Part shown: positions 1-64,000 of the stretch, in pieces | Numbering within the stretch: position 1 is the first letter of the stretch | Layout: each line of letters starts with the position of its first letter | Origin: Agaricicola taiwanensis | Lineage (GTDB): Bacteria; Pseudomonadota; Alphaproteobacteria; Rhizobiales; Methylopilaceae | Reading direction: 5' to 3' | Assembly: GCF_014635245.1 (NCBI RefSeq) | Contig: NZ_BMCP01000001.1 | Location: forward strand, 186,001-250,000 | Length of the DNA: 64,000 nucleotides | Position numbers and translations under genes: made by a program | Notes under the pieces: generated by a model | Database searches by the model: none | Told to the model about the DNA's origin: nothing | What the model saw: the letters and a program-made list of their open reading frames with translations, nothing else

Positions 1-964
1 TTGCGAACAGGCCTGTCAGCGCCGCCTGTATGTAGCGGGTGCCATAGCCGGTTCCCGACGGCACAACGACCAGTGGCCCGCCCGTCTCGGTCCAGGTGAT
101 GGTCAGATCCGGGTCTGAACTGGGGGAAAGCTTCCATTCCAGCCGGACATGTCCCTCGGCCCGGGACAGGGCTCCATATTTGATAGCGTTCGTCGCAAGC
201 TCGTGAAGGCAGAGCGCCAGGGTCGTCGCGGCCTCGCGCGAGAGCAGGATATGGGGACCGTCAACGGAGACGCGGGGCAGTTCCCCGGAACGATAGGGCG
301 CCAGGGTCGAGCCGACGACATCCGCGAACGGCACCTCCTCACCACCGGCGAGGAACACCGTGGAGTGGACGTTGGACAGGGCGGTCAACCGTCCCCGGAA
401 GTCCTCCGACAGCTCCTCGATGGTTGTGGCGCCGCGTCGGGTCATCTCGAAAATGGACATTACGCTGGCGAGAATATTCTTCACGCGATGATTGAGCTCG
501 AGCCGAAGCTCCGTCTCCCGCTCGAGATAGTCACGGACCTCGCGCTGACGGTACCTGGCCAGGAGCGCCGACTGAATGCCGCTGATCAGCTCCAGGGCAG
601 CCACGGGTCGTTGATAGAAGATCTGGCGGGAGCGTGGCCATGCTGCGCCAAGCGCAGCCTTGATCCGCGATTGGGATGCGGCGCGGTCCACCAGAACGAT
701 GATGGGTATTTCCGACCAGTTTGGCTGATCGCGGAGGAAGTCTGCGATGGTAGCGATCGCCGCGGGATCGAGCGCTTCATGCGTAACGACCAACGCGCCG
801 GGAGACTGGGCCAGCAGATCGGCCAACTCCGCAGGGCTTGTCGCGCGTCCCTTTATCTTGTGCTCGTGAAGCAGGGACGCCGTATAGGATGCGTCTTTTC
901 GATAGGGAGCCAGAATGAGAACCCAATCGAGCGGCCCTAATCCATTTTGCTCAAAGTCGCTCAC
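1..964 (-). CDS. HWE-family sensor histidine kinase, partial (3' end outside window)
   Basis: Reading the minus strand from a GTG at 964 gives an open frame of 321 codons to the window edge. The kinase core begins with LNHRVKNIL (His159), the phosphoacceptor motif of HWE/HisKA_2 kinases, followed by the N-box LHELATNAIKYGAL (about 253-266) and a GTGYGTR ATP-lid segment (about 304-310). Residues about 13-135 look like a receiver fold, but the strand that should end in the phosphorylatable Asp reads GALVVTHEAL, so this is probably a pseudo-receiver. The GTG overlaps the stop of the upstream KaiC-like gene (GTGA), indicating translational coupling. KaiC-like ATPases often pair with HWE kinases in alphaproteobacteria; a role in general stress or clock-like signalling is inference. 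Confidence 0.88.
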   Translation of the reverse strand, partial: MSDFEQNGLGPLDWVLILAPYRKDASYTASLLHEHKIKGRATSPAELADLLAQSPGALVVTHEALDPAAIATIADFLRDQPNWSEIPIIVLVDRAASQSRIKAALGAAWPRSRQIFYQRPVAALELISGIQSALLARYRQREVRDYLERETELRLELNHRVKNILASVMSIFEMTRRGATTIEELSEDFRGRLTALSNVHSTVFLAGGEEVPFADVVGSTLAPYRSGELPRVSVDGPHILLSREAATTLALCLHELATNAIKYGALSRAEGHVRLEWKLSPSSDPDLTITWTETGGPLVVVPSGTGYGTRYIQAALTGLFA

Positions 965-2418
965 GTCTCTGGCAAGGGATTATAGGCGACGACCGAAACA
1001 CCGGAACTCGCGATGGAAAGTTCCCGGACGTCCAGATCGTGCGGACCATGGCGTTTCTTAACCACCGTAATGCTGCGCCTCAGCCGGCCCTCATGCTCCA
1101 TCATCCGAAGGAGAAGCACGGTATCGCCCAGGAAGCTCACATCGACATCAATCCCGACATTCTGCCCCAGCAGACCGTGCTGCGCGACGATGAGGATGGT
1201 CAATACATCGGCGCGCGCGAGATGCTTCAGAAGCGACTGAATGTCGAGCACCGCCTTTTCGCGATGCGGCAGCGAATTCAAATATCCGGTGAAGCTGTCG
1301 ATGACCACGACCCGCGTCTTGTTGCGGTCGACGACCTGCTGGACGATCTTGCTGAACTCCCCCGGAGAAACCTGATTGGGGCTGAAGTCATAGATGACGA
1401 GCTGACCGTCCTCGTAGAACTGGCGAAGGTTCATGCCTAAACCTTCGGACCGGCGAAAGAAGGTTTCGAGCCTTTCCTCGAACAGGAAGAGAGCGACACT
1501 TTCGCCACGCTGCAGGGCAGCGGTCGCATAGAGGGACGCCATCGTCGATTTGCCGGTGCCGGACTGACCAATGACGAGCGTAATGGTGCCGGACTCCTGC
1601 CCGCCGCCAAACATCTCATCGAGGGCTTCCACCCCCGATTTGATCAACTGCGGCTTGGTAACCTCGCCGCCGGAGCCGGGCACGATCCTTGGGAACACGA
1701 CGATGCCTTCACCTTCGCGAATGGCCATATCGTGATAGCCATCGGCGACGGCGACGCCACGCATCTTGCTCACCTCGATGCGCCGCCGCACCGCGCCGTA
1801 TTCCTCGAGCTCCTTATCGAGGCGGATCACGCCATGGGCGATGCCCTCGATCTCCTCGCCGTTGTGGTCGCCGCCGCTGGTTTGCGTGTCGAGCAGGAGC
1901 GCCACGATCCCGCGCCTGGCGAGAAAGGCCTTGAAGCCGATGAGCTCGCGTCGAAAGCGAGGCGCGTCGCCGGTGATCAATCGGATCTCAAGGAGCGAAT
2001 CATAGACCAATCTATGGGGCTTGTGCTCCTCGATCGCGCTCTCGATCGCCTTCCGGGTTTCGTCCAGCCGAAGTTCCGAGGTTTGAAAGATCGTCTGATC
2101 GGCGGCGCCGTTCACCGTTTCCGAAGCGGAGAGCTCTTCAATGCGTATTCCATCGAGCGTCCATCCGTGGGACGATGCGATGGCTTGCAGTTCGGCCGCG
2201 CTTTGCGAGAGGCTGACGTAGATGCAACGCTCTCCCGCCTCTACGCCGGCACGCAAAAACTGAAGCGCGGCGGTTGTCTTACCCGCTCCCGGGTCGCCTT
2301 GCATGATGTAGAGGTTTGCAGCGGGCAATCCCCCGCGAAGAATATCATCAAGCCCGGCTATGCCAGAGCTTACCGTGGGCTGCCTTCTTCCCTCCATCGT
2401 AGCTGCCTTTGCTTTCAT
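961..2418 (-). CDS. KaiC-like RecA-type ATPase (two KaiC domains)
   Basis: This 485-residue protein has two tandem RecA/KaiC domains, with Walker A motifs GDPGAGKTT (41-49) and GQSGTGKST (284-292). The second domain keeps the catalytic glutamate pair (FEE, 314-315). At the equivalent place the first domain has Ser-Gln (71-72), so its ATPase may be weak. Aligned by eye to the cyanobacterial KaiC phosphosites, the segment DVSFLGDT keeps a Ser (428) but has Phe in place of the adjacent Thr, as in many non-cyanobacterial KaiC-like proteins. There is no kaiB between it and the kinase or elsewhere in the window. The start follows no strong Shine-Dalgarno sequence. A timing or energy-sensing input to the downstream kinase is plausible but unproven. 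Confidence 0.9.
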   Translation of the reverse strand: MKAKAATMEGRRQPTVSSGIAGLDDILRGGLPAANLYIMQGDPGAGKTTAALQFLRAGVEAGERCIYVSLSQSAAELQAIASSHGWTLDGIRIEELSASETVNGAADQTIFQTSELRLDETRKAIESAIEEHKPHRLVYDSLLEIRLITGDAPRFRRELIGFKAFLARRGIVALLLDTQTSGGDHNGEEIEGIAHGVIRLDKELEEYGAVRRRIEVSKMRGVAVADGYHDMAIREGEGIVVFPRIVPGSGGEVTKPQLIKSGVEALDEMFGGGQESGTITLVIGQSGTGKSTMASLYATAALQRGESVALFLFEERLETFFRRSEGLGMNLRQFYEDGQLVIYDFSPNQVSPGEFSKIVQQVVDRNKTRVVVIDSFTGYLNSLPHREKAVLDIQSLLKHLARADVLTILIVAQHGLLGQNVGIDVDVSFLGDTVLLLRMMEHEGRLRRSITVVKKRHGPHDLDVRELSIASSGVSVVAYNPLPET

Positions 2419-2509
2419 CGACCGGGGGGAAAGCTACAGGCCGATGCCCAGGCTCACAGGTCGGCATGTGTGCCTCGAGGCAACGATCTCTGCTCTGAGA
2501 TGGCAGCCG

Positions 2510-2538
2510 ATTATCCAACAACCCACCGTTTGTCTAAA
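2510..2538 (-). promoter_or_regulatory. Candidate promoter of the kaiC-HWE kinase operon
   Basis: Upstream of the KaiC-like gene, the minus strand shows TTTAGA (2538-2533), a 17-bp spacer and GATAAT (2515-2510), a reasonable housekeeping promoter. A 12-bp palindrome, TGCCTCGAGGCA, lies downstream at 2471-2482 and could be an operator. I found no EcfG-type GGAAC...CGTT pair here. The 2419-2701 interval otherwise holds no gene I can support. Confidence 0.4.
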
Positions 2539-2675
2539 TGAAGCACCGGTTCGAGGCAAGAGACACAGATGGCGGCCGCAACGCGTCACAATGCCAGGAG
2601 CATGGCTGGAAGAGACAGCCCACGTCCTGTCTAGGGGCAAGCACAGCGGGGGGTAAGGTTTCCGGCTGAATTCCG

Positions 2676-2703
2676 AAGTCGCGCGATCTGCCGCCCGCGA
2701 CTT
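2676..2703 (-). terminator. Hairpin at the end of the ubiX-ubiD-TIGR02444 operon
   Basis: An 8-bp perfect inverted repeat (AAGTCGCG / CGCGACTT) with a 12-nt loop starts inside the stop codon of the TIGR02444 gene. There is no T tract after it on the minus strand, so it may protect the 3' end or be a weak terminator. Confidence 0.35.
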
Positions 2704-3256
2704 ACATCGCCGGCGGCACCAGATGCCGGCACCGGTCCGCCTGGCCGGCCAAGGCCTCCACCGCCTCCGTAACCCGTCTGGTTCGGGCGTCGAGGCCGCG
2801 GCGGCCGGCATAGAATTTGACGACCTTCATGACGACCTGCGCCAAAGGTTCATCGGAGGGCCGGCGGTCCCCGCCTTCCATGGCACGCATGATCAGTTCC
2901 TGCTCGACCATCTCGGCGGTGATCTCGGCATCAGAGATTTTTTTCCGTGCAAAGGACAGGGTTTCAGGGGGCACGGAAGCCACGCCCTTCTTCAGATCCC
3001 GCCGCAGCTGCCGCAGGGGCAGTATCGCGCCCTCCCGCCAGGGATCGACGGTCGTTTCGACCATTGCGAGCAGCGCCTCGTCGACCGCAAGCCCCTGTGC
3101 TCTGCGATAGGCGCACAGAAGCATGACATTGACGTCGACGCCGCAGGTGTCCTGAAGATGCAGGCAGGCGTCGGACACGCCCGCACCGCCATAAACGGCC
3201 AGCGAGAAGGCCCAATGCGGACCTTCCCGGTTCACCTGAACATCGCCGCCGCTCAT
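2702..3256 (-). CDS. TIGR02444 (DUF2390) family protein
   Basis: This 184-residue protein shows the family pattern near its N-terminus: a hydrophobic-aromatic FSLAVYGGAGVSDACLHLQD stretch followed by GVDVNVMLLCAYR. The family is small, conserved in proteobacteria and of unknown function. The start at 3256 has a strong ribosome binding site (GGAGGTG). The gene lies 12 bp downstream of ubiD on the same strand and appears to be the last gene of a ubiX-ubiD operon, which is an unusual setting. I see no catalytic motif, signal peptide or membrane segment. The assignment rests on recognition of the motif; any link to decarboxylation is only from context. Confidence 0.75.
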   Translation of the reverse strand: MSGGDVQVNREGPHWAFSLAVYGGAGVSDACLHLQDTCGVDVNVMLLCAYRRAQGLAVDEALLAMVETTVDPWREGAILPLRQLRRDLKKGVASVPPETLSFARKKISDAEITAEMVEQELIMRAMEGGDRRPSDEPLAQVVMKVVKFYAGRRGLDARTRRVTEAVEALAGQADRCRHLVPPAM

Positions 3257-3268
3257 CGTTTCACCTCC

Positions 3269-4675
3269 TCAGCCTCGCAACGCCTCCTCGGCCGCCTTGG
3301 GGTCCGAGGAGAAGCGGGCATCATCGACGGCAATGTCGGCGAAGCTGGCACGGGCGAAGCGGGCCTTTTCCTCAAAGGGCACGGTTGCATCGATACCAAG
3401 CTTGGCGCGGATACCGTTGTTCCCGGCGCGAACATATTCATGTCCGCGCGCACCGGGGATCACGATAAGGTCCTTCGAGGCCTCCATGCGCGTGGCGAGC
3501 GCATATTCCACATCCTGCGGATTCCGGATGTCGATGTCCTCATCGACCACGATGACATAGTCGAGGTCCTTCAAGGCGCCAAAGGCCGCCAACACGGCGT
3601 TGCGCTGCAGGCCCTCATGCTGCGCCGACTGCTTCCTGACCTGGATCACGGCATGGAAGCGATGCATGCCGCCCGCCGTCATCTCGGCATCGGTCACGAT
3701 GGGCACAGCCGGCTGCAGGATCTTCAGGAGGCTGGCTTCCAGGACGTATTTGCGCAGCATCACGGTTTCCCGGCCATAGCCGTTGATCGCGTGATAGATC
3801 GGCCGGTGGCGGTGGGTGAGAGCCGTGACGTCGAAGACCGGCGCCAGATCGGCCGGCGCCATGGAGCCGATGAATTCCCCGAAAGGCCCTTCCATAGCCG
3901 TTTCGTCGGTTCGAACGAGTCCCTCCAGGACGATCTCCGTTTCAGCGGGAACGAGAAGGTCCTGGGTCACCGCTCGCACGACTTCGAGGGGCCGGCCGCA
4001 CAAACCGCCGGCAACGGCAAGTTCGTCCGCATCGGGCGGCATCTGCGAGCCCATGGTCGCCGCGGTATATTGAAGGGCAAGATCGGTTCCAATGCACACC
4101 GCGATCGGCAGCGGCTCGCCCCGGCGCTGGGCGCGCTCGAAGGCGAGGCGCAGGTGCCGTCCGTAATCCAGCTTGATGCCGGTACGGTTCGGTCCCATCA
4201 GCTGGAGGCGATGATAGGAGGCGTTATAGATGCCGGTTTCCGGATCCCGCACAATGACGACACCGGCGGTGATGAAACGCCCGGAATCGGCTGCGGTGTG
4301 ATGGAGCACCGGCAGAACCTTGGCGAGATCTATTCCCTCGGTGACGACCACCTCCTGTGCCGGCGCATGGCCGACGACCGTCGGCGGCAGCGGATTGCCG
4401 AGCGCACGTTCCACGAAGGTCCGGATGCCCCGGAAGTCCACGCCGAACGCGGCCTCGCAGTTTTCCCGGGAGGCAAGGATGTTGCCGACAACAGGCATGT
4501 CGTAGCCCTGCACCGAGGGGAAGAGCAGGGCCTTGTCGCCATCGAGCTTCTTAAGCAGCGCCGCGACCTCGAGATAGGGATCGGTGCTCCCCTCATAGGT
4601 GCGGATGCGGCCTGCCGCCGCCATGCGCGACAGCGCGCTGCGGAAGCGGCTGTCCAGAACATCTGAATTCTTCAT
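3269..4675 (-). CDS. UbiD-family prenyl-FMN-dependent decarboxylase
   Basis: A 468-residue UbiD-fold (de)carboxylase. Family landmarks include GPNRTGIKLDYGRHL in the prFMN-binding half, TEIVLEGLV and AMEGPFGEFIG with the acidic residues of the active site, and a C-terminal helical region. The ATG at 4675 is preferred over the upstream TTG at 4693 because GAGG lies 5 nt before it. Being next to a UbiX prenyltransferase, a MarR regulator and a catabolic monooxygenase operon argues for an aromatic or heteroaromatic acid decarboxylase rather than the ubiquinone enzyme. MarR plus UbiD resembles hudR-hudA of Pseudomonas aeruginosa, whose UbiD acts on pyrrole-2-carboxylate. Substrate here is unknown. 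Confidence 0.9.
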   Translation of the reverse strand: MKNSDVLDSRFRSALSRMAAAGRIRTYEGSTDPYLEVAALLKKLDGDKALLFPSVQGYDMPVVGNILASRENCEAAFGVDFRGIRTFVERALGNPLPPTVVGHAPAQEVVVTEGIDLAKVLPVLHHTAADSGRFITAGVVIVRDPETGIYNASYHRLQLMGPNRTGIKLDYGRHLRLAFERAQRRGEPLPIAVCIGTDLALQYTAATMGSQMPPDADELAVAGGLCGRPLEVVRAVTQDLLVPAETEIVLEGLVRTDETAMEGPFGEFIGSMAPADLAPVFDVTALTHRHRPIYHAINGYGRETVMLRKYVLEASLLKILQPAVPIVTDAEMTAGGMHRFHAVIQVRKQSAQHEGLQRNAVLAAFGALKDLDYVIVVDEDIDIRNPQDVEYALATRMEASKDLIVIPGARGHEYVRAGNNGIRAKLGIDATVPFEEKARFARASFADIAVDDARFSSDPKAAEEALRG

Positions 4676-4736
4676 TTCGGCCTCATCAACCAACAGAAAG
4701 CATGGATAGTTGTCTCAATTCAGGGCCGCGGCACCG

Positions 4737-5339
4737 TCACGTCTCGCGCCGGCGCGACGCCGCCGTGCCCGTCCACCGCTTCACGACGCCGGTCTCGATG
4801 CCGAAAAGGTCGAGGACCCGCCCGAGCGTGTGGTCGACCATCTCCTCCAACGAAGCGGGACGGCTGTAGAAGGCCGGCACCGGCGGATAGACGATGGCGC
4901 CCGCTTCCGTGACCGCGGCCATGGACCGGATGTGACCGAGATGAAGCGGGGTTTCCCTCATCATCAGCACCAACCGACGACGCTCCTTGAGCGTCACGTC
5001 GGCCGATCGGGAAACGAGGTTGCCGGTGACGCCGGTGGCAATTTCCGACAGTGTCTTGATCGAGCAGGGAGCCACGATCATGCCGAGTGTATGGAAGGAG
5101 CCGCTGGAACAGGCGGCGGCAAGGTCCTGGTGTGAATGGACGACATCGGCAAGGGCCTCGACGTCGGCAACCTTCAACTCGGTTTCATGCGCGAGCGTCA
5201 CCTGGGCGGTGCGCGACATGATGAGATGCGTCTCGACCTCTGCCCGGCGCAACAGCTCCAGGAGCCGTACCCCGTAAATCGCACCGGACGCGCCACTGAT
5301 CGCGACGATCATCCGAGGCCTGCGATGATCGTCTGCCAT
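4737..5339 (-). CDS. ubiX: UbiX/Pad1-family flavin prenyltransferase
   Basis: This 200-residue protein prenylates FMN to make the prFMN cofactor used by UbiD enzymes. It carries the N-terminal FMN-binding ISGASGAIYGVRLLELLR, the CSIKTLSEIATG loop, a conserved RSADVTLKERRRLVLMMRE segment and PAFYSRPASLEEMVDH near the C-terminus. The start at 5339 is chosen because GGAGG lies 5 nt upstream; the longer in-frame ATG at 5393 falls inside the likely operator. It heads the ubiX-ubiD-TIGR02444 operon. It may serve the adjacent UbiD specifically rather than ubiquinone synthesis. Confidence 0.92.
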   Translation of the reverse strand: MADDHRRPRMIVAISGASGAIYGVRLLELLRRAEVETHLIMSRTAQVTLAHETELKVADVEALADVVHSHQDLAAACSSGSFHTLGMIVAPCSIKTLSEIATGVTGNLVSRSADVTLKERRRLVLMMRETPLHLGHIRSMAAVTEAGAIVYPPVPAFYSRPASLEEMVDHTLGRVLDLFGIETGVVKRWTGTAASRRRET

Positions 5340-5392
5340 CACCCCTCCAAGCGTTGCCATTGATCTTGCACCAAGGTGAAGCGGCGAAGACA

Positions 5393-5413
5393 ATAGCTTT
5401 GTTTAAAAGCTAT
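5393..5413. promoter_or_regulatory. MarR-type operator upstream of ubiX (site 1)
   Basis: Perfect inverted repeat ATAGCTTT-N5-AAAGCTAT, 54 bp upstream of the ubiX start. On the minus strand it lies between a possible -35 (CTAACA) and -10 (TATTGT), so binding would block transcription. Near-identical sites with the same 5-bp spacer occur at 6073-6093 and 12761-12781. Confidence 0.7.
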
Positions 5414-5474
5414 GTTAGCGGCCTTCCTCGCCGCGGGAAAGCCCCCTTCTCGCGAAATCGCCTGGCGGAGCCTG

Positions 5475-6023
5475 TCAGGATTCGGTGCCGGTCTTGGCCA
5501 TATAGAAGCTGAGCAGCGCAAGAGCTTCATCGCCGTGCTGGACAAGCCGCTTCATGATGCTGTGGAACGTCTTGAATTCCTCGGCGGTCAGGCTGGCGAA
5601 AAGCGCATCATTCACAGGCGCCTGCACCGGAAGCAGAGAAGTAAGACGCAGCGATCCTTCCTCCGACAGCGTAAGCCTCACCCGCCGCTTATCCTCCGGA
5701 TGCGGACGTTTGTTGATCAGATTCTGCGCCACCAGCTTGTTGACCTCGATGGTGACAAAGGCTCCGCTGAGATGAAGGTGCTCGGCCAGAGCGTTCACGC
5801 CGATTCCGTCCGAGCCTTGCAAACGGCGCACAGCCATCAGGATCGTGAACTGCGCTCCCGACAAACCCAGGAGCGAAGCGAAGCCGTCGCGCACGTTCTG
5901 AATGCGGGAGGCGAAGGCGAGCGTGTTGTGCAGCATCTCCCGGAAGTCGGCGTCGCTCCCGCCGGGAAGCAAGGCATCACGCGTCGTGCTCTGGAGCGGC
6001 ATCTTGCCGGAACTGTCTTTCAT
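5475..6023 (-). CDS. MarR-family transcriptional regulator
   Basis: A 182-residue winged-helix regulator. The helix-turn-helix lies around IGVNALAEHLHLSGAFVTIEVNKL (about 87-110), followed by the wing with the family signature HPEDKRRVRLTLSEEG. The start has a strong GGAGGATTC ribosome binding site. The gene sits next to the ubiX operon and upstream of the tct operon, on the same strand as ubiX. Three copies of ATNGCTTT-N5-AAAGCTAN lie upstream of ubiX, of this gene and of the flavin reductase/monooxygenase operon. I infer it represses all three, probably released by an aromatic ligand, as is usual for the family. It may be equivalent to HudR. Confidence 0.88.
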   Translation of the reverse strand: MKDSSGKMPLQSTTRDALLPGGSDADFREMLHNTLAFASRIQNVRDGFASLLGLSGAQFTILMAVRRLQGSDGIGVNALAEHLHLSGAFVTIEVNKLVAQNLINKRPHPEDKRRVRLTLSEEGSLRLTSLLPVQAPVNDALFASLTAEEFKTFHSIMKRLVQHGDEALALLSFYMAKTGTES

Positions 6024-6072
6024 GAATCCTCCGTCGATCCCAGAACGCCAACAGGAGGTCGTATCTATCGGG

Positions 6073-6093
6073 ATTGCTTTTTAAGAAAGCTAG
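6073..6093. promoter_or_regulatory. MarR-type operator upstream of marR (site 2)
   Basis: Imperfect inverted repeat ATTGCTTT-N5-AAAGCTAG, 50 bp upstream of the marR start. It matches the ubiX operator at 14 of 16 arm positions with the same spacer, which suggests autoregulation. Confidence 0.62.
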
Positions 6094-6316
6094 TTATTAA
6101 CATGATCCCGTCAGGTCATCCAGACGCGGACGATGCATCCCATGCACTCGTTATCGACATCGGACCTGCGCGGCTCCTCGCCTTGTCCAGAGGATGCCGC
6201 GCCTTGCAAGACGCTGGCAGCGGTGCGTTTCCCTGCCGCTGAACAGCACCTGCTGCCTATGGAACGGGCATATCAAAGAAATATGCAGATTCTCGCGAAA
6301 TCCCGCAGGAGGCGGG

Positions 6317-6344
6317 TTGACCCCTTGCTGCGCACGTCTATGAT
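6317..6344 (+). promoter_or_regulatory. Candidate sigma-70-type promoter for tctCBA
   Basis: TTGACC (6317-6322), 16-bp spacer, TATGAT (6339-6344). Just downstream, GTGAAA (6349-6354) and TTTCAC (6366-6371) form an inverted repeat whose half-sites match the perfect palindrome upstream of livJ. That raises the possibility of shared control by the GntR regulator. Confidence 0.5.
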
Positions 6345-6489
6345 CGCAGTGAAATATCACCGTACTTTCACGAGGGTTGGGCGAGGCGATCGGGAGAACG
6401 GCCAGAGGCGGCATTTGCCTCCGCTCCCTTAGGACGCCAAGAGAATGATCGCCCACAGAGGTATGTCTTAAGCAAAAGAGGGGAGTCAC

Positions 6490-7449
6490 ATGAAGGTTGC
6501 AGCAGGCTTTATCCTTGGGGCGAGTCTCGTCCTTTCGCCGGCCTTGGCGCGCGCGGAATGGCCGGAAAAACCCATCACATTGGTCGTGCCCTATGCCGCA
6601 GGCGGTTACACCGACGCGGTCGGCCGTATCACCGCGCGGTTTATGGAAACGGCGCTGAAGCAGACCGTGGTTGTCGAAAACCGCGCCGGCGGAGGCGGCA
6701 TCGTTGGCTCTGACCTCGTGTCGAAGTCGAAGCCGGATGGTTATACGCTTTGCATGTGCAGCGTCGGCGCAATCTCGATCGCGCCCATCGCTCAGAAGAC
6801 GGAATACGACCCCGTCAAAAGCTTCAGCCCCATCAGCATCGTCAGCACGATCCCGCAGACTGTGATCGTAAACCCCTCTCTTCCGATCAAATCAATGGAC
6901 GAGCTGGTAACCTATGCGCGCGAGCATCCGGGCGAGCTGAACTTCGGCTCCAGCGGTGCTGGCGGCCTCATGTTCTTCTCGGTCGCGCTGTTCCAGTCGC
7001 TGACCAATACAGAGATGGTGCACGTTCCCTTCGGCGGCGGCGCCCCGGCAACGGCCGCGGTCGTTGCGGGCGAGGTCGATCTCAGCTTCACCAACATGAC
7101 TGACGCGCTTCCGCAGATGGAGGCGAACAACGTCCGGGCGCTGGCGGTCACTTCGGCCGAGCGCAGCCCCTTTGCAGCCGATCTTCCCACCGTCTCCGAG
7201 ACGGTGGCCAAGGGCTACAATGTCGAATCCTGGAATGCCGTTATGGCACCCGCCGGCACGCCGGACGAGATAGTGCAGAAGGTATCCTCGGTCCTTCAGG
7301 AAATGGCCAAGGACAAGGACGTCGTCGCGGCGATGGCCAACATCGGCGCCCAGACCGTCTTCACCAAGCCCGAGGAGTTCTCCCAGCGCATCGCGGGCGA
7401 GGTCGCCCAGTGGGACAAGCTCCTGACCGAGATCGGCGTCAAGAAGTGA
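6490..7449 (+). CDS. TTT transporter substrate-binding protein (TctC/Bug family)
   Basis: A 319-residue periplasmic binding protein with a signal peptide (cleavage probably after LARA, about residue 22). The Bug-family start of the mature protein follows: WPEKPITLVVPYAAGGYTD, which includes the loop that holds carboxylates. GGGGIVGSDLV and FGSSGAGGLMF are further family landmarks. The start follows GGGGAG. It leads a tctC-tctB-tctA operon. The ligand is unknown; members bind many carboxylates, and the neighbours suggest an aromatic or heterocyclic acid or a breakdown product. Confidence 0.93.
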   Translation: MKVAAGFILGASLVLSPALARAEWPEKPITLVVPYAAGGYTDAVGRITARFMETALKQTVVVENRAGGGGIVGSDLVSKSKPDGYTLCMCSVGAISIAPIAQKTEYDPVKSFSPISIVSTIPQTVIVNPSLPIKSMDELVTYAREHPGELNFGSSGAGGLMFFSVALFQSLTNTEMVHVPFGGGAPATAAVVAGEVDLSFTNMTDALPQMEANNVRALAVTSAERSPFAADLPTVSETVAKGYNVESWNAVMAPAGTPDEIVQKVSSVLQEMAKDKDVVAAMANIGAQTVFTKPEEFSQRIAGEVAQWDKLLTEIGVKK

Positions 7450-7454
7450 TGGTT

Positions 7455-7492
7455 CACAGGGGCGGCCCGTCGCGTCGGCGGCCGCCCCTGTG
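7455..7492 (+). other. Strong intercistronic hairpin between tctC and tctB
   Basis: A perfect 13-bp inverted repeat, CACAGGGGCGGCC / GGCCGCCCCTGTG, with a 12-nt loop, starts 5 nt after the tctC stop. No T tract follows. Such hairpins often stabilise the upstream message, giving excess binding protein over membrane subunits. A similar arrangement follows livJ. Confidence 0.7.
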
Positions 7493-7529
7493 CATTCCAT
7501 GAGGACACGGTCACCAAGGAAATCATTGA

Positions 7530-7982
7530 ATGAAAACCAGGATCTGCAAAGGAAGCCTCGACTTCTATTCGGGCCTCCTGCTCAGCTGCATTGCCGCGAT
7601 CGCCGTCTGGTTCATCCTCGACCTCAGGATCGGAACGCCGCGAAGCATGGGCCCCGGGTTCTTTCCGCTTGCCATCGCCATCGTGTTGGGCGCCATGGGC
7701 CTCTTCCTCCTCCTGCGCGGCCTTGTCGTGCGGGGCGCGGACGCTGAGGATCTCCACCTGCGCCCGCTTGCCTTTGTTCTTCTTTCGATGGGGGCCTTCG
7801 CCGTTCTTATCGACCGCGCCGGGTTGATCGTGGCCGTTCTCGCCCAGATCGCCATCGCGATCTTCGCGTCGCGCGAAACGAAGCTCCGCGAGAGCGTGAT
7901 CTTCGGCGCTGTCCTCGCAACCTTCTGCGCCCTCGTCTTCGTTCGGCTGCTTGGCGTGCCAGTCAGAGTGCTCCCATGGTAG
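7530..7982 (+). CDS. TTT transporter small membrane subunit (TctB family)
   Basis: A 150-residue membrane protein with about four hydrophobic segments: GLLLSCIAAIAVWFIL, FFPLAIAIVLGAMGLFLLL, AFVLLSMGAFAVLI and a C-terminal pair. Length, topology and the PRSMGPGFFPL motif near residue 45 fit TctB. It overlaps the next gene by 7 nt, so the two are likely translated together. It forms the membrane channel with TctA. Confidence 0.9.
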   Translation: MKTRICKGSLDFYSGLLLSCIAAIAVWFILDLRIGTPRSMGPGFFPLAIAIVLGAMGLFLLLRGLVVRGADAEDLHLRPLAFVLLSMGAFAVLIDRAGLIVAVLAQIAIAIFASRETKLRESVIFGAVLATFCALVFVRLLGVPVRVLPW

Positions 7983-9484
7983 AAGTGCTTTCTCTCCTCG
8001 GTCACGGATTTGCCGTAGCCGCAACGCCTGAAAACCTGCTCTTCTGCCTGTTCGGTGCCCTGATCGGGACGCTGATTGGCGTCCTGCCGGGTCTGGGACC
8101 CGTGGCGACCATCTCGCTCCTTCTGCCCGCCACCTTCGCGCTCGAACCCGTCACTGCGATCATCATGCTGTCGGGCATCTTCTACGGCGCCCAATATGGC
8201 GGCTCGACCACCGCGATCCTTGTCAACATTCCCGGGGAATCCACCTCCGTCGTCACCGCCATCGACGGCTATAAGCTCGCCCAGGCGGGACGTGCAGGCG
8301 ATGCCCTGGCGATCGCGGCCATCGGCTCCTTCCTCGCGGGCGTGTTCGGCTCGATCGTGGTGGCCTTCGCCGGCCCAAGCCTTGCGCGGCTAGCGCGTGA
8401 ATTCCAGTCGCCGGACTATTTCTCGCTCATGGTGCTCGGCCTGATCGCGGCGATCGTCCTGGCCAAGGGGTCGGTCTTCCGCGCCGTCGCCATGATCTTC
8501 CTCGGTCTTCTGCTCGGCATGATCGGGATGGACGTCAACACCGGGGCCTCCCGCATGACGTTCGGCCTTATCGAATTGTCTGACGGCATCAGCTTCGTCG
8601 CGATCGCGCTCGGTCTTTTCGGCATCGCCGAGGTCATCCAAAATCTCGAAGGCTCGCTGGCACGGATCGTCAATCGCTCCAAGATCGAGCGGATCTGGCC
8701 CTCCTGGGATGTTCTGAAGTCGGCCCGTGGCGCCGTCATGCGCGGCACCCTCCTTGGCACGGTGTTCGGCTTCCTGCCCGGCGGCGGCGCCACCGTGGCG
8801 AGTTTCTCCGCCTATGCGCTCGAGAAGCGTCTTGCCAAGGACCCATCCCGTTTTGGGCACGGTGCGATCGAAGGTGTCGCCGGTCCGGAGGCGGCCAACA
8901 ATTCCGCGGCGCAGACATCTTTTGTCCCACTGCTGACCATGGGGCTTCCCACCAGCGCCACCATGGCTTTGATGATCGGCGCTCTGACCATGCACGGGAT
9001 CGCTCCCGGCCCTATGGTGATCACCCGGCAGCCGGAGCTGTTCTGGGGCCTGATCGCCAGCATGTTCATCGGCAATCTGATGCTGATCGTCATCAATCTG
9101 CCGATGGTGGGGCTTTGGGTCCGGCTCTTGGCCGTGCCTTACCGCCTGCTCTTCCTGATCATTCTCGTCATCAGCAGCATCGGCATCTATTCGGTCAGCA
9201 ACTCGCCGTTCGACATCTATCTCGCTATCGCCTTCGGACTTCTCGGCTACGTTTTGCGCAAGCTCGACTGCGAGCCGGCCCCGCTCCTCATGGGATTCAT
9301 CCTCGGGCCAATGATGGAGGAGAACTTCCGGCGCAGCATGATCATCTCACGGGGCGATCCGCTCGTCTTCTTCCAGCGCCCCTTCAGCCTGACGCTCATC
9401 CTCATCAGCGTGGTGCTCCTCGTGACCGTCGCGCTGCCGGCCATCAAGCGCAAGAGGGAAGAGGTCTTCAGCGAGGAGGAATGA
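7976..9484 (+). CDS. TTT transporter large membrane subunit (TctA family)
   Basis: A 502-residue polytopic permease. Hallmarks are the first conserved block GALIGTLIGVLPGLGP (about 23-38), the segment SGIFYGAQYGGSTTAILVN (about 66-84), and the second-half repeat VFGFLPGGGATVASFSAY. The C-terminus ends in a short charged cytoplasmic tail. It completes tctCBA and is followed 92 bp later by the aldehyde dehydrogenase. Uptake is driven by ion gradients in characterised members. Confidence 0.95.
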   Translation: MVEVLSLLGHGFAVAATPENLLFCLFGALIGTLIGVLPGLGPVATISLLLPATFALEPVTAIIMLSGIFYGAQYGGSTTAILVNIPGESTSVVTAIDGYKLAQAGRAGDALAIAAIGSFLAGVFGSIVVAFAGPSLARLAREFQSPDYFSLMVLGLIAAIVLAKGSVFRAVAMIFLGLLLGMIGMDVNTGASRMTFGLIELSDGISFVAIALGLFGIAEVIQNLEGSLARIVNRSKIERIWPSWDVLKSARGAVMRGTLLGTVFGFLPGGGATVASFSAYALEKRLAKDPSRFGHGAIEGVAGPEAANNSAAQTSFVPLLTMGLPTSATMALMIGALTMHGIAPGPMVITRQPELFWGLIASMFIGNLMLIVINLPMVGLWVRLLAVPYRLLFLIILVISSIGIYSVSNSPFDIYLAIAFGLLGYVLRKLDCEPAPLLMGFILGPMMEENFRRSMIISRGDPLVFFQRPFSLTLILISVVLLVTVALPAIKRKREEVFSEEE

Positions 9485-9576
9485 CTTGACGAGCAGGCGG
9501 AACGGAAGGTGCTCCTCGATATGACAATTCGCTCCGCTGGGCGGCAGCAGCCTGCCCTTCCTCTTCTGGTGAACCG

Positions 9577-11052
9577 ATGACCTCTTCTCTTTCCACCGTC
9601 CCATGCTTCATCGATGGGCGCGATGAACAAGGCTCCACCTGGTTCGACAAGATCGACCCGGCGACCGGCCGGGTGAACGGCCGTGTCTGCGAAGCCGGTT
9701 CCGAATTGGTCGAGCGTGCGGTGTCGGCGGCGCGGCGCAGTCTGTCGGGACCCTGGGCGCGCACGACCCTCGCCGAGCGCGCGGCGATGCTCCGCCGCAT
9801 CGCCGATGCGCTTGAAGCGCACATCGACGAAATCGTGGACGCTGAAATCACCGATACGGGCAAGCCGATCACTGCCACCCGCAATGTCGAGATTCCCCGC
9901 GCCATCGCCAATTTCAGGGCATTCGCCGATATCGCGCTTGCCGAAGAGAAGGCCGATTTTTACACGCCGCTGGCGGGTGGCGGCCGGGCCCGCAACATCA
10001 CGGTGCGCGCGCCGATCGGCGTGATTGGCGTGGTGGCCCCCTGGAACCTTCCGCTTCTCCTTCTCACCTGGAAGGTGGCGCCGGCTCTCGTCTGCGGCAA
10101 CGCCGTGGTGGTGAAACCATCAGAACATTCCCCCCGCACCGCGCTTCTCCTGGCGCGGATCGCCACGCAGGCCGGCTTGCCCGAAGGCGTCCTCAACATC
10201 GTTCAGGGCCATGGCGCCAACGCGGCCGGAGCCCACCTCACCGCCCACCCCGGGGTCGATGCCATTACCTTCACCGGAGAAACGCGCACGGGCGAGGCCA
10301 TCATGAAGGCGGCCTCGCAGGGGGTGAGACCGGTATCACTGGAACTCGGCGGCAAGAACGCGGCCGTCATCTTCGCCGACAGCGACATCGATGCTGCGGC
10401 GGCCGGTACCGTCCGTTCCATGTTCGACAATTGCGGCCAGGTCTGCCTCACCACGGAACGCATCCTGGTGCAACGCCCGATCTATGAGCGCTTTCTGGAG
10501 AGCATTGTCCGGCATGCCGAAACGGCGATCCGTCCGGGCGACCCACGGGCGCAGTCCACCACGCTCGGTCCCGCCATCAGCGCCGAACAGCGCGCAAAGG
10601 TTCTCGGCTTCTATGACCGCGCCCTTGCAGCCGGAGCGAGCGCGGTGATCGGTGGCGGGGCGCTTCAGATGCCCAAACCCTTCAACGACGGCTTCTGGGT
10701 GCAGCCGAGCGTCTTCACAGGGCTTCCCGACGATGCGGAGATCTGCCGGAAGGAAGTCTTCGGCCCCTGCGCTCATGTTTCGCCCTTCGATGACGAGGAC
10801 GAGGCGGTGGCGCGGGTAAACGCCTCTGACTACGGCCTTGCCTCGGCCCTGTGGAGCGGGGATGCAGACCGGGCGGAACGTGTCGCCCGGCGCATTCAGA
10901 GCGGAACGGTGTGGATCAACTGCTGGCGGGTGCGCGACGAGCGCGCCGCCTTCGGCGGTTTCAAGAAATCTGGGCTCGGCCGCGAAGGCGGCGAGTGGTC
11001 GCTCGATTTCTATTCGGAACTGAAAACCATATGCCGGGCGGAGAACGCATGA
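9577..11052 (+). CDS. NAD(P)-dependent aldehyde dehydrogenase
   Basis: A 491-residue ALDH-superfamily enzyme that oxidises an aldehyde to its acid. Visible features are the cofactor-binding segment VVAPWNLPLLLLTWKVAPAL, the general-base Glu256 in LELGGKN, the catalytic Cys290 in NCGQVCLTTER, and the C-terminal GLASALWSGD and GGFKKSGLGREGG blocks. Its TGA stop overlaps the ATG of the TPP enzyme, so the two are coupled. Decarboxylation of a 2-oxo acid by the TPP enzyme followed by oxidation here is a natural two-step route. The substrate cannot be read from sequence. Confidence 0.92.
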   Translation: MTSSLSTVPCFIDGRDEQGSTWFDKIDPATGRVNGRVCEAGSELVERAVSAARRSLSGPWARTTLAERAAMLRRIADALEAHIDEIVDAEITDTGKPITATRNVEIPRAIANFRAFADIALAEEKADFYTPLAGGGRARNITVRAPIGVIGVVAPWNLPLLLLTWKVAPALVCGNAVVVKPSEHSPRTALLLARIATQAGLPEGVLNIVQGHGANAAGAHLTAHPGVDAITFTGETRTGEAIMKAASQGVRPVSLELGGKNAAVIFADSDIDAAAAGTVRSMFDNCGQVCLTTERILVQRPIYERFLESIVRHAETAIRPGDPRAQSTTLGPAISAEQRAKVLGFYDRALAAGASAVIGGGALQMPKPFNDGFWVQPSVFTGLPDDAEICRKEVFGPCAHVSPFDDEDEAVARVNASDYGLASALWSGDADRAERVARRIQSGTVWINCWRVRDERAAFGGFKKSGLGREGGEWSLDFYSELKTICRAENA

Positions 11053-12749
11053 TGAGCGAAGCGAGCACGACGGGCAGCACCCGCAGCGGCGGCGCCATCC
11101 TCGTCGGAGCGCTGAAGGCGCAAGGCGCGGACACGATCTTCGGCGTGCCCGGCGAAAGCGCCCTGCCGATATTCGATGCGCTGGTGGGCGAGGATGTCAT
11201 CCGCTTCGTGACATGTCGTCACGAAGCGAGCGCCTGCCACATGGCGGAAGCCGACGGAAAACTGACGGGCCGTCCCGGCGTCTGCCTGGTGAGCCGTGGC
11301 CCCGGAGCCATGCATGCCGCCATCGGCGTGCACACCGCCATGCAGGATTCCACTCCACTGGTGCTCCTGATCGGTCAGGTGCCACGCGACCAGAGCGGTC
11401 GCGAAGGTTTCCAGGAAATGGACTATGTCCGCCACTTCGCGGACACGGCGAAATGGGCCGCCGAGATCGATCGCACCGAAGCCATCCCCGAATACATCTC
11501 GCGCGCGTTCCATGTCGCGACGCAGGGACGGCCCGGCCCCGTTGTCCTGTCGATCCCCGAAGATATCCTGGCGACAGCCAGCGAGGTCGCCGATCCTCCA
11601 CGCTTCCAACACGCGACACCCTATCCCGCACCGGACAACATCGTGAAGCTGCGCGCGCTTCTGCAAGGCGCCGAACGTCCGCTGGTGATCGTAGGCAGCG
11701 GTGGCTGGACAGCGGAAGCACGCGGAATACTGCGGGATTTTGTGTCGGCAAACGATCTGCCGCTCGTTGCCGGATTCAGGTCTCAGGACATTCTCGACAA
11801 CCGCAGCCCCAACTACGCAGGTGACCTCAGCCTCGGCAGTAATCCTGAAGTCGCAAAGCTCGTGCAGAGGGCGGACCTGCTCCTGGTGATCGGTGACCGG
11901 CTGAGCGAGGTGACCACGAAACGTTATACGCTGCTGGACAGCCCGCGGCCGCGGCAGGTGCTCATCCACGTCCATCCCGGATCGGAAGAGCTCGGCAAGA
12001 CCTTCCGGGCCGACCTGCCGATACAGGCGAACAGCTCTGCCTTCATGAAGGCCCTGAGCGGCATGGCACCCATGGCTGCTCCAGCCTGGGCCGGCTGGCG
12101 CCAGGAAGCCCGCCGGATCTACGAGACCTACGTCGCTCCTCCCGCATCGGGCCTGCCTCTCGATCTTGCGAGGGTTGTCGCCCATGTGCGCGACGTTCTG
12201 CCGGATGATGCAATCGTTACGAATGGGGCGGGCAACTACACCATCTGGCTTCACCGCTTCTTTCAGTACCGCGATCTCGGCACTCAGCTCGCTCCAAAGT
12301 CCGGCGCCATGGGCTACGGCCTGCCGGCGGCGATCGCCGCGAAGTTGCGTTTTCCGTCCCGGCAGGTCGTCGCCTTCGCCGGCGACGGCTGTTTCCTCAT
12401 GGCCTCTCCAGACTTTGCGACCGCCGTCAGGAATGAGCTCGCCATCGTCGTGATCATCGTCAACAACGGCCTCTACGGCTCGATCCGGATGCATCAGGAA
12501 CGTCACTTTCCCGGACGTCCGAGCGGCACCGACCTGACCAACCCCGATTTTGCGGCGCTGGCGCGCTCCTATGGTGCTTTCGGCGAGATCGTCGAAGATG
12601 GCGCGGCGTTTCCCGCCGCCCTGCAGCGCGCCATGGAATCTGGCGGTCCTGCGATCCTGGAGCTGCGGGTGGACCACGATCAGCTCACGCCGGGCATGCG
12701 GCTCCGTAAGGCTGGCGTCCGCCCGCATTCCGAGGCGCATTCACGTTGA
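11049..12749 (+). CDS. Thiamine-diphosphate-dependent enzyme (acetolactate synthase / 2-oxoacid decarboxylase-like)
   Basis: A 566-residue ThDP enzyme with the three-domain layout of the AHAS/benzoylformate decarboxylase superfamily. The N-terminal pyrimidine-binding domain has the activating Glu59 in CRHEASACHMAEA. A central domain spans about 200-330. The C-terminal domain carries the GDG...NN diphosphate motif (GDGCFLMASPDF, about 445, ending IIVNNG). The start is the ATG at 11049, overlapping the upstream stop; a longer frame from 10851 runs through the aldehyde dehydrogenase. No regulatory subunit is nearby, so branched-chain synthesis is unlikely. I favour a catabolic 2-oxoacid decarboxylase or lyase paired with the aldehyde dehydrogenase. 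Confidence 0.85.
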   Translation: MMSEASTTGSTRSGGAILVGALKAQGADTIFGVPGESALPIFDALVGEDVIRFVTCRHEASACHMAEADGKLTGRPGVCLVSRGPGAMHAAIGVHTAMQDSTPLVLLIGQVPRDQSGREGFQEMDYVRHFADTAKWAAEIDRTEAIPEYISRAFHVATQGRPGPVVLSIPEDILATASEVADPPRFQHATPYPAPDNIVKLRALLQGAERPLVIVGSGGWTAEARGILRDFVSANDLPLVAGFRSQDILDNRSPNYAGDLSLGSNPEVAKLVQRADLLLVIGDRLSEVTTKRYTLLDSPRPRQVLIHVHPGSEELGKTFRADLPIQANSSAFMKALSGMAPMAAPAWAGWRQEARRIYETYVAPPASGLPLDLARVVAHVRDVLPDDAIVTNGAGNYTIWLHRFFQYRDLGTQLAPKSGAMGYGLPAAIAAKLRFPSRQVVAFAGDGCFLMASPDFATAVRNELAIVVIIVNNGLYGSIRMHQERHFPGRPSGTDLTNPDFAALARSYGAFGEIVEDGAAFPAALQRAMESGGPAILELRVDHDQLTPGMRLRKAGVRPHSEAHSR

Positions 12750-12773
12750 CGTTCTCAATAAATAGCTTTATAA
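12745..12773 (+). promoter_or_regulatory. Promoter of the monooxygenase operon
   Basis: TTGACG (12745-12750), 17-bp spacer, TATAAC (12768-12773): close to consensus. The -35 box overlaps the TGA of the TPP enzyme (12747-12749). Transcription would begin near 12780, so the first ATG at 12783 would be almost leaderless. Confidence 0.62.
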
Positions 12774-12781
12774 CAAAGCTA
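12761..12781. promoter_or_regulatory. MarR-type operator at the monooxygenase promoter (site 3)
   Basis: ATAGCTTT-N5-AAAGCTAA, matching the ubiX operator at 15 of 16 arm positions with the same spacer. It covers the -10 box and the expected start of transcription, a classic repressor position. Confidence 0.7.
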
Positions 12782-12782
12782 A

Positions 12783-13334
12783 ATGCCATATCGTTTCTCG
12801 GGTGAGGATGTGACGGATCCGATCAAGCAGTTTCGGCAAGCCCTGGGAGAGTTCGCCACCGGTGTCGCGGTGATCACCGCCAGCGGGCCCGAGGGCGATC
12901 TCGTCGGCATGACCATGAGCTCCTTCAATTCGGTCTCGCTCGATCCGCCGCTGGTGCTTTTCTCGATCGACCGCAAGGCCTACAGCCTGAAGATCATGGA
13001 AGAGGCCAAGGGTTACGCGGTAAATGTGCTCAGCCGCGAGCAGGAGGCGCTGTCCAACCGTTTTGCCCGCGCGCTGTCCGACAAGTGGGAAAACACCTTG
13101 CGGACCGTCGGTCATGCCGGGGCTCCGCTCCTTGAAAGCGCCCTCGCGCATTTCGAGTGCGAGCCCTATGCCACCTACGACGGCGGCGATCACGTGATCT
13201 TCGTCGGCAGGGTGATCCGTTACTCTACCAATCCGAACAAGCCCGAGCCTCTCGTCTTCTTCCGCGGACGATATCAGGACCTGGCCTCGGGCCATGAGCG
13301 CGAGCCGGAATGGCCGCTCCCCATACACTACTGA
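12783..13334 (+). CDS. Flavin reductase, HpaC-like component of a two-component monooxygenase
   Basis: Up to 183 residues, with the flavin-reductase-domain start FRQALGEFATGVAVITASG, the FMN-binding MTMSSFNSVSLDPPLVLFSID, and a C-terminal HVIFVGRV segment. It supplies reduced flavin to the HpaB-type oxygenase encoded 33 bp downstream. The start is uncertain. ATG 12783 lies about 3 nt after the predicted transcription start and has no ribosome binding site; GTG 12810 gives the family-typical MTDPIKQF start with a 30-nt leader. The operon continues with the oxygenase, cupin and amidase, and is probably MarR-repressed. Confidence 0.9.
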   Translation: MPYRFSGEDVTDPIKQFRQALGEFATGVAVITASGPEGDLVGMTMSSFNSVSLDPPLVLFSIDRKAYSLKIMEEAKGYAVNVLSREQEALSNRFARALSDKWENTLRTVGHAGAPLLESALAHFECEPYATYDGGDHVIFVGRVIRYSTNPNKPEPLVFFRGRYQDLASGHEREPEWPLPIHY

Positions 13335-13367
13335 CACCCTTACGCTTCTTCAAACCTGGAACCTGCC

Positions 13368-14837
13368 ATGCTCAAGACCGGACAGACCCATATCGCCAAC
13401 CTCCGCGACGGGCGCGAGATCTACATCGACGGAAAACGGGTGGAAGACGTCACCACTCATCCGGCTTTCGCCAACATCGCCGCGTCCACGGGGCGCCTCT
13501 TCGATTATGCGAGCGCGCCCGAAAACCGCGATCTGATGACCTATGAGACGCTGGAGGGCGGCCGCGCCAACAAGATCTGGCAGTTCCCGACCTCCTATCA
13601 GGAACTGGTGGAACGCCGGCGCGGGCTTGAGAGCTGGGGTGCGCTTCACGCCGGCTTCATGGGCCGCGCGCCTGATCATGTCGCCTCCTGCATTGCCGGT
13701 ATGGCCATGGGCCTCGACGTGTTTCGCGCCTATGACGAGAAGCGCGCGGCAGCGCTGGAAGGCTATTATCGCTACGCCCGCGACAACGATCTCTACCTGA
13801 CCTACGTCATCATCAATCCGCAGGCCGATCGCTCCAAGGCCGCCAATGAGCAAGCCGACCCCTTCCTGACCACAGGCGTCGTGGATCGCGACGCGGAAGG
13901 CATCACCGTGCGCGGCGCCAAGATGCTGGCGACGGGCGGCGTGGTCGCGGACGAGGTCTTCGTCACCTGCATTCAGCCGCTGCGTCCCGGTGACGAGCGT
14001 TACGCCCTTTCTTTCGCCATTCCGATGAATACCAAGGGGCTCAAGATCCTGTCGCGCAAGTCCTATGAGGCGCAGGCAAGATCGGTGTTCGACAATCCGC
14101 TGGCGAGCCGCTTCGATGAGAACGATGCGGTCCTCTACTTCGACGATGTGAAGGTGCCGTGGGACCGTGTCTTCATCGATGGCGACGTGGAGATGTGCCA
14201 GAAGCAGTTCCATGCGACGCCCGCGCATGTCTACCAGAACTATCAGGCGATGATCCGTCTGTCGGTGAAGATGCGCTTTCTCGTCGGTCTCGGCCGTCGC
14301 ATCGCGGAAACAAACGGCGTCACCGGCTTCCCCCAGGTGAAGGAAATGCTCGGCCAGCTCTCGGCGGAAGCCGGTATGGTCGATGCGCTGGTCGCGGCCA
14401 TGGAGGCGAAGGGCCAACAGTCCGGACCCTATTTCGTCCCCGACCGCCACACGCTCTACACCGCACAGACCCTGACGCAGCAGCTCTATCCTAAGGTTCT
14501 CAACACGCTGCGTGAGCTGGCCGGCGGCGGCATGATCATGCTGCCATCCTCCATCGAGGACTTCGCCAATCCGGAAATCGCCGCCCTGATCGACAAGACG
14601 CAGCAATCGCCTGCCGCCGGTTCCCGCGAGAAGGTGAAGTTCTACAAGCTCGCCTGGGATGCGGTGGGCTCGGAATTCGGCTCACGCCATCACCAGTACG
14701 AGATGTTCTACGCTGGCGCGACCTTCGTCACGAAAGCGCATGCCTTCCGCACCTACGACTGGGAGGCAGCAGACAGCCTCGTCCAGGACATGCTGGATTC
14801 CTACGGCCTCGAGGCCGAGCTTGCCGCGCGCGGCTGA
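13368..14837 (+). CDS. 4-hydroxyphenylacetate 3-hydroxylase (HpaB) family monooxygenase
   Basis: A 489-residue FADH2-using oxygenase of the HpaB family, full length and with the acyl-CoA-dehydrogenase-like fold. Recognisable parts are the N-terminal LRDGREIYIDGKRVEDVTTH, DLYLTYVIINPQADRSKAA in the middle domain, YFDDVKVPWDRVFIDGD, and the C-terminal FGSRHHQYEMFYAGA. The family includes 4-hydroxyphenylacetate, phenol and pyrrole-2-carboxylate hydroxylases. With a UbiD decarboxylase and an amidase sharing the locus, an N-heteroaromatic acid is an attractive substrate, but this is inference. Confidence 0.92.
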   Translation: MLKTGQTHIANLRDGREIYIDGKRVEDVTTHPAFANIAASTGRLFDYASAPENRDLMTYETLEGGRANKIWQFPTSYQELVERRRGLESWGALHAGFMGRAPDHVASCIAGMAMGLDVFRAYDEKRAAALEGYYRYARDNDLYLTYVIINPQADRSKAANEQADPFLTTGVVDRDAEGITVRGAKMLATGGVVADEVFVTCIQPLRPGDERYALSFAIPMNTKGLKILSRKSYEAQARSVFDNPLASRFDENDAVLYFDDVKVPWDRVFIDGDVEMCQKQFHATPAHVYQNYQAMIRLSVKMRFLVGLGRRIAETNGVTGFPQVKEMLGQLSAEAGMVDALVAAMEAKGQQSGPYFVPDRHTLYTAQTLTQQLYPKVLNTLRELAGGGMIMLPSSIEDFANPEIAALIDKTQQSPAAGSREKVKFYKLAWDAVGSEFGSRHHQYEMFYAGATFVTKAHAFRTYDWEAADSLVQDMLDSYGLEAELAARG

Positions 14838-14861
14838 ACAACGAAAACGGAGAGACGGACG

Positions 14862-15242
14862 ATGCCGGTCAACAAGGCCCACGACGAATTCTACACACTC
14901 GACATGGACTCGGGCTGGGAGGTGCCGCCGGGCTATCCCTCGGGAATCCAGCAGAAAATCCTGTCCGGGGCGCTTGATGAGGTCAACAAGCGCGGGACGC
15001 GCACGCGGCTCCTGCGCTTCGAACCGGGCGTGTTCACCACCGCGCCCTTCGTTCATGACTATTGGGAAGAGGTCTACCTCGTCTCCGGCGACCTGACGGT
15101 CGGCAACGACGAGAAGGGTGAAGGCGGCACTCCCTTTCCTCCCAACACCTATGCCTGCCGGCCGCCGCAGGCCTTCCATGGCCCCTTCAAGTCGGAGAAG
15201 GGCTGCATCCTGCTCGAAATCCATTATTTCGACCCCGTCTGA
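14862..15242 (+). CDS. Cupin-domain protein
   Basis: A 126-residue single-cupin protein. The conserved barrel region is visible as RLLRFEPGVFTTAPFVHDYWEEVYLVSGDLTVG and the second motif as PPNTYACRPPQAFHGPF, with candidate metal ligands His64, Glu68, Glu69 and His107. Cupins in catabolic operons act as dioxygenases, isomerases or hydrolases. The gene lies between the oxygenase and the amidase with short gaps, so it probably acts on the hydroxylated product. No specific function can be assigned. Confidence 0.8.
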   Translation: MPVNKAHDEFYTLDMDSGWEVPPGYPSGIQQKILSGALDEVNKRGTRTRLLRFEPGVFTTAPFVHDYWEEVYLVSGDLTVGNDEKGEGGTPFPPNTYACRPPQAFHGPFKSEKGCILLEIHYFDPV

Positions 15243-15260
15243 AGACCTGCGAAGGGCGCC

Positions 15261-16619
15261 ATGGAAAAGCAGACGCTGACCCGACTGTCCGATGATCTCC
15301 GCGCCGGACGCACAAGCGCCGCGGCCCTCGTGGAGGCCTGTCTCGACCGGATTGCCGATCCGGCGGGACAGGGAGGCGTCACGTTCCTGAGCGTTGATGG
15401 CGAAGGGGCCCGCAAGGCTGCCGCGGCCATGGACGCGCTGCGGGCAGCAGGCGCTGCACCGTCGCCCTTCGCCGGCATCCCGATCTCGGTCAAGGACCTG
15501 TTCGATCTGGCGGGCCAGACGACAAAGGCCGGCTCGCGCGCCCTCGCCGACGCACCGCCCGCCCGAGCCGATGCACCTGTGATCGCGCGCCTTCGCGCCG
15601 CCGGCTTCGTTGTGGTCGGGCGCACCAACATGACCGAGTTCGCCTTCTCCGGCCTCGGCCTCAACCCGCATTACGGCACGCCTCTCAGCCCGGCGTCCCG
15701 GCACGAGGGGCGGATTGCCGGCGGCTCGTCCTCAGGCGCCGCCGTCTCGCTTGCCGAAGCCATGGCACATGGCGCGATCGGCACCGACACCGGAGGCTCC
15801 TGCCGGATTCCCGCCGCCTTCTGCGGCCTGGTGGGCTACAAGCCGACCGTGGGCACGGTATCAGGCGACGGCATCATCCCCCTGTCACGAACGCTCGACA
15901 GCGCCGGCCCGATCGGGCGCAGTGTGGAGTGCACCCGCATCCTGTTCGACATCATGGCTGGAGACGTGCCGGCAAAGGGTGCTGCCGGCATCCGACAACG
16001 CGATGTTGCCAATCTGACGATCGCGGTACCGCAGACGCTCGTCCTTGATGACATGGACGAGCATGTCGGGCGGCTGTTCGAGCGCTCGTTGTCACGCCTC
16101 TCCAAGGCGGGAGCGCGCGTCGTCGAAATCAAGCTCGCCGAGTTCGGCGAGATCCCGGAGCTGAATGCAAAGGGCGGCTATCCGGCCTCCGAGGGCTACG
16201 CCTGGCACCGTGCCCTCCTGCAGTCCAAGAAAGATCTCTACGACCCGCGCGTGGCGCTCCGGCTGATGCGGGGCGAAAAGCAAAGCGCCGCCGACTATAT
16301 TGATCTTGAGCAAGCGCGCGCCGACTTCGTTCGCCGGGTTACGGAGCGGATGAGCGCCTACCATGCCCTGGCCTTTCCGACCGTGCCGGTGGTCGCGCCC
16401 AGACTGGAGGTGCTGGAGACCGACGATGACGCCTTCACGCGCGTCAATCTCCTCGTCCTGCGCAACTCCACGGCGATCAATATGGCCGATGGCTGCGCCA
16501 TCTCCATTCCCATGGAAGAAGGCGACGAGACGCCCGCGGGTCTGACCCTGGCGGCCGCCGGAGGCGACGACCGGCGCCTTCTTGCCACGGCGATGGCCGT
16601 TGAGGCCGCTCTGGCGTGA
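15261..16619 (+). CDS. Amidase-signature hydrolase
   Basis: A 452-residue amidase-signature enzyme with a complete Ser-cisSer-Lys triad: Lys78 in ISVKDLFD, the cis-Ser in AGGSSSGAAVS (about 157), and the nucleophile Ser179 in GTDTGGSCRIPAAF. Such enzymes hydrolyse amides, including amides or lactams formed during heterocycle breakdown. It is the last gene of the flavin reductase-oxygenase-cupin operon and ends one base before the convergent GntR gene. No transamidosome partner genes are nearby, so it is not gatA. Confidence 0.9.
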   Translation: MEKQTLTRLSDDLRAGRTSAAALVEACLDRIADPAGQGGVTFLSVDGEGARKAAAAMDALRAAGAAPSPFAGIPISVKDLFDLAGQTTKAGSRALADAPPARADAPVIARLRAAGFVVVGRTNMTEFAFSGLGLNPHYGTPLSPASRHEGRIAGGSSSGAAVSLAEAMAHGAIGTDTGGSCRIPAAFCGLVGYKPTVGTVSGDGIIPLSRTLDSAGPIGRSVECTRILFDIMAGDVPAKGAAGIRQRDVANLTIAVPQTLVLDDMDEHVGRLFERSLSRLSKAGARVVEIKLAEFGEIPELNAKGGYPASEGYAWHRALLQSKKDLYDPRVALRLMRGEKQSAADYIDLEQARADFVRRVTERMSAYHALAFPTVPVVAPRLEVLETDDDAFTRVNLLVLRNSTAINMADGCAISIPMEEGDETPAGLTLAAAGGDDRRLLATAMAVEAALA

Positions 16620-16620
16620 T

Positions 16621-17343
16621 CTAGATCTGGCGCGTGATGTTGGCGCGGAAGGCTTCGATGTGATCGACGATGGCCGCCTCGGCGGCGTCGGGATCATGCC
16701 GCGCGATCGCATCGGCCACGGCGGCATGCTGCCGGCAGACGCTCACATGGTGCTCACGCGCCTTCAAGGAAATGAACCAGAGCCGCGCCGAACGATCATG
16801 GAGGTTGCCGAGGATCTCGGACAACGTCTGGTTCCCCGCCGCCTGTGAGAGATGCGCGTGAAACGCGCGATCAAGCTCCATCATGCCTTCCGTATCGCGG
16901 TCGCGAACGGCCTCTTCCATCTTGGCGACGTTCTCCTGCAGCGCGGCGATAAGGCCGCTGCCGGCATGCTCCGCCGCACGGCGCACGCAATAGGCCTCGT
17001 TGATCAACCGCACTTCTATGATGTCGAACACCTCATCGAGGCTGATCGGCTTCACGACGATGCCCTTGCGCGGCATGACCTCGACGAGCCCATCGGTCAT
17101 CAGGCGGTCGATCGCCTGATTCACTGGGGTTCGTCCGATGTCGAGATGGTCGCTCAGCTCGGCCGCGCTCATCACCTCGCCGGGCCTCAGCTCACAGGTG
17201 ATGATGCGCCGCTTGATGGCCTCGTAGGCTACGTCGCGCAGGGAGGCCCTGGCTCCGCCTCCCGACCCGGGATTGGGAGCGCTCCGTGCTGCGGTCTGCG
17301 TATCGGAGCTCATGACGTAACCGGCGGTGCCCTTGTTCCTCAT
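16621..17343 (-). CDS. GntR-family transcriptional regulator (FCD/FadR subfamily)
   Basis: A 240-residue regulator: a winged helix near the N-terminus (about 33-95, with LRPGEVMSAAELSDHLDIGR and TPVNQAIDRLMTDGLVE) and a helical FCD ligand domain with the metal-site pattern DRAFHAHLSQAAGN and a late HDPDAAEAAIVDHIEAF. Its ATG overlaps the stop of the DUF2848 gene (ATGA), so both are co-transcribed; a second in-frame ATG is at 17313. A perfect palindrome, TTGTGAAATTTCACAA, in the DUF2848/livJ divergent region is the likely operator. Ligands are usually small carboxylates. Confidence 0.88.
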   Translation of the reverse strand: MRNKGTAGYVMSSDTQTAARSAPNPGSGGGARASLRDVAYEAIKRRIITCELRPGEVMSAAELSDHLDIGRTPVNQAIDRLMTDGLVEVMPRKGIVVKPISLDEVFDIIEVRLINEAYCVRRAAEHAGSGLIAALQENVAKMEEAVRDRDTEGMMELDRAFHAHLSQAAGNQTLSEILGNLHDRSARLWFISLKAREHHVSVCRQHAAVADAIARHDPDAAEAAIVDHIEAFRANITRQI

Positions 17344-18026
17344 CCCTCGATCGGGAGGATCTTCATGTCATATCCGAAGCGAAGGGAACGCCCAAGCACC
17401 GGGTCTTCCAGCTCGCCCTCAAAACGCGTGGCCGGGCGGATTCCACCGATGGCCCCGAGCGTGCCGCCGAACATCACCGTGCCGTCGGACAAAGATCCTT
17501 GCGCAGCAAAACCTGCGATGATGTCGACCGGCGCGAGAAGTCCCGCCACCGGACCTTCCTGATACAGCTCCCGGCGCCCGTCAATGGTGGCGAAGCTGCG
17601 AAGAATCAGTTGGTCCCAGTGATCGCGCACCTCTTCGAAGGGCCAGACCGTTCCGGCCACCGGCTTGTCGCACATCTGCTTGGAAACGGTCACACCATAG
17701 GTCTCCACGTCGCGATCGGTATGGTCCGATCCGACACCGACGAAGAGCCTTCCGCCCGCCGCCAGCAACACCGGCTCGACCTCACCGCTCGACTGCGTGC
17801 CGGTGGCTTCCAGCACCGGATCGGTCGTTAGCCGCGCGGCCGAAACACGATAATAGGTCGGTGTCCGCTTCGGCCGGGCCACGCCCAGCGCCTCCAGCTC
17901 GGCGATGTGGTGCTCCATCGCCACCTTGTCGCGAGCCGCCCAGCCTGCGATCACGAGATCGCCGATCTCTAAGACCTGGTTCGTCGATCCGTCACGGGCT
18001 TCAATTCTCAGTTCGAGCTTTTTCAT
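17340..18026 (-). CDS. DUF2848 family protein
   Basis: A 228-residue protein that I recognise as DUF2848, with the central motif FVGVGSDHTDRDVETYGVTVSKQMCDKP and a C-terminal ARFEG-like segment. The family is often found beside amidases, GntR regulators and importers in catabolic loci. It may be distantly related to fumarylacetoacetate-hydrolase-like enzymes, but no activity is established to my knowledge. It starts with an AGGGATCCTG leader and is transcribed away from the liv operon. Confidence 0.78.
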   Translation of the reverse strand: MKKLELRIEARDGSTNQVLEIGDLVIAGWAARDKVAMEHHIAELEALGVARPKRTPTYYRVSAARLTTDPVLEATGTQSSGEVEPVLLAAGGRLFVGVGSDHTDRDVETYGVTVSKQMCDKPVAGTVWPFEEVRDHWDQLILRSFATIDGRRELYQEGPVAGLLAPVDIIAGFAAQGSLSDGTVMFGGTLGAIGGIRPATRFEGELEDPVLGRSLRFGYDMKILPIEG

Positions 18027-18110
18027 CAGGATCCCTGCCGTCTTCCCAAGCCTTTTGGAGGAGCGCCGCCAAACGGCTGCCTAGATTGAATGCCTGCACA
18101 AAACTTGCGC

Positions 18111-18139
18111 TTGACAGCCCGAAAGCCTAATGCTGTTGT
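18111..18139 (+). promoter_or_regulatory. Candidate promoter for livJ
   Basis: A perfect -35 box TTGACA (18111-18116), a 17-bp spacer and a weak -10 TGTTGT (18134-18139). The -10 overlaps the palindrome at 18136-18151. The leader to livJ would be about 100 nt. Confidence 0.45.
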
Positions 18140-18151
18140 GAAATTTCACAA
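18136..18151. promoter_or_regulatory. Perfect palindrome, probable GntR operator
   Basis: TTGTGAAATTTCACAA is fully self-complementary and ends in TTGT/ACAA, as in many FCD-type GntR operators. It lies between the DUF2848-gntR operon and livJ and overlaps the candidate livJ promoter, so it could control both directions. Confidence 0.65.
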
Positions 18152-18248
18152 GCCTTTTCTTGTGCCTGAAACGACAAAGCTGGGGTTCATACCGCGTCTG
18201 AGGAAATTGTCGCGGCGCCCGAACCGCCGGCAGAACAAGGGGTGCACC

Positions 18249-19544
18249 ATGAGGTTACTGAAGCGTTATCTTGCTGCGGCGGCGCTCATTGCCGCCACGC
18301 CGGCGATCACTCTTGCTCAGGATGCGAAGCGGCCGGAGACGCTGGGCGTCGGCGTTTTCACCTTCACCTCCGGACCTGCCGCCGCTTACGGCCTGCCGGG
18401 ACGCAACGGTGCCGAGTTCATCATCGAGATGATCAATGCCGATGGCGGCATCGGAGGCGTCCCCCTGCGCGCGACTTTCGTGGACGAGGCGCAGGGCGCG
18501 GAGGGTGTCATTTCGGAATTCCGGCGTCTCGCCGGCGATGCCTCGAACCAGGTCATGATCGCGGCCTTGTCGAGCGCCAACTGCCTAGCTCTCGCGCCCG
18601 TGGCCGAGCAGATGCAGGTTCCGACCATCGGCTGGAACTGCGACACGCATCAGCTGCTCCAGGAAGACTACGACTATGTCTTCCGCCCGAACGGCAATAC
18701 GATTCCCGAGTTCATGGCCTATGCAGCCTATCTTCTCGACAAGAAGCCTGACGTCTCTCGTGTCGCCATCATCAATCCCGATTATGCCTTCGGCCATGAC
18801 GCGGCGGAGATCTTCAAGGCCGCTCTGAAGGCCTTCAAGCCGGACGTCGAAATCGTCGCCGAACTTTACCCCCGTCTCGGCGCCTCCTCCTTCCAGACCG
18901 AGATATCCCGCCTGTCGGCCGCCCGCCCGGACGTGATCTTCTCCAATCTCTGGGGTGGCGATCTGGAGAATTTCGTCCGCCAAGCCCAGCCGCGCGGCCT
19001 GTTCACCACCAGCCAGGTGGTTCTGGCCCTCGGCGAGACGGTCCTTCAGCGTGTCGCTCTTCCCGAGGGTGTCATCGTCGGCGTCCTCGGCGACGGTTGG
19101 TGGATGTCGCCGACGTCAATGGCAAATGAAAAGACGCAGACCTTCGCGGAAGCCTACCGGAAGAAGTATGGGGAATACCCCGTCTTCCCCACCATGAAGA
19201 TGGCGAACACCTTCCTCATCACGAAGGCGGCTTACGAGAAGGCGATGAAAGCCAATGGCGACGCCTGGCCGACCCGCGCCCAGGTCGCCGAAGCGCTGAA
19301 GGGCCTTCAGACGACGACCCTCACCGGTGAGGTGACGATCCGCGAAGACAATGACGGCATCGTCGATCAGATCGTCGGCACGACAGTGAAATCCGCCAAG
19401 CACGACTTCCCTGTCATCGGCGACATGGTTCGTTACGAGGGGAAAAGCCTGATGCCGCCGGTTGGCCAGGATCCCTTCAAGTGGATCAGCGGGCTCGACA
19501 AGAGTTTCCTGGAGACGCTGCCCAAGCCCGGCTCCTACAAGTAA
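18249..19544 (+). CDS. Branched-chain-amino-acid-type ABC transporter substrate-binding protein
   Basis: A 431-residue periplasmic binding protein (LivJ/type I fold). A clear signal peptide (MRLLKRYLAAAALIAATPA, cleavage near LAQ) supports the start at 18249; longer frames begin inside the promoter. The mature protein starts with TLGVGVFTFTSGPAAAYG and has the AEFIIEMINADGGIGG pattern of the family. Despite the Liv name, many relatives bind aromatic acids or amides. It leads a five-gene importer operon divergent from the DUF2848-gntR pair, which suggests the ligand is processed by the island's enzymes. Confidence 0.92.
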   Translation: MRLLKRYLAAAALIAATPAITLAQDAKRPETLGVGVFTFTSGPAAAYGLPGRNGAEFIIEMINADGGIGGVPLRATFVDEAQGAEGVISEFRRLAGDASNQVMIAALSSANCLALAPVAEQMQVPTIGWNCDTHQLLQEDYDYVFRPNGNTIPEFMAYAAYLLDKKPDVSRVAIINPDYAFGHDAAEIFKAALKAFKPDVEIVAELYPRLGASSFQTEISRLSAARPDVIFSNLWGGDLENFVRQAQPRGLFTTSQVVLALGETVLQRVALPEGVIVGVLGDGWWMSPTSMANEKTQTFAEAYRKKYGEYPVFPTMKMANTFLITKAAYEKAMKANGDAWPTRAQVAEALKGLQTTTLTGEVTIREDNDGIVDQIVGTTVKSAKHDFPVIGDMVRYEGKSLMPPVGQDPFKWISGLDKSFLETLPKPGSYK

Positions 19545-19550
19545 GCCTCG

Positions 19551-19583
19551 CGCGGGCCGCGCGCTTGCAGCGTCTGGCCCGCG
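19551..19583 (+). other. Intercistronic hairpin after livJ
   Basis: CGCGGGCC / GGCCCGCG, an 8-bp perfect stem with a 17-nt loop, starts 6 nt after the livJ stop and is followed 10 nt later by a short T5 run. It may attenuate or stabilise the message so that the binding protein is made in excess. Confidence 0.5.
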
Positions 19584-19615
19584 TCTGACCCATTTTTCGG
19601 AGGAGCCGCCCGCCC

Positions 19616-20515
19616 ATGCTGCAGTCCCTCGTTCCTCTCCTCGTCGACGGCTTGGCGAACGCGGCCCTGATCTTCTTCGTGGCCGTGGGTCTCACTCTCG
19701 TTTTCAGCGTCCTTCGCATATTGAACGTCGCCCACGGCAGCTTCTATTCGATCGGCGCCTATGCGGCCGCTTCGATCGGGCTTTGGATCGTGTCGTCGGG
19801 CTTCAGCCCCTACCTGACCTTTCCCGCCCTTCTCCTCAGCGCCGCGCTGGTTGCCGCTCTCTTCGGGCCGCTGGTGGAACGCACGCTGGTGCGCTGGACC
19901 TATGGCAAGAGCGAAGCCGTCCAGATTCTCGTCACCTTCGGCCTCTTCCTGATCCTGGAAGACCTGCAGCGCATGGTCTTCGGTGTCCAGTCGCTCTATG
20001 AAGACACGCCCATGGCCCTTCTCGGCATTACCGAGATCGGCGGCATCGTCTATCTCAACTATCAGCTTCTCCTGATCGGCCTGGCCGCCGTTGTCATCAT
20101 CGGCCTTCGGCTCCTGATCCGCCACACGCGGCACGGCAAGTTCCTGGCAGCCGTGGTGGCCGATCGCGAGGTCTCGCAGACGCTGGGGATCGACACCAAT
20201 CGCGTCTTCATAATGGCCTTCGCGCTCGGCGTCTTTCTCGCCGCCCTCGGCGGCGCGCTGGCCACGCCCACCTCCGGCGTCGCCCCGGGCCTTGGCGCCG
20301 AGACGGTGGTCCTCGCCTTCGCGGTCGCGGCCATCGGCGGACTCGGCCAGATCGAGGGCGCGGCGATCGCCGCTGTCATCGTCGGGCTCGCCCGTGTCCT
20401 CGCGATCTACTATGCCCCCGCCCTCGACGCCGTCGCCCCCTATCTCGTCATGCTCGTCGTGCTTCTGATCCGACCCTATGGGCTGTTCGGCAGCGTGACG
20501 ACGCGCAGGATCTGA
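19616..20515 (+). CDS. Liv-type ABC transporter permease (LivH)
   Basis: A 299-residue inner-membrane permease with about eight hydrophobic segments. The opening LVDGLANAALIFFVAVGLTLVF and LNVAHGSFYSIGAYAAA are typical of LivH, as is the EAA-like VAAIGGLGQIEGA loop near residue 240. It pairs with the LivM-type permease that begins 6 bp downstream. Confidence 0.93.
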   Translation: MLQSLVPLLVDGLANAALIFFVAVGLTLVFSVLRILNVAHGSFYSIGAYAAASIGLWIVSSGFSPYLTFPALLLSAALVAALFGPLVERTLVRWTYGKSEAVQILVTFGLFLILEDLQRMVFGVQSLYEDTPMALLGITEIGGIVYLNYQLLLIGLAAVVIIGLRLLIRHTRHGKFLAAVVADREVSQTLGIDTNRVFIMAFALGVFLAALGGALATPTSGVAPGLGAETVVLAFAVAAIGGLGQIEGAAIAAVIVGLARVLAIYYAPALDAVAPYLVMLVVLLIRPYGLFGSVTTRRI

Positions 20516-20521
20516 ACCCGC

Positions 20522-21451
20522 ATGCCGCTTCTGCTCCTCCTCGCCGGTCTCGCTGTCATGGCGGTGCTGCCGCTCGCCGTTCCCTGGCTTCAGTTCACGC
20601 TGACCATCGCGCTCGCCAAGGGACTGGCCGCGCTGGGCGTCGCGGTTCTCCTGCGCGCCGGGCTCATCTCCATCGGGCACGCCATGTTCTTCGCCATCGG
20701 CGCCTATGCCACCGCGTTCCTGATGCGTGATCTCGCCGTCACCGACTTCGCCACCCTGATCGTGGCCTCCACGCTCATCTCGGCGCTCTCTGGCCTTCTG
20801 TTCGGCGCCTTCCTTGTGCGCTACCGGGCCATCTTCTTCGCCATGCTCAATCTCGCCGTTTCCATGGTGCTCTTCTCGCTGCTGGCCAAGCTCTACGGCG
20901 TGACCGGCGGCACGGACGGCATCCGCGTTGCGACGCCGAGCGTTTTCGGCATGGCGCTGGCGCGACCGGTCTTCGCCGACGTCCTCTACTATGGTGGTCT
21001 CCTCTTGGCCGGTCTCGTCGGTTTCGCAGTTCACCGTTACCTGAAGAGCCCCCTCGGTGCAGCGCTCTCGGCGATCCACACCAACGAGGTGCGGCTTGAA
21101 TATCTCGGCGTCTCGGCCTGGAGCGTTCTGCTGGTGGCCTATACGCTGTCAGCAACCCTGGCGGGCCTCGGCGGCGCCATCGCCGCCATGGCCATCGGCC
21201 ATGTGGTGCCGGAGTTCGCCTTCTGGACCGAGTCGGGCCACATTGTGCTGGTCGCCGTTCTCGGCGGCATCGGCGGCGTTGTCGGTCCCTTCGCGGGATC
21301 TATCTTCCTGGAAGTGGTGCAGACCCTTGCCGTCGGCTTCGCGGCCGATGCCTGGAACCTGATCATCGGCCTCGCGCTCATCGGCGTCATCTTCTTCCTT
21401 CCCCGCGGCCTTTACGGTCTGATGGAGACGCGCAGGAGGACCTCGCCGTGA
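20522..21451 (+). CDS. Liv-type ABC transporter permease (LivM)
   Basis: A 309-residue permease with the LivM signature LISIGHAMFFAIGAYATAFLM, the NLAVSMVLFSLLAKLYGVTGGTDGI segment and the loop VLGGIGGVVGPFAGSIF. Its stop overlaps the GTG start of the next ATPase gene. It forms the transmembrane channel with LivH. Confidence 0.93.
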   Translation: MPLLLLLAGLAVMAVLPLAVPWLQFTLTIALAKGLAALGVAVLLRAGLISIGHAMFFAIGAYATAFLMRDLAVTDFATLIVASTLISALSGLLFGAFLVRYRAIFFAMLNLAVSMVLFSLLAKLYGVTGGTDGIRVATPSVFGMALARPVFADVLYYGGLLLAGLVGFAVHRYLKSPLGAALSAIHTNEVRLEYLGVSAWSVLLVAYTLSATLAGLGGAIAAMAIGHVVPEFAFWTESGHIVLVAVLGGIGGVVGPFAGSIFLEVVQTLAVGFAADAWNLIIGLALIGVIFFLPRGLYGLMETRRRTSP

Positions 21452-22194
21452 CGACACCGCTTCTGAAGGCGGAGAACCTCCAGGTGGCCTTCGCGGGAGT
21501 GAAAGCCGCCGACGGCGTGAACCTGGAGATCGCCGAAGGCGAATTCCTGGCGATCATCGGTCCCAACGGCTCGGGCAAGACCACCTTCCTTAATCTGTGC
21601 ACGGGCTATATCCGCCCCCTCGCGGGAGAGGTCTTTTTGGACGGACGGCCGATCACCCGCCTTGCGCCGCGCACCATCGCGCGCCAGGGCATAGCGCGTG
21701 CCTTTCAGATCCCCCAGCTCTTCACCGATCAACGGCTGATCGACAACCTGATGCTTGCCGTCGCGGCGCGGCGCGGCATCTGGGACGCTTTCCGTCCGCT
21801 CGACCGCAGGACCCATCGCGACGAGGCGATGCAGCTCTTGTCCATGGTGGGGCTTGAGGATGTCGCGGAGCAGTCCGCGGCAACGCTTCCCGAAGGTCTG
21901 CGCAAGCTTGCGGACATCGCCATCGCCTTTGCGCTGAAACCGCGGCTTCTGCTGCTCGATGAGCCGACCAGCGGCGTCAGCGCCATTGAGCGCTTTGGCC
22001 TGATGGAGACGCTCATGACGGCTCTTCGGCAGGCCAGGGTGACGGCGCTTTTCGTGGAGCACGACATGGAGGTGGTCGAGCGCTACGCCGATCGGGTGGT
22101 GGTCTGGGATCAAGGCCGGGTCATGGCCGACGGCAAGCCCGACATCGTGTTGAAGGATCCCCGCGTCCTGCAGAATGTGGTGGGAGTGGCCTGA
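21448..22194 (+). CDS. Liv-type ABC transporter ATPase (LivG)
   Basis: A 248-residue nucleotide-binding subunit. Walker A GPNGSGKTT, a signature-like LPEGLRKLADIA in place of the common LSGGQ, Walker B LLLLDEPTSGV and the H-loop EHDMEVV are visible. It starts with GTG, overlapping the livM stop by 4 nt, and its own stop overlaps the livF ATG (TGATG). Confidence 0.93.
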   Translation: MTTPLLKAENLQVAFAGVKAADGVNLEIAEGEFLAIIGPNGSGKTTFLNLCTGYIRPLAGEVFLDGRPITRLAPRTIARQGIARAFQIPQLFTDQRLIDNLMLAVAARRGIWDAFRPLDRRTHRDEAMQLLSMVGLEDVAEQSAATLPEGLRKLADIAIAFALKPRLLLLDEPTSGVSAIERFGLMETLMTALRQARVTALFVEHDMEVVERYADRVVVWDQGRVMADGKPDIVLKDPRVLQNVVGVA

Positions 22195-22859
22195 TGCTCA
22201 AGATGCAATCCGTTCGGGTGGACATCGAAGGCGTTCAGGTTCTGCGCGACCTCTCGCTCGCGCTGGAGCCGGGCAAGGCCACGGTTCTTATCGGCCGCAA
22301 CGGCGCCGGCAAAACAACGACGCTGCGCACGGTGATGGGCCTCCTGCCGCTGCAAGGTGGCAAAATCCGGCTCGGCGACACCGACCTTGCCGCGATTCCG
22401 AGCCATCACCGCGCCGCTCACGGCATCGGCTATGCGCCGGAGGATCGTCGTCTGATCCCGAGCTTCTCCGTGGAGGAGAACATCCTTCTGCCGGCGCTCG
22501 CCCTGAAGTTGCCGGCCGACGAGCGCCGTCAACGGCTGGAGGACGTCTACACGCTCCTGCCTGAACTCCAGGCTCTCAAGAGCCGCCCGGGAGGGGGCGT
22601 CTCCGGCGGACAGGGAAAGATGGTGGCGCTCGGCCGGGCGCTGATGGTGGCGCGCAGCCTGCTGCTACTGGACGAACCATTCCAGGGACTGGCACCCGCG
22701 CTGGCGCTCGATTACACGCGCACACTCGGACGGTTGCGCGAGCAGAAGCAGGATCTGACGCTGCTCATCACCGAATCCAGCCCCCACCTTCTCGACGCGG
22801 TCGCGGACAGGACGCTGCGGATCGAGCGCGGCAGCATAACGTCAGCTGAAGGAGGATGA
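22194..22859 (+). CDS. Liv-type ABC transporter ATPase (LivF)
   Basis: A 221-residue nucleotide-binding subunit, slightly shorter than the usual 233-240. Walker A GRNGAGKTT, a signature VSGGQGKMVALGRALM, Walker B LLLLDEPFQGLAP. The segment after the Walker B reads ITESSPHLL, so the usual switch histidine is displaced or absent. It ends the operon, converging on the second tctA. Confidence 0.92.
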   Translation: MLKMQSVRVDIEGVQVLRDLSLALEPGKATVLIGRNGAGKTTTLRTVMGLLPLQGGKIRLGDTDLAAIPSHHRAAHGIGYAPEDRRLIPSFSVEENILLPALALKLPADERRQRLEDVYTLLPELQALKSRPGGGVSGGQGKMVALGRALMVARSLLLLDEPFQGLAPALALDYTRTLGRLREQKQDLTLLITESSPHLLDAVADRTLRIERGSITSAEGG

Positions 22860-22924
22860 GCACCTCATCGTTGCCCAGAGGCGGCCAGAACCCGTGCAGG
22901 TGACACCCATACGTCGCCCCTCCA

Positions 22925-24430
22925 TCATCCTTCCGCCTCGACCGCCTCTTCCTTGCGCCGGCGAACACTCGGAACGATCAGAGAAATGACAATCAGGACC
23001 GCGAGCGTCAGGAAGATCGCACTGATGGGGCGTGTCACGAAAACCGATGGATCTCCGAACGACAAAAGAAGCGTTCGCCGGAAGTTGACCTCCATCAACG
23101 GACCTAGAATGAAGCCGAGAATGAATGGAGCTGGTTCACATCGCAGCTTTAGGAAAACATAGCCGATCAGGCCGAACATCACCGCGAAGCCGATGTCGAG
23201 CGTGCTGTTCGCCAGCGTGTAGATGCCAATGCACGAGAACATGAGGATCGCTGGATAAAGCCAACGATATGGCACCTTGAGGAGCGTCACCCAGAGGCCG
23301 ACCAACGGCAGGTTGAGCGCCACCAACAAGACATTGCCGATCCACATGCTGCAGATCAGCCCCCAGAACAACGCCGGATGCTGAACCATGACCTGGGGCC
23401 CCGGATTGATGCCCTGGATCACCAGAGCTCCCAGGATCAGAGCCATCACGGCGCTACCCGGGATACCCAGTGTGAGCGTCGGAATGAAGGCTGTCTGAGC
23501 GGCGGCGTTATTGGCCGCTTCCGGCGCAGCGACCCCCTCGATCGCGCCCTTGCCCATGCGTGATGGATCGCGCACCACGCGTTTTTCCACCATATAAGCC
23601 GCGAACGACGAGACGGTCTGGCCCGCACCGGGAAGAATGCCGAAGACGGAGCCAACGCCGGTGCCACGCAGAATGGATTTCCAAGATGCCTTGAGATCGG
23701 CTTTGGTCGGCATCAGACCGTGGACCTTGCTTGTGAAGACCTCACGGTTGAGCGTCTGGCCAAGATTGCTGATGATCTCGGGGAAAGCGAAAAGCCCCAT
23801 GGCGACGATGACGAAGTCGATACCTTCCGCCAAATCCGGAACACCAAAGGTGAAACGCATGATGCCGGAATTGACATCCGTGCCGGCAAGCCCGAACGCA
23901 ATACCCACGAGCGCCATTCCAAAGCCCTTCAGCAAGGAACCGTGAACCAGCGCTGCTGCTGCCACGATGGACATCAGCATCAACGAGAAATACTCGGCGC
24001 TGCCGAGCTGGAGAGCCAGATTGGCAAGCCATGGGCCGAGCACCGCGATCAGAAGCGTGCCGATTGTGCCGGCAACCAGTGAGCCTATGGCCGCGATCGC
24101 GAGGGCGGGTCCTGCGCGCCCCTGCCGTGCCATCTGGTATCCATCGATGCAGGTGACAGCTGCCGAGGATTCCCCGGGAAGATTGAGCAGGATCGCCGTC
24201 GTCGATCCTCCATATGCCGCCCCGTAATAGATGCCCGACAGCATGATGATGGCGGCATCCGGCGGAAGGCCATAGGTCAAGGGCAGCAGCACGGCGATGG
24301 TGACGAGCGGGCCGACGCCAGGCAGGATGCCGATGAAGGTGCCGAGCGTTACACCGGCAAGGCAGGCGAGAAGGTTGTTGAGCGAGAGCGCCGTTCCGAA
24401 GCCAAGGGCGAGATTGCTGAAGAGATCCAT
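22925..24430 (-). CDS. TTT transporter large membrane subunit (TctA family), second copy
   Basis: A 501-residue TctA permease. LGTFIGILPGVGPLVTIAVLLP, SGIYYGAAYGGSTTAILLN and FGILPGAGQTVSSFAAY are the conserved blocks. The start at 24430 shares one base with the upstream tctB stop (TGATG); a longer in-frame frame reaches into tctB and is rejected. It is clearly homologous to the copy at 7976-9484 but diverged along the whole length, so this is not a recent duplication. Confidence 0.94.
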   Translation of the reverse strand: MDLFSNLALGFGTALSLNNLLACLAGVTLGTFIGILPGVGPLVTIAVLLPLTYGLPPDAAIIMLSGIYYGAAYGGSTTAILLNLPGESSAAVTCIDGYQMARQGRAGPALAIAAIGSLVAGTIGTLLIAVLGPWLANLALQLGSAEYFSLMLMSIVAAAALVHGSLLKGFGMALVGIAFGLAGTDVNSGIMRFTFGVPDLAEGIDFVIVAMGLFAFPEIISNLGQTLNREVFTSKVHGLMPTKADLKASWKSILRGTGVGSVFGILPGAGQTVSSFAAYMVEKRVVRDPSRMGKGAIEGVAAPEAANNAAAQTAFIPTLTLGIPGSAVMALILGALVIQGINPGPQVMVQHPALFWGLICSMWIGNVLLVALNLPLVGLWVTLLKVPYRWLYPAILMFSCIGIYTLANSTLDIGFAVMFGLIGYVFLKLRCEPAPFILGFILGPLMEVNFRRTLLLSFGDPSVFVTRPISAIFLTLAVLIVISLIVPSVRRRKEEAVEAEG

Positions 24431-24873
24431 CAGAACGGCCCCATGGGAAGTGGGATGCGCAGACCGTAGACAAAAACGCCGAGCGCGATGGCGATCAGCA
24501 CCACCGTCAGAATGGCAAGGTCGAGCGGGCGCCACTTTGGCTCGCACAGGCGGGCGATGAAGGTCATCACAACCAGTGCAAGCACCACACCCGCGGACTC
24601 GATCAAGAGACCGAAAGCGGCGATGGCCGCGAGGATGAGAGCCAGCGGCTTGATCTCCCAGTGGATCCCCTCGTCTTCCTCACTGGGCTTCATGGCCTCC
24701 CGGGCAACGAGGACGCAGCCAATCAGCGCGATTGCCACGCCAAGGCCGAAGGGAAAGTACCCTGGACCCATCTGAGCCGCCGTGCCGAGCGGATACTGGC
24801 GCGCGATCAAAGCCAGTCCGACGCCGAAAAAGGCGAAGAACAGGCCCGACAAGAGGTCTCTGGTCAGTCTCAT
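24430..24873 (-). CDS. TTT transporter small membrane subunit (TctB family), second copy
   Basis: A 147-residue membrane protein with LLSGLFFAFFGVGLALIA, the QMGPGYFPFGLGVAIALIG motif typical of TctB and two C-terminal hydrophobic hairpins. The ATG at 24873 is preferred because GGAGG lies about 8 nt upstream; the track frame starts earlier. It is coupled to tctA. Confidence 0.9.
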   Translation of the reverse strand: MRLTRDLLSGLFFAFFGVGLALIARQYPLGTAAQMGPGYFPFGLGVAIALIGCVLVAREAMKPSEEDEGIHWEIKPLALILAAIAAFGLLIESAGVVLALVVMTFIARLCEPKWRPLDLAILTVVLIAIALGVFVYGLRIPLPMGPF

Positions 24874-24933
24874 AGGCAAGATCCTCCCGCTGGCGGGCGG
24901 CGTTGTCCTCCACCGCTCCGCCAGCATTCAATG

Positions 24934-25242
24934 TCAGGCGATTTCGATATCCATCAAGGGAGCGTATTGCTGCCCGCCATGGCTGTCGCTGTCCTCAAGA
25001 TCACCCTGTGAACAGGGACGGGGCATCGAGATCTTCACCGCCCGGGCGTGTTCGCAGAAGTAGATGTCGACGTCAGCGGGTGGCTGATGGAACAGGTCGG
25101 CCATGTGCTCGCGGGTGAAGGCCCCGGAATCCCGTGCCCGCTCATACTGCGCGACCTCGTCGAACATGATGTCGAAGGTAAGCTGAAACGGACCGGCATT
25201 CTTGCTGCGGATGAGGCGAGCGAGTTCAGCAAGGGTGGTCAT
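24934..25242 (-). CDS. DUF4387 family protein
   Basis: A 102-residue soluble protein of the DUF4387 family, starting LAELARLIRSKNAGPFQLTFDIMF, which is the family's most recognisable stretch. DUF4387 typically sits beside, or fused to, AtuA-type DUF1446 proteins. Here its ATG overlaps the stop of the AtuA-like gene (ATGA), so the two chains are probably subunits of one enzyme. Function unknown. Confidence 0.82.
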   Translation of the reverse strand: MTTLAELARLIRSKNAGPFQLTFDIMFDEVAQYERARDSGAFTREHMADLFHQPPADVDIYFCEHARAVKISMPRPCSQGDLEDSDSHGGQQYAPLMDIEIA

Positions 25243-26648
25243 GCGACGCTCCTGCGCTGGCGGGTGCCATCGATCTCAACGATGTCCATGGGGAACATCT
25301 CGTAGGGATCGGTAGGCTGGACCACATGGTTGACGTTGAAGCGGTAGACGGCACCACGTTCCAAATAGCTGTAAGGGCAGGCAATGGAGGTGATCAGCCC
25401 GCTCCACTCCGGAATCGGCAGATGCAGCGCCTGATGCCTGATAATGCTGCCGATCGTATTGGCGAGATCCTGGCTGGGAGCCGTCGCCTCAAACAGAAGG
25501 CAGATTTCGTGCGATGCGATCTGATCTACCGGCTCCAGACTGCCCATGGTTCCGTTCTTGCCATAGACGCGCACATTGAGAGTGTAGTCTGCGGCCACGC
25601 CCTTGGCGCTCAGCACCTGCTGCACACGAGCGTCGATCTTGACGCGCAGGCGCGCCAGCCAATCGTCGATCTGACGGATGATGTATGGATCGCGGACCGA
25701 GCCGATCAGGACACTCTGATAACCTACGAGTTCGGCACCCTCGAGCTTCACGGTATATGTCTCGGCGTGTTCAAAAGCGCTGTCCGTCACCTTCACGGCG
25801 ACATCGCTCACCTGCTCGTAACGGGCATGGGTCAAGTCGAGGGTCCCTGAGCACTCCACCAGGCGGAACGGATCGGCGTTCTCATAGAGCGCGTGCGAGG
25901 CGATGCTTTGCGGGGTGCAACGAAGTTCCGGATCCATGGCCTCGACGACAAAGTGGTCCTTGCGCATCCAGGCGAACATGCAGTCGGGCGTCTTGCGCTG
26001 AGTGACAGCGGCGGCGCCGCACTCGAGGATTTTTGCGGCATGCCAGGCCACCGCTGGCGGAATACCCGCCCGCATCGCGAAGGAGGCAAAGATCGCCGTG
26101 TCACTGGCGCGCCCGGCCAACACCACGTCGGCACCGGCATCAAGAGCCTTCTGGAACGGTTCCGCGCCCATCATACCAACGATATGCGCGCTGCGATCGA
26201 TCACCGCCTCATCGAAATGCGGCGCCGGCTTCAGGGGCACAATCCTACCGTCGCGGAACTTGGCCTTGAGGAACTCCTTGTCTTGCTCTGAGTGGATCAA
26301 CGCGAGGCGAAAACTGAGACCCTCCTCTTCGGCAATCTCCTGAAGGATCTCATAGACCCCATCCAGATTTGCCTTGCCGCCAGCCGTGCCAGCGGTGCCG
26401 ATCAGGAGGGGGATGTTGTTGCGGCGCGCACCAAGCAGCATGAGCCGCAGATCGCGCTTGATGGCCGCCCGGGTGAAGACGGTCTTCCCGGTGCCAAGAT
26501 AGTTGGGACCGGGGTCCGTCGACCCGCCGTCGCAGCCAATGAAATGAGGCTTGAGGCTGAGCGCACGCTCGAAGGAAGCTTCACTGAAACCGGCACCACA
26601 GACGCTTGATGGCGAGACAACTCTCACCTCATCTTCAGGATGGGACAT
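25239..26648 (-). CDS. AtuA-like (DUF1446) protein
   Basis: A 469-residue protein of the acyclic terpene utilisation AtuA family. The N-terminal part has GCDGGSTDPGPNYLGTG and later GTAGTAGGKANLDGVYEI, both family landmarks, and GADVVLAGRASDTAIFA in the middle. In Pseudomonas, atuA belongs to the citronellol pathway, but no atuB-H-like genes occur here, so a terpene role is not supported. Instead it lies in an operon with a TTT transporter, an SMP-30 protein and DUF4387, an arrangement suggesting processing of an imported organic acid. Confidence 0.85.
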   Translation of the reverse strand: MSHPEDEVRVVSPSSVCGAGFSEASFERALSLKPHFIGCDGGSTDPGPNYLGTGKTVFTRAAIKRDLRLMLLGARRNNIPLLIGTAGTAGGKANLDGVYEILQEIAEEEGLSFRLALIHSEQDKEFLKAKFRDGRIVPLKPAPHFDEAVIDRSAHIVGMMGAEPFQKALDAGADVVLAGRASDTAIFASFAMRAGIPPAVAWHAAKILECGAAAVTQRKTPDCMFAWMRKDHFVVEAMDPELRCTPQSIASHALYENADPFRLVECSGTLDLTHARYEQVSDVAVKVTDSAFEHAETYTVKLEGAELVGYQSVLIGSVRDPYIIRQIDDWLARLRVKIDARVQQVLSAKGVAADYTLNVRVYGKNGTMGSLEPVDQIASHEICLLFEATAPSQDLANTIGSIIRHQALHLPIPEWSGLITSIACPYSYLERGAVYRFNVNHVVQPTDPYEMFPMDIVEIDGTRQRRSVA

Positions 26649-26665
26649 CGCTGATCCGTTGTTTT

Positions 26666-27580
26666 CTATGTGTGTGAGTACATGGGATGCCCTGCCACCG
26701 GCATGTCGGCAGCAAGGATCGAGCCGCTCTCCGACTCGGTAATGAAGAGCGTTTTGTTGTCGGGTCCGCCGTAAGCGATGTTCGTGGTCTTCAGACCAGC
26801 ACAGGAACGCACGCGGTAAAGCGGCTCGCCGAGACGGCTGAACAGCCAGATGGTACCCAGTCCCGTGTGAGCCACAGCCACATTGCCCTCGGCATCGACG
26901 GCGATTCCATCAGGACCCGACAAGCCGCCGGATAAATTCAGAAACACCCCGGCTTTGGCCACGCGATCATGAGGCAGGAGTGGCAAACGCCACACGGCGT
27001 TGGCTCGCGTCACATTGACGAACAGCATCGTCTCCTCGCGATTCAGCACCAAGCCGTTGGGGCTGGGAATCCCGCTTATGAGGCAGCTGAGGCGGCCGTC
27101 GTTGTGCAGCTTGTAGACTTTGCCGCTGGGATCCTGGAGACCGGTTTGACCTTGATCGGTGAAGTAAAGATCGCCATTGCGGGCAAAGCACAGATCGTTG
27201 ACGCCCCGGAATCCTTCCGAATAAGCGCGCTCCATGATGGGCGTGATAGCCCCCGTATCCGGATCGACCGCGATGATGCCGCGCTTGTGGTCTGTGACGA
27301 AAAGTCGGCCATCCTGGTGGATCTTCAGGCCATTGGGTTCACCGTCGTATTCCGTAACGAGGTGGAACGTGCCATCCGGGGTGACCTTGAAGATACGGCC
27401 GTATGGGATATCGGTGCAGTAAAGGTTGCCGTTGCGGTCGATTGAGGGGCCTTCCAGAAAGGAATGCGGACGGACATGCTGGCGGGCCTCTACCCAACTG
27501 GTCTTGCGATCAGTGATGCGAAGCGCATCGGGGAGACGCGCGAAAACGCGCGTCTGAATGTTTTCAGGAACTGCATACAT
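26666..27580 (-). CDS. SMP-30/gluconolactonase/LRE family protein
   Basis: A 304-residue six-bladed beta-propeller of the SMP-30/gluconolactonase family, with HSFLEGPSIDRNGNLYCTD (metal-binding Glu), GVNDLCFARNGDLYFTDQG, IPSPNGLVLN (metal-binding Asn) and LSGPDGIAVDAEGNVAVAH (metal-binding Asp). Members hydrolyse lactones using a divalent metal. It lies between tctC and the AtuA-like gene in one operon and probably opens a lactone in the same pathway. Confidence 0.9.
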   Translation of the reverse strand: MYAVPENIQTRVFARLPDALRITDRKTSWVEARQHVRPHSFLEGPSIDRNGNLYCTDIPYGRIFKVTPDGTFHLVTEYDGEPNGLKIHQDGRLFVTDHKRGIIAVDPDTGAITPIMERAYSEGFRGVNDLCFARNGDLYFTDQGQTGLQDPSGKVYKLHNDGRLSCLISGIPSPNGLVLNREETMLFVNVTRANAVWRLPLLPHDRVAKAGVFLNLSGGLSGPDGIAVDAEGNVAVAHTGLGTIWLFSRLGEPLYRVRSCAGLKTTNIAYGGPDNKTLFITESESGSILAADMPVAGHPMYSHT

Positions 27581-27596
27581 GACTGCCTCTGTCCGG

Positions 27597-28613
27597 TTAC
27601 TTGATTAGGCCCAAGCCGGTCAGAAGGTCCTTCGACTCCTTCGCTTCGGCTTCGAGAAAGGCGCCAAATTCGGCGCTGCCGTGATAATCGGGCACAAGGA
27701 AGGATTGTGTGGCGATCTTCTGCCATTCAGGATCGCTATTCACCTTCTCGAAGACACCTTCCCAATAGGCGAGCTGATCGGCCGGCAGGTTCTTCGGGCC
27801 AATGACGGCACGCCAATTGTTGAACACGACATCGATACCCTGCTCTCGGAAGGTGGGGATGTCGGACAGGACACCGGACATGCGCTGGGGCGCCGTAATG
27901 CCGTATCCTTTGATGCTGCCGGCCTCAATGTTGCCCTGCACATTGCCGCCTGTCGAAGGCATCAGATCAATCTGTCCGCCGAGGATCGCTGTGATCGCCT
28001 CTGAGGCGCTTGCAAAGGGAATGACATGCAGCGCCGAGGGCTCCACACCCGCCGTCTGGGCCAGAAGGGCGACCGCCATATGAGGCCCGGTGCCAAGTCC
28101 GGGTGCCACCGCGATGCTGAGGCTCTTGGGATCGGCCTTCAACGCCTTGAAGACATCACTTCCGGTTTCATGCGCCAGGCCCTTGCGGCCGATGAGCACG
28201 ATGTAATCGGCCATCAACTGCGCGACGGGTGTCGCATCACTGTACGTGGCTGTCCCGACGCCGAGCATGGAATTAGTGACCATCGCCGGGTTCTGCACCA
28301 TCAGGTAATGGCCGTCCCCCGCGTGCTGATTAAGATAGCCGAGGGCCACGGTGCCACCCGCACCGGGCTTGTTCATGACCACAACCGGAGTTGGCACGAG
28401 CTTCTTGTCCTGCATGACCTGCTGGAGGGCACGCGCGATACGGTCATTTCCTCCGCCAGGGCCAGCGCCGACCAACAGCTCGACGTTCTTTGTCGGCTGC
28501 CATTCCGCTGAAGCGGACGTCGCGAAGAACGCGAGCGCCGCAGCGCCAAGGAGCGACATTGTACCGAAAGCACGACGTGTCGAGCCGCCAGCTTTACCAG
28601 CAGGTTTTTTCAT
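27597..28613 (-). CDS. TTT transporter substrate-binding protein (TctC/Bug family), second copy
   Basis: A 338-residue binding protein. The leader has twin-arginine-like STRRAF before a hydrophobic core, with cleavage near ASA (about 36). The mature start NVELLVGAGPGGGNDRIAR and NKPGAGGTVALGYLNQH are family features. It is first in the operon tctC-SMP30-atuA-DUF4387-tctB-tctA, unlike the compact first TTT set, and diverges from the iclR gene. Confidence 0.92.
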   Translation of the reverse strand: MKKPAGKAGGSTRRAFGTMSLLGAAALAFFATSASAEWQPTKNVELLVGAGPGGGNDRIARALQQVMQDKKLVPTPVVVMNKPGAGGTVALGYLNQHAGDGHYLMVQNPAMVTNSMLGVGTATYSDATPVAQLMADYIVLIGRKGLAHETGSDVFKALKADPKSLSIAVAPGLGTGPHMAVALLAQTAGVEPSALHVIPFASASEAITAILGGQIDLMPSTGGNVQGNIEAGSIKGYGITAPQRMSGVLSDIPTFREQGIDVVFNNWRAVIGPKNLPADQLAYWEGVFEKVNSDPEWQKIATQSFLVPDYHGSAEFGAFLEAEAKESKDLLTGLGLIK

Positions 28614-28660
28614 CTTTCATCCCTATATTGCTATGAAAGCGCGTATGTTCGCGTCTTTAC

Positions 28661-28774
28661 TTTGAATACGTTTGAATTTTCTTCACCTATGCCTTCATGC
28701 TCCACCACACCGGGCACAGCGTCAAGGCAGCCAACGGCTTCGTCTGAGCCTATTTTTTCTGATACGTAGAATTT
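28661..28774. promoter_or_regulatory. Repeated motif between tctC and iclR, possible IclR sites
   Basis: Two copies of ATACGT-(1 or 2)-GAATTT occur at 28666-28679 and 28762-28774. The first also contains TTTGAAT repeated at a 10-bp period (28661 and 28671). They flank the centre of the divergent region and could be sites for the adjacent IclR regulator. Identified by eye only. Confidence 0.3.
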
Positions 28775-28827
28775 CGTCGCTTTGGGCATGCAACACCCGC
28801 CCATGAGCGCGGCTACAGGAGAAGTGA

Positions 28828-29628
28828 ATGCGAAGGCGCCCGAAGGAGAGCGAACGTCACGTCAACGCGCTGATGACCGCCGTGATGATCCTCGATTGCT
28901 TCCGCTCCACCAACGAGCTTCAACTCAAGGACATTCATCACAGGACTGGCATCAACAAGAGCCGTATTCTTCGCTACGTCGGAAGTCTCGAGGCATCTGG
29001 CTTGATGTACTTTAATGAGGATACAGGCAGCTATCACTTGGGGCCCAAACTCTATTACCTGGGGCGCGTGCTGGAGAAGAAATATTCAAGTGTCATCGAT
29101 GCCGTGAGGCCGGTCATGGACGAGCTCGAAACTGGTCCTGACAGCGTGGCCTATTTCTCCATCCGGTACGGATTTGAACGTTTGGTCCTCGTGCGCCGTC
29201 AGCCTTCGGGTGTCGACGAGTCCGTTATCAAAGACGGGCAAGTTCGCCCACTTCACCTTGGCGCGAACAGCAGCATTCTTCTGGCATACGAAAAATCCTC
29301 GGTACTGGCCCGGATAATGGAACATTTCCGTTCCGCCCGCTCCATTGCGCTGTCAGAACCACAATTGATCGAGATGACAGACAAGCTGCGCAGAATCCGG
29401 GCGTCCGGATTTGCCATCAGTTATGGCGAGACAAAGCCTGGATTCTACGTAACGTCCGTTCCGGTTCTTGGTAGATCCGGTATTCTCGTGGGCGCCTTGG
29501 GCTTGTCGACTCCCGGCGATACCTCCGATGAGGCGGAAGCCAGACGCCAGATTGTTATATTGACTGAGGCAGCAACAACTATCAGCGCTTCGCTGGAAAG
29601 AACCATGACCGGAGAAGTGGCCTCCTAA
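28828..29628 (+). CDS. IclR-family transcriptional regulator
   Basis: A 266-residue regulator with an N-terminal winged helix (LKDIHHRTGINKSRILRYVG, about 31-50) and a C-terminal effector domain with the usual GFAISYGETKPGFYVTSVPV stretch. It starts after AGGAGA and is divergent from the second tct operon, which it most likely controls. Its stop overlaps the convergent DUF763 gene by 4 nt. Confidence 0.9.
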   Translation: MRRRPKESERHVNALMTAVMILDCFRSTNELQLKDIHHRTGINKSRILRYVGSLEASGLMYFNEDTGSYHLGPKLYYLGRVLEKKYSSVIDAVRPVMDELETGPDSVAYFSIRYGFERLVLVRRQPSGVDESVIKDGQVRPLHLGANSSILLAYEKSSVLARIMEHFRSARSIALSEPQLIEMTDKLRRIRASGFAISYGETKPGFYVTSVPVLGRSGILVGALGLSTPGDTSDEAEARRQIVILTEAATTISASLERTMTGEVAS

Positions 29629-30893
29629 ACGGCGTCATTCGATCGACGAACGTCCGCCGCGAGCTCCGTCTCCCAGCCGAAGACGCTGCGGCCGCCGTAT
29701 TCATGGGACCGCTGGCGCTCGTTCTCGATGAACTGAGGCAGGCTCGGACCGCTCACATGGCTCTCCAGGCGGCGGGACTGTTCATCGAGCCGTCGGATCG
29801 CGTCGAGCTTTTCATCATTGCCGAGCCTTGCCTCGCCGACGGCAGACTTCAGCACCGCGATGGTCTGGTCGTAGACCTTGGTCGGCACCGGGAACGGTTG
29901 CCGGTCCTTGCCGCCGTGAGAAAGCGAGAAGCGGGCGGGATCGGCGAAGCGGCAAGGGGCGCCGTGGACGACTTCAGCCACCATGGCCAGGGATTGCACG
30001 GTGCGGGCGCCGACGCCGGGAACGAGCAGAAGTTCGGCAAAATCCTGTGGCGCACTCTCGGCCGCCGCGGCAAGTGCACCGTGCAGGCGCCGGATCATCA
30101 CGTCCTTCGGGCGCACGTCATGATGCTCGGGCATCACGAGATGCGGCAGCAGCGGTGCATCAGGCTGTGCCGGCTTTGAAGCCTTGCCCTGCAGCACACC
30201 CACCTCATGGGCGATGCGGTCCGGGCCAATCTCCCTCAGGAGATCCAGCTGGCCCTTCCGTGAGGCGGCGGCGCGGTGGTCGGTCAGATTGACGATGTTG
30301 CCCTGGTTCCTGCCCTCGATCGCCGCATGTGGCGCCTCGACGAAGCTGTTCAGATCCTCCGACAGCCAGTGATAGCGGCGGGCATAGCGGCTCGTGCTGT
30401 TCATGCCCTGCTGAATCACCACCCATTTGCCGTCGTCAGCGAGGATGAAGCCGTGGAGATAGAGGTCGAAGCCGTCCTGGACCGCAGCGCTGTCCACCTT
30501 GGCGACAAGCCGGCTCGCCCTTCCCAGCGCCGCTCCATCGAGACCCGTCCGCTCACCCACCGAGCGAAGCTCATCCGGCGTGCGCCGTGAATGGCTGCCG
30601 CGTCCGCCGCAGACGTGAAGGCCGAGCTCGCCCGACAGTGGCGCGAGGCCGCGCTTCAGGGCACCGACAACGCTGGTGGTGATGCCTGACGAATGCCAGT
30701 CCATGCCCATAACCGCGCCGAAGGACTGAAACCAGAAAGGATGCGACAGCCGGCGCAGGAATTCATCACGACCATAGTGATGCACGATCGCCTGCGCGAT
30801 CACGGCGCCGAGCTTCGTCATGCGCTGTCCAAGCCATGACGGAACGCGGCCGTTGTGCAAAGGCAGATCGGCGCTGCCGGCGCGGCGGGCCAT
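29625..30893 (-). CDS. DUF763 domain protein
   Basis: A 422-residue protein beginning MARRAGSADLPLHNGRVPSW, the characteristic DUF763 start. ATG 30893 is preferred because GGGAG lies 5 nt upstream. Around residue 270 it has LLVPGVGARTVQSLAMVAEV, which reads as a helix-hairpin-helix, suggesting contact with DNA. DUF763 occurs in archaea and scattered bacteria and its function is not established. The other half of the intergenic region serves a small conserved gene on the opposite strand. Confidence 0.82.
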   Translation of the reverse strand: MARRAGSADLPLHNGRVPSWLGQRMTKLGAVIAQAIVHHYGRDEFLRRLSHPFWFQSFGAVMGMDWHSSGITTSVVGALKRGLAPLSGELGLHVCGGRGSHSRRTPDELRSVGERTGLDGAALGRASRLVAKVDSAAVQDGFDLYLHGFILADDGKWVVIQQGMNSTSRYARRYHWLSEDLNSFVEAPHAAIEGRNQGNIVNLTDHRAAASRKGQLDLLREIGPDRIAHEVGVLQGKASKPAQPDAPLLPHLVMPEHHDVRPKDVMIRRLHGALAAAAESAPQDFAELLLVPGVGARTVQSLAMVAEVVHGAPCRFADPARFSLSHGGKDRQPFPVPTKVYDQTIAVLKSAVGEARLGNDEKLDAIRRLDEQSRRLESHVSGPSLPQFIENERQRSHEYGGRSVFGWETELAADVRRSNDAV

Positions 30894-31025
30894 GAATGCT
30901 CCCAAAGGTACAAAACAGGAACATGTTTAACACGTGAGCGCTCGTCCCGCTACGGTCCAGCCCGCGGGCCGGGAACGAAGTGGCTGCGGAGCATCTTTCC
31001 TTTCGTCAGATCACGGGAGGAAAGT

Positions 31026-31322
31026 ATGAACACGGCGAACCTGCAGATTGAGGGCATTCTCACGGCCATGTCGTCTCTTCTGGAGGCCCTGAGAGGAAAA
31101 GGCCTGCTGACCCAACAGGAGATCGATGAGGTGCTTGACGGGGCTGAACGGGCCGTCAGCAAGGAAAGCGAACATCGTGATGAACTGAGGGCCGCCCATC
31201 TTGCCGCCATCAAATTTCCTATCCGCTTCCTGAGAGTGACGAACAATCGAACCGACGGAGAACCGCTGTCCTTCGGGCGGATTGCCGCCATGGTCGGCGA
31301 GACAAAGCCCGATCAGTGGTAA
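31026..31322 (+). CDS. Conserved hypothetical small protein (98 aa)
   Basis: Starts after a strong GGGAGGAAAGT ribosome binding site. The protein looks helical, with IEGILTAMSSLLEALRGKGLLTQQEIDEVLDGAE in the first half and FPIRFLRVTNNRTDGEPLSF in the second. No signal peptide or membrane segment is present. I do not recognise a named family. A longer frame from 30855 overlaps the DUF763 start and lacks a ribosome binding site. Confidence 0.7.
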   Translation: MNTANLQIEGILTAMSSLLEALRGKGLLTQQEIDEVLDGAERAVSKESEHRDELRAAHLAAIKFPIRFLRVTNNRTDGEPLSFGRIAAMVGETKPDQW

Positions 31323-31358
31323 AAGACGGCGGGATCAGCAAGCCGTGTTGTCATCACA

Positions 31359-32321
31359 TCAGGCGATGGATCGAAGGCCGAACACCGCAAAGAGCCGGGC
31401 GGGGTCCGTCCACACAGTCTCCACCCGCCAGCCGTGCCTGCGCGCGATCTGCGAAAACACCGCCGGCTCATATTTCCGCGAACTTTCGGTGTGGATCGTC
31501 TCGCCGGGCGCGAAGTGGAAGGTCCGCCCGGCGACCTTTGCCTCCTGCTCCTGCCGGCTGACGAGATGCATTTCAACGGCGGAAGCCTTCTCGTTCCATC
31601 GCGCCTGATGGGCGTAAGCATCGAGAGTGAAATTGCCGCCAAGCTCGCGATTGATGCGCGCGAGGATGTTGAGGTTGAAGGCCGCGGTGACGCCTTCGCG
31701 GTCGTCATAGGCCGCGTGAAGGAGGTCGAGATCCTTCTTCAGATCGACCCCGATCAAGGCCTTGCCGGCAGAACCGGTGTGGCGGCGGATGCGGGACAGG
31801 AAAGCAGCGGTCTCGGGTTCGTCGAGATTGCCGATGGTGGAGCCGGGAAAGAAGACGACGCGGCCTTCCGTCGGTACACCTGAGGGAAGGTCGAAATCAT
31901 GCGTGAAATCGGCCGCGACCGGCCGCACCGCCACCCCAGGAAAACGCGCGGAAAAGCGGCGGGCCGTGAGGGTCAGAAAATCAGCGGCGATGTCGATGGG
32001 CACATAGAGCTTGGGGGCCTCCAGAGCCGCCATCAGGATCTCAGTCTTGACGGCGGCGCCGGCGCCATACTCCAGCAGCACCGGACCGGCCCCGCAGAAA
32101 GCCGCCATGTCGGCCGCGTGGCTGCGCAGGATCGCCGTCTCGGTGCGGGTCGGGTAATATTCCTCGAGGGCCGTAATGTCTTCGAAGAGCTCGCAGCCCC
32201 TGTCATCATAAAGCCAACGGCTCGGCAGGCTTTTCGGCTGGCCGGAGAGCCCCGTGAGCACGTCGTGAAGGAATGTGTCGCGCTGCCGGATTTGGACGTC
32301 CACCGCCTCCAGCATGGTCAC
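31359..32321 (-). CDS. egtD: L-histidine N-alpha-methyltransferase (ergothioneine biosynthesis)
   Basis: A 320-residue SAM-dependent enzyme that trimethylates histidine to hercynine. Family features include LPSRWLYDDRGCELFEDITAL-like N-terminal binding loop, YYPTRTE, LLEYGAGAAVKTEILM (SAM site), and the C-terminal IHTESSRKY with substrate contacts. It overlaps egtB by 4 nt (ATGA), so the pair forms the minimal bacterial ergothioneine route. No egtC, egtE or egtA is seen nearby. Confidence 0.95.
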   Translation of the reverse strand: MTMLEAVDVQIRQRDTFLHDVLTGLSGQPKSLPSRWLYDDRGCELFEDITALEEYYPTRTETAILRSHAADMAAFCGAGPVLLEYGAGAAVKTEILMAALEAPKLYVPIDIAADFLTLTARRFSARFPGVAVRPVAADFTHDFDLPSGVPTEGRVVFFPGSTIGNLDEPETAAFLSRIRRHTGSAGKALIGVDLKKDLDLLHAAYDDREGVTAAFNLNILARINRELGGNFTLDAYAHQARWNEKASAVEMHLVSRQEQEAKVAGRTFHFAPGETIHTESSRKYEPAVFSQIARRHGWRVETVWTDPARLFAVFGLRSIA

Positions 32322-33595
32322 GCATCCTCCGCCAGGCGCAGGCCGGAGAACTGCCAGCGCGCATCGGGCGGGAAGAAATTGCGGTAGGTCGGGCGGATGT
32401 GTCCCGGTGGGGTGACGCAGGAGCCTCCGCGCAGCACGAACTGACCGGACATGAACTTGCCGTTGTATTCGCCCACCGCGCCTTCAACGGGCTTGAAGCG
32501 CGGGTATGGCAGGAAGGCGCTGCGGGTCCACTCCCAGACATCGCCGTACATCTGGCGAATGCCCGCTTCCTCGGGAGAGGCGGCGCGTGGCCGCAGGCGA
32601 TCGCTGTCGGCAAAGTTGCCGATCAGCGGTTTTCCGGCCGCTGCGTGCTCCCATTCGAACTCGCTCGGCAGACGCCGGCCCGCCCAGGTGGCGAAGGCAT
32701 CGGCCTCGTAATAGCTGACATGGGTGACGGGAGCATCCGGATCGACCGGCTGCTCGCCGCGCAGCGTCATCGTCCAATACTGCCCATCCCGCTCACGCCA
32801 ATAGAGCGGTGCCGTCCAGCCCTCCGCACCCACGGTCGCCCAGCCGGCCGAAAGCCAGAGCAGCGGGTTGCGATAGCCGTCGTCGGCCATGAATTCCATC
32901 CACTCGCGATTGGTTACCAGCCGGTCGGCAAGCTCAAACGGCTCCAGCAGCGCACGATGGCGCGGCCCCTCGCAATCAAAGGAAAAGCCCTGACCGTCAA
33001 AGCCGATCTCAACGATGCCGCCCTCCAAGGCGGAAAAGCCGGCAGGACCTTGATCAACCGCGCTGACGGCAACCGGCGAGGGATCCCGATAGGCAGGCCG
33101 CAGCGGGCTCTGGGCGAAAAGGTGCAGGATGTCAGTCAGAAGCAGTTCCTGATGCTGCTGCTCGTGGTGGCAGCCAAGCTCGATGAGCGTGATGACCTCC
33201 GGTGCCGGATCGGACATGAGAAGCCGCTCCACCGCAGCATCCACATGAGCCCGATAGTCGAAGATCTCGTCCAGCGATGGCCGCGTGATCATGCCGCGCT
33301 TTGGGCGTGGCTGACGCTCGCCGATGCTTTCATAGTAGGAGTTGAAGAGAAAATTGAAGCTTGGATCGAAAATGCGGTGATCGGAGAGATGCTGGCCCAG
33401 GACCATGGTCTCGAAAAACCAGGTCGTATGGGCCAGATGCCATTTTGCCGGGCTGGCGTCAGGCATCGACTGGACCGTCGCGTCGGCATCCGACAGCGGC
33501 CGGCCGAGCGCGCGGCTCGCCGTCCGGACGGAGCGGAACAGGTCAAGGACATCGATGGAGGAAGAAGCCTGCGGAGCGGTAAGCGAGCCATGCAT
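32318..33595 (-). CDS. egtB: Ergothioneine sulfoxide synthase-type protein EgtB
   Basis: A 425-residue non-haem iron enzyme that joins hercynine to a thiol. The N-terminal DinB-like domain holds the three-histidine iron site in WHLAHTTWF and ELGCHHEQQHQELLLTD; the C-terminal half is a formylglycine-enzyme/sulfatase-modifying fold with YGDVWEWTRSAF and FVLRGGSCVTPPGHIRPTYR. The 425-residue length fits the usual EgtB. It is co-translated with egtD. Confidence 0.95.
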   Translation of the reverse strand: MHGSLTAPQASSSIDVLDLFRSVRTASRALGRPLSDADATVQSMPDASPAKWHLAHTTWFFETMVLGQHLSDHRIFDPSFNFLFNSYYESIGERQPRPKRGMITRPSLDEIFDYRAHVDAAVERLLMSDPAPEVITLIELGCHHEQQHQELLLTDILHLFAQSPLRPAYRDPSPVAVSAVDQGPAGFSALEGGIVEIGFDGQGFSFDCEGPRHRALLEPFELADRLVTNREWMEFMADDGYRNPLLWLSAGWATVGAEGWTAPLYWRERDGQYWTMTLRGEQPVDPDAPVTHVSYYEADAFATWAGRRLPSEFEWEHAAAGKPLIGNFADSDRLRPRAASPEEAGIRQMYGDVWEWTRSAFLPYPRFKPVEGAVGEYNGKFMSGQFVLRGGSCVTPPGHIRPTYRNFFPPDARWQFSGLRLAEDA

Positions 33596-33698
33596 GGAGA
33601 GCTAACCTCTGACAGCTGGAGGTTTCCGAGCTTTCCTATGTGGAGCGCGATGGCCGTCCGGAAACCGCCGTGCGACGATTTTTTGGGAGATGCCGCGA

Positions 33699-34748
<1,050 letters not shown>

Positions 34749-34758
34749 GGGCTTTGGC

Positions 34759-35607
34759 TCACTTTTCGGACTCCACGAGGCCTTTGACGAACCAGCGCTG
34801 CATGAGCACCACCACCAGAACCGGCGGCAGGATCGCCAGGACGCAGGTGACCATGACGAGGTGCCACTGCGTGTCCGCATCCGCGAAGGAGATCATCTTG
34901 CGTAGCGCGATGACGACGGTTCCCATGTCGTTGCGGTTGGTCATCAGCAGCGGCCACAGATACTGCGTCCACCCATAGATGAAGAGGATGACGAAGAGCG
35001 CCGCGATGTTGGTGCGCGACAGCGGCAGCAGGATGTCCTTGAAGAAGCGCCAGGGGCCGGCGCCATCAAGCCGCGCCGCCTCCACCAGTTCACCCGGGAT
35101 GGTCATGAAGAACTGGCGGAACAGGAGCGTCGCCGTGGCCGAGGCCATGAGCGGCAGGGTCAGACCCGTGTAGGTGTCGATCAGGCCGAGGTCCACCATG
35201 ACCTTGTAGGTCGGCAGGATGCGAACCTCCACCGGCAGCATCAGCGTGATGAAGATGAGCCAGAAGAAGACCATGCGGAAGGGGAAGCGGAAGAAGACGA
35301 TGGCATAGGCCGAGAGGATCGAGATCACGATCTTGCCGAGCGCGATGGCCATGGCCATGACGAAGGTGTTGAAGAGAAGCCGCTCGACACCGACACCGCC
35401 GATCCGCCCGATGCCGCCGAACAGGGCGGTGGAATAGTTTTCCCAGAAGTTGGGGCCCGGCGTCAGCGGCAGCGGCGGCCTCAGGATGGTCGTCAGCGAA
35501 TGGGTGGACGCGACCAGGGTGTAATAGATGGGGAAGACGACGATGAGGATGGCGGCCGCCAGCACGGCATAGGCGAAAAGGCGGGAGCCGAAGGATCTCT
35601 CGATCAT
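34759..35607 (-). CDS. ugpE: sn-glycerol-3-phosphate-type ABC permease UgpE
   Basis: A 282-residue CUT1-family permease with about six membrane segments, starting after [20 protein letters not shown]. The EAA loop [25 protein letters not shown] (about 170-195) is intact. GNDMGTVV and [21 protein letters not shown] fit UgpE. Confidence 0.92.
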
Positions 35608-35613
35608 GCCGCC

Positions 35614-36501
35614 TCAGCCATAGTGCACCTTTCGCTCCACGTAGCGGAACTGGATGGCGGTGAGGGCGATGACGATCACCATCAGGATGACCGATTGCGC
35701 TGCGGATTGACCGAAATTGAGGTTCACGAAGCCGTCGTTATAGACCTTGTAGACCAGCGTTTCCGTCGCCTTGCCCGGCCCGCCGCCGGTGACGGCATGA
35801 ATGATGCCGAAGGTGTCGAAGAAGGCATAGACGGTGTTCACCACCAGCAGGAAAAAGGTCGTGGGCGCCAGCAGCGGGAAGATGATGGTCCAGAAGCGTT
35901 TCGTCTCGCCGGCGCCATCGATGGCGGCTGCCTCGATCAGCGACTTTGGAATGGCCTGCAGGCCTGCGACGAAGAAGAGGAAGTTGTAGCTGATCTGCTT
36001 CCAGGCCGCCGCGGCGATGACCAATATCATGGCCTGTGAGCCGTTGAGCAGCGGGTCCCAGTTGTATCCGGCCGTCCGCGCCATATAGGCGAAACTGCCC
36101 ATGGCCGGATTGAACATGAAAAGCCAGAGCATGCCGGCGATGGCGGGCGCCACCGCATAGGGCCAAATCATCAGCGTGCGCACGAAGCCGCGGCCGCGCA
36201 CCAGCTTCTCCGCCATGACGGCGAAGAGGAGACCGAGGCCCAGCGCAACCGCCACGGTGAACACCGAGAAAATGCCCGTGACCTGCAGCGAATTGATGTA
36301 GTTCGGATCGCCGAGGACCCGGCGGAAATTGTCGAGCCCAACAAATTCCTGCGCAAGGCCGAAAGCATCCTCGCGCAGGGTAGAGGTGTAGAGCGCCTGG
36401 CTCGCCGGCCAGTAGAAGAACACCAGCGTGATCGCCACCTGCGGCGCCAGCAGCAGATAGGGCAGGATCCTGTTCGGGAAGGTGACGCGGGGACGGGCCA
36501 A
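35614..36501 (-). CDS. ugpA: sn-glycerol-3-phosphate-type ABC permease UgpA
   Basis: A 295-residue CUT1 permease. The EAA loop reads [35 protein letters not shown] and [17 protein letters not shown] are typical UgpA. The start appears to be TTG at 36501 with AAAGAG upstream; a frame beginning with ATG at 36521 is in another phase. Confidence 0.9.
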
Positions 36502-36559
36502 GGTGCTCTTTTAAGGTTCATGCCGGCGCCACCTCGAAACGCGGCGCCGGTGGGGCCGC

Positions 36560-37870
36560 TCAGCGGTTGACTGCCTGCTCGATGGCCGCGTTGCCGCGCT
36601 TTACGGCATTGTCGAGTGCCTGCTGCGCCGTCTGCTCGCCGGCGAGCATCTTTTCGAACTCCTCGTTCTGGATGTCCCGCACCGCCGGCAGGTTGATGAG
36701 CCGCACGCCGCGGGAATTGTCCGTCGGCTCCTTGCCCATCATCTGTCGGATCGGGATCTCGCGGCCGGGGTTCTTGTCGTAGAAGCCGGATTTCTTGGTG
36801 GCTTCATAAGCCGCGAGGGTCACCGGAAGATAGCCCGAGACTTCATGCAGGCGCTGCTGGATCTTGGTTTGCGACAGGAAGGAGAAGAAGGCGGCAACGC
36901 CCTCATATTCCTCCTCGTCATGTCCCGCCATGACCCAAAGGCTGGCACCGCCGGGCGTGGTGTTCTGCGGCGCGCCTTCGACATCGGGATAATAGGGAAG
37001 CTGACCGAGTCCATAGTTCATGCCCGATTTGACTACATCGCCGAGGCCTCCGGAGGATTCGGTCATGATGGCGCATTCGCCCGACAGGAACAGCTGCTTT
37101 GCCTCGGATGTGCGACCGCCGTAACGGAAGACATTTTCTTTGGCGAGATCGGCGATGTTCTGGAAGTGCTTCACGAACACAGGCGTGTTGATGGTGAGCT
37201 CCACATCAAGCCCGCCGAGGCCGTTCTGCTTGGTGCCATATTGCTGGTTGTTCCAGGCGGCGAAGTTCTCAAGGCCGATCCATGTCAGCCAGGTCGAGGT
37301 ATAGCCGCAGTTCGAAGCGCCGCTCGCCTTCACCTTGCGCGCGGCGTCGAACACCTCCGGCCAGGTCTTGGGGGGCGTCTCCGGGTCCAGCCCCGCCTTC
37401 TGAAACAGGTCCTTGTTGTAGTAGAGGATCGGCGAGGAGGAATTATAGGGGAAGGAGAGCATGGTGCCGTCGGGCTTGGAGTAATAGGCCACGATGCCCG
37501 GCAGATATTGGCTCTTGTCGAAGGCAGTGCCGCCCATGGAGAGGATGTCCGCGACGGGCTTGATGGCCGCTTCCGCGCCCATCATCACGCCGGTGCCAAC
37601 GTCGAACACCTGGATAATGTGGGGCGGCTGCTTGGCGCGGAAGGCGGCAATGCCAGCGTTCAGCGTGTCCGGATAGGTGCCTTTGAAAACCGGCACCACC
37701 TTGTAGTCCGACTGGCTTTCGTTGAACTCCCTGGAAAGGGTCTCGACCACCTCATTGTTGGCGCCGGTCATCGCGTGCCACCAGGAGATCTCGGTGACGG
37801 CGAAGGCGGATGTGGTCGACAGCAATGTGAATGTAACGGCAGCGCTCGCTGCAAGGCCCTGGAATCTCAC
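36560..37870 (-). CDS. ugpB: sn-glycerol-3-phosphate-type ABC binding protein UgpB
   Basis: A 436-residue periplasmic binding protein with a signal peptide (FQGLAASAAVTFTLLSTTSAFA). I choose GTG 37870 because AGGAGA lies 6 nt upstream and the ATG at 37885 lies before that site. Mature-protein features WWHAMTGANNEVVETL, FKGTYPDTLNAGIAAFRA and QVFDVGTGVMM match UgpB. The likely ligand is glycerol-3-phosphate or a glycerophosphodiester. The order ugpBAEC is the usual one. I saw no Pho box. Confidence 0.93.
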   Translation of the reverse strand: MRFQGLAASAAVTFTLLSTTSAFAVTEISWWHAMTGANNEVVETLSREFNESQSDYKVVPVFKGTYPDTLNAGIAAFRAKQPPHIIQVFDVGTGVMMGAEAAIKPVADILSMGGTAFDKSQYLPGIVAYYSKPDGTMLSFPYNSSSPILYYNKDLFQKAGLDPETPPKTWPEVFDAARKVKASGASNCGYTSTWLTWIGLENFAAWNNQQYGTKQNGLGGLDVELTINTPVFVKHFQNIADLAKENVFRYGGRTSEAKQLFLSGECAIMTESSGGLGDVVKSGMNYGLGQLPYYPDVEGAPQNTTPGGASLWVMAGHDEEEYEGVAAFFSFLSQTKIQQRLHEVSGYLPVTLAAYEATKKSGFYDKNPGREIPIRQMMGKEPTDNSRGVRLINLPAVRDIQNEEFEKMLAGEQTAQQALDNAVKRGNAAIEQAVNR

Positions 37871-38040
37871 GTTTCTCTCCTGCATCCGCTGTGGTGGGAC
37901 AGAGTCACGTGGCGTGCTCTATCTTTTCGTTATGACACTTCAACAACGGTGCCCGGCGCGCTGCCGAGCGTCTACAGTCTGTCCATTACCGGAGCTTGTG
38001 TCGAGAGTTCAGATGCAACCAATCCAATCGGGTCATGCCG

Positions 38041-38844
38041 TCATTGGCGGCGGTAGAGCCGGAGCGTGACCGGCGCCAGAACAAGCGTCAGCACCGCCGG
38101 TGCGACAAGGGCCAAACCCACATCGCCCAGGCTCGCATTGCCGCTCATGAGCCCCCGAATGGCACTCGCCATCAGCGACACCGGATTGACTTCGACGAAG
38201 GCGCGCAGCCAGGCCGGCATGGTAACGGGATCGACCATGATGTTGGACGCGAAGACCAGCGGAAACAGGAAGGAAAAGCCCAGCGTCATCACCGTGGTCG
38301 GGGTGCTGATGAGAAGCCCCAGCACGATGAAGATCCATCCCATGCCGAAACCGATGGCGAGAAGCAGCAGGAAGCCTCCTGCAACCCCCGCGATGCCGGC
38401 CTCGGGCCGATAGCCGAGGACGAGGCCGATGGTGAGAATGATGCCCCCGGCGATCAGATGGCGAAGCACATCGCCGACCATCAGACCGGCGAAGGGAGCA
38501 AGCGACCAGATCGGCAGGGAGCGAAACCGGTCGAACAGCCCTTTGCCGAGATCTGTCGAGAGATTCATTCCGGAGTAGACGGCGTTGAAGCACACCGTCT
38601 GCACCAGGATGCCGGGAAGGAAGAACTGCAGATATTCGCCGGGCGACCCGGCCAGCGCGCCGCCGAACACGAAGGTGAAGAGCAGCGTGAACATGATCGG
38701 CGTCATGACGAGGTCGAACAGTTGCTCGGGCACATGCCGGAACTTCAGAACCGCGCGCCAGCCGAAGGCAAGCGCGTTGGACAGCGCCGAGGGCTCCGGC
38801 GGACGTTCGACTTTCCGAAGTCCGCCTTCGATGGGCTGGCTCAT
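38041..38844 (-). CDS. ABC-2 type transporter permease (DrrB-like)
   Basis: A 267-residue ABC-2 permease with about six hydrophobic segments, including VMTPIMFTLLFTFVFGGAL and FSFLFPLVFASNIMV. PAWLRAFVEVNPVSLMASAIRG is the typical ABC-2 C-terminal block. It overlaps the ATPase gene by 4 nt. Together they form a drug or lipid exporter of the daunorubicin-resistance type; the substrate is unknown. Confidence 0.9.
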   Translation of the reverse strand: MSQPIEGGLRKVERPPEPSALSNALAFGWRAVLKFRHVPEQLFDLVMTPIMFTLLFTFVFGGALAGSPGEYLQFFLPGILVQTVCFNAVYSGMNLSTDLGKGLFDRFRSLPIWSLAPFAGLMVGDVLRHLIAGGIILTIGLVLGYRPEAGIAGVAGGFLLLLAIGFGMGWIFIVLGLLISTPTTVMTLGFSFLFPLVFASNIMVDPVTMPAWLRAFVEVNPVSLMASAIRGLMSGNASLGDVGLALVAPAVLTLVLAPVTLRLYRRQ

Positions 38845-39836
38845 GCTCCCGCCTCCTCCGCAACACGCCGCTCGCCGCCCGTAAGCGCGAAGAAGACCTC
38901 ATCAAGGCTTGGGCTTCCCATGGAGAAATCCGCGAGCTCGATGCCATCAGCGATGAGTGCGGCCAGGGCTTTGTTCGCCTCGGCGGGACTGGGCGCAACA
39001 ATGGAGATCTCGGCGCCCTCGACACTGCGCTGGGCAACGCCCCTCAGGCAGCCTTCAAGCATCCCGGCGGCCTCGTCGAGCCGCGCCGGATCGGCCAGGG
39101 CGACGTGCAGAAATCCGGAGCCTGTCGCCGCCTTCAGCTGCCGGCTGGTGCCCTCGGCGATTTTCCGTCCGTGGTCGATCACGGCGATTCGCTCGGCCAG
39201 TTGGTCGGCTTCCTCAAGGTATTGGGTCGTCAGAAGGATCGTGACCCCGCTGCCGGCAAGCTCCCGGATCATGCGCCACACGCTCTGGCGGGCCTTGGGA
39301 TCAAGGCCGGTCGTCGGCTCATCGAGAAAGAGAACTCCCGGTGTCACCACCAGCGAGGCGGCAATGTCGAGCCGCCGGCGCATTCCGCCGGAATAGGATT
39401 TCACCTGCTTCTTTGCCGCGTCCGTCAGATCGAAGCTCTCAAGAAGCTCGTCGGCCCGCTGCCGTGCGGTCCGGCCGCGAAAGCCCCAGAGGCGCGCGAG
39501 CAGAAGGAGGTTCTCCCGCCCCGTCAGATCCTCATCCAGAGAGGCGAACTGCCCGGTCATGGCGATGGAGCCGCGCACGGCCTGCGGCGCCGTCGCGAGG
39601 TCATGTCCCATCACCCTGGCGCTGCCGCCATCAGGCGCCGCAAGCGTCGCCAACATCCGCATCAGGGTCGTCTTGCCAGCGCCGTTCGGTCCGAGGATCG
39701 CGAAGATCATGCCCTCAGGCACGGCAAGATCAATACCGTCGACGGCACGAAGCTCGCCATAGGCCTTTGCCAGGCCGCGCGCTTCGATGGCGAGGGGTCG
39801 TGACGATACATCCGTATTCACAGTCTGCACGTCCAT
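38841..39836 (-). CDS. ABC transporter ATPase (DrrA-like)
   Basis: A 331-residue ATPase with Walker A GPNGAGKTTLMRML, signature YSGGMRRRLDIAASL, Walker B VLFLDEPTTGLD and a C-terminal DrrA extension ending SLDEVFFALTGG. The start could also be GTG 39884; ATG 39836 has AGGTGG 8 nt upstream and is preferred. It diverges from the glycan cluster. Confidence 0.9.
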   Translation of the reverse strand: MDVQTVNTDVSSRPLAIEARGLAKAYGELRAVDGIDLAVPEGMIFAILGPNGAGKTTLMRMLATLAAPDGGSARVMGHDLATAPQAVRGSIAMTGQFASLDEDLTGRENLLLLARLWGFRGRTARQRADELLESFDLTDAAKKQVKSYSGGMRRRLDIAASLVVTPGVLFLDEPTTGLDPKARQSVWRMIRELAGSGVTILLTTQYLEEADQLAERIAVIDHGRKIAEGTSRQLKAATGSGFLHVALADPARLDEAAGMLEGCLRGVAQRSVEGAEISIVAPSPAEANKALAALIADGIELADFSMGSPSLDEVFFALTGGERRVAEEAGA

Positions 39837-39950
39837 TGGGCGTTCCACCTTCGGCTGAGGTGCTGCTCGCTTACTGCGATCCACGTCCCTTGATCAAGCA
39901 TGGTTCGGATCGAGTGCCGAGCCGGCCTCTATTTTGACGAAAATTAGGCG

Positions 39951-39976
39951 GGAACCACACTGTCTCGCGGTCGGTT
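39951..39976 (+). promoter_or_regulatory. Possible EcfG-type promoter of the glycan cluster
   Basis: GGAAC (39951-39955), a 17-bp spacer and GGTT (39973-39976), against the EcfG consensus GGAAC-N16/17-CGTT. It differs at one -10 base. It lies 103 bp upstream of the glycosyltransferase start. Confidence 0.4.
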
Positions 39977-40079
39977 GTGCCCTGCGACGGTGGCTCCGTC
40001 GCTTACCTGCAGAGCGCAGGCCTCACGGCATTCATGAAACAGCTTGTTGCGAAAACAGCAACCGAACGCGGGTGATCCT

Positions 40080-41273
40080 ATGCGTGTTACCGACGACACC
40101 AACAGTCTTGGCCGGCCTTCCGCAGATGTATTGATCTGCTTCTCCCACCTTCGCTGGAACTTTGTCTACCAGCGGCCCCAGCATCTTTTAAGCCGTGCCG
40201 CCCGGCAGCAGACGGTCTATTTCGTGGAAGAGCCGATCTTCGAAGAGGGCGCCGACCCTCATCTGGCCGTTGAGCGGACCCCCGAGAATGTCACCGTCGC
40301 TGTGCCGGTTCTACCCGCAGGCATGAACGGGCCCCAGATCACACGCCTGCAGCGTGGCCTGATCGACGAACTCCTCGCAGATATTGGCAACGCCGATCGG
40401 ATTACGCTCTGGTACTACACGCCGATGGCGCTGCCCTTCAGCCGCCACCTGAACGCCGACCTCTGCGTCTATGACAATATGGATGAGCTCTCCGCTTTCC
40501 GCGGCGCGCATCCTCGGCTGATCGCCATGGAGAGGGAACTCTTCCGCCGCGCCCAGGTGATTTTCACCGGCGGCCAAAGCCTGTTCGAGGCCAAGCGTCG
40601 CCGCCACCACAATGTTCACGCCTTTCCCAGCAGCATAGACGCAACCCACTTCGGCCGAGCACGACAGGACGATGTGCCGGTGCTGGCGGACCAGGATGGC
40701 ATCGAGGGCCCGAGGCTCGGCTTCTTCGGCGTGATCGATGAGCGCATGGACATCGATCTTGTGGGCCGGATTGCCGAACTGCGTCCGGACTGGCAGTTCA
40801 TGATGATCGGTCCAGTCGTCAAGATCGACCCCGCTTCGCTTCCGCAACGCGCCAACCTGCACTGGCTCGGCAGCAAACGCTACGAGGAACTGCCCGCCTA
40901 TCTAGCCGGCTGGGATGTGGGCATCATGCCCTTCGCGCTCAACGAATCCACCCGCTTCATCAGCCCCACCAAGACGCCGGAGTTTCTCGCGGCCGGCGTG
41001 CCGGTGGTGTCGACCGCGATCACCGATGTGATCCGGCCCTATGGTCAGGATGGCCTGGTGGAAATCGCGGCTGACCCCCAGGAGTTCGTTGCCAAAGCCG
41101 AACATCTGCTGGCGCGCCCCAAGGACGGTTGGCTGAAGCGCGTCGACGCTCATCTGGCCGGTATGTCGTGGGATCTCACCTGGCAAGGCATGGCACAGGA
41201 GATGGAAAAAGCGGCGGTCCGGCCGCGTGTCGAACGCAAAAGGGTGCAGCTGCAGGAGGCGGTCCATGTTTGA
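40080..41273 (+). CDS. Family-1-type glycosyltransferase
   Basis: A 397-residue GT-B glycosyltransferase. FSHLRWNFVYQRPQHLLSR near the N-terminus is typical of a group found next to UDP-galactopyranose mutase. The donor half shows RLGFFGVIDERMDIDLVG, LHWLGSKRYEELPAYLAGWD and the EX7E-like PTKTPEFLAAGVPVVST. ATG 40080 fits better than 40044 (GGGTGA upstream). Its end overlaps the start of the mutase gene by 8 nt, so both are likely co-translated. It probably adds a sugar, possibly galactofuranose, to a surface glycan. Confidence 0.88.
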   Translation: MRVTDDTNSLGRPSADVLICFSHLRWNFVYQRPQHLLSRAARQQTVYFVEEPIFEEGADPHLAVERTPENVTVAVPVLPAGMNGPQITRLQRGLIDELLADIGNADRITLWYYTPMALPFSRHLNADLCVYDNMDELSAFRGAHPRLIAMERELFRRAQVIFTGGQSLFEAKRRRHHNVHAFPSSIDATHFGRARQDDVPVLADQDGIEGPRLGFFGVIDERMDIDLVGRIAELRPDWQFMMIGPVVKIDPASLPQRANLHWLGSKRYEELPAYLAGWDVGIMPFALNESTRFISPTKTPEFLAAGVPVVSTAITDVIRPYGQDGLVEIAADPQEFVAKAEHLLARPKDGWLKRVDAHLAGMSWDLTWQGMAQEMEKAAVRPRVERKRVQLQEAVHV

Positions 41274-42420
41274 CTGGCTCATCGTCGGCGCCGGCTTTGC
41301 CGGCAGCGTCCTGGCCGAACGGCTCGCCAGCCAACGCGGCGACAAGGTCCTGCTTATCGACCGCCGGCCGCACATCGGCGGAAATGCCTATGACCGCTAT
41401 GATGACGCGGGTCTTCTGATCCACCAGTATGGCCCGCACATCTTCCATACGAATTCCGAGCAGATATTCGATTATCTCTCGCAGTTCACCGGCTGGCGGC
41501 CATACGAGCATCGCGTCCTGGCGGAAGTCGATGATCAGCTGCTGCCCATCCCAATCAATCTGGACACCATCAACCGCCTCTATGGCCTGAACCTGACGTC
41601 CGATGAGCTCGATCGATGGTTTGCCGAGCGGGCCGAGCCGGTGGAGGACATCCGCACCTCTGAAGACGTGGTGGTAAGCCGGGTCGGCCGGGAGCTCTAT
41701 GAGAAGTTCTTCCGCGGATACACCCGCAAGCAATGGGGCGTAGACCCCTCCGAGCTGGACAAATCGGTAACCGCCAGGGTGCCCACACGGACCAATCGCG
41801 ACGACCGTTACTTCGGCGATGAATTCCAGTTCATGCCGGCGGGCGGCTACACCCGGATGTTCGAGCGCATGCTTGATCACCCCAATATCCGGATCATGCT
41901 GCAGACGGATTTTGCTGAGATCCGCAACGAGATCCGATACCGCCGGCTGATCTTCACCGGGCCGATCGACGAGTATTTCGGCTTTCGCTTCGGCAAACTG
42001 CCGTACCGCTCACTTCAGTTCCGGCATGTCACGCTGGACAAGGAATGGCATCAGCCGGTAGCCGTGGTGAACTATCCGCAGGAGCGCGATTACACCCGCG
42101 TGACGGAATACAAACATTTGACCGGCCAGAAGCACCCGCGCACCAGCCTTACCTACGAACATCCGTCCGACGAGGGCGATCCCTACTACCCCGTACCGCG
42201 GCCAGAGAATGCGGCCCGGTTCAAGCAGTATGACGCGCTGGCGCGTGAGACGCCCGATGTCTGGTTCGTCGGGCGCCTGGCGACCTATCGCTACTACAAC
42301 ATGGATCAGGTTGTCGGGCAGGCACTGTCGGCGTTCCGCCGGATCGAGAACGAGGTTTCCGGACGGGCGGCTCGTGAACCCGGACCCGCGCTTGTCGACA
42401 CGCTGCAGCCTGCTCCATGA
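41266..42420 (+). CDS. glf: UDP-galactopyranose mutase
   Basis: A 384-residue flavoenzyme that converts UDP-galactopyranose to UDP-galactofuranose. FAD-binding VGAGFAGSVLAERL at the N-terminus, then IGGNAYD, GPHIFHTN, the RKQWGVDPSEL segment, and the C-terminal GRLATYRYYNMDQVVGQAL all match Glf. ATG 41266 has GGAGG 7 nt upstream; the longer frame lies inside the previous gene. Presence of Glf indicates galactofuranose in a polysaccharide or glycolipid. Confidence 0.96.
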   Translation: MFDWLIVGAGFAGSVLAERLASQRGDKVLLIDRRPHIGGNAYDRYDDAGLLIHQYGPHIFHTNSEQIFDYLSQFTGWRPYEHRVLAEVDDQLLPIPINLDTINRLYGLNLTSDELDRWFAERAEPVEDIRTSEDVVVSRVGRELYEKFFRGYTRKQWGVDPSELDKSVTARVPTRTNRDDRYFGDEFQFMPAGGYTRMFERMLDHPNIRIMLQTDFAEIRNEIRYRRLIFTGPIDEYFGFRFGKLPYRSLQFRHVTLDKEWHQPVAVVNYPQERDYTRVTEYKHLTGQKHPRTSLTYEHPSDEGDPYYPVPRPENAARFKQYDALARETPDVWFVGRLATYRYYNMDQVVGQALSAFRRIENEVSGRAAREPGPALVDTLQPAP

Positions 42421-44615
42421 GCGATACCGGCTCCACGGAAGCGCCGGAGCTGTGGGGCGGTCTGGAATGCACCGTGGCGCGGCTGAGGAATCGCTGGCGC
42501 GATCAGCTGGTCGAGACCGGCCATCAGCGCCGCCCGCAGGACATGGATGCCTTGGCCGCCCTCGGCTTCCGTCGGCTACGCTACCCGGTGTTGTGGGAGC
42601 GCGTGTCGCCGGATGATCCCGATGTGGCCGATTTTCGCTGGCATGATCCGCGGCTTGCCCGCCTGCGCGAGCTGAACCTCGATCCCATTCTCGGCCTCAT
42701 CCATCATGGCAGCGGCCCGCGCTACACCAGTCTGCTCGATCCCGGCTTCCCTGAATTGCTCGCGCGGCACGCGGGAAGGGTCGCCGAGCGATACAGCTGG
42801 GTGCGCCACTTCACGCCGGTGAATGAGCCGCTGACGACCGCCCGCTTCAGCGCCCTTTATGGGTATTGGTACCCGCACCGGCGAGACCTGCGGTCTTTCA
42901 TGCGGGCCTTCATCAATCAATGTCGAGGCGTGGTCCTCGCCATGAAAGCCATCCGCGAAGTGATCCCTGATGCCCGGCTGATCCAGACCGAAGATCTGGG
43001 GAAGACCTTCAGCACCCCGAAGCTGCAATATCAGGCGGACTATGAGAACAACCGTCGGTGGCTGGCCTTCGACCTGCTGACCGGTCGCGTTGATCGCGAG
43101 CATCCCTGGTTCTCCCATTTCCTGGACAATGGTATTGCGGAAAGCGAACTCGTGGGGTTTTTCGAGGATCCCTGCCCGCCCGACGTGCTTGGCATCAATC
43201 ACTATCTCACCAGCGAACGCTACCTCGACCACGAGCACCTTCCCGCCAGCCGCCGCCGCAGCGGCAATGGGCGCCACCGCTATGCGGATGTGGAGGCGGT
43301 GCGTGTGGACCTGCCATCAGGCACGACAGGACCGGAGGCACGCCTGCGCGAAACATGGGAACGTTATCGGCTGCCTCTTGCCGTGACTGAAGTCCATCAC
43401 GGCTGCAGCCGCGACGAGCAGCTGCGTTGGCTGGCGGAAGTCTGGGACGCGGCCTGCAAACTGCGACGGGAGGGCGCCGACGTTCGTGCCGTCACAACCT
43501 GGGCCGCCTTCGGCGCCAAGGACTGGAACAGTCTTTTGGCACGGAAGGCAGGCCATTACGAGCCGGGCCTCTTCGATATACGCAGCCCGCAGCCTCGCAT
43601 CACAGCCCTGGGACGGGCGGCAGCCCAGATCGCCCAGGGCGAGACGATCGATCACCCGGTGCTCGACACCCCGGGCTGGTGGCACCGTGACGACCGCTTC
43701 TATCGCGTTGCCCGCGCCAACCCGTCGGAAGAAACCGGAGCCGTCCGGAAGCTCCTGATCACGGGGTCTAACACCATGCTGGGCGATGCCTTGATCCGGA
43801 TCGCCCGCCATCGGGGCCTGGAGTTCGTTGCTCTTGATCATGGCGCCATGGACATGGCGGATGCAGCCACCGCCGCTATGACGTTGAGACGCCACCGCCC
43901 CTGGGCTGTCGTCAACGCCGCCGGCTTTAGCCAGATTTCGGAGGCCGAGCGCCAACGCTCCTTGTGTTTCCGGGAGAACGCCACCGGCCCCGCCGCCCTC
44001 GCCCGCGCCTGTGCGGACGCGGGTCTTCCGCTCCTGACCTTTTCCTCCGATCTCGTTTTCGATGGCGCGCTCGGGCGCCCCTACCGGGAAAGCGATCCGG
44101 TCAATCCCAGCTGCACCTATGGAGAAAGCAAAGCCGAGGGCGAGCGTCTTGTCCTGACAGCGCATCCAGGCGCCCTGATCATCCGAACCGGCGCATCCTT
44201 CGGCCCGTGGGATGAGCGCAACACCGTCTATCGGAACCTTCGCGCCATGGCCGACCGGAAGATCCTGCAACTCAGCGACACGGTGCGACTCTCGCCAGCT
44301 TACCTGCCGGATCTCACACATGCGGTGCTCGACCTCCTCATCGACGGCGAACACGGCGTCTGGCATGTGACCAATCGTGGCGAAACCTCCTGGTACGGCC
44401 TGATCAGGAAGGCGGCGGAACGGGCGAGACTTCAGCCGCTTCTGCTTTCGCCGGAGCTGCCGCCGAGGACGGCCAGTAGCACCGCTCTGACGAGCGAGCG
44501 CGGCCTGATCATGCCGACGCTCGAGAGCGGGCTCGGGCGCTTCATCCGTGAGGTCGGGCGGCGCTTGCGGACCGTGGAACCTCACACCGAACATCACGTC
44601 TTTGCCACGACATGA
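42417..44615 (+). CDS. Fusion of a GH1-type glycosidase domain with an RmlD-like sugar-nucleotide reductase domain
   Basis: A 732-residue two-domain protein. Residues 1 to about 430 resemble family 1 glycoside hydrolases, with a candidate acid/base in FTPVNEPLTT (about 135) and a candidate nucleophile Glu in LAVTEVHHG (about 323). From about 441 a second domain starts with a Rossmann motif, KLLITGSNTMLGDAL, then VNAAGFSQISEAE, FSSDLVFDG and YGESK, the RmlD pattern, ending in a family-typical substrate region. The gene overlaps glf by 4 nt and probably acts on the same glycan. Whether both domains are active is unknown; the RmlD part may be a binding or epimerase-type module. Confidence 0.85.
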   Translation: MSDTGSTEAPELWGGLECTVARLRNRWRDQLVETGHQRRPQDMDALAALGFRRLRYPVLWERVSPDDPDVADFRWHDPRLARLRELNLDPILGLIHHGSGPRYTSLLDPGFPELLARHAGRVAERYSWVRHFTPVNEPLTTARFSALYGYWYPHRRDLRSFMRAFINQCRGVVLAMKAIREVIPDARLIQTEDLGKTFSTPKLQYQADYENNRRWLAFDLLTGRVDREHPWFSHFLDNGIAESELVGFFEDPCPPDVLGINHYLTSERYLDHEHLPASRRRSGNGRHRYADVEAVRVDLPSGTTGPEARLRETWERYRLPLAVTEVHHGCSRDEQLRWLAEVWDAACKLRREGADVRAVTTWAAFGAKDWNSLLARKAGHYEPGLFDIRSPQPRITALGRAAAQIAQGETIDHPVLDTPGWWHRDDRFYRVARANPSEETGAVRKLLITGSNTMLGDALIRIARHRGLEFVALDHGAMDMADAATAAMTLRRHRPWAVVNAAGFSQISEAERQRSLCFRENATGPAALARACADAGLPLLTFSSDLVFDGALGRPYRESDPVNPSCTYGESKAEGERLVLTAHPGALIIRTGASFGPWDERNTVYRNLRAMADRKILQLSDTVRLSPAYLPDLTHAVLDLLIDGEHGVWHVTNRGETSWYGLIRKAAERARLQPLLLSPELPPRTASSTALTSERGLIMPTLESGLGRFIREVGRRLRTVEPHTEHHVFATT

Positions 44616-44681
44616 TCGCGTCCATGGCACAATCAACGGGCATTCTGGCGAGATAGCCCGCGAGACCGATGGAGGATCTCC

Positions 44682-45830
44682 ATGCCGAACAGGCGGATCT
44701 TCAACAGCTTCTTCCTAGGCGGATTTGAGTGCTCCAGCCATCGGCGACCGGATGGCCGGCGGTTGGATCTTCTTTCAGCCACGGGACACGACCGGATGAC
44801 CGACGCCGATTATCGGCAGCTGTCGGCACATGGCATGGCAGCGGTCCGCGATGGTCTGCGCTGGCATCTCATCGAGAGCGCGCCCGGCCATTACGACTGG
44901 TCGAGTTTCCTGCCCATGCTGCGCAGCGCCGAGGCACTCGGCACGCAGGTGGTCTGGGATCTCTGCCATTATGGGTGGCCCGATCATCTCGACATTTGGT
45001 CGAAGGACTTTCCTGACCACTTCGGGCGCTTCGCCGCCGCCGTCGCCCGCCTCGTGCGCGATGAGACCGGGCCGCAGGCCTTCTACTGCCCGGTCAACGA
45101 GATCTCCTATTGGGCCTGGGCAGGCGCGGAGGTCGGTCGCATCAATCCGTGCGCTGTCGGACGGGCGGGTGAACTGAAGCGCCAGTTGGTGCGATCCGCC
45201 ATCGCCGCCATCGAGGCCATACGCGCTGAGGATCCCACCGCCCGTTTCATCACCGCCGAACCCCTGATCAATGTGGTCTCCGGATCTCCTGAGCCGCAAC
45301 ATATCTTCGATGCCGAGCAGTATCGCCTCTCGCAGTTCGAAGCCGTCGATCTCCTGACCGGACGGATTGAGCCTGGGCTTGGCGGCCGAAGCGATTATCT
45401 CGACGTGGTCGGGATCAACTTCTACCCCGACAACCAGTGGTACCTCGGCGGCTCGACCATCCCGCTGGGACACCACGCCTATCGCCCACTGTCGGAGATG
45501 CTGGAGGAGGTCCAGGCGCGATACGGCCGTCCGATCCTGATCGCCGAAACCGGTGCGGAGGGATCCGCCAGGCCCGCATGGCTGCACTACATCGGCGCGG
45601 AGGTGCGCGACGCCAGGGCACGCGGCATATCTGTGGAAGGCATCTGCCTTTATCCTGTTCTGGATTATCCCGGATGGGAGAACGAACGTCTTTGCCAGGT
45701 GGGTCTCCTCGGCGAAGCCGAAGGGTGGGAGAAGCGGTCCGTCTGCGTTCGCACGGCATCGGAGTTGCGGCGGCAACAGGCGCTGTTTGAAGATGTGGCT
45801 GCCCCCGAGCCGGCCACCGCAGCGGAGTGA
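44682..45830 (+). CDS. GH1-like glycosidase
   Basis: A 382-residue TIM-barrel protein preceded by GGAGG. FLGGFECSSHRRPDGRRLDLL opens the barrel; catalytic-type motifs are YCPVNEISYWAW (acid/base candidate) and ILIAETGAEGSARPAW (nucleophile candidate). It lacks a signal peptide, so it is cytoplasmic. It follows the GH1-RmlD gene and overlaps the ABC exporter region, so a role in remodelling or making the same glycan is likely. Being shorter than standard GH1 (about 450), it may be a distinct subfamily. Confidence 0.8.
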   Translation: MPNRRIFNSFFLGGFECSSHRRPDGRRLDLLSATGHDRMTDADYRQLSAHGMAAVRDGLRWHLIESAPGHYDWSSFLPMLRSAEALGTQVVWDLCHYGWPDHLDIWSKDFPDHFGRFAAAVARLVRDETGPQAFYCPVNEISYWAWAGAEVGRINPCAVGRAGELKRQLVRSAIAAIEAIRAEDPTARFITAEPLINVVSGSPEPQHIFDAEQYRLSQFEAVDLLTGRIEPGLGGRSDYLDVVGINFYPDNQWYLGGSTIPLGHHAYRPLSEMLEEVQARYGRPILIAETGAEGSARPAWLHYIGAEVRDARARGISVEGICLYPVLDYPGWENERLCQVGLLGEAEGWEKRSVCVRTASELRRQQALFEDVAAPEPATAAE

Positions 45831-45835
45831 CAGTC

Positions 45836-47650
45836 ATGGACGCTCGCCTAACCCGTGCCCGGCTTCTGACAGCGCGCCGCCGCCCCGGAAAGCTCCCGCC
45901 TTTCCTGAAAGGACCGGGCCCGTTCATCCGGCACTACATCCGCCACCGTCCGTTCCACTACGCCGCCATCTTCCTCATGATCCTGGGAGCGGCCGGCTGC
46001 GCCGTGGCCGTCCAATACGTCATGAAGGTATTGGTGGACGCCATGGCGGGTCCACGGGACGCCGAAGCCGTCTGGCTGGCGCTGTCGATCTTCCTGGCAT
46101 TGATCGCGGTGGAAAGCATCATGTGGCGGGTCAGCGGTTGGCTCGGTTGCCGCACCACCATCGGCATCGGCGTGGATATGAGACTTGATCTGTTCGAGCA
46201 TCTGAACGGTCAACCCATGCGCTACTTCGCCGACAACCTGGCGGGATCGCTCGGGCACCGCGTCACCTCCACCGCCGGCAGTTTCGGAGCCCTGACCAAC
46301 ACCGTGGTCTGGCGCGTCATGCCGCCGTGCGTCGATTTCATCGGCGCGCTGATCATCTTCGCCACGGTCGACTGGCGCATGATGGTGGCGCTCGGCATCG
46401 GTGTGGGCGCCATCCTCGTTGGCATGATCATATTCGGCGAAAGAGGCCGTCACCTTCATCGCGACTATGCCGCGGAATCCAATCAGGTCGGTGGCGACCT
46501 CGTCGATGTCATCTCCAACATGTGGTCGGTGAAAGCCTTTTCGGCGCGCATGCGTGAGCGCAACCGGCTGGCACGCCTGTTCAAGACAGAAGCTTCCGCC
46601 CAGCGCGCCAGCTGGATGTACACCGAGAAAGCCCGGCTCATCCATGATGCCGCGCTGGTCGTCATGGCCGGCGGCATGCTCGCCTGGGCGGTGCATCTAT
46701 GGAGCCGCAACGAAATCTCGCCGGGCGACGTCGTCATGGTCAGCGCGCTAACGTTTCGGATCCTGCATGGCTCGCGCGACATGGCCCTTTCGCTGGTGGA
46801 CATGGTGCAGCAATTCGGCTTCATCGAAGATACCCTGCACGTCATCGCGCAACCACAGACCGTCGTCGATGAGCCCGGAGCGCCGCCACTCAGGACCGAG
46901 GGTGGCGCCATCGAGTTTCGCGGCGTCAGCTTTGCCTATGGCAGGGAGGGCGATGCAGTGCACGAGCTCGATCTGCATATTCCCGCCGGCCAGAACGTTG
47001 GTGTTGTCGGCCCTTCGGGTGCAGGCAAATCCACCCTCATCCAGCTGCTGCAGCGGCTCTATGACGTTCAGCATGGCGATATCCTGATCGACGGCCAGTC
47101 CATCGGCAGCGTGCAGCAGGACAGCCTGCGCGAGGCCTTGGCCGTGGTCCCGCAGGAAATCACGCTGTTCCATCGCACCATCATGGAGAACATTCGCTTT
47201 GCGCGACCCGCCGCAACTGACAAGGAAGTCTATGCCGCGGCCCGGGCGGCCCATTGCGACAGCTTCATCCGCTCGCTGAGCGAGGGCTATGACACCATCG
47301 TCGGCGAGCGGGGCATGAAGCTCTCCGGCGGCCAGCGGCAACGCATCGGCATCGCCCGCGCCTTCCTGAAGGCCGCGCCAATCATCATTCTGGACGAGGC
47401 GACCTCCGCCCTCGACACCGAATCCGAAATCGAGATCCAGCGCGCCCTCGTCAGGATCATGCGGGACCGCACCGTGATCGCCGTCGCCCACCGGCTTTCC
47501 ACTCTCTCCGGCTTCGACCGCATCATCGTCATGAACGGCGGCCGGGTGGTGGAGGACGGACCGGTCCACGCGCTACGAGAGAAGGGCGGCCTCTTCGATC
47601 GCATGTGGCGCCTGCAGGCGGAGGGGCTGAAGTTCGACGAAATGGCCTGA
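45836..47650 (+). CDS. ABC exporter, fused membrane and ATPase domains
   Basis: A 604-residue type IV exporter half-transporter. The first about 330 residues hold six hydrophobic segments; the ATPase has Walker A GPSGAGKSTLIQLL, signature [16 protein letters not shown], Walker B IIILDEATSALD and H-loop AHRLSTL. ATG 45836 fits GGAG spacing; a GTG at 45827 overlaps the previous stop. Position at the end of the glycan cluster suggests export of the glycan or its lipid-linked precursor. Confidence 0.9.
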   Translation: MDARLTRARLLTARRRPGKLPPFLKGPGPFIRHYIRHRPFHYAAIFLMILGAAGCAVAVQYVMKVLVDAMAGPRDAEAVWLALSIFLALIAVESIMWRVSGWLGCRTTIGIGVDMRLDLFEHLNGQPMRYFADNLAGSLGHRVTSTAGSFGALTNTVVWRVMPPCVDFIGALIIFATVDWRMMVALGIGVGAILVGMIIFGERGRHLHRDYAAESNQVGGDLVDVISNMWSVKAFSARMRERNRLARLFKTEASAQRASWMYTEKARLIHDAALVVMAGGMLAWAVHLWSRNEISPGDVVMVSALTFRILHGSRDMALSLVDMVQQFGFIEDTLHVIAQPQTVVDEPGAPPLRTEGGAIEFRGVSFAYGREGDAVHELDLHIPAGQNVGVVGPSGAGKSTLIQLLQRLYDVQHGDILIDGQSIGSVQQDSLREALAVVPQEITLFHRTIMENIRFARPAATDKEVYAAARAAHCDSFIRSLSEGYDTIVGERGMKLSGGQRQRIGIARAFLKAAPIIILDEATSALDTESEIEIQRALVRIMRDRTVIAVAHRLSTLSGFDRIIVMNGGRVVEDGPVHALREKGGLFDRMWRLQAEGLKFDEMA

Positions 47651-47718
47651 CGCGGAGCACCGTCGTGGCCGTTTCGTTGCAGCGGAGACGAAATTAAACC
47701 ATGGCAGGATGGTCTTGG

Positions 47719-47752
47719 CGCCTCCGGCATGCTCATCTATGCCTCGGAGGCG
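47719..47752 (+). other. Hairpin in the ABC exporter / prpC gap
   Basis: CGCCTCCGGCAT (47719-47730) pairs with ATGCC-TC-GGAGGCG (47739-47752) around an 8-nt loop, with one 2-nt bulge. No T tract follows. It may be the 3' end of the glycan operon or part of the prpC leader. The rest of the 47651-47851 gap shows nothing clear. Confidence 0.45.
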
Positions 47753-47851
47753 AATGCCTCTCGTGCTCGCTCCGAACCGGTGACGTTCCCTTCCCCCACT
47801 TCCGGCGGCGGCGATCATGCCCAAACAAGAACACGTCGCAGGAGGAAATCC

Positions 47852-49024
47852 ATGAGCACCCCAAAGCCGAAGAAGTCCGTCGCACTTTCGGGCGTGGTTG
47901 CAGGAAACACAGCGCTCTGCACCGTCGGACGCGCCGGCAACGATCTGCACTACCGGGGCTATGACATCCTCGACGTAGCGGAAACCTGCGAATTTGAGGA
48001 AATTGCCCATCTCCTGGTCCATGGAACCTTGCCGACAGCGCCGGAACTTGAGGCCTACAAGGCCAAGCTGAGGGCACTGCGTGGTTTGCCAGCGGCGGTA
48101 AAGCATGTGCTGGAAGCCATTCCGGCCGCGGCTCATCCCATGGACGTGATGCGCTCAGGCGTCTCCGCGCTCGGCTGCGTGCTGCCGGAAGCACCCGACC
48201 AGAACCATCCCGGCGCGCGCGACATCGCCGACCGCCTGATGGCCTCGCTCGGCTCGATGCTGCTCTACTGGTATCACTTTGCCCACAACGGCCGCCGTAT
48301 CGAGGTGGAAACGGATGACGATTCCATCGGCGGCCATTTCCTGCACCTGCTGCATGGCCGGTCTCCCACCGCCTCGCATGTGCACGCGATGCATGTCTCC
48401 CTGATCCTCTATGCGGAGCACGAATTCAACGCGTCCACCTTCACCGCGCGCTCCATTGCCGGAACAGGATCGGATATCTATTCCGCGGTCACGGGCGCCA
48501 TCGGCGCCCTGCGCGGCCCCAAACACGGTGGCGCCAACGAAGTCGCTTTCGAGATTCAGAAGCGCTACGCCGATCCCGATGAGGCGGAAGCCGACATCCG
48601 TCGCCGCGTCGAGGCCAAGGAGGTCATCATCGGCTTTGGCCATCCGGTCTATACGATCTCCGATCCCCGGAACAAGGTGATCAAAGAGGTGGCGCGCGCG
48701 CTCTCGGCCGAGGCGGGATCGATGAAGATGTTCGATATCGCCGACCGCATCGAGGGCACCATGAGCGATGCCAAGAAGATGTTCGCTAACCTCGATTGGT
48801 TCAGCGCCGTCTCCTATCATATGCTGGGCGTGCCCACGGCCATGTTCACGCCGCTCTTCGTCATCTCTCGCACGTCGGGATGGGCGGCACACATCATCGA
48901 GCAGCGCCAGGATAACAAGATCATCCGCCCCTCCGCCAATTACACCGGTCCTGAGAACCTCACCTTCGTGCCGCTCAAGAAACGCGGCAAGCCGGCTCCT
49001 CGCTCAAAAAAGAGCAAGGAATAA
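47852..49024 (+). CDS. prpC: 2-methylcitrate synthase / citrate synthase
   Basis: A 390-residue citrate-synthase-fold enzyme that condenses propionyl-CoA (and acetyl-CoA) with oxaloacetate. [16 protein letters not shown] near the start, [13 protein letters not shown], the His in [24 protein letters not shown] and the [12 protein letters not shown]-terminus identify the PrpC group. AGGAGG lies 6 nt before ATG 47852. prpB and prpD are absent here, so either they are elsewhere or the enzyme serves another purpose. Confidence 0.92.
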
Positions 49025-49040
49025 TGCTTAGCCGGCAAAT

Positions 49041-49412
49041 CTAGCCAGGGAAAGCGATGGTGGAGAGCAGCGCCAGTTCAGCCTGCCGCGAATCCAACCG
49101 CGTATGCTGGGCGACAACAGGCACATCGCTTTCAACCAGCGCGGCATAATTGGTGTCGCGCGGGATCGGTTCGGGATCCTTAAGATCGTTGAACCGCATA
49201 TGGCTGGTACGCCGGGCCGGCACCGTCAGGCGATAGGGGCCCACCGGATCACGATCCTCATAGAAGATCGTGATGGTGATCTGCGCGTCCTGGTCGGAGG
49301 CGTTCAGGAAACACATGGTCTCGTGGCTGGTGAGTGCCGGCGCAGGGCCGGTGCTCTCGCTGGGAATGTAACCTTCTGCAATGGCCCACCGGGTCTTTCC
49401 GATCGCTGTCAT
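49041..49412 (-). CDS. Anabaena sensory rhodopsin transducer (ASRT) family protein
   Basis: A 123-residue protein matching the ASRT family along its length: KTRWAIAEGYIPSESTGPAP, TITIFYEDRDPVGPYRLTVP, RRTSHMRFNDLKDPEPIP and QHTRLDSRQAELALLSTIA. ASRT is the small tetrameric beta-sandwich partner of Anabaena sensory rhodopsin. No rhodopsin gene is visible in this window. Its ATG overlaps the stop of the LLM oxidoreductase gene (ATGA). Other ASRT relatives without rhodopsins have been proposed to bind small carbohydrates, which fits the GH13 gene in this operon. The longer frame on this strand is rejected because it crosses the LLM gene. Confidence 0.9.
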   Translation of the reverse strand: MTAIGKTRWAIAEGYIPSESTGPAPALTSHETMCFLNASDQDAQITITIFYEDRDPVGPYRLTVPARRTSHMRFNDLKDPEPIPRDTNYAALVESDVPVVAQHTRLDSRQAELALLSTIAFPG

Positions 49413-50410
49413 GTGGCTGCTCCTGTCCCTGAGGGAGGCACGTCGCGGTGAACGCGCGGCAGCACCTCGCGGCCAAAGAACTCGATGAAGGCCTGCTGGT
49501 TGCGGCCGACGTTGTGCAGCACGATCTCGCTGAAGCCCATGGAAATGTCCTCCGTGATCCAGGCGGCGTGCCGCGCGGGATCGGACGAGATCCGCACGTG
49601 CTCGTCCATGTCCTCCGGCCGGACATCGCGCGTCGCCTCCTCGAAATGGTCCGGCGTCGGCAGGTTGCCGGCAAGGTGTGCCGGTATGGCATTGCTGCGC
49701 CATTGATCGAAGGCGTTGGCCCGGGCTTCCCCGTCGTCCTCGGCCCATGACACATGCACCTGAAGATAAAGAGGTTTGCCGCTGCCCCCGCCCCGGCGGA
49801 ACGCCTCCACAATCCCGGCGAGCTTCTCCCGTGGCTGATTGATGGTGATGAGGCCGTCGGCCCAGCCGCCGCACCATTCCGCCGTCTCCGGCGAAAGCGC
49901 CGCTCCCAGGATCAGCGGCGGCGTTTCCGGCAGGGTGTAAAGTTTGGCGTCCAACGTGGGAATGGGATCCGGCGAGCTTACGGTTTCACCGTTCCAGAGA
50001 GCCCTGACGATATCGACCGCAGCCCTGAGCCGCCGGTGGCGCTCCGGCTTGTCCGGCCAGCCTTCACCGACCACGCGTTCGTTGAGGGCTTCGCCGCTGC
50101 CGAACGCAACCCAGGGAAAACGGCCCGGGAACATCTGTGCCAGGGTGGCGGTGGCCTGCGCGATAACGACGGGATGAAAACGCCACCCTCCGGGAATGGT
50201 GATCATTCCGATCGGAAAATGCGTCGCCTGCAGCGCGGCGCCCATCCATGACAACGCAAATCCGGATTGCCCCTGACGGTCGCTCCACGGCGCCGCGTGA
50301 TCCGAGGACATGGCCCCGCTGAAACCTGCCCGCTCCGCCGCCTGCACGAAGCGGACGAGGTCGCGAGGTGTGAACTGCTCGTGGGAGGCATGATAGGAGA
50401 TCCCCACCAT
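49409..50410 (-). CDS. LLM-class flavin-dependent oxidoreductase, TIGR03885-like
   Basis: A 333-residue luciferase-like TIM-barrel protein starting ISYHASHEQFTPRDLVRFVQ, with a cofactor region VAFGSGEALNERVVGEGWP and GGWADGLIT. It matches the TIGR03885 group, thought to use FMN rather than F420. The start lies one base after the upstream GH13 stop. Its position between a GH13 enzyme and an ASRT protein is striking; substrate unknown. Confidence 0.85.
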   Translation of the reverse strand: MVGISYHASHEQFTPRDLVRFVQAAERAGFSGAMSSDHAAPWSDRQGQSGFALSWMGAALQATHFPIGMITIPGGWRFHPVVIAQATATLAQMFPGRFPWVAFGSGEALNERVVGEGWPDKPERHRRLRAAVDIVRALWNGETVSSPDPIPTLDAKLYTLPETPPLILGAALSPETAEWCGGWADGLITINQPREKLAGIVEAFRRGGGSGKPLYLQVHVSWAEDDGEARANAFDQWRSNAIPAHLAGNLPTPDHFEEATRDVRPEDMDEHVRISSDPARHAAWITEDISMGFSEIVLHNVGRNQQAFIEFFGREVLPRVHRDVPPSGTGAAT

Positions 50411-50411
50411 C

Positions 50412-52037
50412 TCAACCCACCTTTTCCAGCTGGCCCCAGATGTACTGGTAGGGCCGCAACTGCAGCTTCAGGCGGCTCCCATCTATGGGATAAATCTCGC
50501 CATTGACGAGATCCTTCACCTGCCCGGCCCGGCCGAGCGCCGTGCCGATGTCGACCCTCGCGGACCTGCCGGAAAAATTATGGAGGAACAGGAGCCCGCC
50601 ACCCTGGTCGGAGCACCGATGGCCCAGCACCGCCGAATGTCCGGTTTCCATGGCCTCAAGCTGCGCCCTATGGATCAACTCATGCTGCCGGCGCAGCGCC
50701 ACCAGTGCCCGGACCTTGTTCAACAAGGATGCCGGATCATTCTCCTGCGCATCCACATTGACGCTCTTGTAGCCGAACCGCCCGTTCTGCACCGGCGCCT
50801 GGATCATCTTCTTTACCGGGGCGTCGGAGAAGCCGCCGTTGCGACCGCCGGACCACTGCATCGGCACTCGCACCGCATCACGCCCCCGCACTTCGAGATC
50901 TTCCCCAAGGCCAATCTCATCGCCGTACATCATCACCGCCGTGCCCGGCAGTGAAAGGATAAGGCTGTGCACCATCTCCATGCGCCGCTGGTCGCCGTCG
51001 AGCATGGGCGCAATGCGGCGGCGGATGCCGCGACCGTAGAGCCGCATCGATTCATCCGGGGCAAAACGTGCGTAGGTCTCCTGGCGCTCCTCCCCGGTGA
51101 GGCGCGAAAGATCAAGCTCATCGAGCGAGCGCAGAAAGTTCCCCCAGCCGCAGTCCTGCGGCGTCTGCGGCAACTCCGTCAGCGCCTGGGCAACGGGCGC
51201 TGCATCCTCACGGGCGAGCGCCAGAAAAAAGAAGGCGTTCAAGTAGAAGTTCAGCAACAGGCCCAGGCCCTGGCCATCGCCGAAGAACTCGCTGAGCTTT
51301 TCCGGCTCAACATTTGCTTCGCCCATCATGAGGCCGTCCGGCAGGCGCTCCCGCAGCACGGCGTTCATATCGTGCAGAACGCCGTGCGGATCGCGTGGCT
51401 CCGAGCGGCGCAGACCATTCTCACCGATCATGATGGGCGCGGCATCGATGCGGAAGCCGGCAACGCCAAAAGCCATCCAATACTGCATGATCTTGGCGAC
51501 CTCTTCGCGTACCTCCTCATTGGCGATGTTGAGTTCGGGCTGGAAGTGATAGAAGCGGTGGAAATAGTAGGCGTTAGCCACCTCGTCATAGGTCCAGACA
51601 TTGTCTTCCTCTCCGGGGAAGATCGTCGTGTTGTTCGTGTCGATGGCGGGTGGGCTGTCGCTCCAGATGTAGTAGTCGCGAAAGCGACTCCTGGCGTCGC
51701 GGCGCGCGGCCTCAAACCAGGGGTGCTCGGTGGACGTGTGGTTCACCACAAGATCGACGATGACACGGATGCCATGCTCGCCCGCACGGCGGATGAACTC
51801 GATGAAATCACCCATCGTGCCGGTTTGCGGATTCAGCCGGTAATAATCGCGGATGTCATATCCGTTGTCGCGATTGGGCGTATCGAAGAAGGGCAGCAGC
51901 CAGATGCAGGTGATGCCGAGCTTTCGCAAGTAGGGGAGCTTCGATGTCAGGCCGATGAAGTCACCGATGCCATCGCCGTTGCCGTCCGCGAATTTCTCCA
52001 CATCGATGCCGTAGATGATCGCATCCTGATACCACAT
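50412..52037 (-). CDS. GH13 enzyme related to trehalose synthase
   Basis: A 541-residue GH13 protein. Regions I (DLVVNHTS), II (GFRIDAAP, nucleophile Asp198) and III (MMGEANVEP, acid/base Glu240) are intact. In region IV the usual Asn-His-Asp is replaced by SLD (304-306) in FLRSLDELDLSRL, so a conserved substrate-binding His is missing. Overall it resembles TreS, which interconverts maltose and trehalose. ATG 52037 has GGGAG 10 nt upstream; ATG 52067 is an alternative. It leads the operon with the LLM and ASRT genes under an EcfG-type promoter. Confidence 0.85.
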   Translation of the reverse strand: MWYQDAIIYGIDVEKFADGNGDGIGDFIGLTSKLPYLRKLGITCIWLLPFFDTPNRDNGYDIRDYYRLNPQTGTMGDFIEFIRRAGEHGIRVIVDLVVNHTSTEHPWFEAARRDARSRFRDYYIWSDSPPAIDTNNTTIFPGEEDNVWTYDEVANAYYFHRFYHFQPELNIANEEVREEVAKIMQYWMAFGVAGFRIDAAPIMIGENGLRRSEPRDPHGVLHDMNAVLRERLPDGLMMGEANVEPEKLSEFFGDGQGLGLLLNFYLNAFFFLALAREDAAPVAQALTELPQTPQDCGWGNFLRSLDELDLSRLTGEERQETYARFAPDESMRLYGRGIRRRIAPMLDGDQRRMEMVHSLILSLPGTAVMMYGDEIGLGEDLEVRGRDAVRVPMQWSGGRNGGFSDAPVKKMIQAPVQNGRFGYKSVNVDAQENDPASLLNKVRALVALRRQHELIHRAQLEAMETGHSAVLGHRCSDQGGGLLFLHNFSGRSARVDIGTALGRAGQVKDLVNGEIYPIDGSRLKLQLRPYQYIWGQLEKVG

Positions 52038-52092
52038 GCGTTGGCGGCTCCCTCGAAGATCAACCATGCCGCGAACGGGCATGTAGAGCGGC

Positions 52093-52118
52093 AACGCCGC
52101 CCTTGTTAAGGAGGTTCC
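52093..52118 (-). promoter_or_regulatory. EcfG-type (general stress) promoter of the GH13-LLM-ASRT operon
   Basis: On the minus strand, GGAAC (52118-52114), a 17-bp spacer and CGTT (52096-52093), an exact match to the alphaproteobacterial EcfG consensus. Transcription would start near 52086. Confidence 0.7.
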
Positions 52119-52150
52119 GACAACATCAGCACGGATCGGAGGCTGCGCTT

Positions 52151-52176
52151 TGAACGGCCCGGTCGATACGTGCGTT
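52151..52176 (+). promoter_or_regulatory. EcfG-type promoter of the alpha-glucosidase gene
   Basis: TGAAC (52151-52155), a 17-bp spacer and CGTT (52173-52176): one mismatch to consensus. It lies 35 bp upstream of the alpha-glucosidase start and back to back with the promoter on the other strand. Confidence 0.58.
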
Positions 52177-52211
52177 ATGCCTCCGACTGAGCGGCATCAG
52201 GCGGAGGCGGC

Positions 52212-53810
52212 ATGGCGACGGAGTGGTGGAAATCGGGGGTGATCTATCAGATTTATCCACGCTCGTTTCAGGACAGCGACGGCGATGGCATCGGCGACCT
52301 CAAGGGCATCCGTGACCGCCTGGCCTATGTGGCCAGTCTGGGCGTCGACGCGATCTGGATATCACCGATCTTCGTGTCGCCCATGGCCGATTTCGGCTAC
52401 GACATCGCCGACTACTGCGCCATTGATCCACTGTTCGGAACCCTCGACGATTTCGACGCCCTGATGGCTGAGGCCAAACGGTTGGAACTGAGGGTCATTC
52501 TCGACCTCGTTCCCAACCACACCTCCGACCAGCACCCCTGGTTCAAGGAGAGCCGTTCATCGCGCAACAGTGCCAAGCGCGATTGGTACATCTGGCGCGA
52601 CGCCAAGGCAGATGGCAGCGTCCCCAACAACTGGATCAGCAATTTCGGCGGCAGCGCCTGGAGCTGGGACGAGGCCACCGGCCAGTATTATTATCATGCC
52701 TTCCTGAAGGAGCAGCCCGACCTCAATTGGCGCAACCCCGAGGTGCGGGAAGCAATCTCTGACGTAATGCGATTTTGGATGGCCCGCGGTGCCGACGGGT
52801 TCCGCGTCGATGTCATCTGGCACCTGATGAAGGACCCCGAGTTTCGCGACAACCCACCTAATCCCGCCTGGCAACCAAGCCAGCCGGAGATCAACCGCCT
52901 GCTTCAGGTCCATTCAGCCGACCATCCCGATATCGAAGGACTGATCACCGAGTTACGGCGGGTGATCGACGAATATCCGGATCGCGTGCTGATCGGCGAG
53001 ATCTATCTGCCGATGGATCGGTTGATGGCCTATTACGGCCGGGGTCTTTCAGGAACCCACCTCCCCTTCAACTTCCTTCTGCTGCAGGCGCCGTGGTCAG
53101 CGCCCAAGATCGCCCAGTTGATCGCGGAATATGAGGCCGCCTTGCCGCCTGGTGGCTGGCCTAACTGGGTTCTTGGCAACCACGATCAGCCCCGTCTCGC
53201 CAGCCGCACCGGCCTCGAACAGACGCGCGTGGCCGCCATGCTGCTCCTGACCCTGCGCGGCACGCCCACGCTTTACTACGGTGACGAGATCGGCATGCAG
53301 CAGGTGCCTGTGCCCCCTGAGGCTGTGCGCGACACCTGGGAGTTGCGAGAGCCCGGGCTCGGCTTCAACCGCGACCCGCAGCGCACGCCCATGCAGTGGA
53401 ACGGATCGTCCAACAGCGGTTTCACCACGGCGACACCATGGCTGCCGATGGCGGCCAATGCGGCGGAATGCAACGTGGCCACCATGGCACAAGACCCGCA
53501 CTCGCTTCTGGCGCTCTACCGATCGCTGATCGCGCTGCGCCACCGAATGCGGGCCCTGCAACTGGGCAGCTATCATCCGTTGTTCCATACGGAACATGTG
53601 CTGGCCTATGAACGCCGGCTCGACGATACCCGTCTCGTGGTGCTTCTGAACCTCGGCCAGACGGACGAGGAGATCACCCTGCCCGAATATGTGGCGGCGG
53701 GACGCGTCCTGCTCGCGACCGAAGGGGAACTTGCCGATATTCCTCTGTCGTCATCTCTGACACTTCCCGGCAACGCAGGGCTTATCGTCAGGCTTCCCCT
53801 AGTTGGTTAA
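52212..53810 (+). CDS. Alpha-glucosidase (GH13)
   Basis: A 532-residue GH13 enzyme starting WWKSGVIYQIYPRSFQDSDG, the typical oligo-glucosidase start. All four regions are intact: DLVPNHTS, GFRVDVIW, IGEIYLP and LGNHDQPR. A C-terminal beta domain ends LIVRLPLV. No signal peptide, so it is cytoplasmic. It hydrolyses alpha-glucosidic bonds in maltose-type or sucrose-type sugars. It diverges from the TreS-like operon and may share stress control. Confidence 0.92.
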   Translation: MATEWWKSGVIYQIYPRSFQDSDGDGIGDLKGIRDRLAYVASLGVDAIWISPIFVSPMADFGYDIADYCAIDPLFGTLDDFDALMAEAKRLELRVILDLVPNHTSDQHPWFKESRSSRNSAKRDWYIWRDAKADGSVPNNWISNFGGSAWSWDEATGQYYYHAFLKEQPDLNWRNPEVREAISDVMRFWMARGADGFRVDVIWHLMKDPEFRDNPPNPAWQPSQPEINRLLQVHSADHPDIEGLITELRRVIDEYPDRVLIGEIYLPMDRLMAYYGRGLSGTHLPFNFLLLQAPWSAPKIAQLIAEYEAALPPGGWPNWVLGNHDQPRLASRTGLEQTRVAAMLLLTLRGTPTLYYGDEIGMQQVPVPPEAVRDTWELREPGLGFNRDPQRTPMQWNGSSNSGFTTATPWLPMAANAAECNVATMAQDPHSLLALYRSLIALRHRMRALQLGSYHPLFHTEHVLAYERRLDDTRLVVLLNLGQTDEEITLPEYVAAGRVLLATEGELADIPLSSSLTLPGNAGLIVRLPLVG

Positions 53811-53867
53811 GCACATCGCGCTTGCATCGGCTCGTCGAAGTCAGCTGGTGAGCGCCTGCTCGCGGCC

Positions 53868-55100
53868 TCACGGCCGCTCGCCACGGAGCAGCGCCGGCGC
53901 ATCCCCCTGAACACCTGCCGCTGCGCGGATCACGCTGTTCTTCAGACGGCCGAGCCTGTCGAAGGCGCCGAGGCCGACATCCCGCACCGTGCGGAGGCGG
54001 TTGTTCCGGAAAAGATGCGCCAGCGCGTCCGTTGCGGCCACCATGGCAAGACTGTCGAAGCGCCGCCACCGGGCGTAGCGCTCAAGCGGCTCCGGCCCGC
54101 CGATGTCGCCACCAAGCCGGGCGGTGCCGACCACCACCTCGACCAGCGCGGCGACATCCTTGAGCGCAAGATTAAGGCCCTGCCCCGCCAACGGGTGTAT
54201 GGCGTGGGCGGCATCCCCGATCAGTGCAACCCGCGGGGCCACGAAGGATCGGGCGACCTGCAGCCCCAGCGGCCGCACCGCCCGCGGTCCGGCGAGGCTC
54301 AGCCCGTCGAAGGCATGGCCAGCGGCCTGCTCCAGGGCATCGCGGAAGGTTATGTCATCCTGCCCGGCGAGACGCTCCGCCTCCATCCGAGGCAGTGTCC
54401 AGACCACAGCCGCGTGCCGTTCCGGAAGTGGAAGAAGCGCGAGAGGTCCCCCGGGGAGGAAGTGCTGGATCGCGGTTCCCTCGTGATCCGCCGCCAGTTG
54501 AATGCGCGTCACGATCGCTGCCTGGTCATAGCGCCATCCATGCGTCCTGATACGGGCGGCATCCCGCACCCGCGAGCGCTGGCCATCGGCGGCCACCAGC
54601 AGAGGAGCACGCAACAGGCGACCATCGGACAATGTCACCTCCAGACCCATCGGCACGGAAGAATAGCCGGCGAATCCCGCCGGCAGCAGTTCCACACCCT
54701 GTTCCTGGGCAGCCTTCAGCAAGATGTCGCGCAGCACATCGTTCGGAACGATGTGCGCGAAGGCCTCGCCATCAGGCAGCGGACCGCCGAAATCAAGCCA
54801 GACCGGCCTCAGAACGTCTTCCAGCCGGGAATCCGTGATGGACATCCGCATGACCGGCGCGGCCTGCGGTGACAGCTTATGCCAAAGCCCGAGCGTTTCG
54901 AGGAGGCGCCGGGGCCCGGCGGCAACGGCCGAGGAGTTGGGATCCTTGCGGGGCGCGCGCCCGAAGGCGGGGTCGAGCACGGCGATGCGGCCACCGGCGC
55001 CGAAACTTTGGGCCAGGGCCACGGCGAGCGCGAGGCCCGCGAAGCCGCCGCCGGCGATGATGACGTCCCTTGCCTCTTCCTGCCGTTCCCGCTCCTGCAT
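53868..55100 (-). CDS. UbiH/COQ6-family FAD-dependent monooxygenase
   Basis: A 410-residue flavoprotein hydroxylase with the GxGxxG motif IIAGGGFAGLALAVALAQ, the middle DG motif LLVAADGQRSRVRD, and the third FAD block LIGDAAHAIHPLAGQGLNLALKDVAALVE. The family hydroxylates the ubiquinone ring. UbiH, UbiI and UbiF cannot be separated by eye. ATG 55100 follows GAGGG. It diverges from tesB. Confidence 0.9.
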   Translation of the reverse strand: MQERERQEEARDVIIAGGGFAGLALAVALAQSFGAGGRIAVLDPAFGRAPRKDPNSSAVAAGPRRLLETLGLWHKLSPQAAPVMRMSITDSRLEDVLRPVWLDFGGPLPDGEAFAHIVPNDVLRDILLKAAQEQGVELLPAGFAGYSSVPMGLEVTLSDGRLLRAPLLVAADGQRSRVRDAARIRTHGWRYDQAAIVTRIQLAADHEGTAIQHFLPGGPLALLPLPERHAAVVWTLPRMEAERLAGQDDITFRDALEQAAGHAFDGLSLAGPRAVRPLGLQVARSFVAPRVALIGDAAHAIHPLAGQGLNLALKDVAALVEVVVGTARLGGDIGGPEPLERYARWRRFDSLAMVAATDALAHLFRNNRLRTVRDVGLGAFDRLGRLKNSVIRAAAGVQGDAPALLRGERP

Positions 55101-55169
55101 CACGCCCTCATCTTGACGAACACCGCCTGAAAGGTCTCTGTCCCTCTGAACCAGCTTTCAGGGGAAACC

Positions 55170-56033
55170 ATGTCCTCCGCCATCGCCAACCTTTTGTCCA
55201 TCCTCGATCTCGAACCGCTGGAGAACAACCTCTTTCGCGGCCGCAGCCCCCAGTCGGGCTGGCAGCGCGTGTTCGGTGGGCAGGTCATCGGGCAGGCGCT
55301 GGTGGCCGCGGTGCGCACCGTCGACGGCCGTCCACCCCACTCGCTGCATGGCTACTTCATGCTGCCGGGCGATCCGACAGTTCCCATTATCTACGAGGTC
55401 GACCGGATCCGTGACGGCCGCAGCTTCACCACGAGGCGCGTCGTGGCGATCCAGCATGGCAAGGCGATCTTTTCCATGTCGGCCTCCTTCCAGGTGGAGG
55501 AGGAGGGATATGAGCACCAGATCGCCATGCCGGATGTGACGCCGCCGGAAAAGCTGCCGGGCGAAGAGGAGCTCAAGGCTCTTTTCATGTCGAAGGTGCC
55601 GGAACCCGTCCGAGGATATTTCTTGCGCGAGCGGCCCATAGAAGTTCGGCCAGTGGAACTGGAGCGCTACACCTCCAACGCCCCCCGGGAACCTCGCCAG
55701 CACGTCTGGATCAAAGCGACGGGACCGCTTCCGGACGATCCGGCGATCCACCAGTGCGTTCTAGCCTATGCCTCCGACATGACCCTGCTCGACACCTCGC
55801 TGGTGGCGCATGGCAAGTCCATCTTCGGCAATGACATCCAGGCCGCCAGTCTCGATCACGCGCTCTGGTTCCACCGGCCGTTCCGCGCCGACGACTGGCT
55901 GCTCTACGCCCAGGACAGCCCCTTCACGGGCGGTGCCCGGGGCATGACGCGCGGCTCGATCTTCACCCGCGACGGGCGGCTGGTCGCGTCCGTTGCGCAG
56001 GAAGGCCTGATCCGTCCGCGGAGGCAGGCTTGA
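55170..56033 (+). CDS. tesB: Acyl-CoA thioesterase II
   Basis: A 287-residue double-hotdog thioesterase. LEPLENNLFRGRSPQSGWQRVFGGQVIGQALVAA in the first domain and LDHALWFHRPFRADDWLLY in the second are characteristic of TesB, as is SPFTGGARGMTRGSIF near the C-terminus. It starts after CAGGGG. It cleaves medium to long acyl-CoAs. Confidence 0.94.
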   Translation: MSSAIANLLSILDLEPLENNLFRGRSPQSGWQRVFGGQVIGQALVAAVRTVDGRPPHSLHGYFMLPGDPTVPIIYEVDRIRDGRSFTTRRVVAIQHGKAIFSMSASFQVEEEGYEHQIAMPDVTPPEKLPGEEELKALFMSKVPEPVRGYFLRERPIEVRPVELERYTSNAPREPRQHVWIKATGPLPDDPAIHQCVLAYASDMTLLDTSLVAHGKSIFGNDIQAASLDHALWFHRPFRADDWLLYAQDSPFTGGARGMTRGSIFTRDGRLVASVAQEGLIRPRRQA

Positions 56034-56071
56034 TCGATCGAACCCGTTAAGTCAGCACCTGCCCACTTTGT

Positions 56072-56089
56072 AGGCACCGTGCCTTTTTT
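56072..56089 (+). terminator. Weak intrinsic terminator after tesB
   Basis: AGGCA-CCG-TGCCT stem (5 bp, 3-nt loop) followed by six T residues in total. Short but correctly placed between tesB and glnK. Confidence 0.4.
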
Positions 56090-56180
56090 ATGCCCCTTTT
56101 GCTGCGGGCGCTCTGCCTATCCACGCGCCTCCCGACCCTTAGTTCATTGAAAATCCACACTTCCGCCGCCGCCCGCCATG

Positions 56181-56197
56181 TTGGCACGCCGCTTGGA
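56181..56197 (+). promoter_or_regulatory. Sigma-54-type promoter upstream of glnK
   Basis: TTGGCACG-N4-TTGGA, matching the -24/-12 consensus TGGCACG-N4-TTGCW with one mismatch. The position, 104 bp before glnK, and the usual NtrC control of glnK-amtB support it. I did not find a clear pair of NtrC sites upstream. Confidence 0.65.
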
Positions 56198-56201
56198 TTA
56201 G

Positions 56202-56639
<438 letters not shown>

Positions 56640-56677
56640 TGCCCTTGGCACCTCATATCTCTATCCGGAGCTCTTTC

Positions 56678-58006
56678 ATGAACCCCTCGTTTTTCCTTCG
56701 TGCTTTTGCACTGGCGGGAGCGGCCGCGCTGTTCGCCATCGACCCGGCGCTGGCCCAGGACGCTGCCGCGCCGGCCGCTGAGGCCGCCGCCCCTGCCCTT
56801 GATACCGGCGACACCGCCTGGATGCTGACCTCCACCGCGCTCGTGCTGATGATGACCATCCCGGGCCTCGCGCTCTTCTACGGCGGCATGGTCCGCAAGA
56901 AGAACGTCCTCGGCGTCGTCATGCAGAGTTTCGCCATCTGCTGCCTTGCCTCCATCATCTGGATGGTGATCGGCTATTCCATGGTTTTCGCGCCCAACGG
57001 CAGTGAGGCCCTTCAGCCCTACGTCGGCGGCATGGGCGCCATGTTCTTCTCCGGCGTCACCATGGAGTCGACGAACGCGCTCGCCGGCACCATCCCGGAG
57101 TGGGTCTTCATCATGTTCCAGATGACCTTCTTCATAATCACGCCCGCCCTGATCACCGGCGCCTTCGCCGAGCGCATGAAGTTCTCGGCGGTCCTGCTGT
57201 TCACAGCGCTCTGGCTGGTCCTGGTCTATGCTCCGGTCGCCCACTGGGTCTGGGGCGGCGGCTGGCTCGGCTCTGACGGCGTCCTCGATTTCGCCGGAGG
57301 CACCGTCGTGCACATCAACGCCGGCGTGGCGGGTCTCGTCATCGCCATCATGCTCGGCAAGCGCAGCGGCTACGGCCAGGTCAACATGGCGCCTCATAAC
57401 CTGACGCTGACCATGATCGGCGCCTCGCTGCTGTGGGTCGGCTGGTTCGGCTTCAACGCCGGCTCCGCCGCCAGCTCCGGCGCCCTTGCCGGCGTTGCCA
57501 TGCTCAACACCCAGATCGCGACGGCGGCGGCAGCTCTCGCCTGGATGTTCGTGGAATGGGTCGTCATCAAGAAGCCCAGCGTGCTCGGCATCCTCTCCGG
57601 CGCCATCGGCGGCCTTGTGGCGATCACTCCGGCGGCCGGCTTCGTCAACCCGACCGGCGCCCTTATCATCGGGCTGGTCTCCGGCGTGGGCTGCTATATC
57701 GCCGCGGTGCACATCAAGAAGGCGCTTGGCTACGACGACAGCCTGGATGTTTTCGGCGTCCACGGCGTGGGCGGCATCATCGGCGCCATCCTGACCGGCG
57801 TCTTCGCTGATCCGGCCATCAACTCCCTGGCTGAAGGCGCCAGCGTCGGCGCCCAGGTCATGGGTGTGGTCGTGACCATCATCTACACCGCCATCGCCAG
57901 CGCCGTCATCCTGCTGGTGGTCAAGGCCATCACCGGCATCCGCGTCACCAAGAGTGAGGAGGAAGAAGGTCTCGACCTCGCCCTCCACGGCGAAAGCGTG
58001 CACTGA
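56678..58006 (+). CDS. amtB: Ammonium transporter
   Basis: A 442-residue Amt protein with a signal-type leader ([22 protein letters not shown]) and eleven expected membrane segments. [24 protein letters not shown] and [18 protein letters not shown] (with one of the pore histidines) are landmarks. ATG 56678 has GGAG 7 nt upstream and yields the leader; the frame from 56639 adds an unlikely start. Paired with glnK. Confidence 0.96.
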
Positions 58007-58033
58007 CAAGACAGGTTGTTCCTCCCAACTTCC

Positions 58034-58065
58034 AGCCGGGCGAGCATCACTCGCCCGGCTTTTTT
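58034..58065 (+). terminator. Intrinsic terminator after amtB
   Basis: AGCCGGGCGAG / CTCGCCCGGCT, an 11-bp perfect stem with a 5-nt loop and at least five T residues. The clearest terminator in the window; it separates glnK-amtB from ftsK. Confidence 0.92.
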
Positions 58066-58179
58066 ATGCCGCTACAAGCGATGGGCGCGGCGCGAATTAG
58101 CTTGGCCTTAACCACAATAGGCGAGCCTGCCCTCTGGATCACTTCCGGCCGCGCGGCCAATCGCGCACCGAAGACAAAG

Positions 58180-60759
58180 ATGAGAGGGTTCCGCTTGCGC
58201 GCGCTGACGTCCCGCCGCCGCGGCTATTCCAATGTCGCTCCGCTTCCCGACCATGTGCGCGACGCGCTTCGCCGCCGCGCCGTGGAACTCGGAGGCCTGG
58301 CCCTGCTCGCCTTGGGAAGCCTTGTCGGTGCGGCGCTTGCCACCTGGTCGGCACAGGACCCGAGCGTGAACCACGCCGCCAGCGGCACGATCCACAACCT
58401 TCTGGGCGCTCCCGGTGCCATCACCGCCGACGTCTTGATGCAGCTCTTCGGCCTCGGCTCGATTGCACTCCTGCTGCCGGTCGCCTGCTGGGGGTGGCGG
58501 CTGGTGACCCACCGTCCGGTGGATCGCGAACGGCTGCGCCTCGGCGCCTGGGCCGCCGCCGTCGCCCTCGCGTCCGCCTTCTGCTCCTCGCTGCCCAAAG
58601 CCGCCGGCTGGCCGTTGCCGTCAGGTCTCGGCGGCGTTGCCGGCGATGGGCTCGCCGCCCTGCCCATCGCCTTGATAGGGCAGACCGGCTCCAGCTTGAT
58701 GATCGTGGTCTGGGGCCTGGGTGCCATCGCCGCGCTCCTGGTCGCCAGCAATCTCGTGCTCACTCAATCCGGTCAATCCGCTACCGACCGCCGCAGCCAG
58801 CCACGCTCGAAGCCGGCCAAGCAGCGGCCAGAGGAAGAGGATGACGGCGATACCGATGGCTTCATGCCGCTCGGCCTTCTCGCCCATTGGTGGTTCACCC
58901 TGCGCGGGGCCGTGGCCCGCAAGATGCGCGGCGGCGCCTTGAGGCGCTCGCCCACCGAGCCGCGCCGCGCAGGCTTGCGCGATGTTTTCGCGCGCCTGGG
59001 AGAGGAGCCGGAGGATGATTTTGCTCCCATGCGTCCGCTGAAGCGCGTCAGCATGCCTGCCGAACCCGCGCCCGCCGCCTACGGCTATGATGAGGAAGAC
59101 GAGGATTTGGACGATCTGCCGCCGCTGGAGCTGAAGAGCCAGCCGCAGGTCAGCAGCCGCGTGACGCCGGTCAAGGCCGCGCCCAAGCCCGGCAAGCGCA
59201 TCGTCAAGGAAGCTCAGGCCTCGCTCCTCAGGGACGACAACACCTACGAACTGCCTCCCCTCGCACTGCTGGCCGCGCCCAAGAAGAACTCTGGGCCCAC
59301 CGTCAGCGCCGAGGCGCTGGAACAGAACGCCAGGCTTCTGGAAGGCGTCCTCGATGATTTCGGCGTCAAGGGCCAGATCATCAACGTGCGGCCCGGTCCG
59401 GTGGTCACGCTCTACGAACTGGAGCCGGCCCCTGGCGTGAAATCCTCGCGGGTGATCGGCCTTGCCGACGATATCGCCCGTTCCATGAGCGCGGTTTCCG
59501 CCCGCGTCGCCGTGGTGCCCGGCCGCAATGCCATCGGCATCGAACTTCCCAACAGCCGTCGTGAAACGGTCTATCTGCGCGAATTGCTCGCATCCGCCGA
59601 TTTCGAGAACGCCAAGATGCGGCTGCCGCTGTGCCTCGGCAAGACCATCGGCGGCGAGTCGGTCATCGCCGAGCTTGCGCGCATGCCGCACCTCCTGATC
59701 GCCGGCACCACCGGTTCGGGCAAGTCCGTCGCCATCAACACCATGATCCTGTCACTGCTCTACCGGCTGACGCCGGACCAGTGCCGTCTCATCATGGTTG
59801 ATCCCAAAATGCTCGAGCTGTCGATCTATGACGGCATCCCCCATCTTCTAACCCCCGTGGTGACCGACCCGAAGAAGGCCGTAGTGGCTCTCAAATGGGC
59901 CGTCCGCGAGATGGAAGAGCGTTACAAGAAAATGTCGAAGCTCGGCGTCCGCAACATCGACGGCTTCAACAGCCGCGTGCAGCAGGCGAAGGACAAGGGC
60001 GAGATCATCACCCGCACGGTGCAGACGGGCTTTGACCGTGAAACGGGAGAGGCGATCTACGAGCACGAGGACATGGACCTGGAGCCCTTGCCCTTCATCG
60101 TCGTCATCGTCGACGAGATGGCCGACCTCATGATGGTGGCCGGCAAGGAGATCGAAGGCACCATCCAGCGCCTCGCGCAGATGGCGCGCGCCGCCGGCAT
60201 TCACGTCGTCCTCGCAACACAGCGTCCATCGGTGGACGTCATCACCGGCACCATCAAGGCCAACTTCCCGACCCGCATCTCCTTCCAGGTCACCTCCAAG
60301 ATCGACAGCCGCACCATCCTCGGCGAACAGGGCGCCGAGCAGCTTCTGGGTCAGGGCGACATGCTGCACATGGCCGGCGGCGGCCGCATCGCCCGTGTCC
60401 ATGGCCCCTTCGTCTCCGACGAGGAGGTGGAGCAGGTGGTCGCCCATCTGAAGGCGCAGGGCACACCTGACTATTTGGATGCCGTCACGGAGGAAGAGGA
60501 GCAGGAAGGCGACGGCGATGGCGCGGTCTTCGACAAGACCGGCATGGGCGGCGATCCGGAGGCCGACCTTTACGACCAGGCCGTGGCTGTCGTGCTGCGC
60601 GACAAGAAGGCGTCGACCAGCTACATCCAGCGTCGTCTCCAGATCGGCTACAATCGCGCCGCCACGCTCATCGAGCGGATGGAGAACGAGGGCATTGTCG
60701 GGCCGGCCAATCATGCCGGCAAACGGGACATCCTGGTGGGCAAGGATGACGCGGCCTGA
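58180..60759 (+). CDS. ftsK: DNA translocase FtsK
   Basis: An 859-residue (from ATG 58180) septal DNA pump. N-terminal membrane segments span about 35-190; a variable acidic linker follows to about 400 (with [12 protein letters not shown]). The motor has Walker [12 protein letters not shown] and Walker [15 protein letters not shown], and the C-terminal gamma domain, [20 protein letters not shown], reads KOPS polarity sites. The frame extends to 58066, but that start abuts the amtB terminator and has no ribosome binding site; the precise start is uncertain. Confidence 0.94.
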
Positions 60760-60770
60760 TCCCGCGTCCG

Positions 60771-60786
60771 TGATTCACGTGAAACA
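60771..60786. other. parS-like ParB binding site
   Basis: TGATTCACGTGAAACA matches the parS consensus TGTTTCACGTGAAACA at 15 of 16 positions. It lies 12 bp after the ftsK stop, between ftsK and lolA. Chromosomal parS sites cluster near the replication origin. Confidence 0.6.
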
Positions 60787-60885
60787 AACAACACGTGCCC
60801 GGGCCTACAATCGCCACGAACAGATCCTAGCTATGGGATCATGATCGATATCGGAATTGCTTCGCTCCGCCTGAAAGGTCCCTTC

Positions 60886-61644
60886 ATGCTGACCGCTGCC
60901 CGCGCCGCGCTTCTGGCCTCCGCCCTCACAGCTTCGGCTGCCATGGCGCAGGGCGTGCCCAATCCCGAGCCGCGTCCGGCCAATGTCACCCTGCCGCCCG
61001 AACAGCCGGCGGCGACCCAGGCGCCCATGCAGCTTGCCGCCCGAGGGCCCCGCATCGTGCAGCCGCAGGGCCAAGGGACCGCCCCCGGTCAGTTGACGGC
61101 GGAGCAGCTCGGGGCCGTGCAGAAGGTCAACGCCTATTTCAACAGCGCCCAGGTCATGTCGGGCAGTTTCATCCAGATCGGCTCCAACGGCGGCCGTTCG
61201 GAAGGAAAATTCTATCTCAGCAAACCGGGCAAATTGCGCTTCGAGTTCGAGCCGCCCAGCAAGTTGCAGATCATCGCCGACGGCAAGTCCGTGGCCATCC
61301 GCGATCGCGCCCTCGCCACCCAGGACATCTATTCCCTGTCCCAGACGCCGCTGCGCTATCTGCTGCAGCCGAACATCGATCTTCTCCGCGACACCAAGGT
61401 CATCGCGGTCTACACCGAGCCGGAATTGACCTCCATCGCCATCGAGGAGAATTCCAAGCTCGCGGGGACATCGAAGCTCCTGCTGGTGTTCGACAGCCAG
61501 AGCCATGAACTGAAGCAGTGGACCGTTACCGACGCACAGGGCCTTGATACGACCGTCGCGGTCTACAACATCGACACGACCTCGCGTCCGGACGAGCGCC
61601 TCTTCGCCATCGACTACACCGTTGACTCGGCAGCCCCTCGCTAA
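60886..61644 (+). CDS. lolA: Outer-membrane lipoprotein carrier protein LolA
   Basis: A 252-residue periplasmic chaperone that ferries lipoproteins to the outer membrane. The leader is LTAARAALLASALTASAAMA; after a Pro-rich linker comes the LolA fold, with VNAYFNSAQVMSGSFIQIGSNG, GKFYLSKPGKLRFEFEPPSK and IADGKSVAIRDRAL. ATG 60886 gives the correct leader; the longer frame starts 45 bp earlier. The linker (about 25-75) is longer than in E. coli LolA. Confidence 0.88.
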   Translation: MLTAARAALLASALTASAAMAQGVPNPEPRPANVTLPPEQPAATQAPMQLAARGPRIVQPQGQGTAPGQLTAEQLGAVQKVNAYFNSAQVMSGSFIQIGSNGGRSEGKFYLSKPGKLRFEFEPPSKLQIIADGKSVAIRDRALATQDIYSLSQTPLRYLLQPNIDLLRDTKVIAVYTEPELTSIAIEENSKLAGTSKLLLVFDSQSHELKQWTVTDAQGLDTTVAVYNIDTTSRPDERLFAIDYTVDSAAPR

Positions 61645-61790
61645 ACTCACACACACGTGAACTTGAATTCTTGGCGGCGCATCCCAATCTTTAATTCATG
61701 GCAAGGCACCCGCCCACGGCGATGCCCCCCGTCCTCGCCAGAGGTGACCTTGCAGCCGTCCAGGAACCCCGCCTGACGGCATAAAGTGGA

Positions 61791-61835
61791 AAAGCGTTCG
61801 GCCCATCCCCCCCGCGCCGGACGCTTTTCTTTTTG
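61791..61835 (+). terminator. Intrinsic terminator downstream of lolA
   Basis: AAAAGCGTTCGGC pairs with GCCGGACGCTTTT (13 bp with one G-T pair, 13-nt loop), followed by CTTTTT. It lies 147 nt after the lolA stop, leaving a 3' region long enough to hold a small RNA. Confidence 0.8.
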
Positions 61836-61911
61836 TCTGGCGTCTCACGCCGAATGGACTTGAGGACCCGCGCGCGATCATTAATGTGCGCCCGTCCCAT
61901 CGGATCGATTC

Positions 61912-62712
61912 ATGCCCCTTCGTCTCACCACCTGGAACATCAATTCCGTACGCCTGCGCATCGACCTCGTGCGCCGCTACATCGCCGATCATGCACCCGA
62001 TGTCCTGTGCCTTCAGGAAACGAAATGCATCAATGATCTCTTTCCCCTCGGCGCCTTTCATGACCTTGGCTATCGCCACTGTGTCGTACATGGCCAGAAA
62101 GGCTATCACGGCGTCGCGACCATCTCCCGCATTCCGCTGGAGCGGGTGGAGTCCATGATCCTCGGTGGAGAGGACCACGCACGGCATGCCGGTGCGCGGC
62201 TGATGGAAGGACCGTTCGCAGGGACGGTCATCCATAACTTCTACGTCCCGGCGGGCGGAGATATTCCCGATCCCGCCCTCAACGCCAAATTCGCTCACAA
62301 GCTCGCCTACCTCGATGACATGACCCTGTGGGGCGGCAACAGGCTGCGCCAGAAGGAGATCATGGTGGGTGATCTCAACGTGGCTCCGCTTCCCAATGAC
62401 GTGTGGGACCACAAGAAGATGCTGAAGATCGTCAGCCACACGCCTGTCGAGGTGGAGAAGCTGACGGAAGCCCAGTCGGCGGGCGGCTGGGTGGATGTGA
62501 TGCGTCAGCTGGTGCCGGACAGCGAAAAGCTTTTCACCTGGTGGAGCTACCGCGCGGCCGACTGGCTTGCCTCCAATCGTGGCCGCCGTCTCGACCATAT
62601 CTGGGTCACACCGGACATGGCGCCGGGTATAACGAAACTCGATGTTCTGAAGGATGCGCGCGGCTGGGACAGGCCCTCCGATCATGTGCCGGTCATGGCC
62701 GTGCTCGGCTGA
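61912..62712 (+). CDS. xth: Exodeoxyribonuclease III
   Basis: A 266-residue EEP-fold nuclease that cleaves abasic sites and degrades DNA 3' to 5'. It shows LTTWNINSVRLR, the metal-binding Glu in CLQETK, VGDLNVAP, RRLDHIW and the C-terminal catalytic His in SDHVPVMA. Length and motifs fit ExoIII of alphaproteobacteria. Confidence 0.95.
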   Translation: MPLRLTTWNINSVRLRIDLVRRYIADHAPDVLCLQETKCINDLFPLGAFHDLGYRHCVVHGQKGYHGVATISRIPLERVESMILGGEDHARHAGARLMEGPFAGTVIHNFYVPAGGDIPDPALNAKFAHKLAYLDDMTLWGGNRLRQKEIMVGDLNVAPLPNDVWDHKKMLKIVSHTPVEVEKLTEAQSAGGWVDVMRQLVPDSEKLFTWWSYRAADWLASNRGRRLDHIWVTPDMAPGITKLDVLKDARGWDRPSDHVPVMAVLG

Positions 62713-62714
62713 GC

Positions 62715-63167
62715 TTACTGGTCGAGCGCGTCCAATGTGGCGCTAAGCCGCTTCAGCGCATCGCCTTCAGCCTCGAGCTTTCCCAGCATGCGTTCGCGCA
62801 GCATGACCGCGATGCTGGGAAATTCGGTTAGCACGCGCCGGAACAGCGAGCGTGAAATAAAGAGCGATTTCACCGATGTTTCCGCCACCGCGCTCACCGG
62901 GCGCGTCACCGGGCACAGCAGGGCGATCTCGCCGATGAGGCTTACGGCACCTGCCCGACGTTCCGGTTCTCCGTCTCCGCCGAGGCGCACCGTGCCGCTG
63001 GCGATCACGAAGCCGCCATCTGCCCTGTCGCCCTTGCGAAACAAAACCTCGCCGCCGCGCAAGGTACGCCGCTCGGCGGAAAACGCCAGGAGCCGAAGGG
63101 GATCATGGCCGATCTCCCCCAGCATGGGCGCCCGTTCGAGCACGCGTATGTCGTCGTCAAGCGCCAT
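62715..63167 (-). CDS. Cyclic-nucleotide-binding domain protein
   Basis: A 150-residue single cNMP domain protein. The beta-barrel reads FRKGDRADGGFVIASGTVRLGG, and the phosphate-binding cassette LIGEIALLCPVTRPVSAVA has the Glu and an Arg at the expected places. There is no DNA-binding helix-turn-helix and no kinase domain. Its ATG shares one base with the upstream stop (TGATG), so it is co-translated with the response regulator. The Brucella otpR locus has a similar pair, recalled from the literature. Confidence 0.88.
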   Translation of the reverse strand: MALDDDIRVLERAPMLGEIGHDPLRLLAFSAERRTLRGGEVLFRKGDRADGGFVIASGTVRLGGDGEPERRAGAVSLIGEIALLCPVTRPVSAVAETSVKSLFISRSLFRRVLTEFPSIAVMLRERMLGKLEAEGDALKRLSATLDALDQ

Positions 63168-63853
63168 CAGGGAACCAGCCGGTAGCCGCCGACATCAGTA
63201 ACCAGCAAGGTCGCGTTGGACGGATCCTTCTCGATCTTCTGGCGCAGCCGGTAGACGTGCGTTTCCAGTGTGTGGGTGGTCACATTGGCGTTGTAACCCC
63301 AGACTTCTGAAAGAAGGATGTCGCGCGGCACGATCTTGTCGCCGGACCGATAGAGATAGCGCAGGATCGCGGTTTCCTTTTCAGTGAGGCGGATCTTCGA
63401 TCCCTTGTCGGTGAGAAGAACCTTCGCACCAGGCTTGAAGGTGTAGGGACCAAGCGCAAAGATTGCGTCCTCACTGGCCTCATGGCTGCGCAGCTGCGCG
63501 CGGATGCGCGCCAGGAGCTCCGCGAAACGGAACGGCTTGGTCACATAGTCGTTGGCTCCGGCATCGAGCCCCTGAACGGTATCATCCTCCGCATCATGCC
63601 CGGTCAGCATGATGATCGGGCTGCGAAAGCCGTCGTCACGCAACTTCCGAACAGCGTCGCGGCCATCCATATCGGGAAGGCCGACATCGAGAATGATCAG
63701 GTCAGCCTGTTCCTTTGTGGCCATGGCGGCGCCCTCCGCCGCCGTACCGGCTGACAGGATCGAAAATTCTTCATGCACCGCCAGTTGTTCGCACAACGTT
63801 TCACGAAGGTTTTCATCATCATCCACGACGAGGATCTTTCGTGTCGTCGCCAT
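63167..63853 (-). CDS. cenR: OmpR-family response regulator, CenR/OtpR type
   Basis: A 228-residue regulator: a receiver domain with Asp56 in LIILDVGLPDMDG and the acidic DDDE pocket, then an OmpR winged helix with RLTEKETAILRYLYR and TTHTLETHVYRLRQKIEKD. The sequence is close to the alphaproteobacterial CenR/OtpR group, which controls envelope growth and stress tolerance. GGAGG precedes the start. The partner kinase CenK is not in the window. Base symbol assigned by similarity. Confidence 0.85.
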   Translation of the reverse strand: MATTRKILVVDDDENLRETLCEQLAVHEEFSILSAGTAAEGAAMATKEQADLIILDVGLPDMDGRDAVRKLRDDGFRSPIIMLTGHDAEDDTVQGLDAGANDYVTKPFRFAELLARIRAQLRSHEASEDAIFALGPYTFKPGAKVLLTDKGSKIRLTEKETAILRYLYRSGDKIVPRDILLSEVWGYNANVTTHTLETHVYRLRQKIEKDPSNATLLVTDVGGYRLVP

Positions 63854-64000
63854 TTTTCCTCCTGACGGTTACGCTTGGATCATTACCCTGCACGTAGACA
63901 TCCATATGGTTAGAGACAAGCCCCGGAAAGTCCACCGTTCTGCGGTTAAATGTGGGATTATCACCCTGATCCGGGTTCGATCACGCGCTGTTGAGCGGCA
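63854..64000. other. Upstream region of the response regulator, window end
   Basis: 147 bp with a GGAGG ribosome binding site for the regulator and no other gene I can support. A TTAA-N7-ATTA pattern at 63946-63960 is close to, but not, a CtrA site. Confidence 0.4.

Follow-up and report, generated by a model that had tools for sequence, protein, structure and literature searches.

The window, i.e., the whole 64,000-nt stretch of DNA that was analysed, contains a group of three genes on the minus strand and a divergently oriented gene on the plus strand, and the DNA between them carries two promoter motifs. The features are as follows:

49041 to 49412, minus strand: small protein of the ASRT family (Anabaena sensory rhodopsin transducer family; PF07100, 1.2e-55; PDB 2ii7)
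49409 to 50410, minus strand: LLM-class flavin oxidoreductase, TIGR03885 (489.7 bits, cut-off 398.7; PDB 9hav and 3b4y)
50412 to 52037, minus strand: GH13 protein of the trehalose-synthase type (Pfam Alpha-amylase; the best-scoring solved structures are TreS)
52118 to 52093, minus strand: predicted EcfG-type promoter of the GH13-LLM-ASRT unit, GGAACCTCCTTAACAAGGGCGGCGTT, exact match
52151 to 52176, plus strand: probable promoter of EcfG type for the alpha-glucosidase gene, variant -35 box, TGAACGGCCCGGTCGATACGTGCGTT, exact match
52212 to 53810, plus strand: GH13 alpha-glucosidase, divergent from the GH13-LLM-ASRT unit (Pfam Alpha-amylase, 7.6e-139; best-scoring solved structures the alpha-glucosidases 7voh and 3wy1)

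The LLM protein is related to the F420-dependent glucose-6-phosphate dehydrogenase. ASRT, for which the Pfam and PDB comparisons were run on positions 49041-49409 and therefore one residue short of the ATG at 49412, is a predicted sugar binder according to the available text of PMC2739507. A sugar-remodelling role under stress appears to be the likeliest one for GH13, LLM and ASRT. The start of the GH13 gene was placed at the ATG at 52037, where the alignments with relatives approximately begin and which is also selected by the codon-usage gene caller. The longest frame would begin at a TTG at 52094, inside the promoter, and the ATG was preferred. The LLM gene starts 1 nt behind GH13, and ASRT (ATG 49412) overlaps the end of LLM by 4 nt. 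Due to this tight spacing, the minus promoter should carry LLM and ASRT as well.

A first-pass annotation had described GGAAC-N17-CGTT on the minus strand and TGAAC-N17-CGTT on the plus strand, facing away from each other and at proper distances to both starts, and this arrangement is found letter by letter. On the minus strand the -35 box GGAAC (52118-52114) is followed by a 17-nt spacer and the -10 box CGTT (52096-52093), whose end lies 55 nt before the likely GH13 start in intergenic DNA. On the plus strand TGAAC (52151-52155), again with a 17-nt spacer, precedes CGTT (52173-52176), which ends 35 nt before the alpha-glucosidase start at 52212. The two -35 boxes are separated by 32 nt. If used, the promoters are expected to start transcription at about 52086 and 52183, respectively. 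Compared to the EcfG consensus (GGAAC, a spacer of 16-17 nt, CGTT, located shortly before a start), the minus site agrees in every element. The plus site departs from it in the first base of the -35 box, and agrees in the N17 spacer, the CGTT and the short distance to the start. It also preserves the AAC triplet, which in the EcfG -35 box of S. granuli is almost invariant in the available text of PMC7083833. Spacer lengths given for EcfG promoters, as far as the sources are available, are N16 for R. etli and S. granuli (PMC7083833 for the latter) and 15-17 for C. crescentus (PMC5869019), and for S. melonis the motif reads GGAAC-N17-20-GTT (PMC6599016). A scan of positions 48900-54000 with a single sigma-70 consensus, for which 1.3 matches are expected by chance, returned no match.

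Within the 64-kb window, three GGAAC-N16-18-CGTT sites were observed vs. 1.48 expected (18 of 100 shuffles reach three), and two sites of the TGAAC class vs. 0.79 (15 of 100 shuffles reach two). These counts are not clearly in excess over the shuffles, and therefore the positions of all sites throughout the genome were examined; the case for the two sites is built on these genome-wide positions and on the recurrence in relatives. The genome total of GGAAC-N16-17-CGTT is 78 vs. 62 for the reversed control, which is a weak excess, and for the N17 spacer alone 28 vs. 25. One match of each set was left unclassified, for GGAAC at a stretch edge and for the control on contig C16. Among the 77 classified GGAAC sites, 52 are intergenic and 42 are both intergenic and located at most 150 nt before a start on the same strand, the starts being those of a simple codon-usage gene caller. 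For the 61 control sites the corresponding numbers are 7 and 3 (42/77 vs. 3/61, Fisher p 7.5e-11). It is the position, and not the raw genome count, that separates the motif from its reversed control, and at the control rate about 4 of the 42 upstream sites are attributable to chance. Both spacers are in use in this genome, since 27 of 49 N16 sites and 15 of 28 N17 sites lie upstream.

TGAAC-N16-17-CGTT occurs 59 times in the genome, with 23 sites intergenic and 14 upstream, and its own reversed control 11 times, with 3 intergenic and 1 upstream; the upstream share is thus 14/59 vs. 3/61 for the GGAAC control, or vs. 4/72 with its own control pooled (p ~0.003). In a subset of the genome stretches other -35 variants were found upstream in 5 of 19 (CGAAC), 5 of 13 (GAAAC) and 0 of 11 cases (AGAAC). 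GCAAC, a frequent EcfG -35 box in S. granuli in the available text of PMC7083833, was not concentrated upstream of genes in this subset (1/16). Divergent pairs in which each site is of the GGAAC or the TGAAC class, with a gap of at most 120 nt, are present three times in the genome, vs. 0.15-0.38 expected by a rough Poisson estimate with the intergenic share of the DNA taken as 12%. One of them, GGAAC with TGAAC and a gap of 23 nt, lies about 3 kb from phyR (G000:C4:100176-100248, i.e., 1677-1749 of locus L190), next to a 71-codon ORF and a PRC-barrel gene. A fourth, looser divergent pair with a gap of 86 consists of a CGAAC and a GCAAC box, which lie outside this pair survey.

The genome encodes PhyR (NF006623, 361.3 bits with a cut-off of 240; PhyR_sigma2 domain), NepR (PF18557, 58.1 bits with a cut-off of 25.7) and an EcfG-like ECF sigma factor, a designation based on its ECF domains and on its location next to nepR, behind which it lies. 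These are the three components of the general stress switch. A single locus combines them with an HWE/HisKA_2 kinase. Here, the phyR-nepR intergenic region contains a divergent GGAAC pair, 30 nt apart, a layout like the one in the window with its 32 nt.

A Pfam scan of 20 of the 42 genes behind upstream GGAAC sites revealed a catalase, DUF892 (twice), DUF4142, a CBM48-GH13 enzyme, a K+ transporter, a cation efflux protein, a Crp-type regulator and Host_attach, with one gene giving no match. The available table of top EcfG-regulated genes of S. melonis lists a catalase, GlgX, a Crp-type regulator and an attachment protein (PMC6599016), and the set found here resembles published EcfG regulons. 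The strict site before the CBM48-GH13 gene (L218, G000:C6:4941-4965) lies 57 nt before its start, and this gene is probably a second alpha-glucan gene of the genome under stress control.

A search with the LLM protein, using one genome per species, gave 411 relatives, of which the best 80 were taken as loci; many of these 80 have a GH13 homologue close to LLM. In addition, GH13 stretches of 16 relatives, picked among the best matches of 37 genomes, were included. Among the best 80 of 411 are 28 alphaproteobacterial LLM loci, and 11 of these have the strict motif between -400 and +60 relative to the unit. None of the 52 others has it; these are largely from cyanobacteria and Bacteroidota, so that base composition confounds this comparison. 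Therefore, the argument is carried by a control within the same loci: in the alphaproteobacteria, the strict motif was found for 19 of 42 GH13 units, compared with 8 of the 309 other units (p 5e-14). The window itself is excluded from this count, which includes two copies each of G045 and G051 and, where loci overlap, duplicates of some background genes; p values of this kind are too small because related genomes are not independent. Two further units (L179 and L180) have the motif immediately in front of GH13, with a closely spaced gene of the same direction preceding it.

The strict motif is absent from 23 of the 42 GH13 units. No strict site precedes GH13 in Sinorhizobium, in several Rhizobium loci or in one Phyllobacterium locus. 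In the Sinorhizobium loci L012, L026 and L027 relaxed sites precede an ASRT gene further upstream, and L011 is without them. The background of the relaxed motif is high (47 of 309 other units), too high to prove single sites. In the family of the window, the alpha-glucosidase gene often lies behind GH13, with a strict site 27-36 nt before GH13 (L174-L176, L179, L181-L184). In two genomes of one other family, ASRT, LLM and alpha-glucosidase form a row that is led by a strict site, located 34-36 nt in front of ASRT (L304, L311). In the Rhizobium loci L019 and L020, an alpha-glucosidase-like gene is divergent from GH13 with GGAAC sites both ways. Since three of these four sites have a relaxed -10 box and the enzyme is 38-39% identical to that of the window, the divergent layout may have a separate origin there.

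Positional homology of the site was tried with L032, the nearest relative with a GH13-LLM pair (GH13 61% identical), and rejected: the upstream DNA hardly aligns and the motif lies 33 and not 55 nt before the start. The mean spacer identity of 0.32 over 20 sites, all preselected for exact boxes, is not a test of conservation.

For the plus site, the best 30 alpha-glucosidase loci were taken, including the one of the window. None of the 23 units that begin with the alpha-glucosidase has the strict motif. Of 15 alpha-glucosidase units, however, 7 are preceded within 96 nt by TGAAC or CGAAC together with CGTT, which holds for 3 of the 343 other first genes, one copy each of the doubled G045 and G051 having been removed. 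These seven units come from three genera of three families, none of which is that of the window. A coordinate filter had placed four loci with a leading alpha-glucosidase in the background, of which L309, L314 and L326 are without and L327 is with a [TC]GAAC site; with these restored, the counts are 8 of 19 vs. 2 of 339, and four families besides that of the window are represented. The first -35 base is T or C and not G before the alpha-glucosidase genes of L305-L307, L313, L321, L324, L325 and L327, as well as at 52151 of the window, in five families including its own. The plus site may accordingly be described as a putative weaker EcfG promoter that appears to be kept in its weak state.

These results suggest that the 84-bp stretch with both sites controls two divergent units as part of the general stress response of alphaproteobacteria. 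In the established model, PhyR is phosphorylated upon stress and then takes NepR off EcfG. The RNA polymerase containing EcfG would transcribe leftward from the consensus GGAAC-N17-CGTT, giving one transcript of GH13, LLM and ASRT, and rightward from the weaker TGAAC-N17-CGTT into the alpha-glucosidase gene. The products would most likely rework internal alpha-glucosides, e.g., trehalose and maltose, under stress, with ASRT as a putative sugar sensor. The motifs, their genome-wide and cross-species placement and the switch genes are observed; from these, we infer promoter use, the shared transcript, the stress signal and the roles of the enzymes. As a whole, we regard this explanation, with stress-induced GH13-LLM-ASRT and alpha-glucosidase genes, as highly probable. 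For the GH13-LLM-ASRT unit, membership in the general stress response is very probable, and both sugar-enzyme units would very probably be switched on together under stress. The first-pass annotation had placed LLM and ASRT in this response. The PhyR, NepR and EcfG-like genes, the placement (42/77 vs. 3/61), the recurrence (19/42 vs. 8/309) and the tight gene spacing lend support to this assignment, which presupposes control by EcfG.

It could be argued that only the minus promoter depends on EcfG, TGAAC being a chance match and the alpha-glucosidase being controlled otherwise, for example by a sugar-responsive repressor. The departure of TGAAC from the consensus speaks for this, as do its far lower upstream concentration (14/59) compared to GGAAC (42/77) and the 8 of 15 alpha-glucosidase units of relatives without a [TC]GAAC site. 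Nevertheless, the other 7 of 15 units, from three other families, do have such a site plus CGTT within 96 nt (background: 3 of the 343 other first genes), an alpha-glucosidase gene in second place of a GH13 unit shares the strict promoter of that unit (L174-L176, L181-L184), and a like GGAAC/TGAAC divergent pair is located 3 kb from phyR (L190). We therefore consider control of the minus promoter alone to be rather unlikely.

Both promoters could also be real and be read by another ECF sigma factor, or by an EcfG paralogue that is relaxed toward the first -35 base, in place of the EcfG encoded next to nepR. At least two EcfG-like genes are present in half of the completed alphaproteobacterial genomes (PMC3892343, in its available text), and those alpha-glucosidase orthologues that have a site retain T or C as first -35 base; the phyR-nepR-ecfG locus itself, however, bears the identical consensus, and a different sigma factor appears improbable. 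Chance occurrence of both motifs in intergenic DNA of high GC content, with ordinary promoters serving the genes, would fit the window counts, which stay within those of the shuffles. This idea is opposed by the genome-wide position test and the recurrence across species, and to some degree by the lack of a sigma-70 type match nearby in what is a weak scan, so that it is very unlikely. Divergent control by EcfG through both promoters is thus retained as the preferred reading.

A further feature concerns the GH13 protein itself, which had been called TreS-like. The similarity on sequence level holds, since the best-scoring structures are TreS, and doubt falls on the function. With the TreS model TIGR02456 the protein scores 545.6 bits and stays under the cut-off of 678.35. 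The catalytic Asp, Glu and Asp are present (RIDA, GEAN and LDEL, aligned with 5x7u), and in conserved region IV the His is replaced by Leu (FLRSLDEL), giving SLD vs. NHD in 5x7u. The His of region IV (NHD), located before the third catalytic residue, matters in GH13 enzymes.

The other TreS-type protein of the genome retains NHD. In the set compared (loci L010-L032, L173-L187 and the window), Leu is present in the window and in all 18 fetched alphaproteobacterial units with the order GH13-LLM (17 NLD, 1 TLD), and in 2 of 4 units with the order LLM-GH13; the S. meliloti gene of L026 shows the change. All 15 fetched GH13 genes of relatives without LLM in the unit have the His, and so have nine homologues read from loci outside the alphaproteobacteria. 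The His is also retained in Ancylobacter (L046), where LLM is in the neighboring unit. In this locus, from Ancylobacter radicis, a unit of LLM and alpha-glucosidase is convergent with the GH13 gene, and each has its own strict EcfG site.

Because the LLM-paired GH13 has lost the region-IV His, TreS is perhaps the wrong name, and the name treS is questioned for the stress-linked gene of rhizobia. As a tentative proposal, which we hold to be possible and still doubtful, the stress-controlled, LLM-paired "TreS" of Rhizobiaceae and allied bacteria would not be a trehalose synthase. Instead, this GH13 would be part, with LLM and ASRT, of a stress-induced module for sugar processing, to which the annotated treS of S. 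meliloti would belong. Chemically, GH13 might perhaps release or transfer a glucosyl unit, followed by a flavin-dependent oxidation.

With the TIGR03885 flavin oxidoreductase and ASRT, two poorly understood genes are placed in what is probably the general stress regulon in several families of alphaproteobacteria, and their function can be sought under this condition. Furthermore, the non-consensus T/CGAAC promoter class may tune the output of a divergent pair. Among the matches listed in the literature search, which covered texts outside supplementary tables, no description of a GH13-LLM-ASRT unit as EcfG-controlled was present, and those on flavin_revert/TIGR03885 dealt with other subjects only.

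In S. meliloti, the region of pSymB at ~107.8-112.5 kb contains a row of ASRT, oxidase, ASRT, GH13 and LLM. A work by Flechard from 2010 reportedly names, in its title, trehalose synthesis under RpoE2 in Sinorhizobium meliloti. Such control is also stated in the available part of PMC2918589. The treS gene of this species is smb20099 in the available text of PMC4960864, and by position and annotation the pSymB row very probably contains it. For Sinorhizobium, a predicted operon that joins an ASRT gene to one of the amylase family has been described, and a carbohydrate-binding role was proposed for this ASRT (de Souza et al., 2009, PMC2739507, in its available text). The window shares this association, and differs in gene order, as ASRT is last; stress control is not mentioned in the available text on the Sinorhizobium operon. 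In S. melonis, the available table of top EcfG-regulated genes contains a "Glycosidases" gene with GGAAC-N16-CGTT 26 nt before its start (PMC6599016).

Closest in terms of control is B. diazoefficiens, whose treS (blr6767) is a member of the EcfG regulon, while bll0902, a putative treS paralogue, was not found in it, as stated in the available part of PMC8092242. Here, a gene of the trehalose-synthase type is likewise probably placed under a stress sigma factor; the GH13 gene of the window forms a unit with LLM and ASRT, and its product has no His in region IV. With the EcfG general stress regulon (sigma-EcfG, RpoE2 or SigT) the case has in common GGAAC-N16-17-CGTT near starts, PhyR, NepR and EcfG-like genes with their own motif, and several typical members; it differs in TGAAC for GGAAC in the plus promoter and in being known from sequence alone. 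Since EcfG control of treS has been published, the arrangement counts as a new instance of a known control system and not as a new mechanism, with two modest extras, namely the T/CGAAC promoter that recurs before alpha-glucosidase genes and the changed region IV of GH13.
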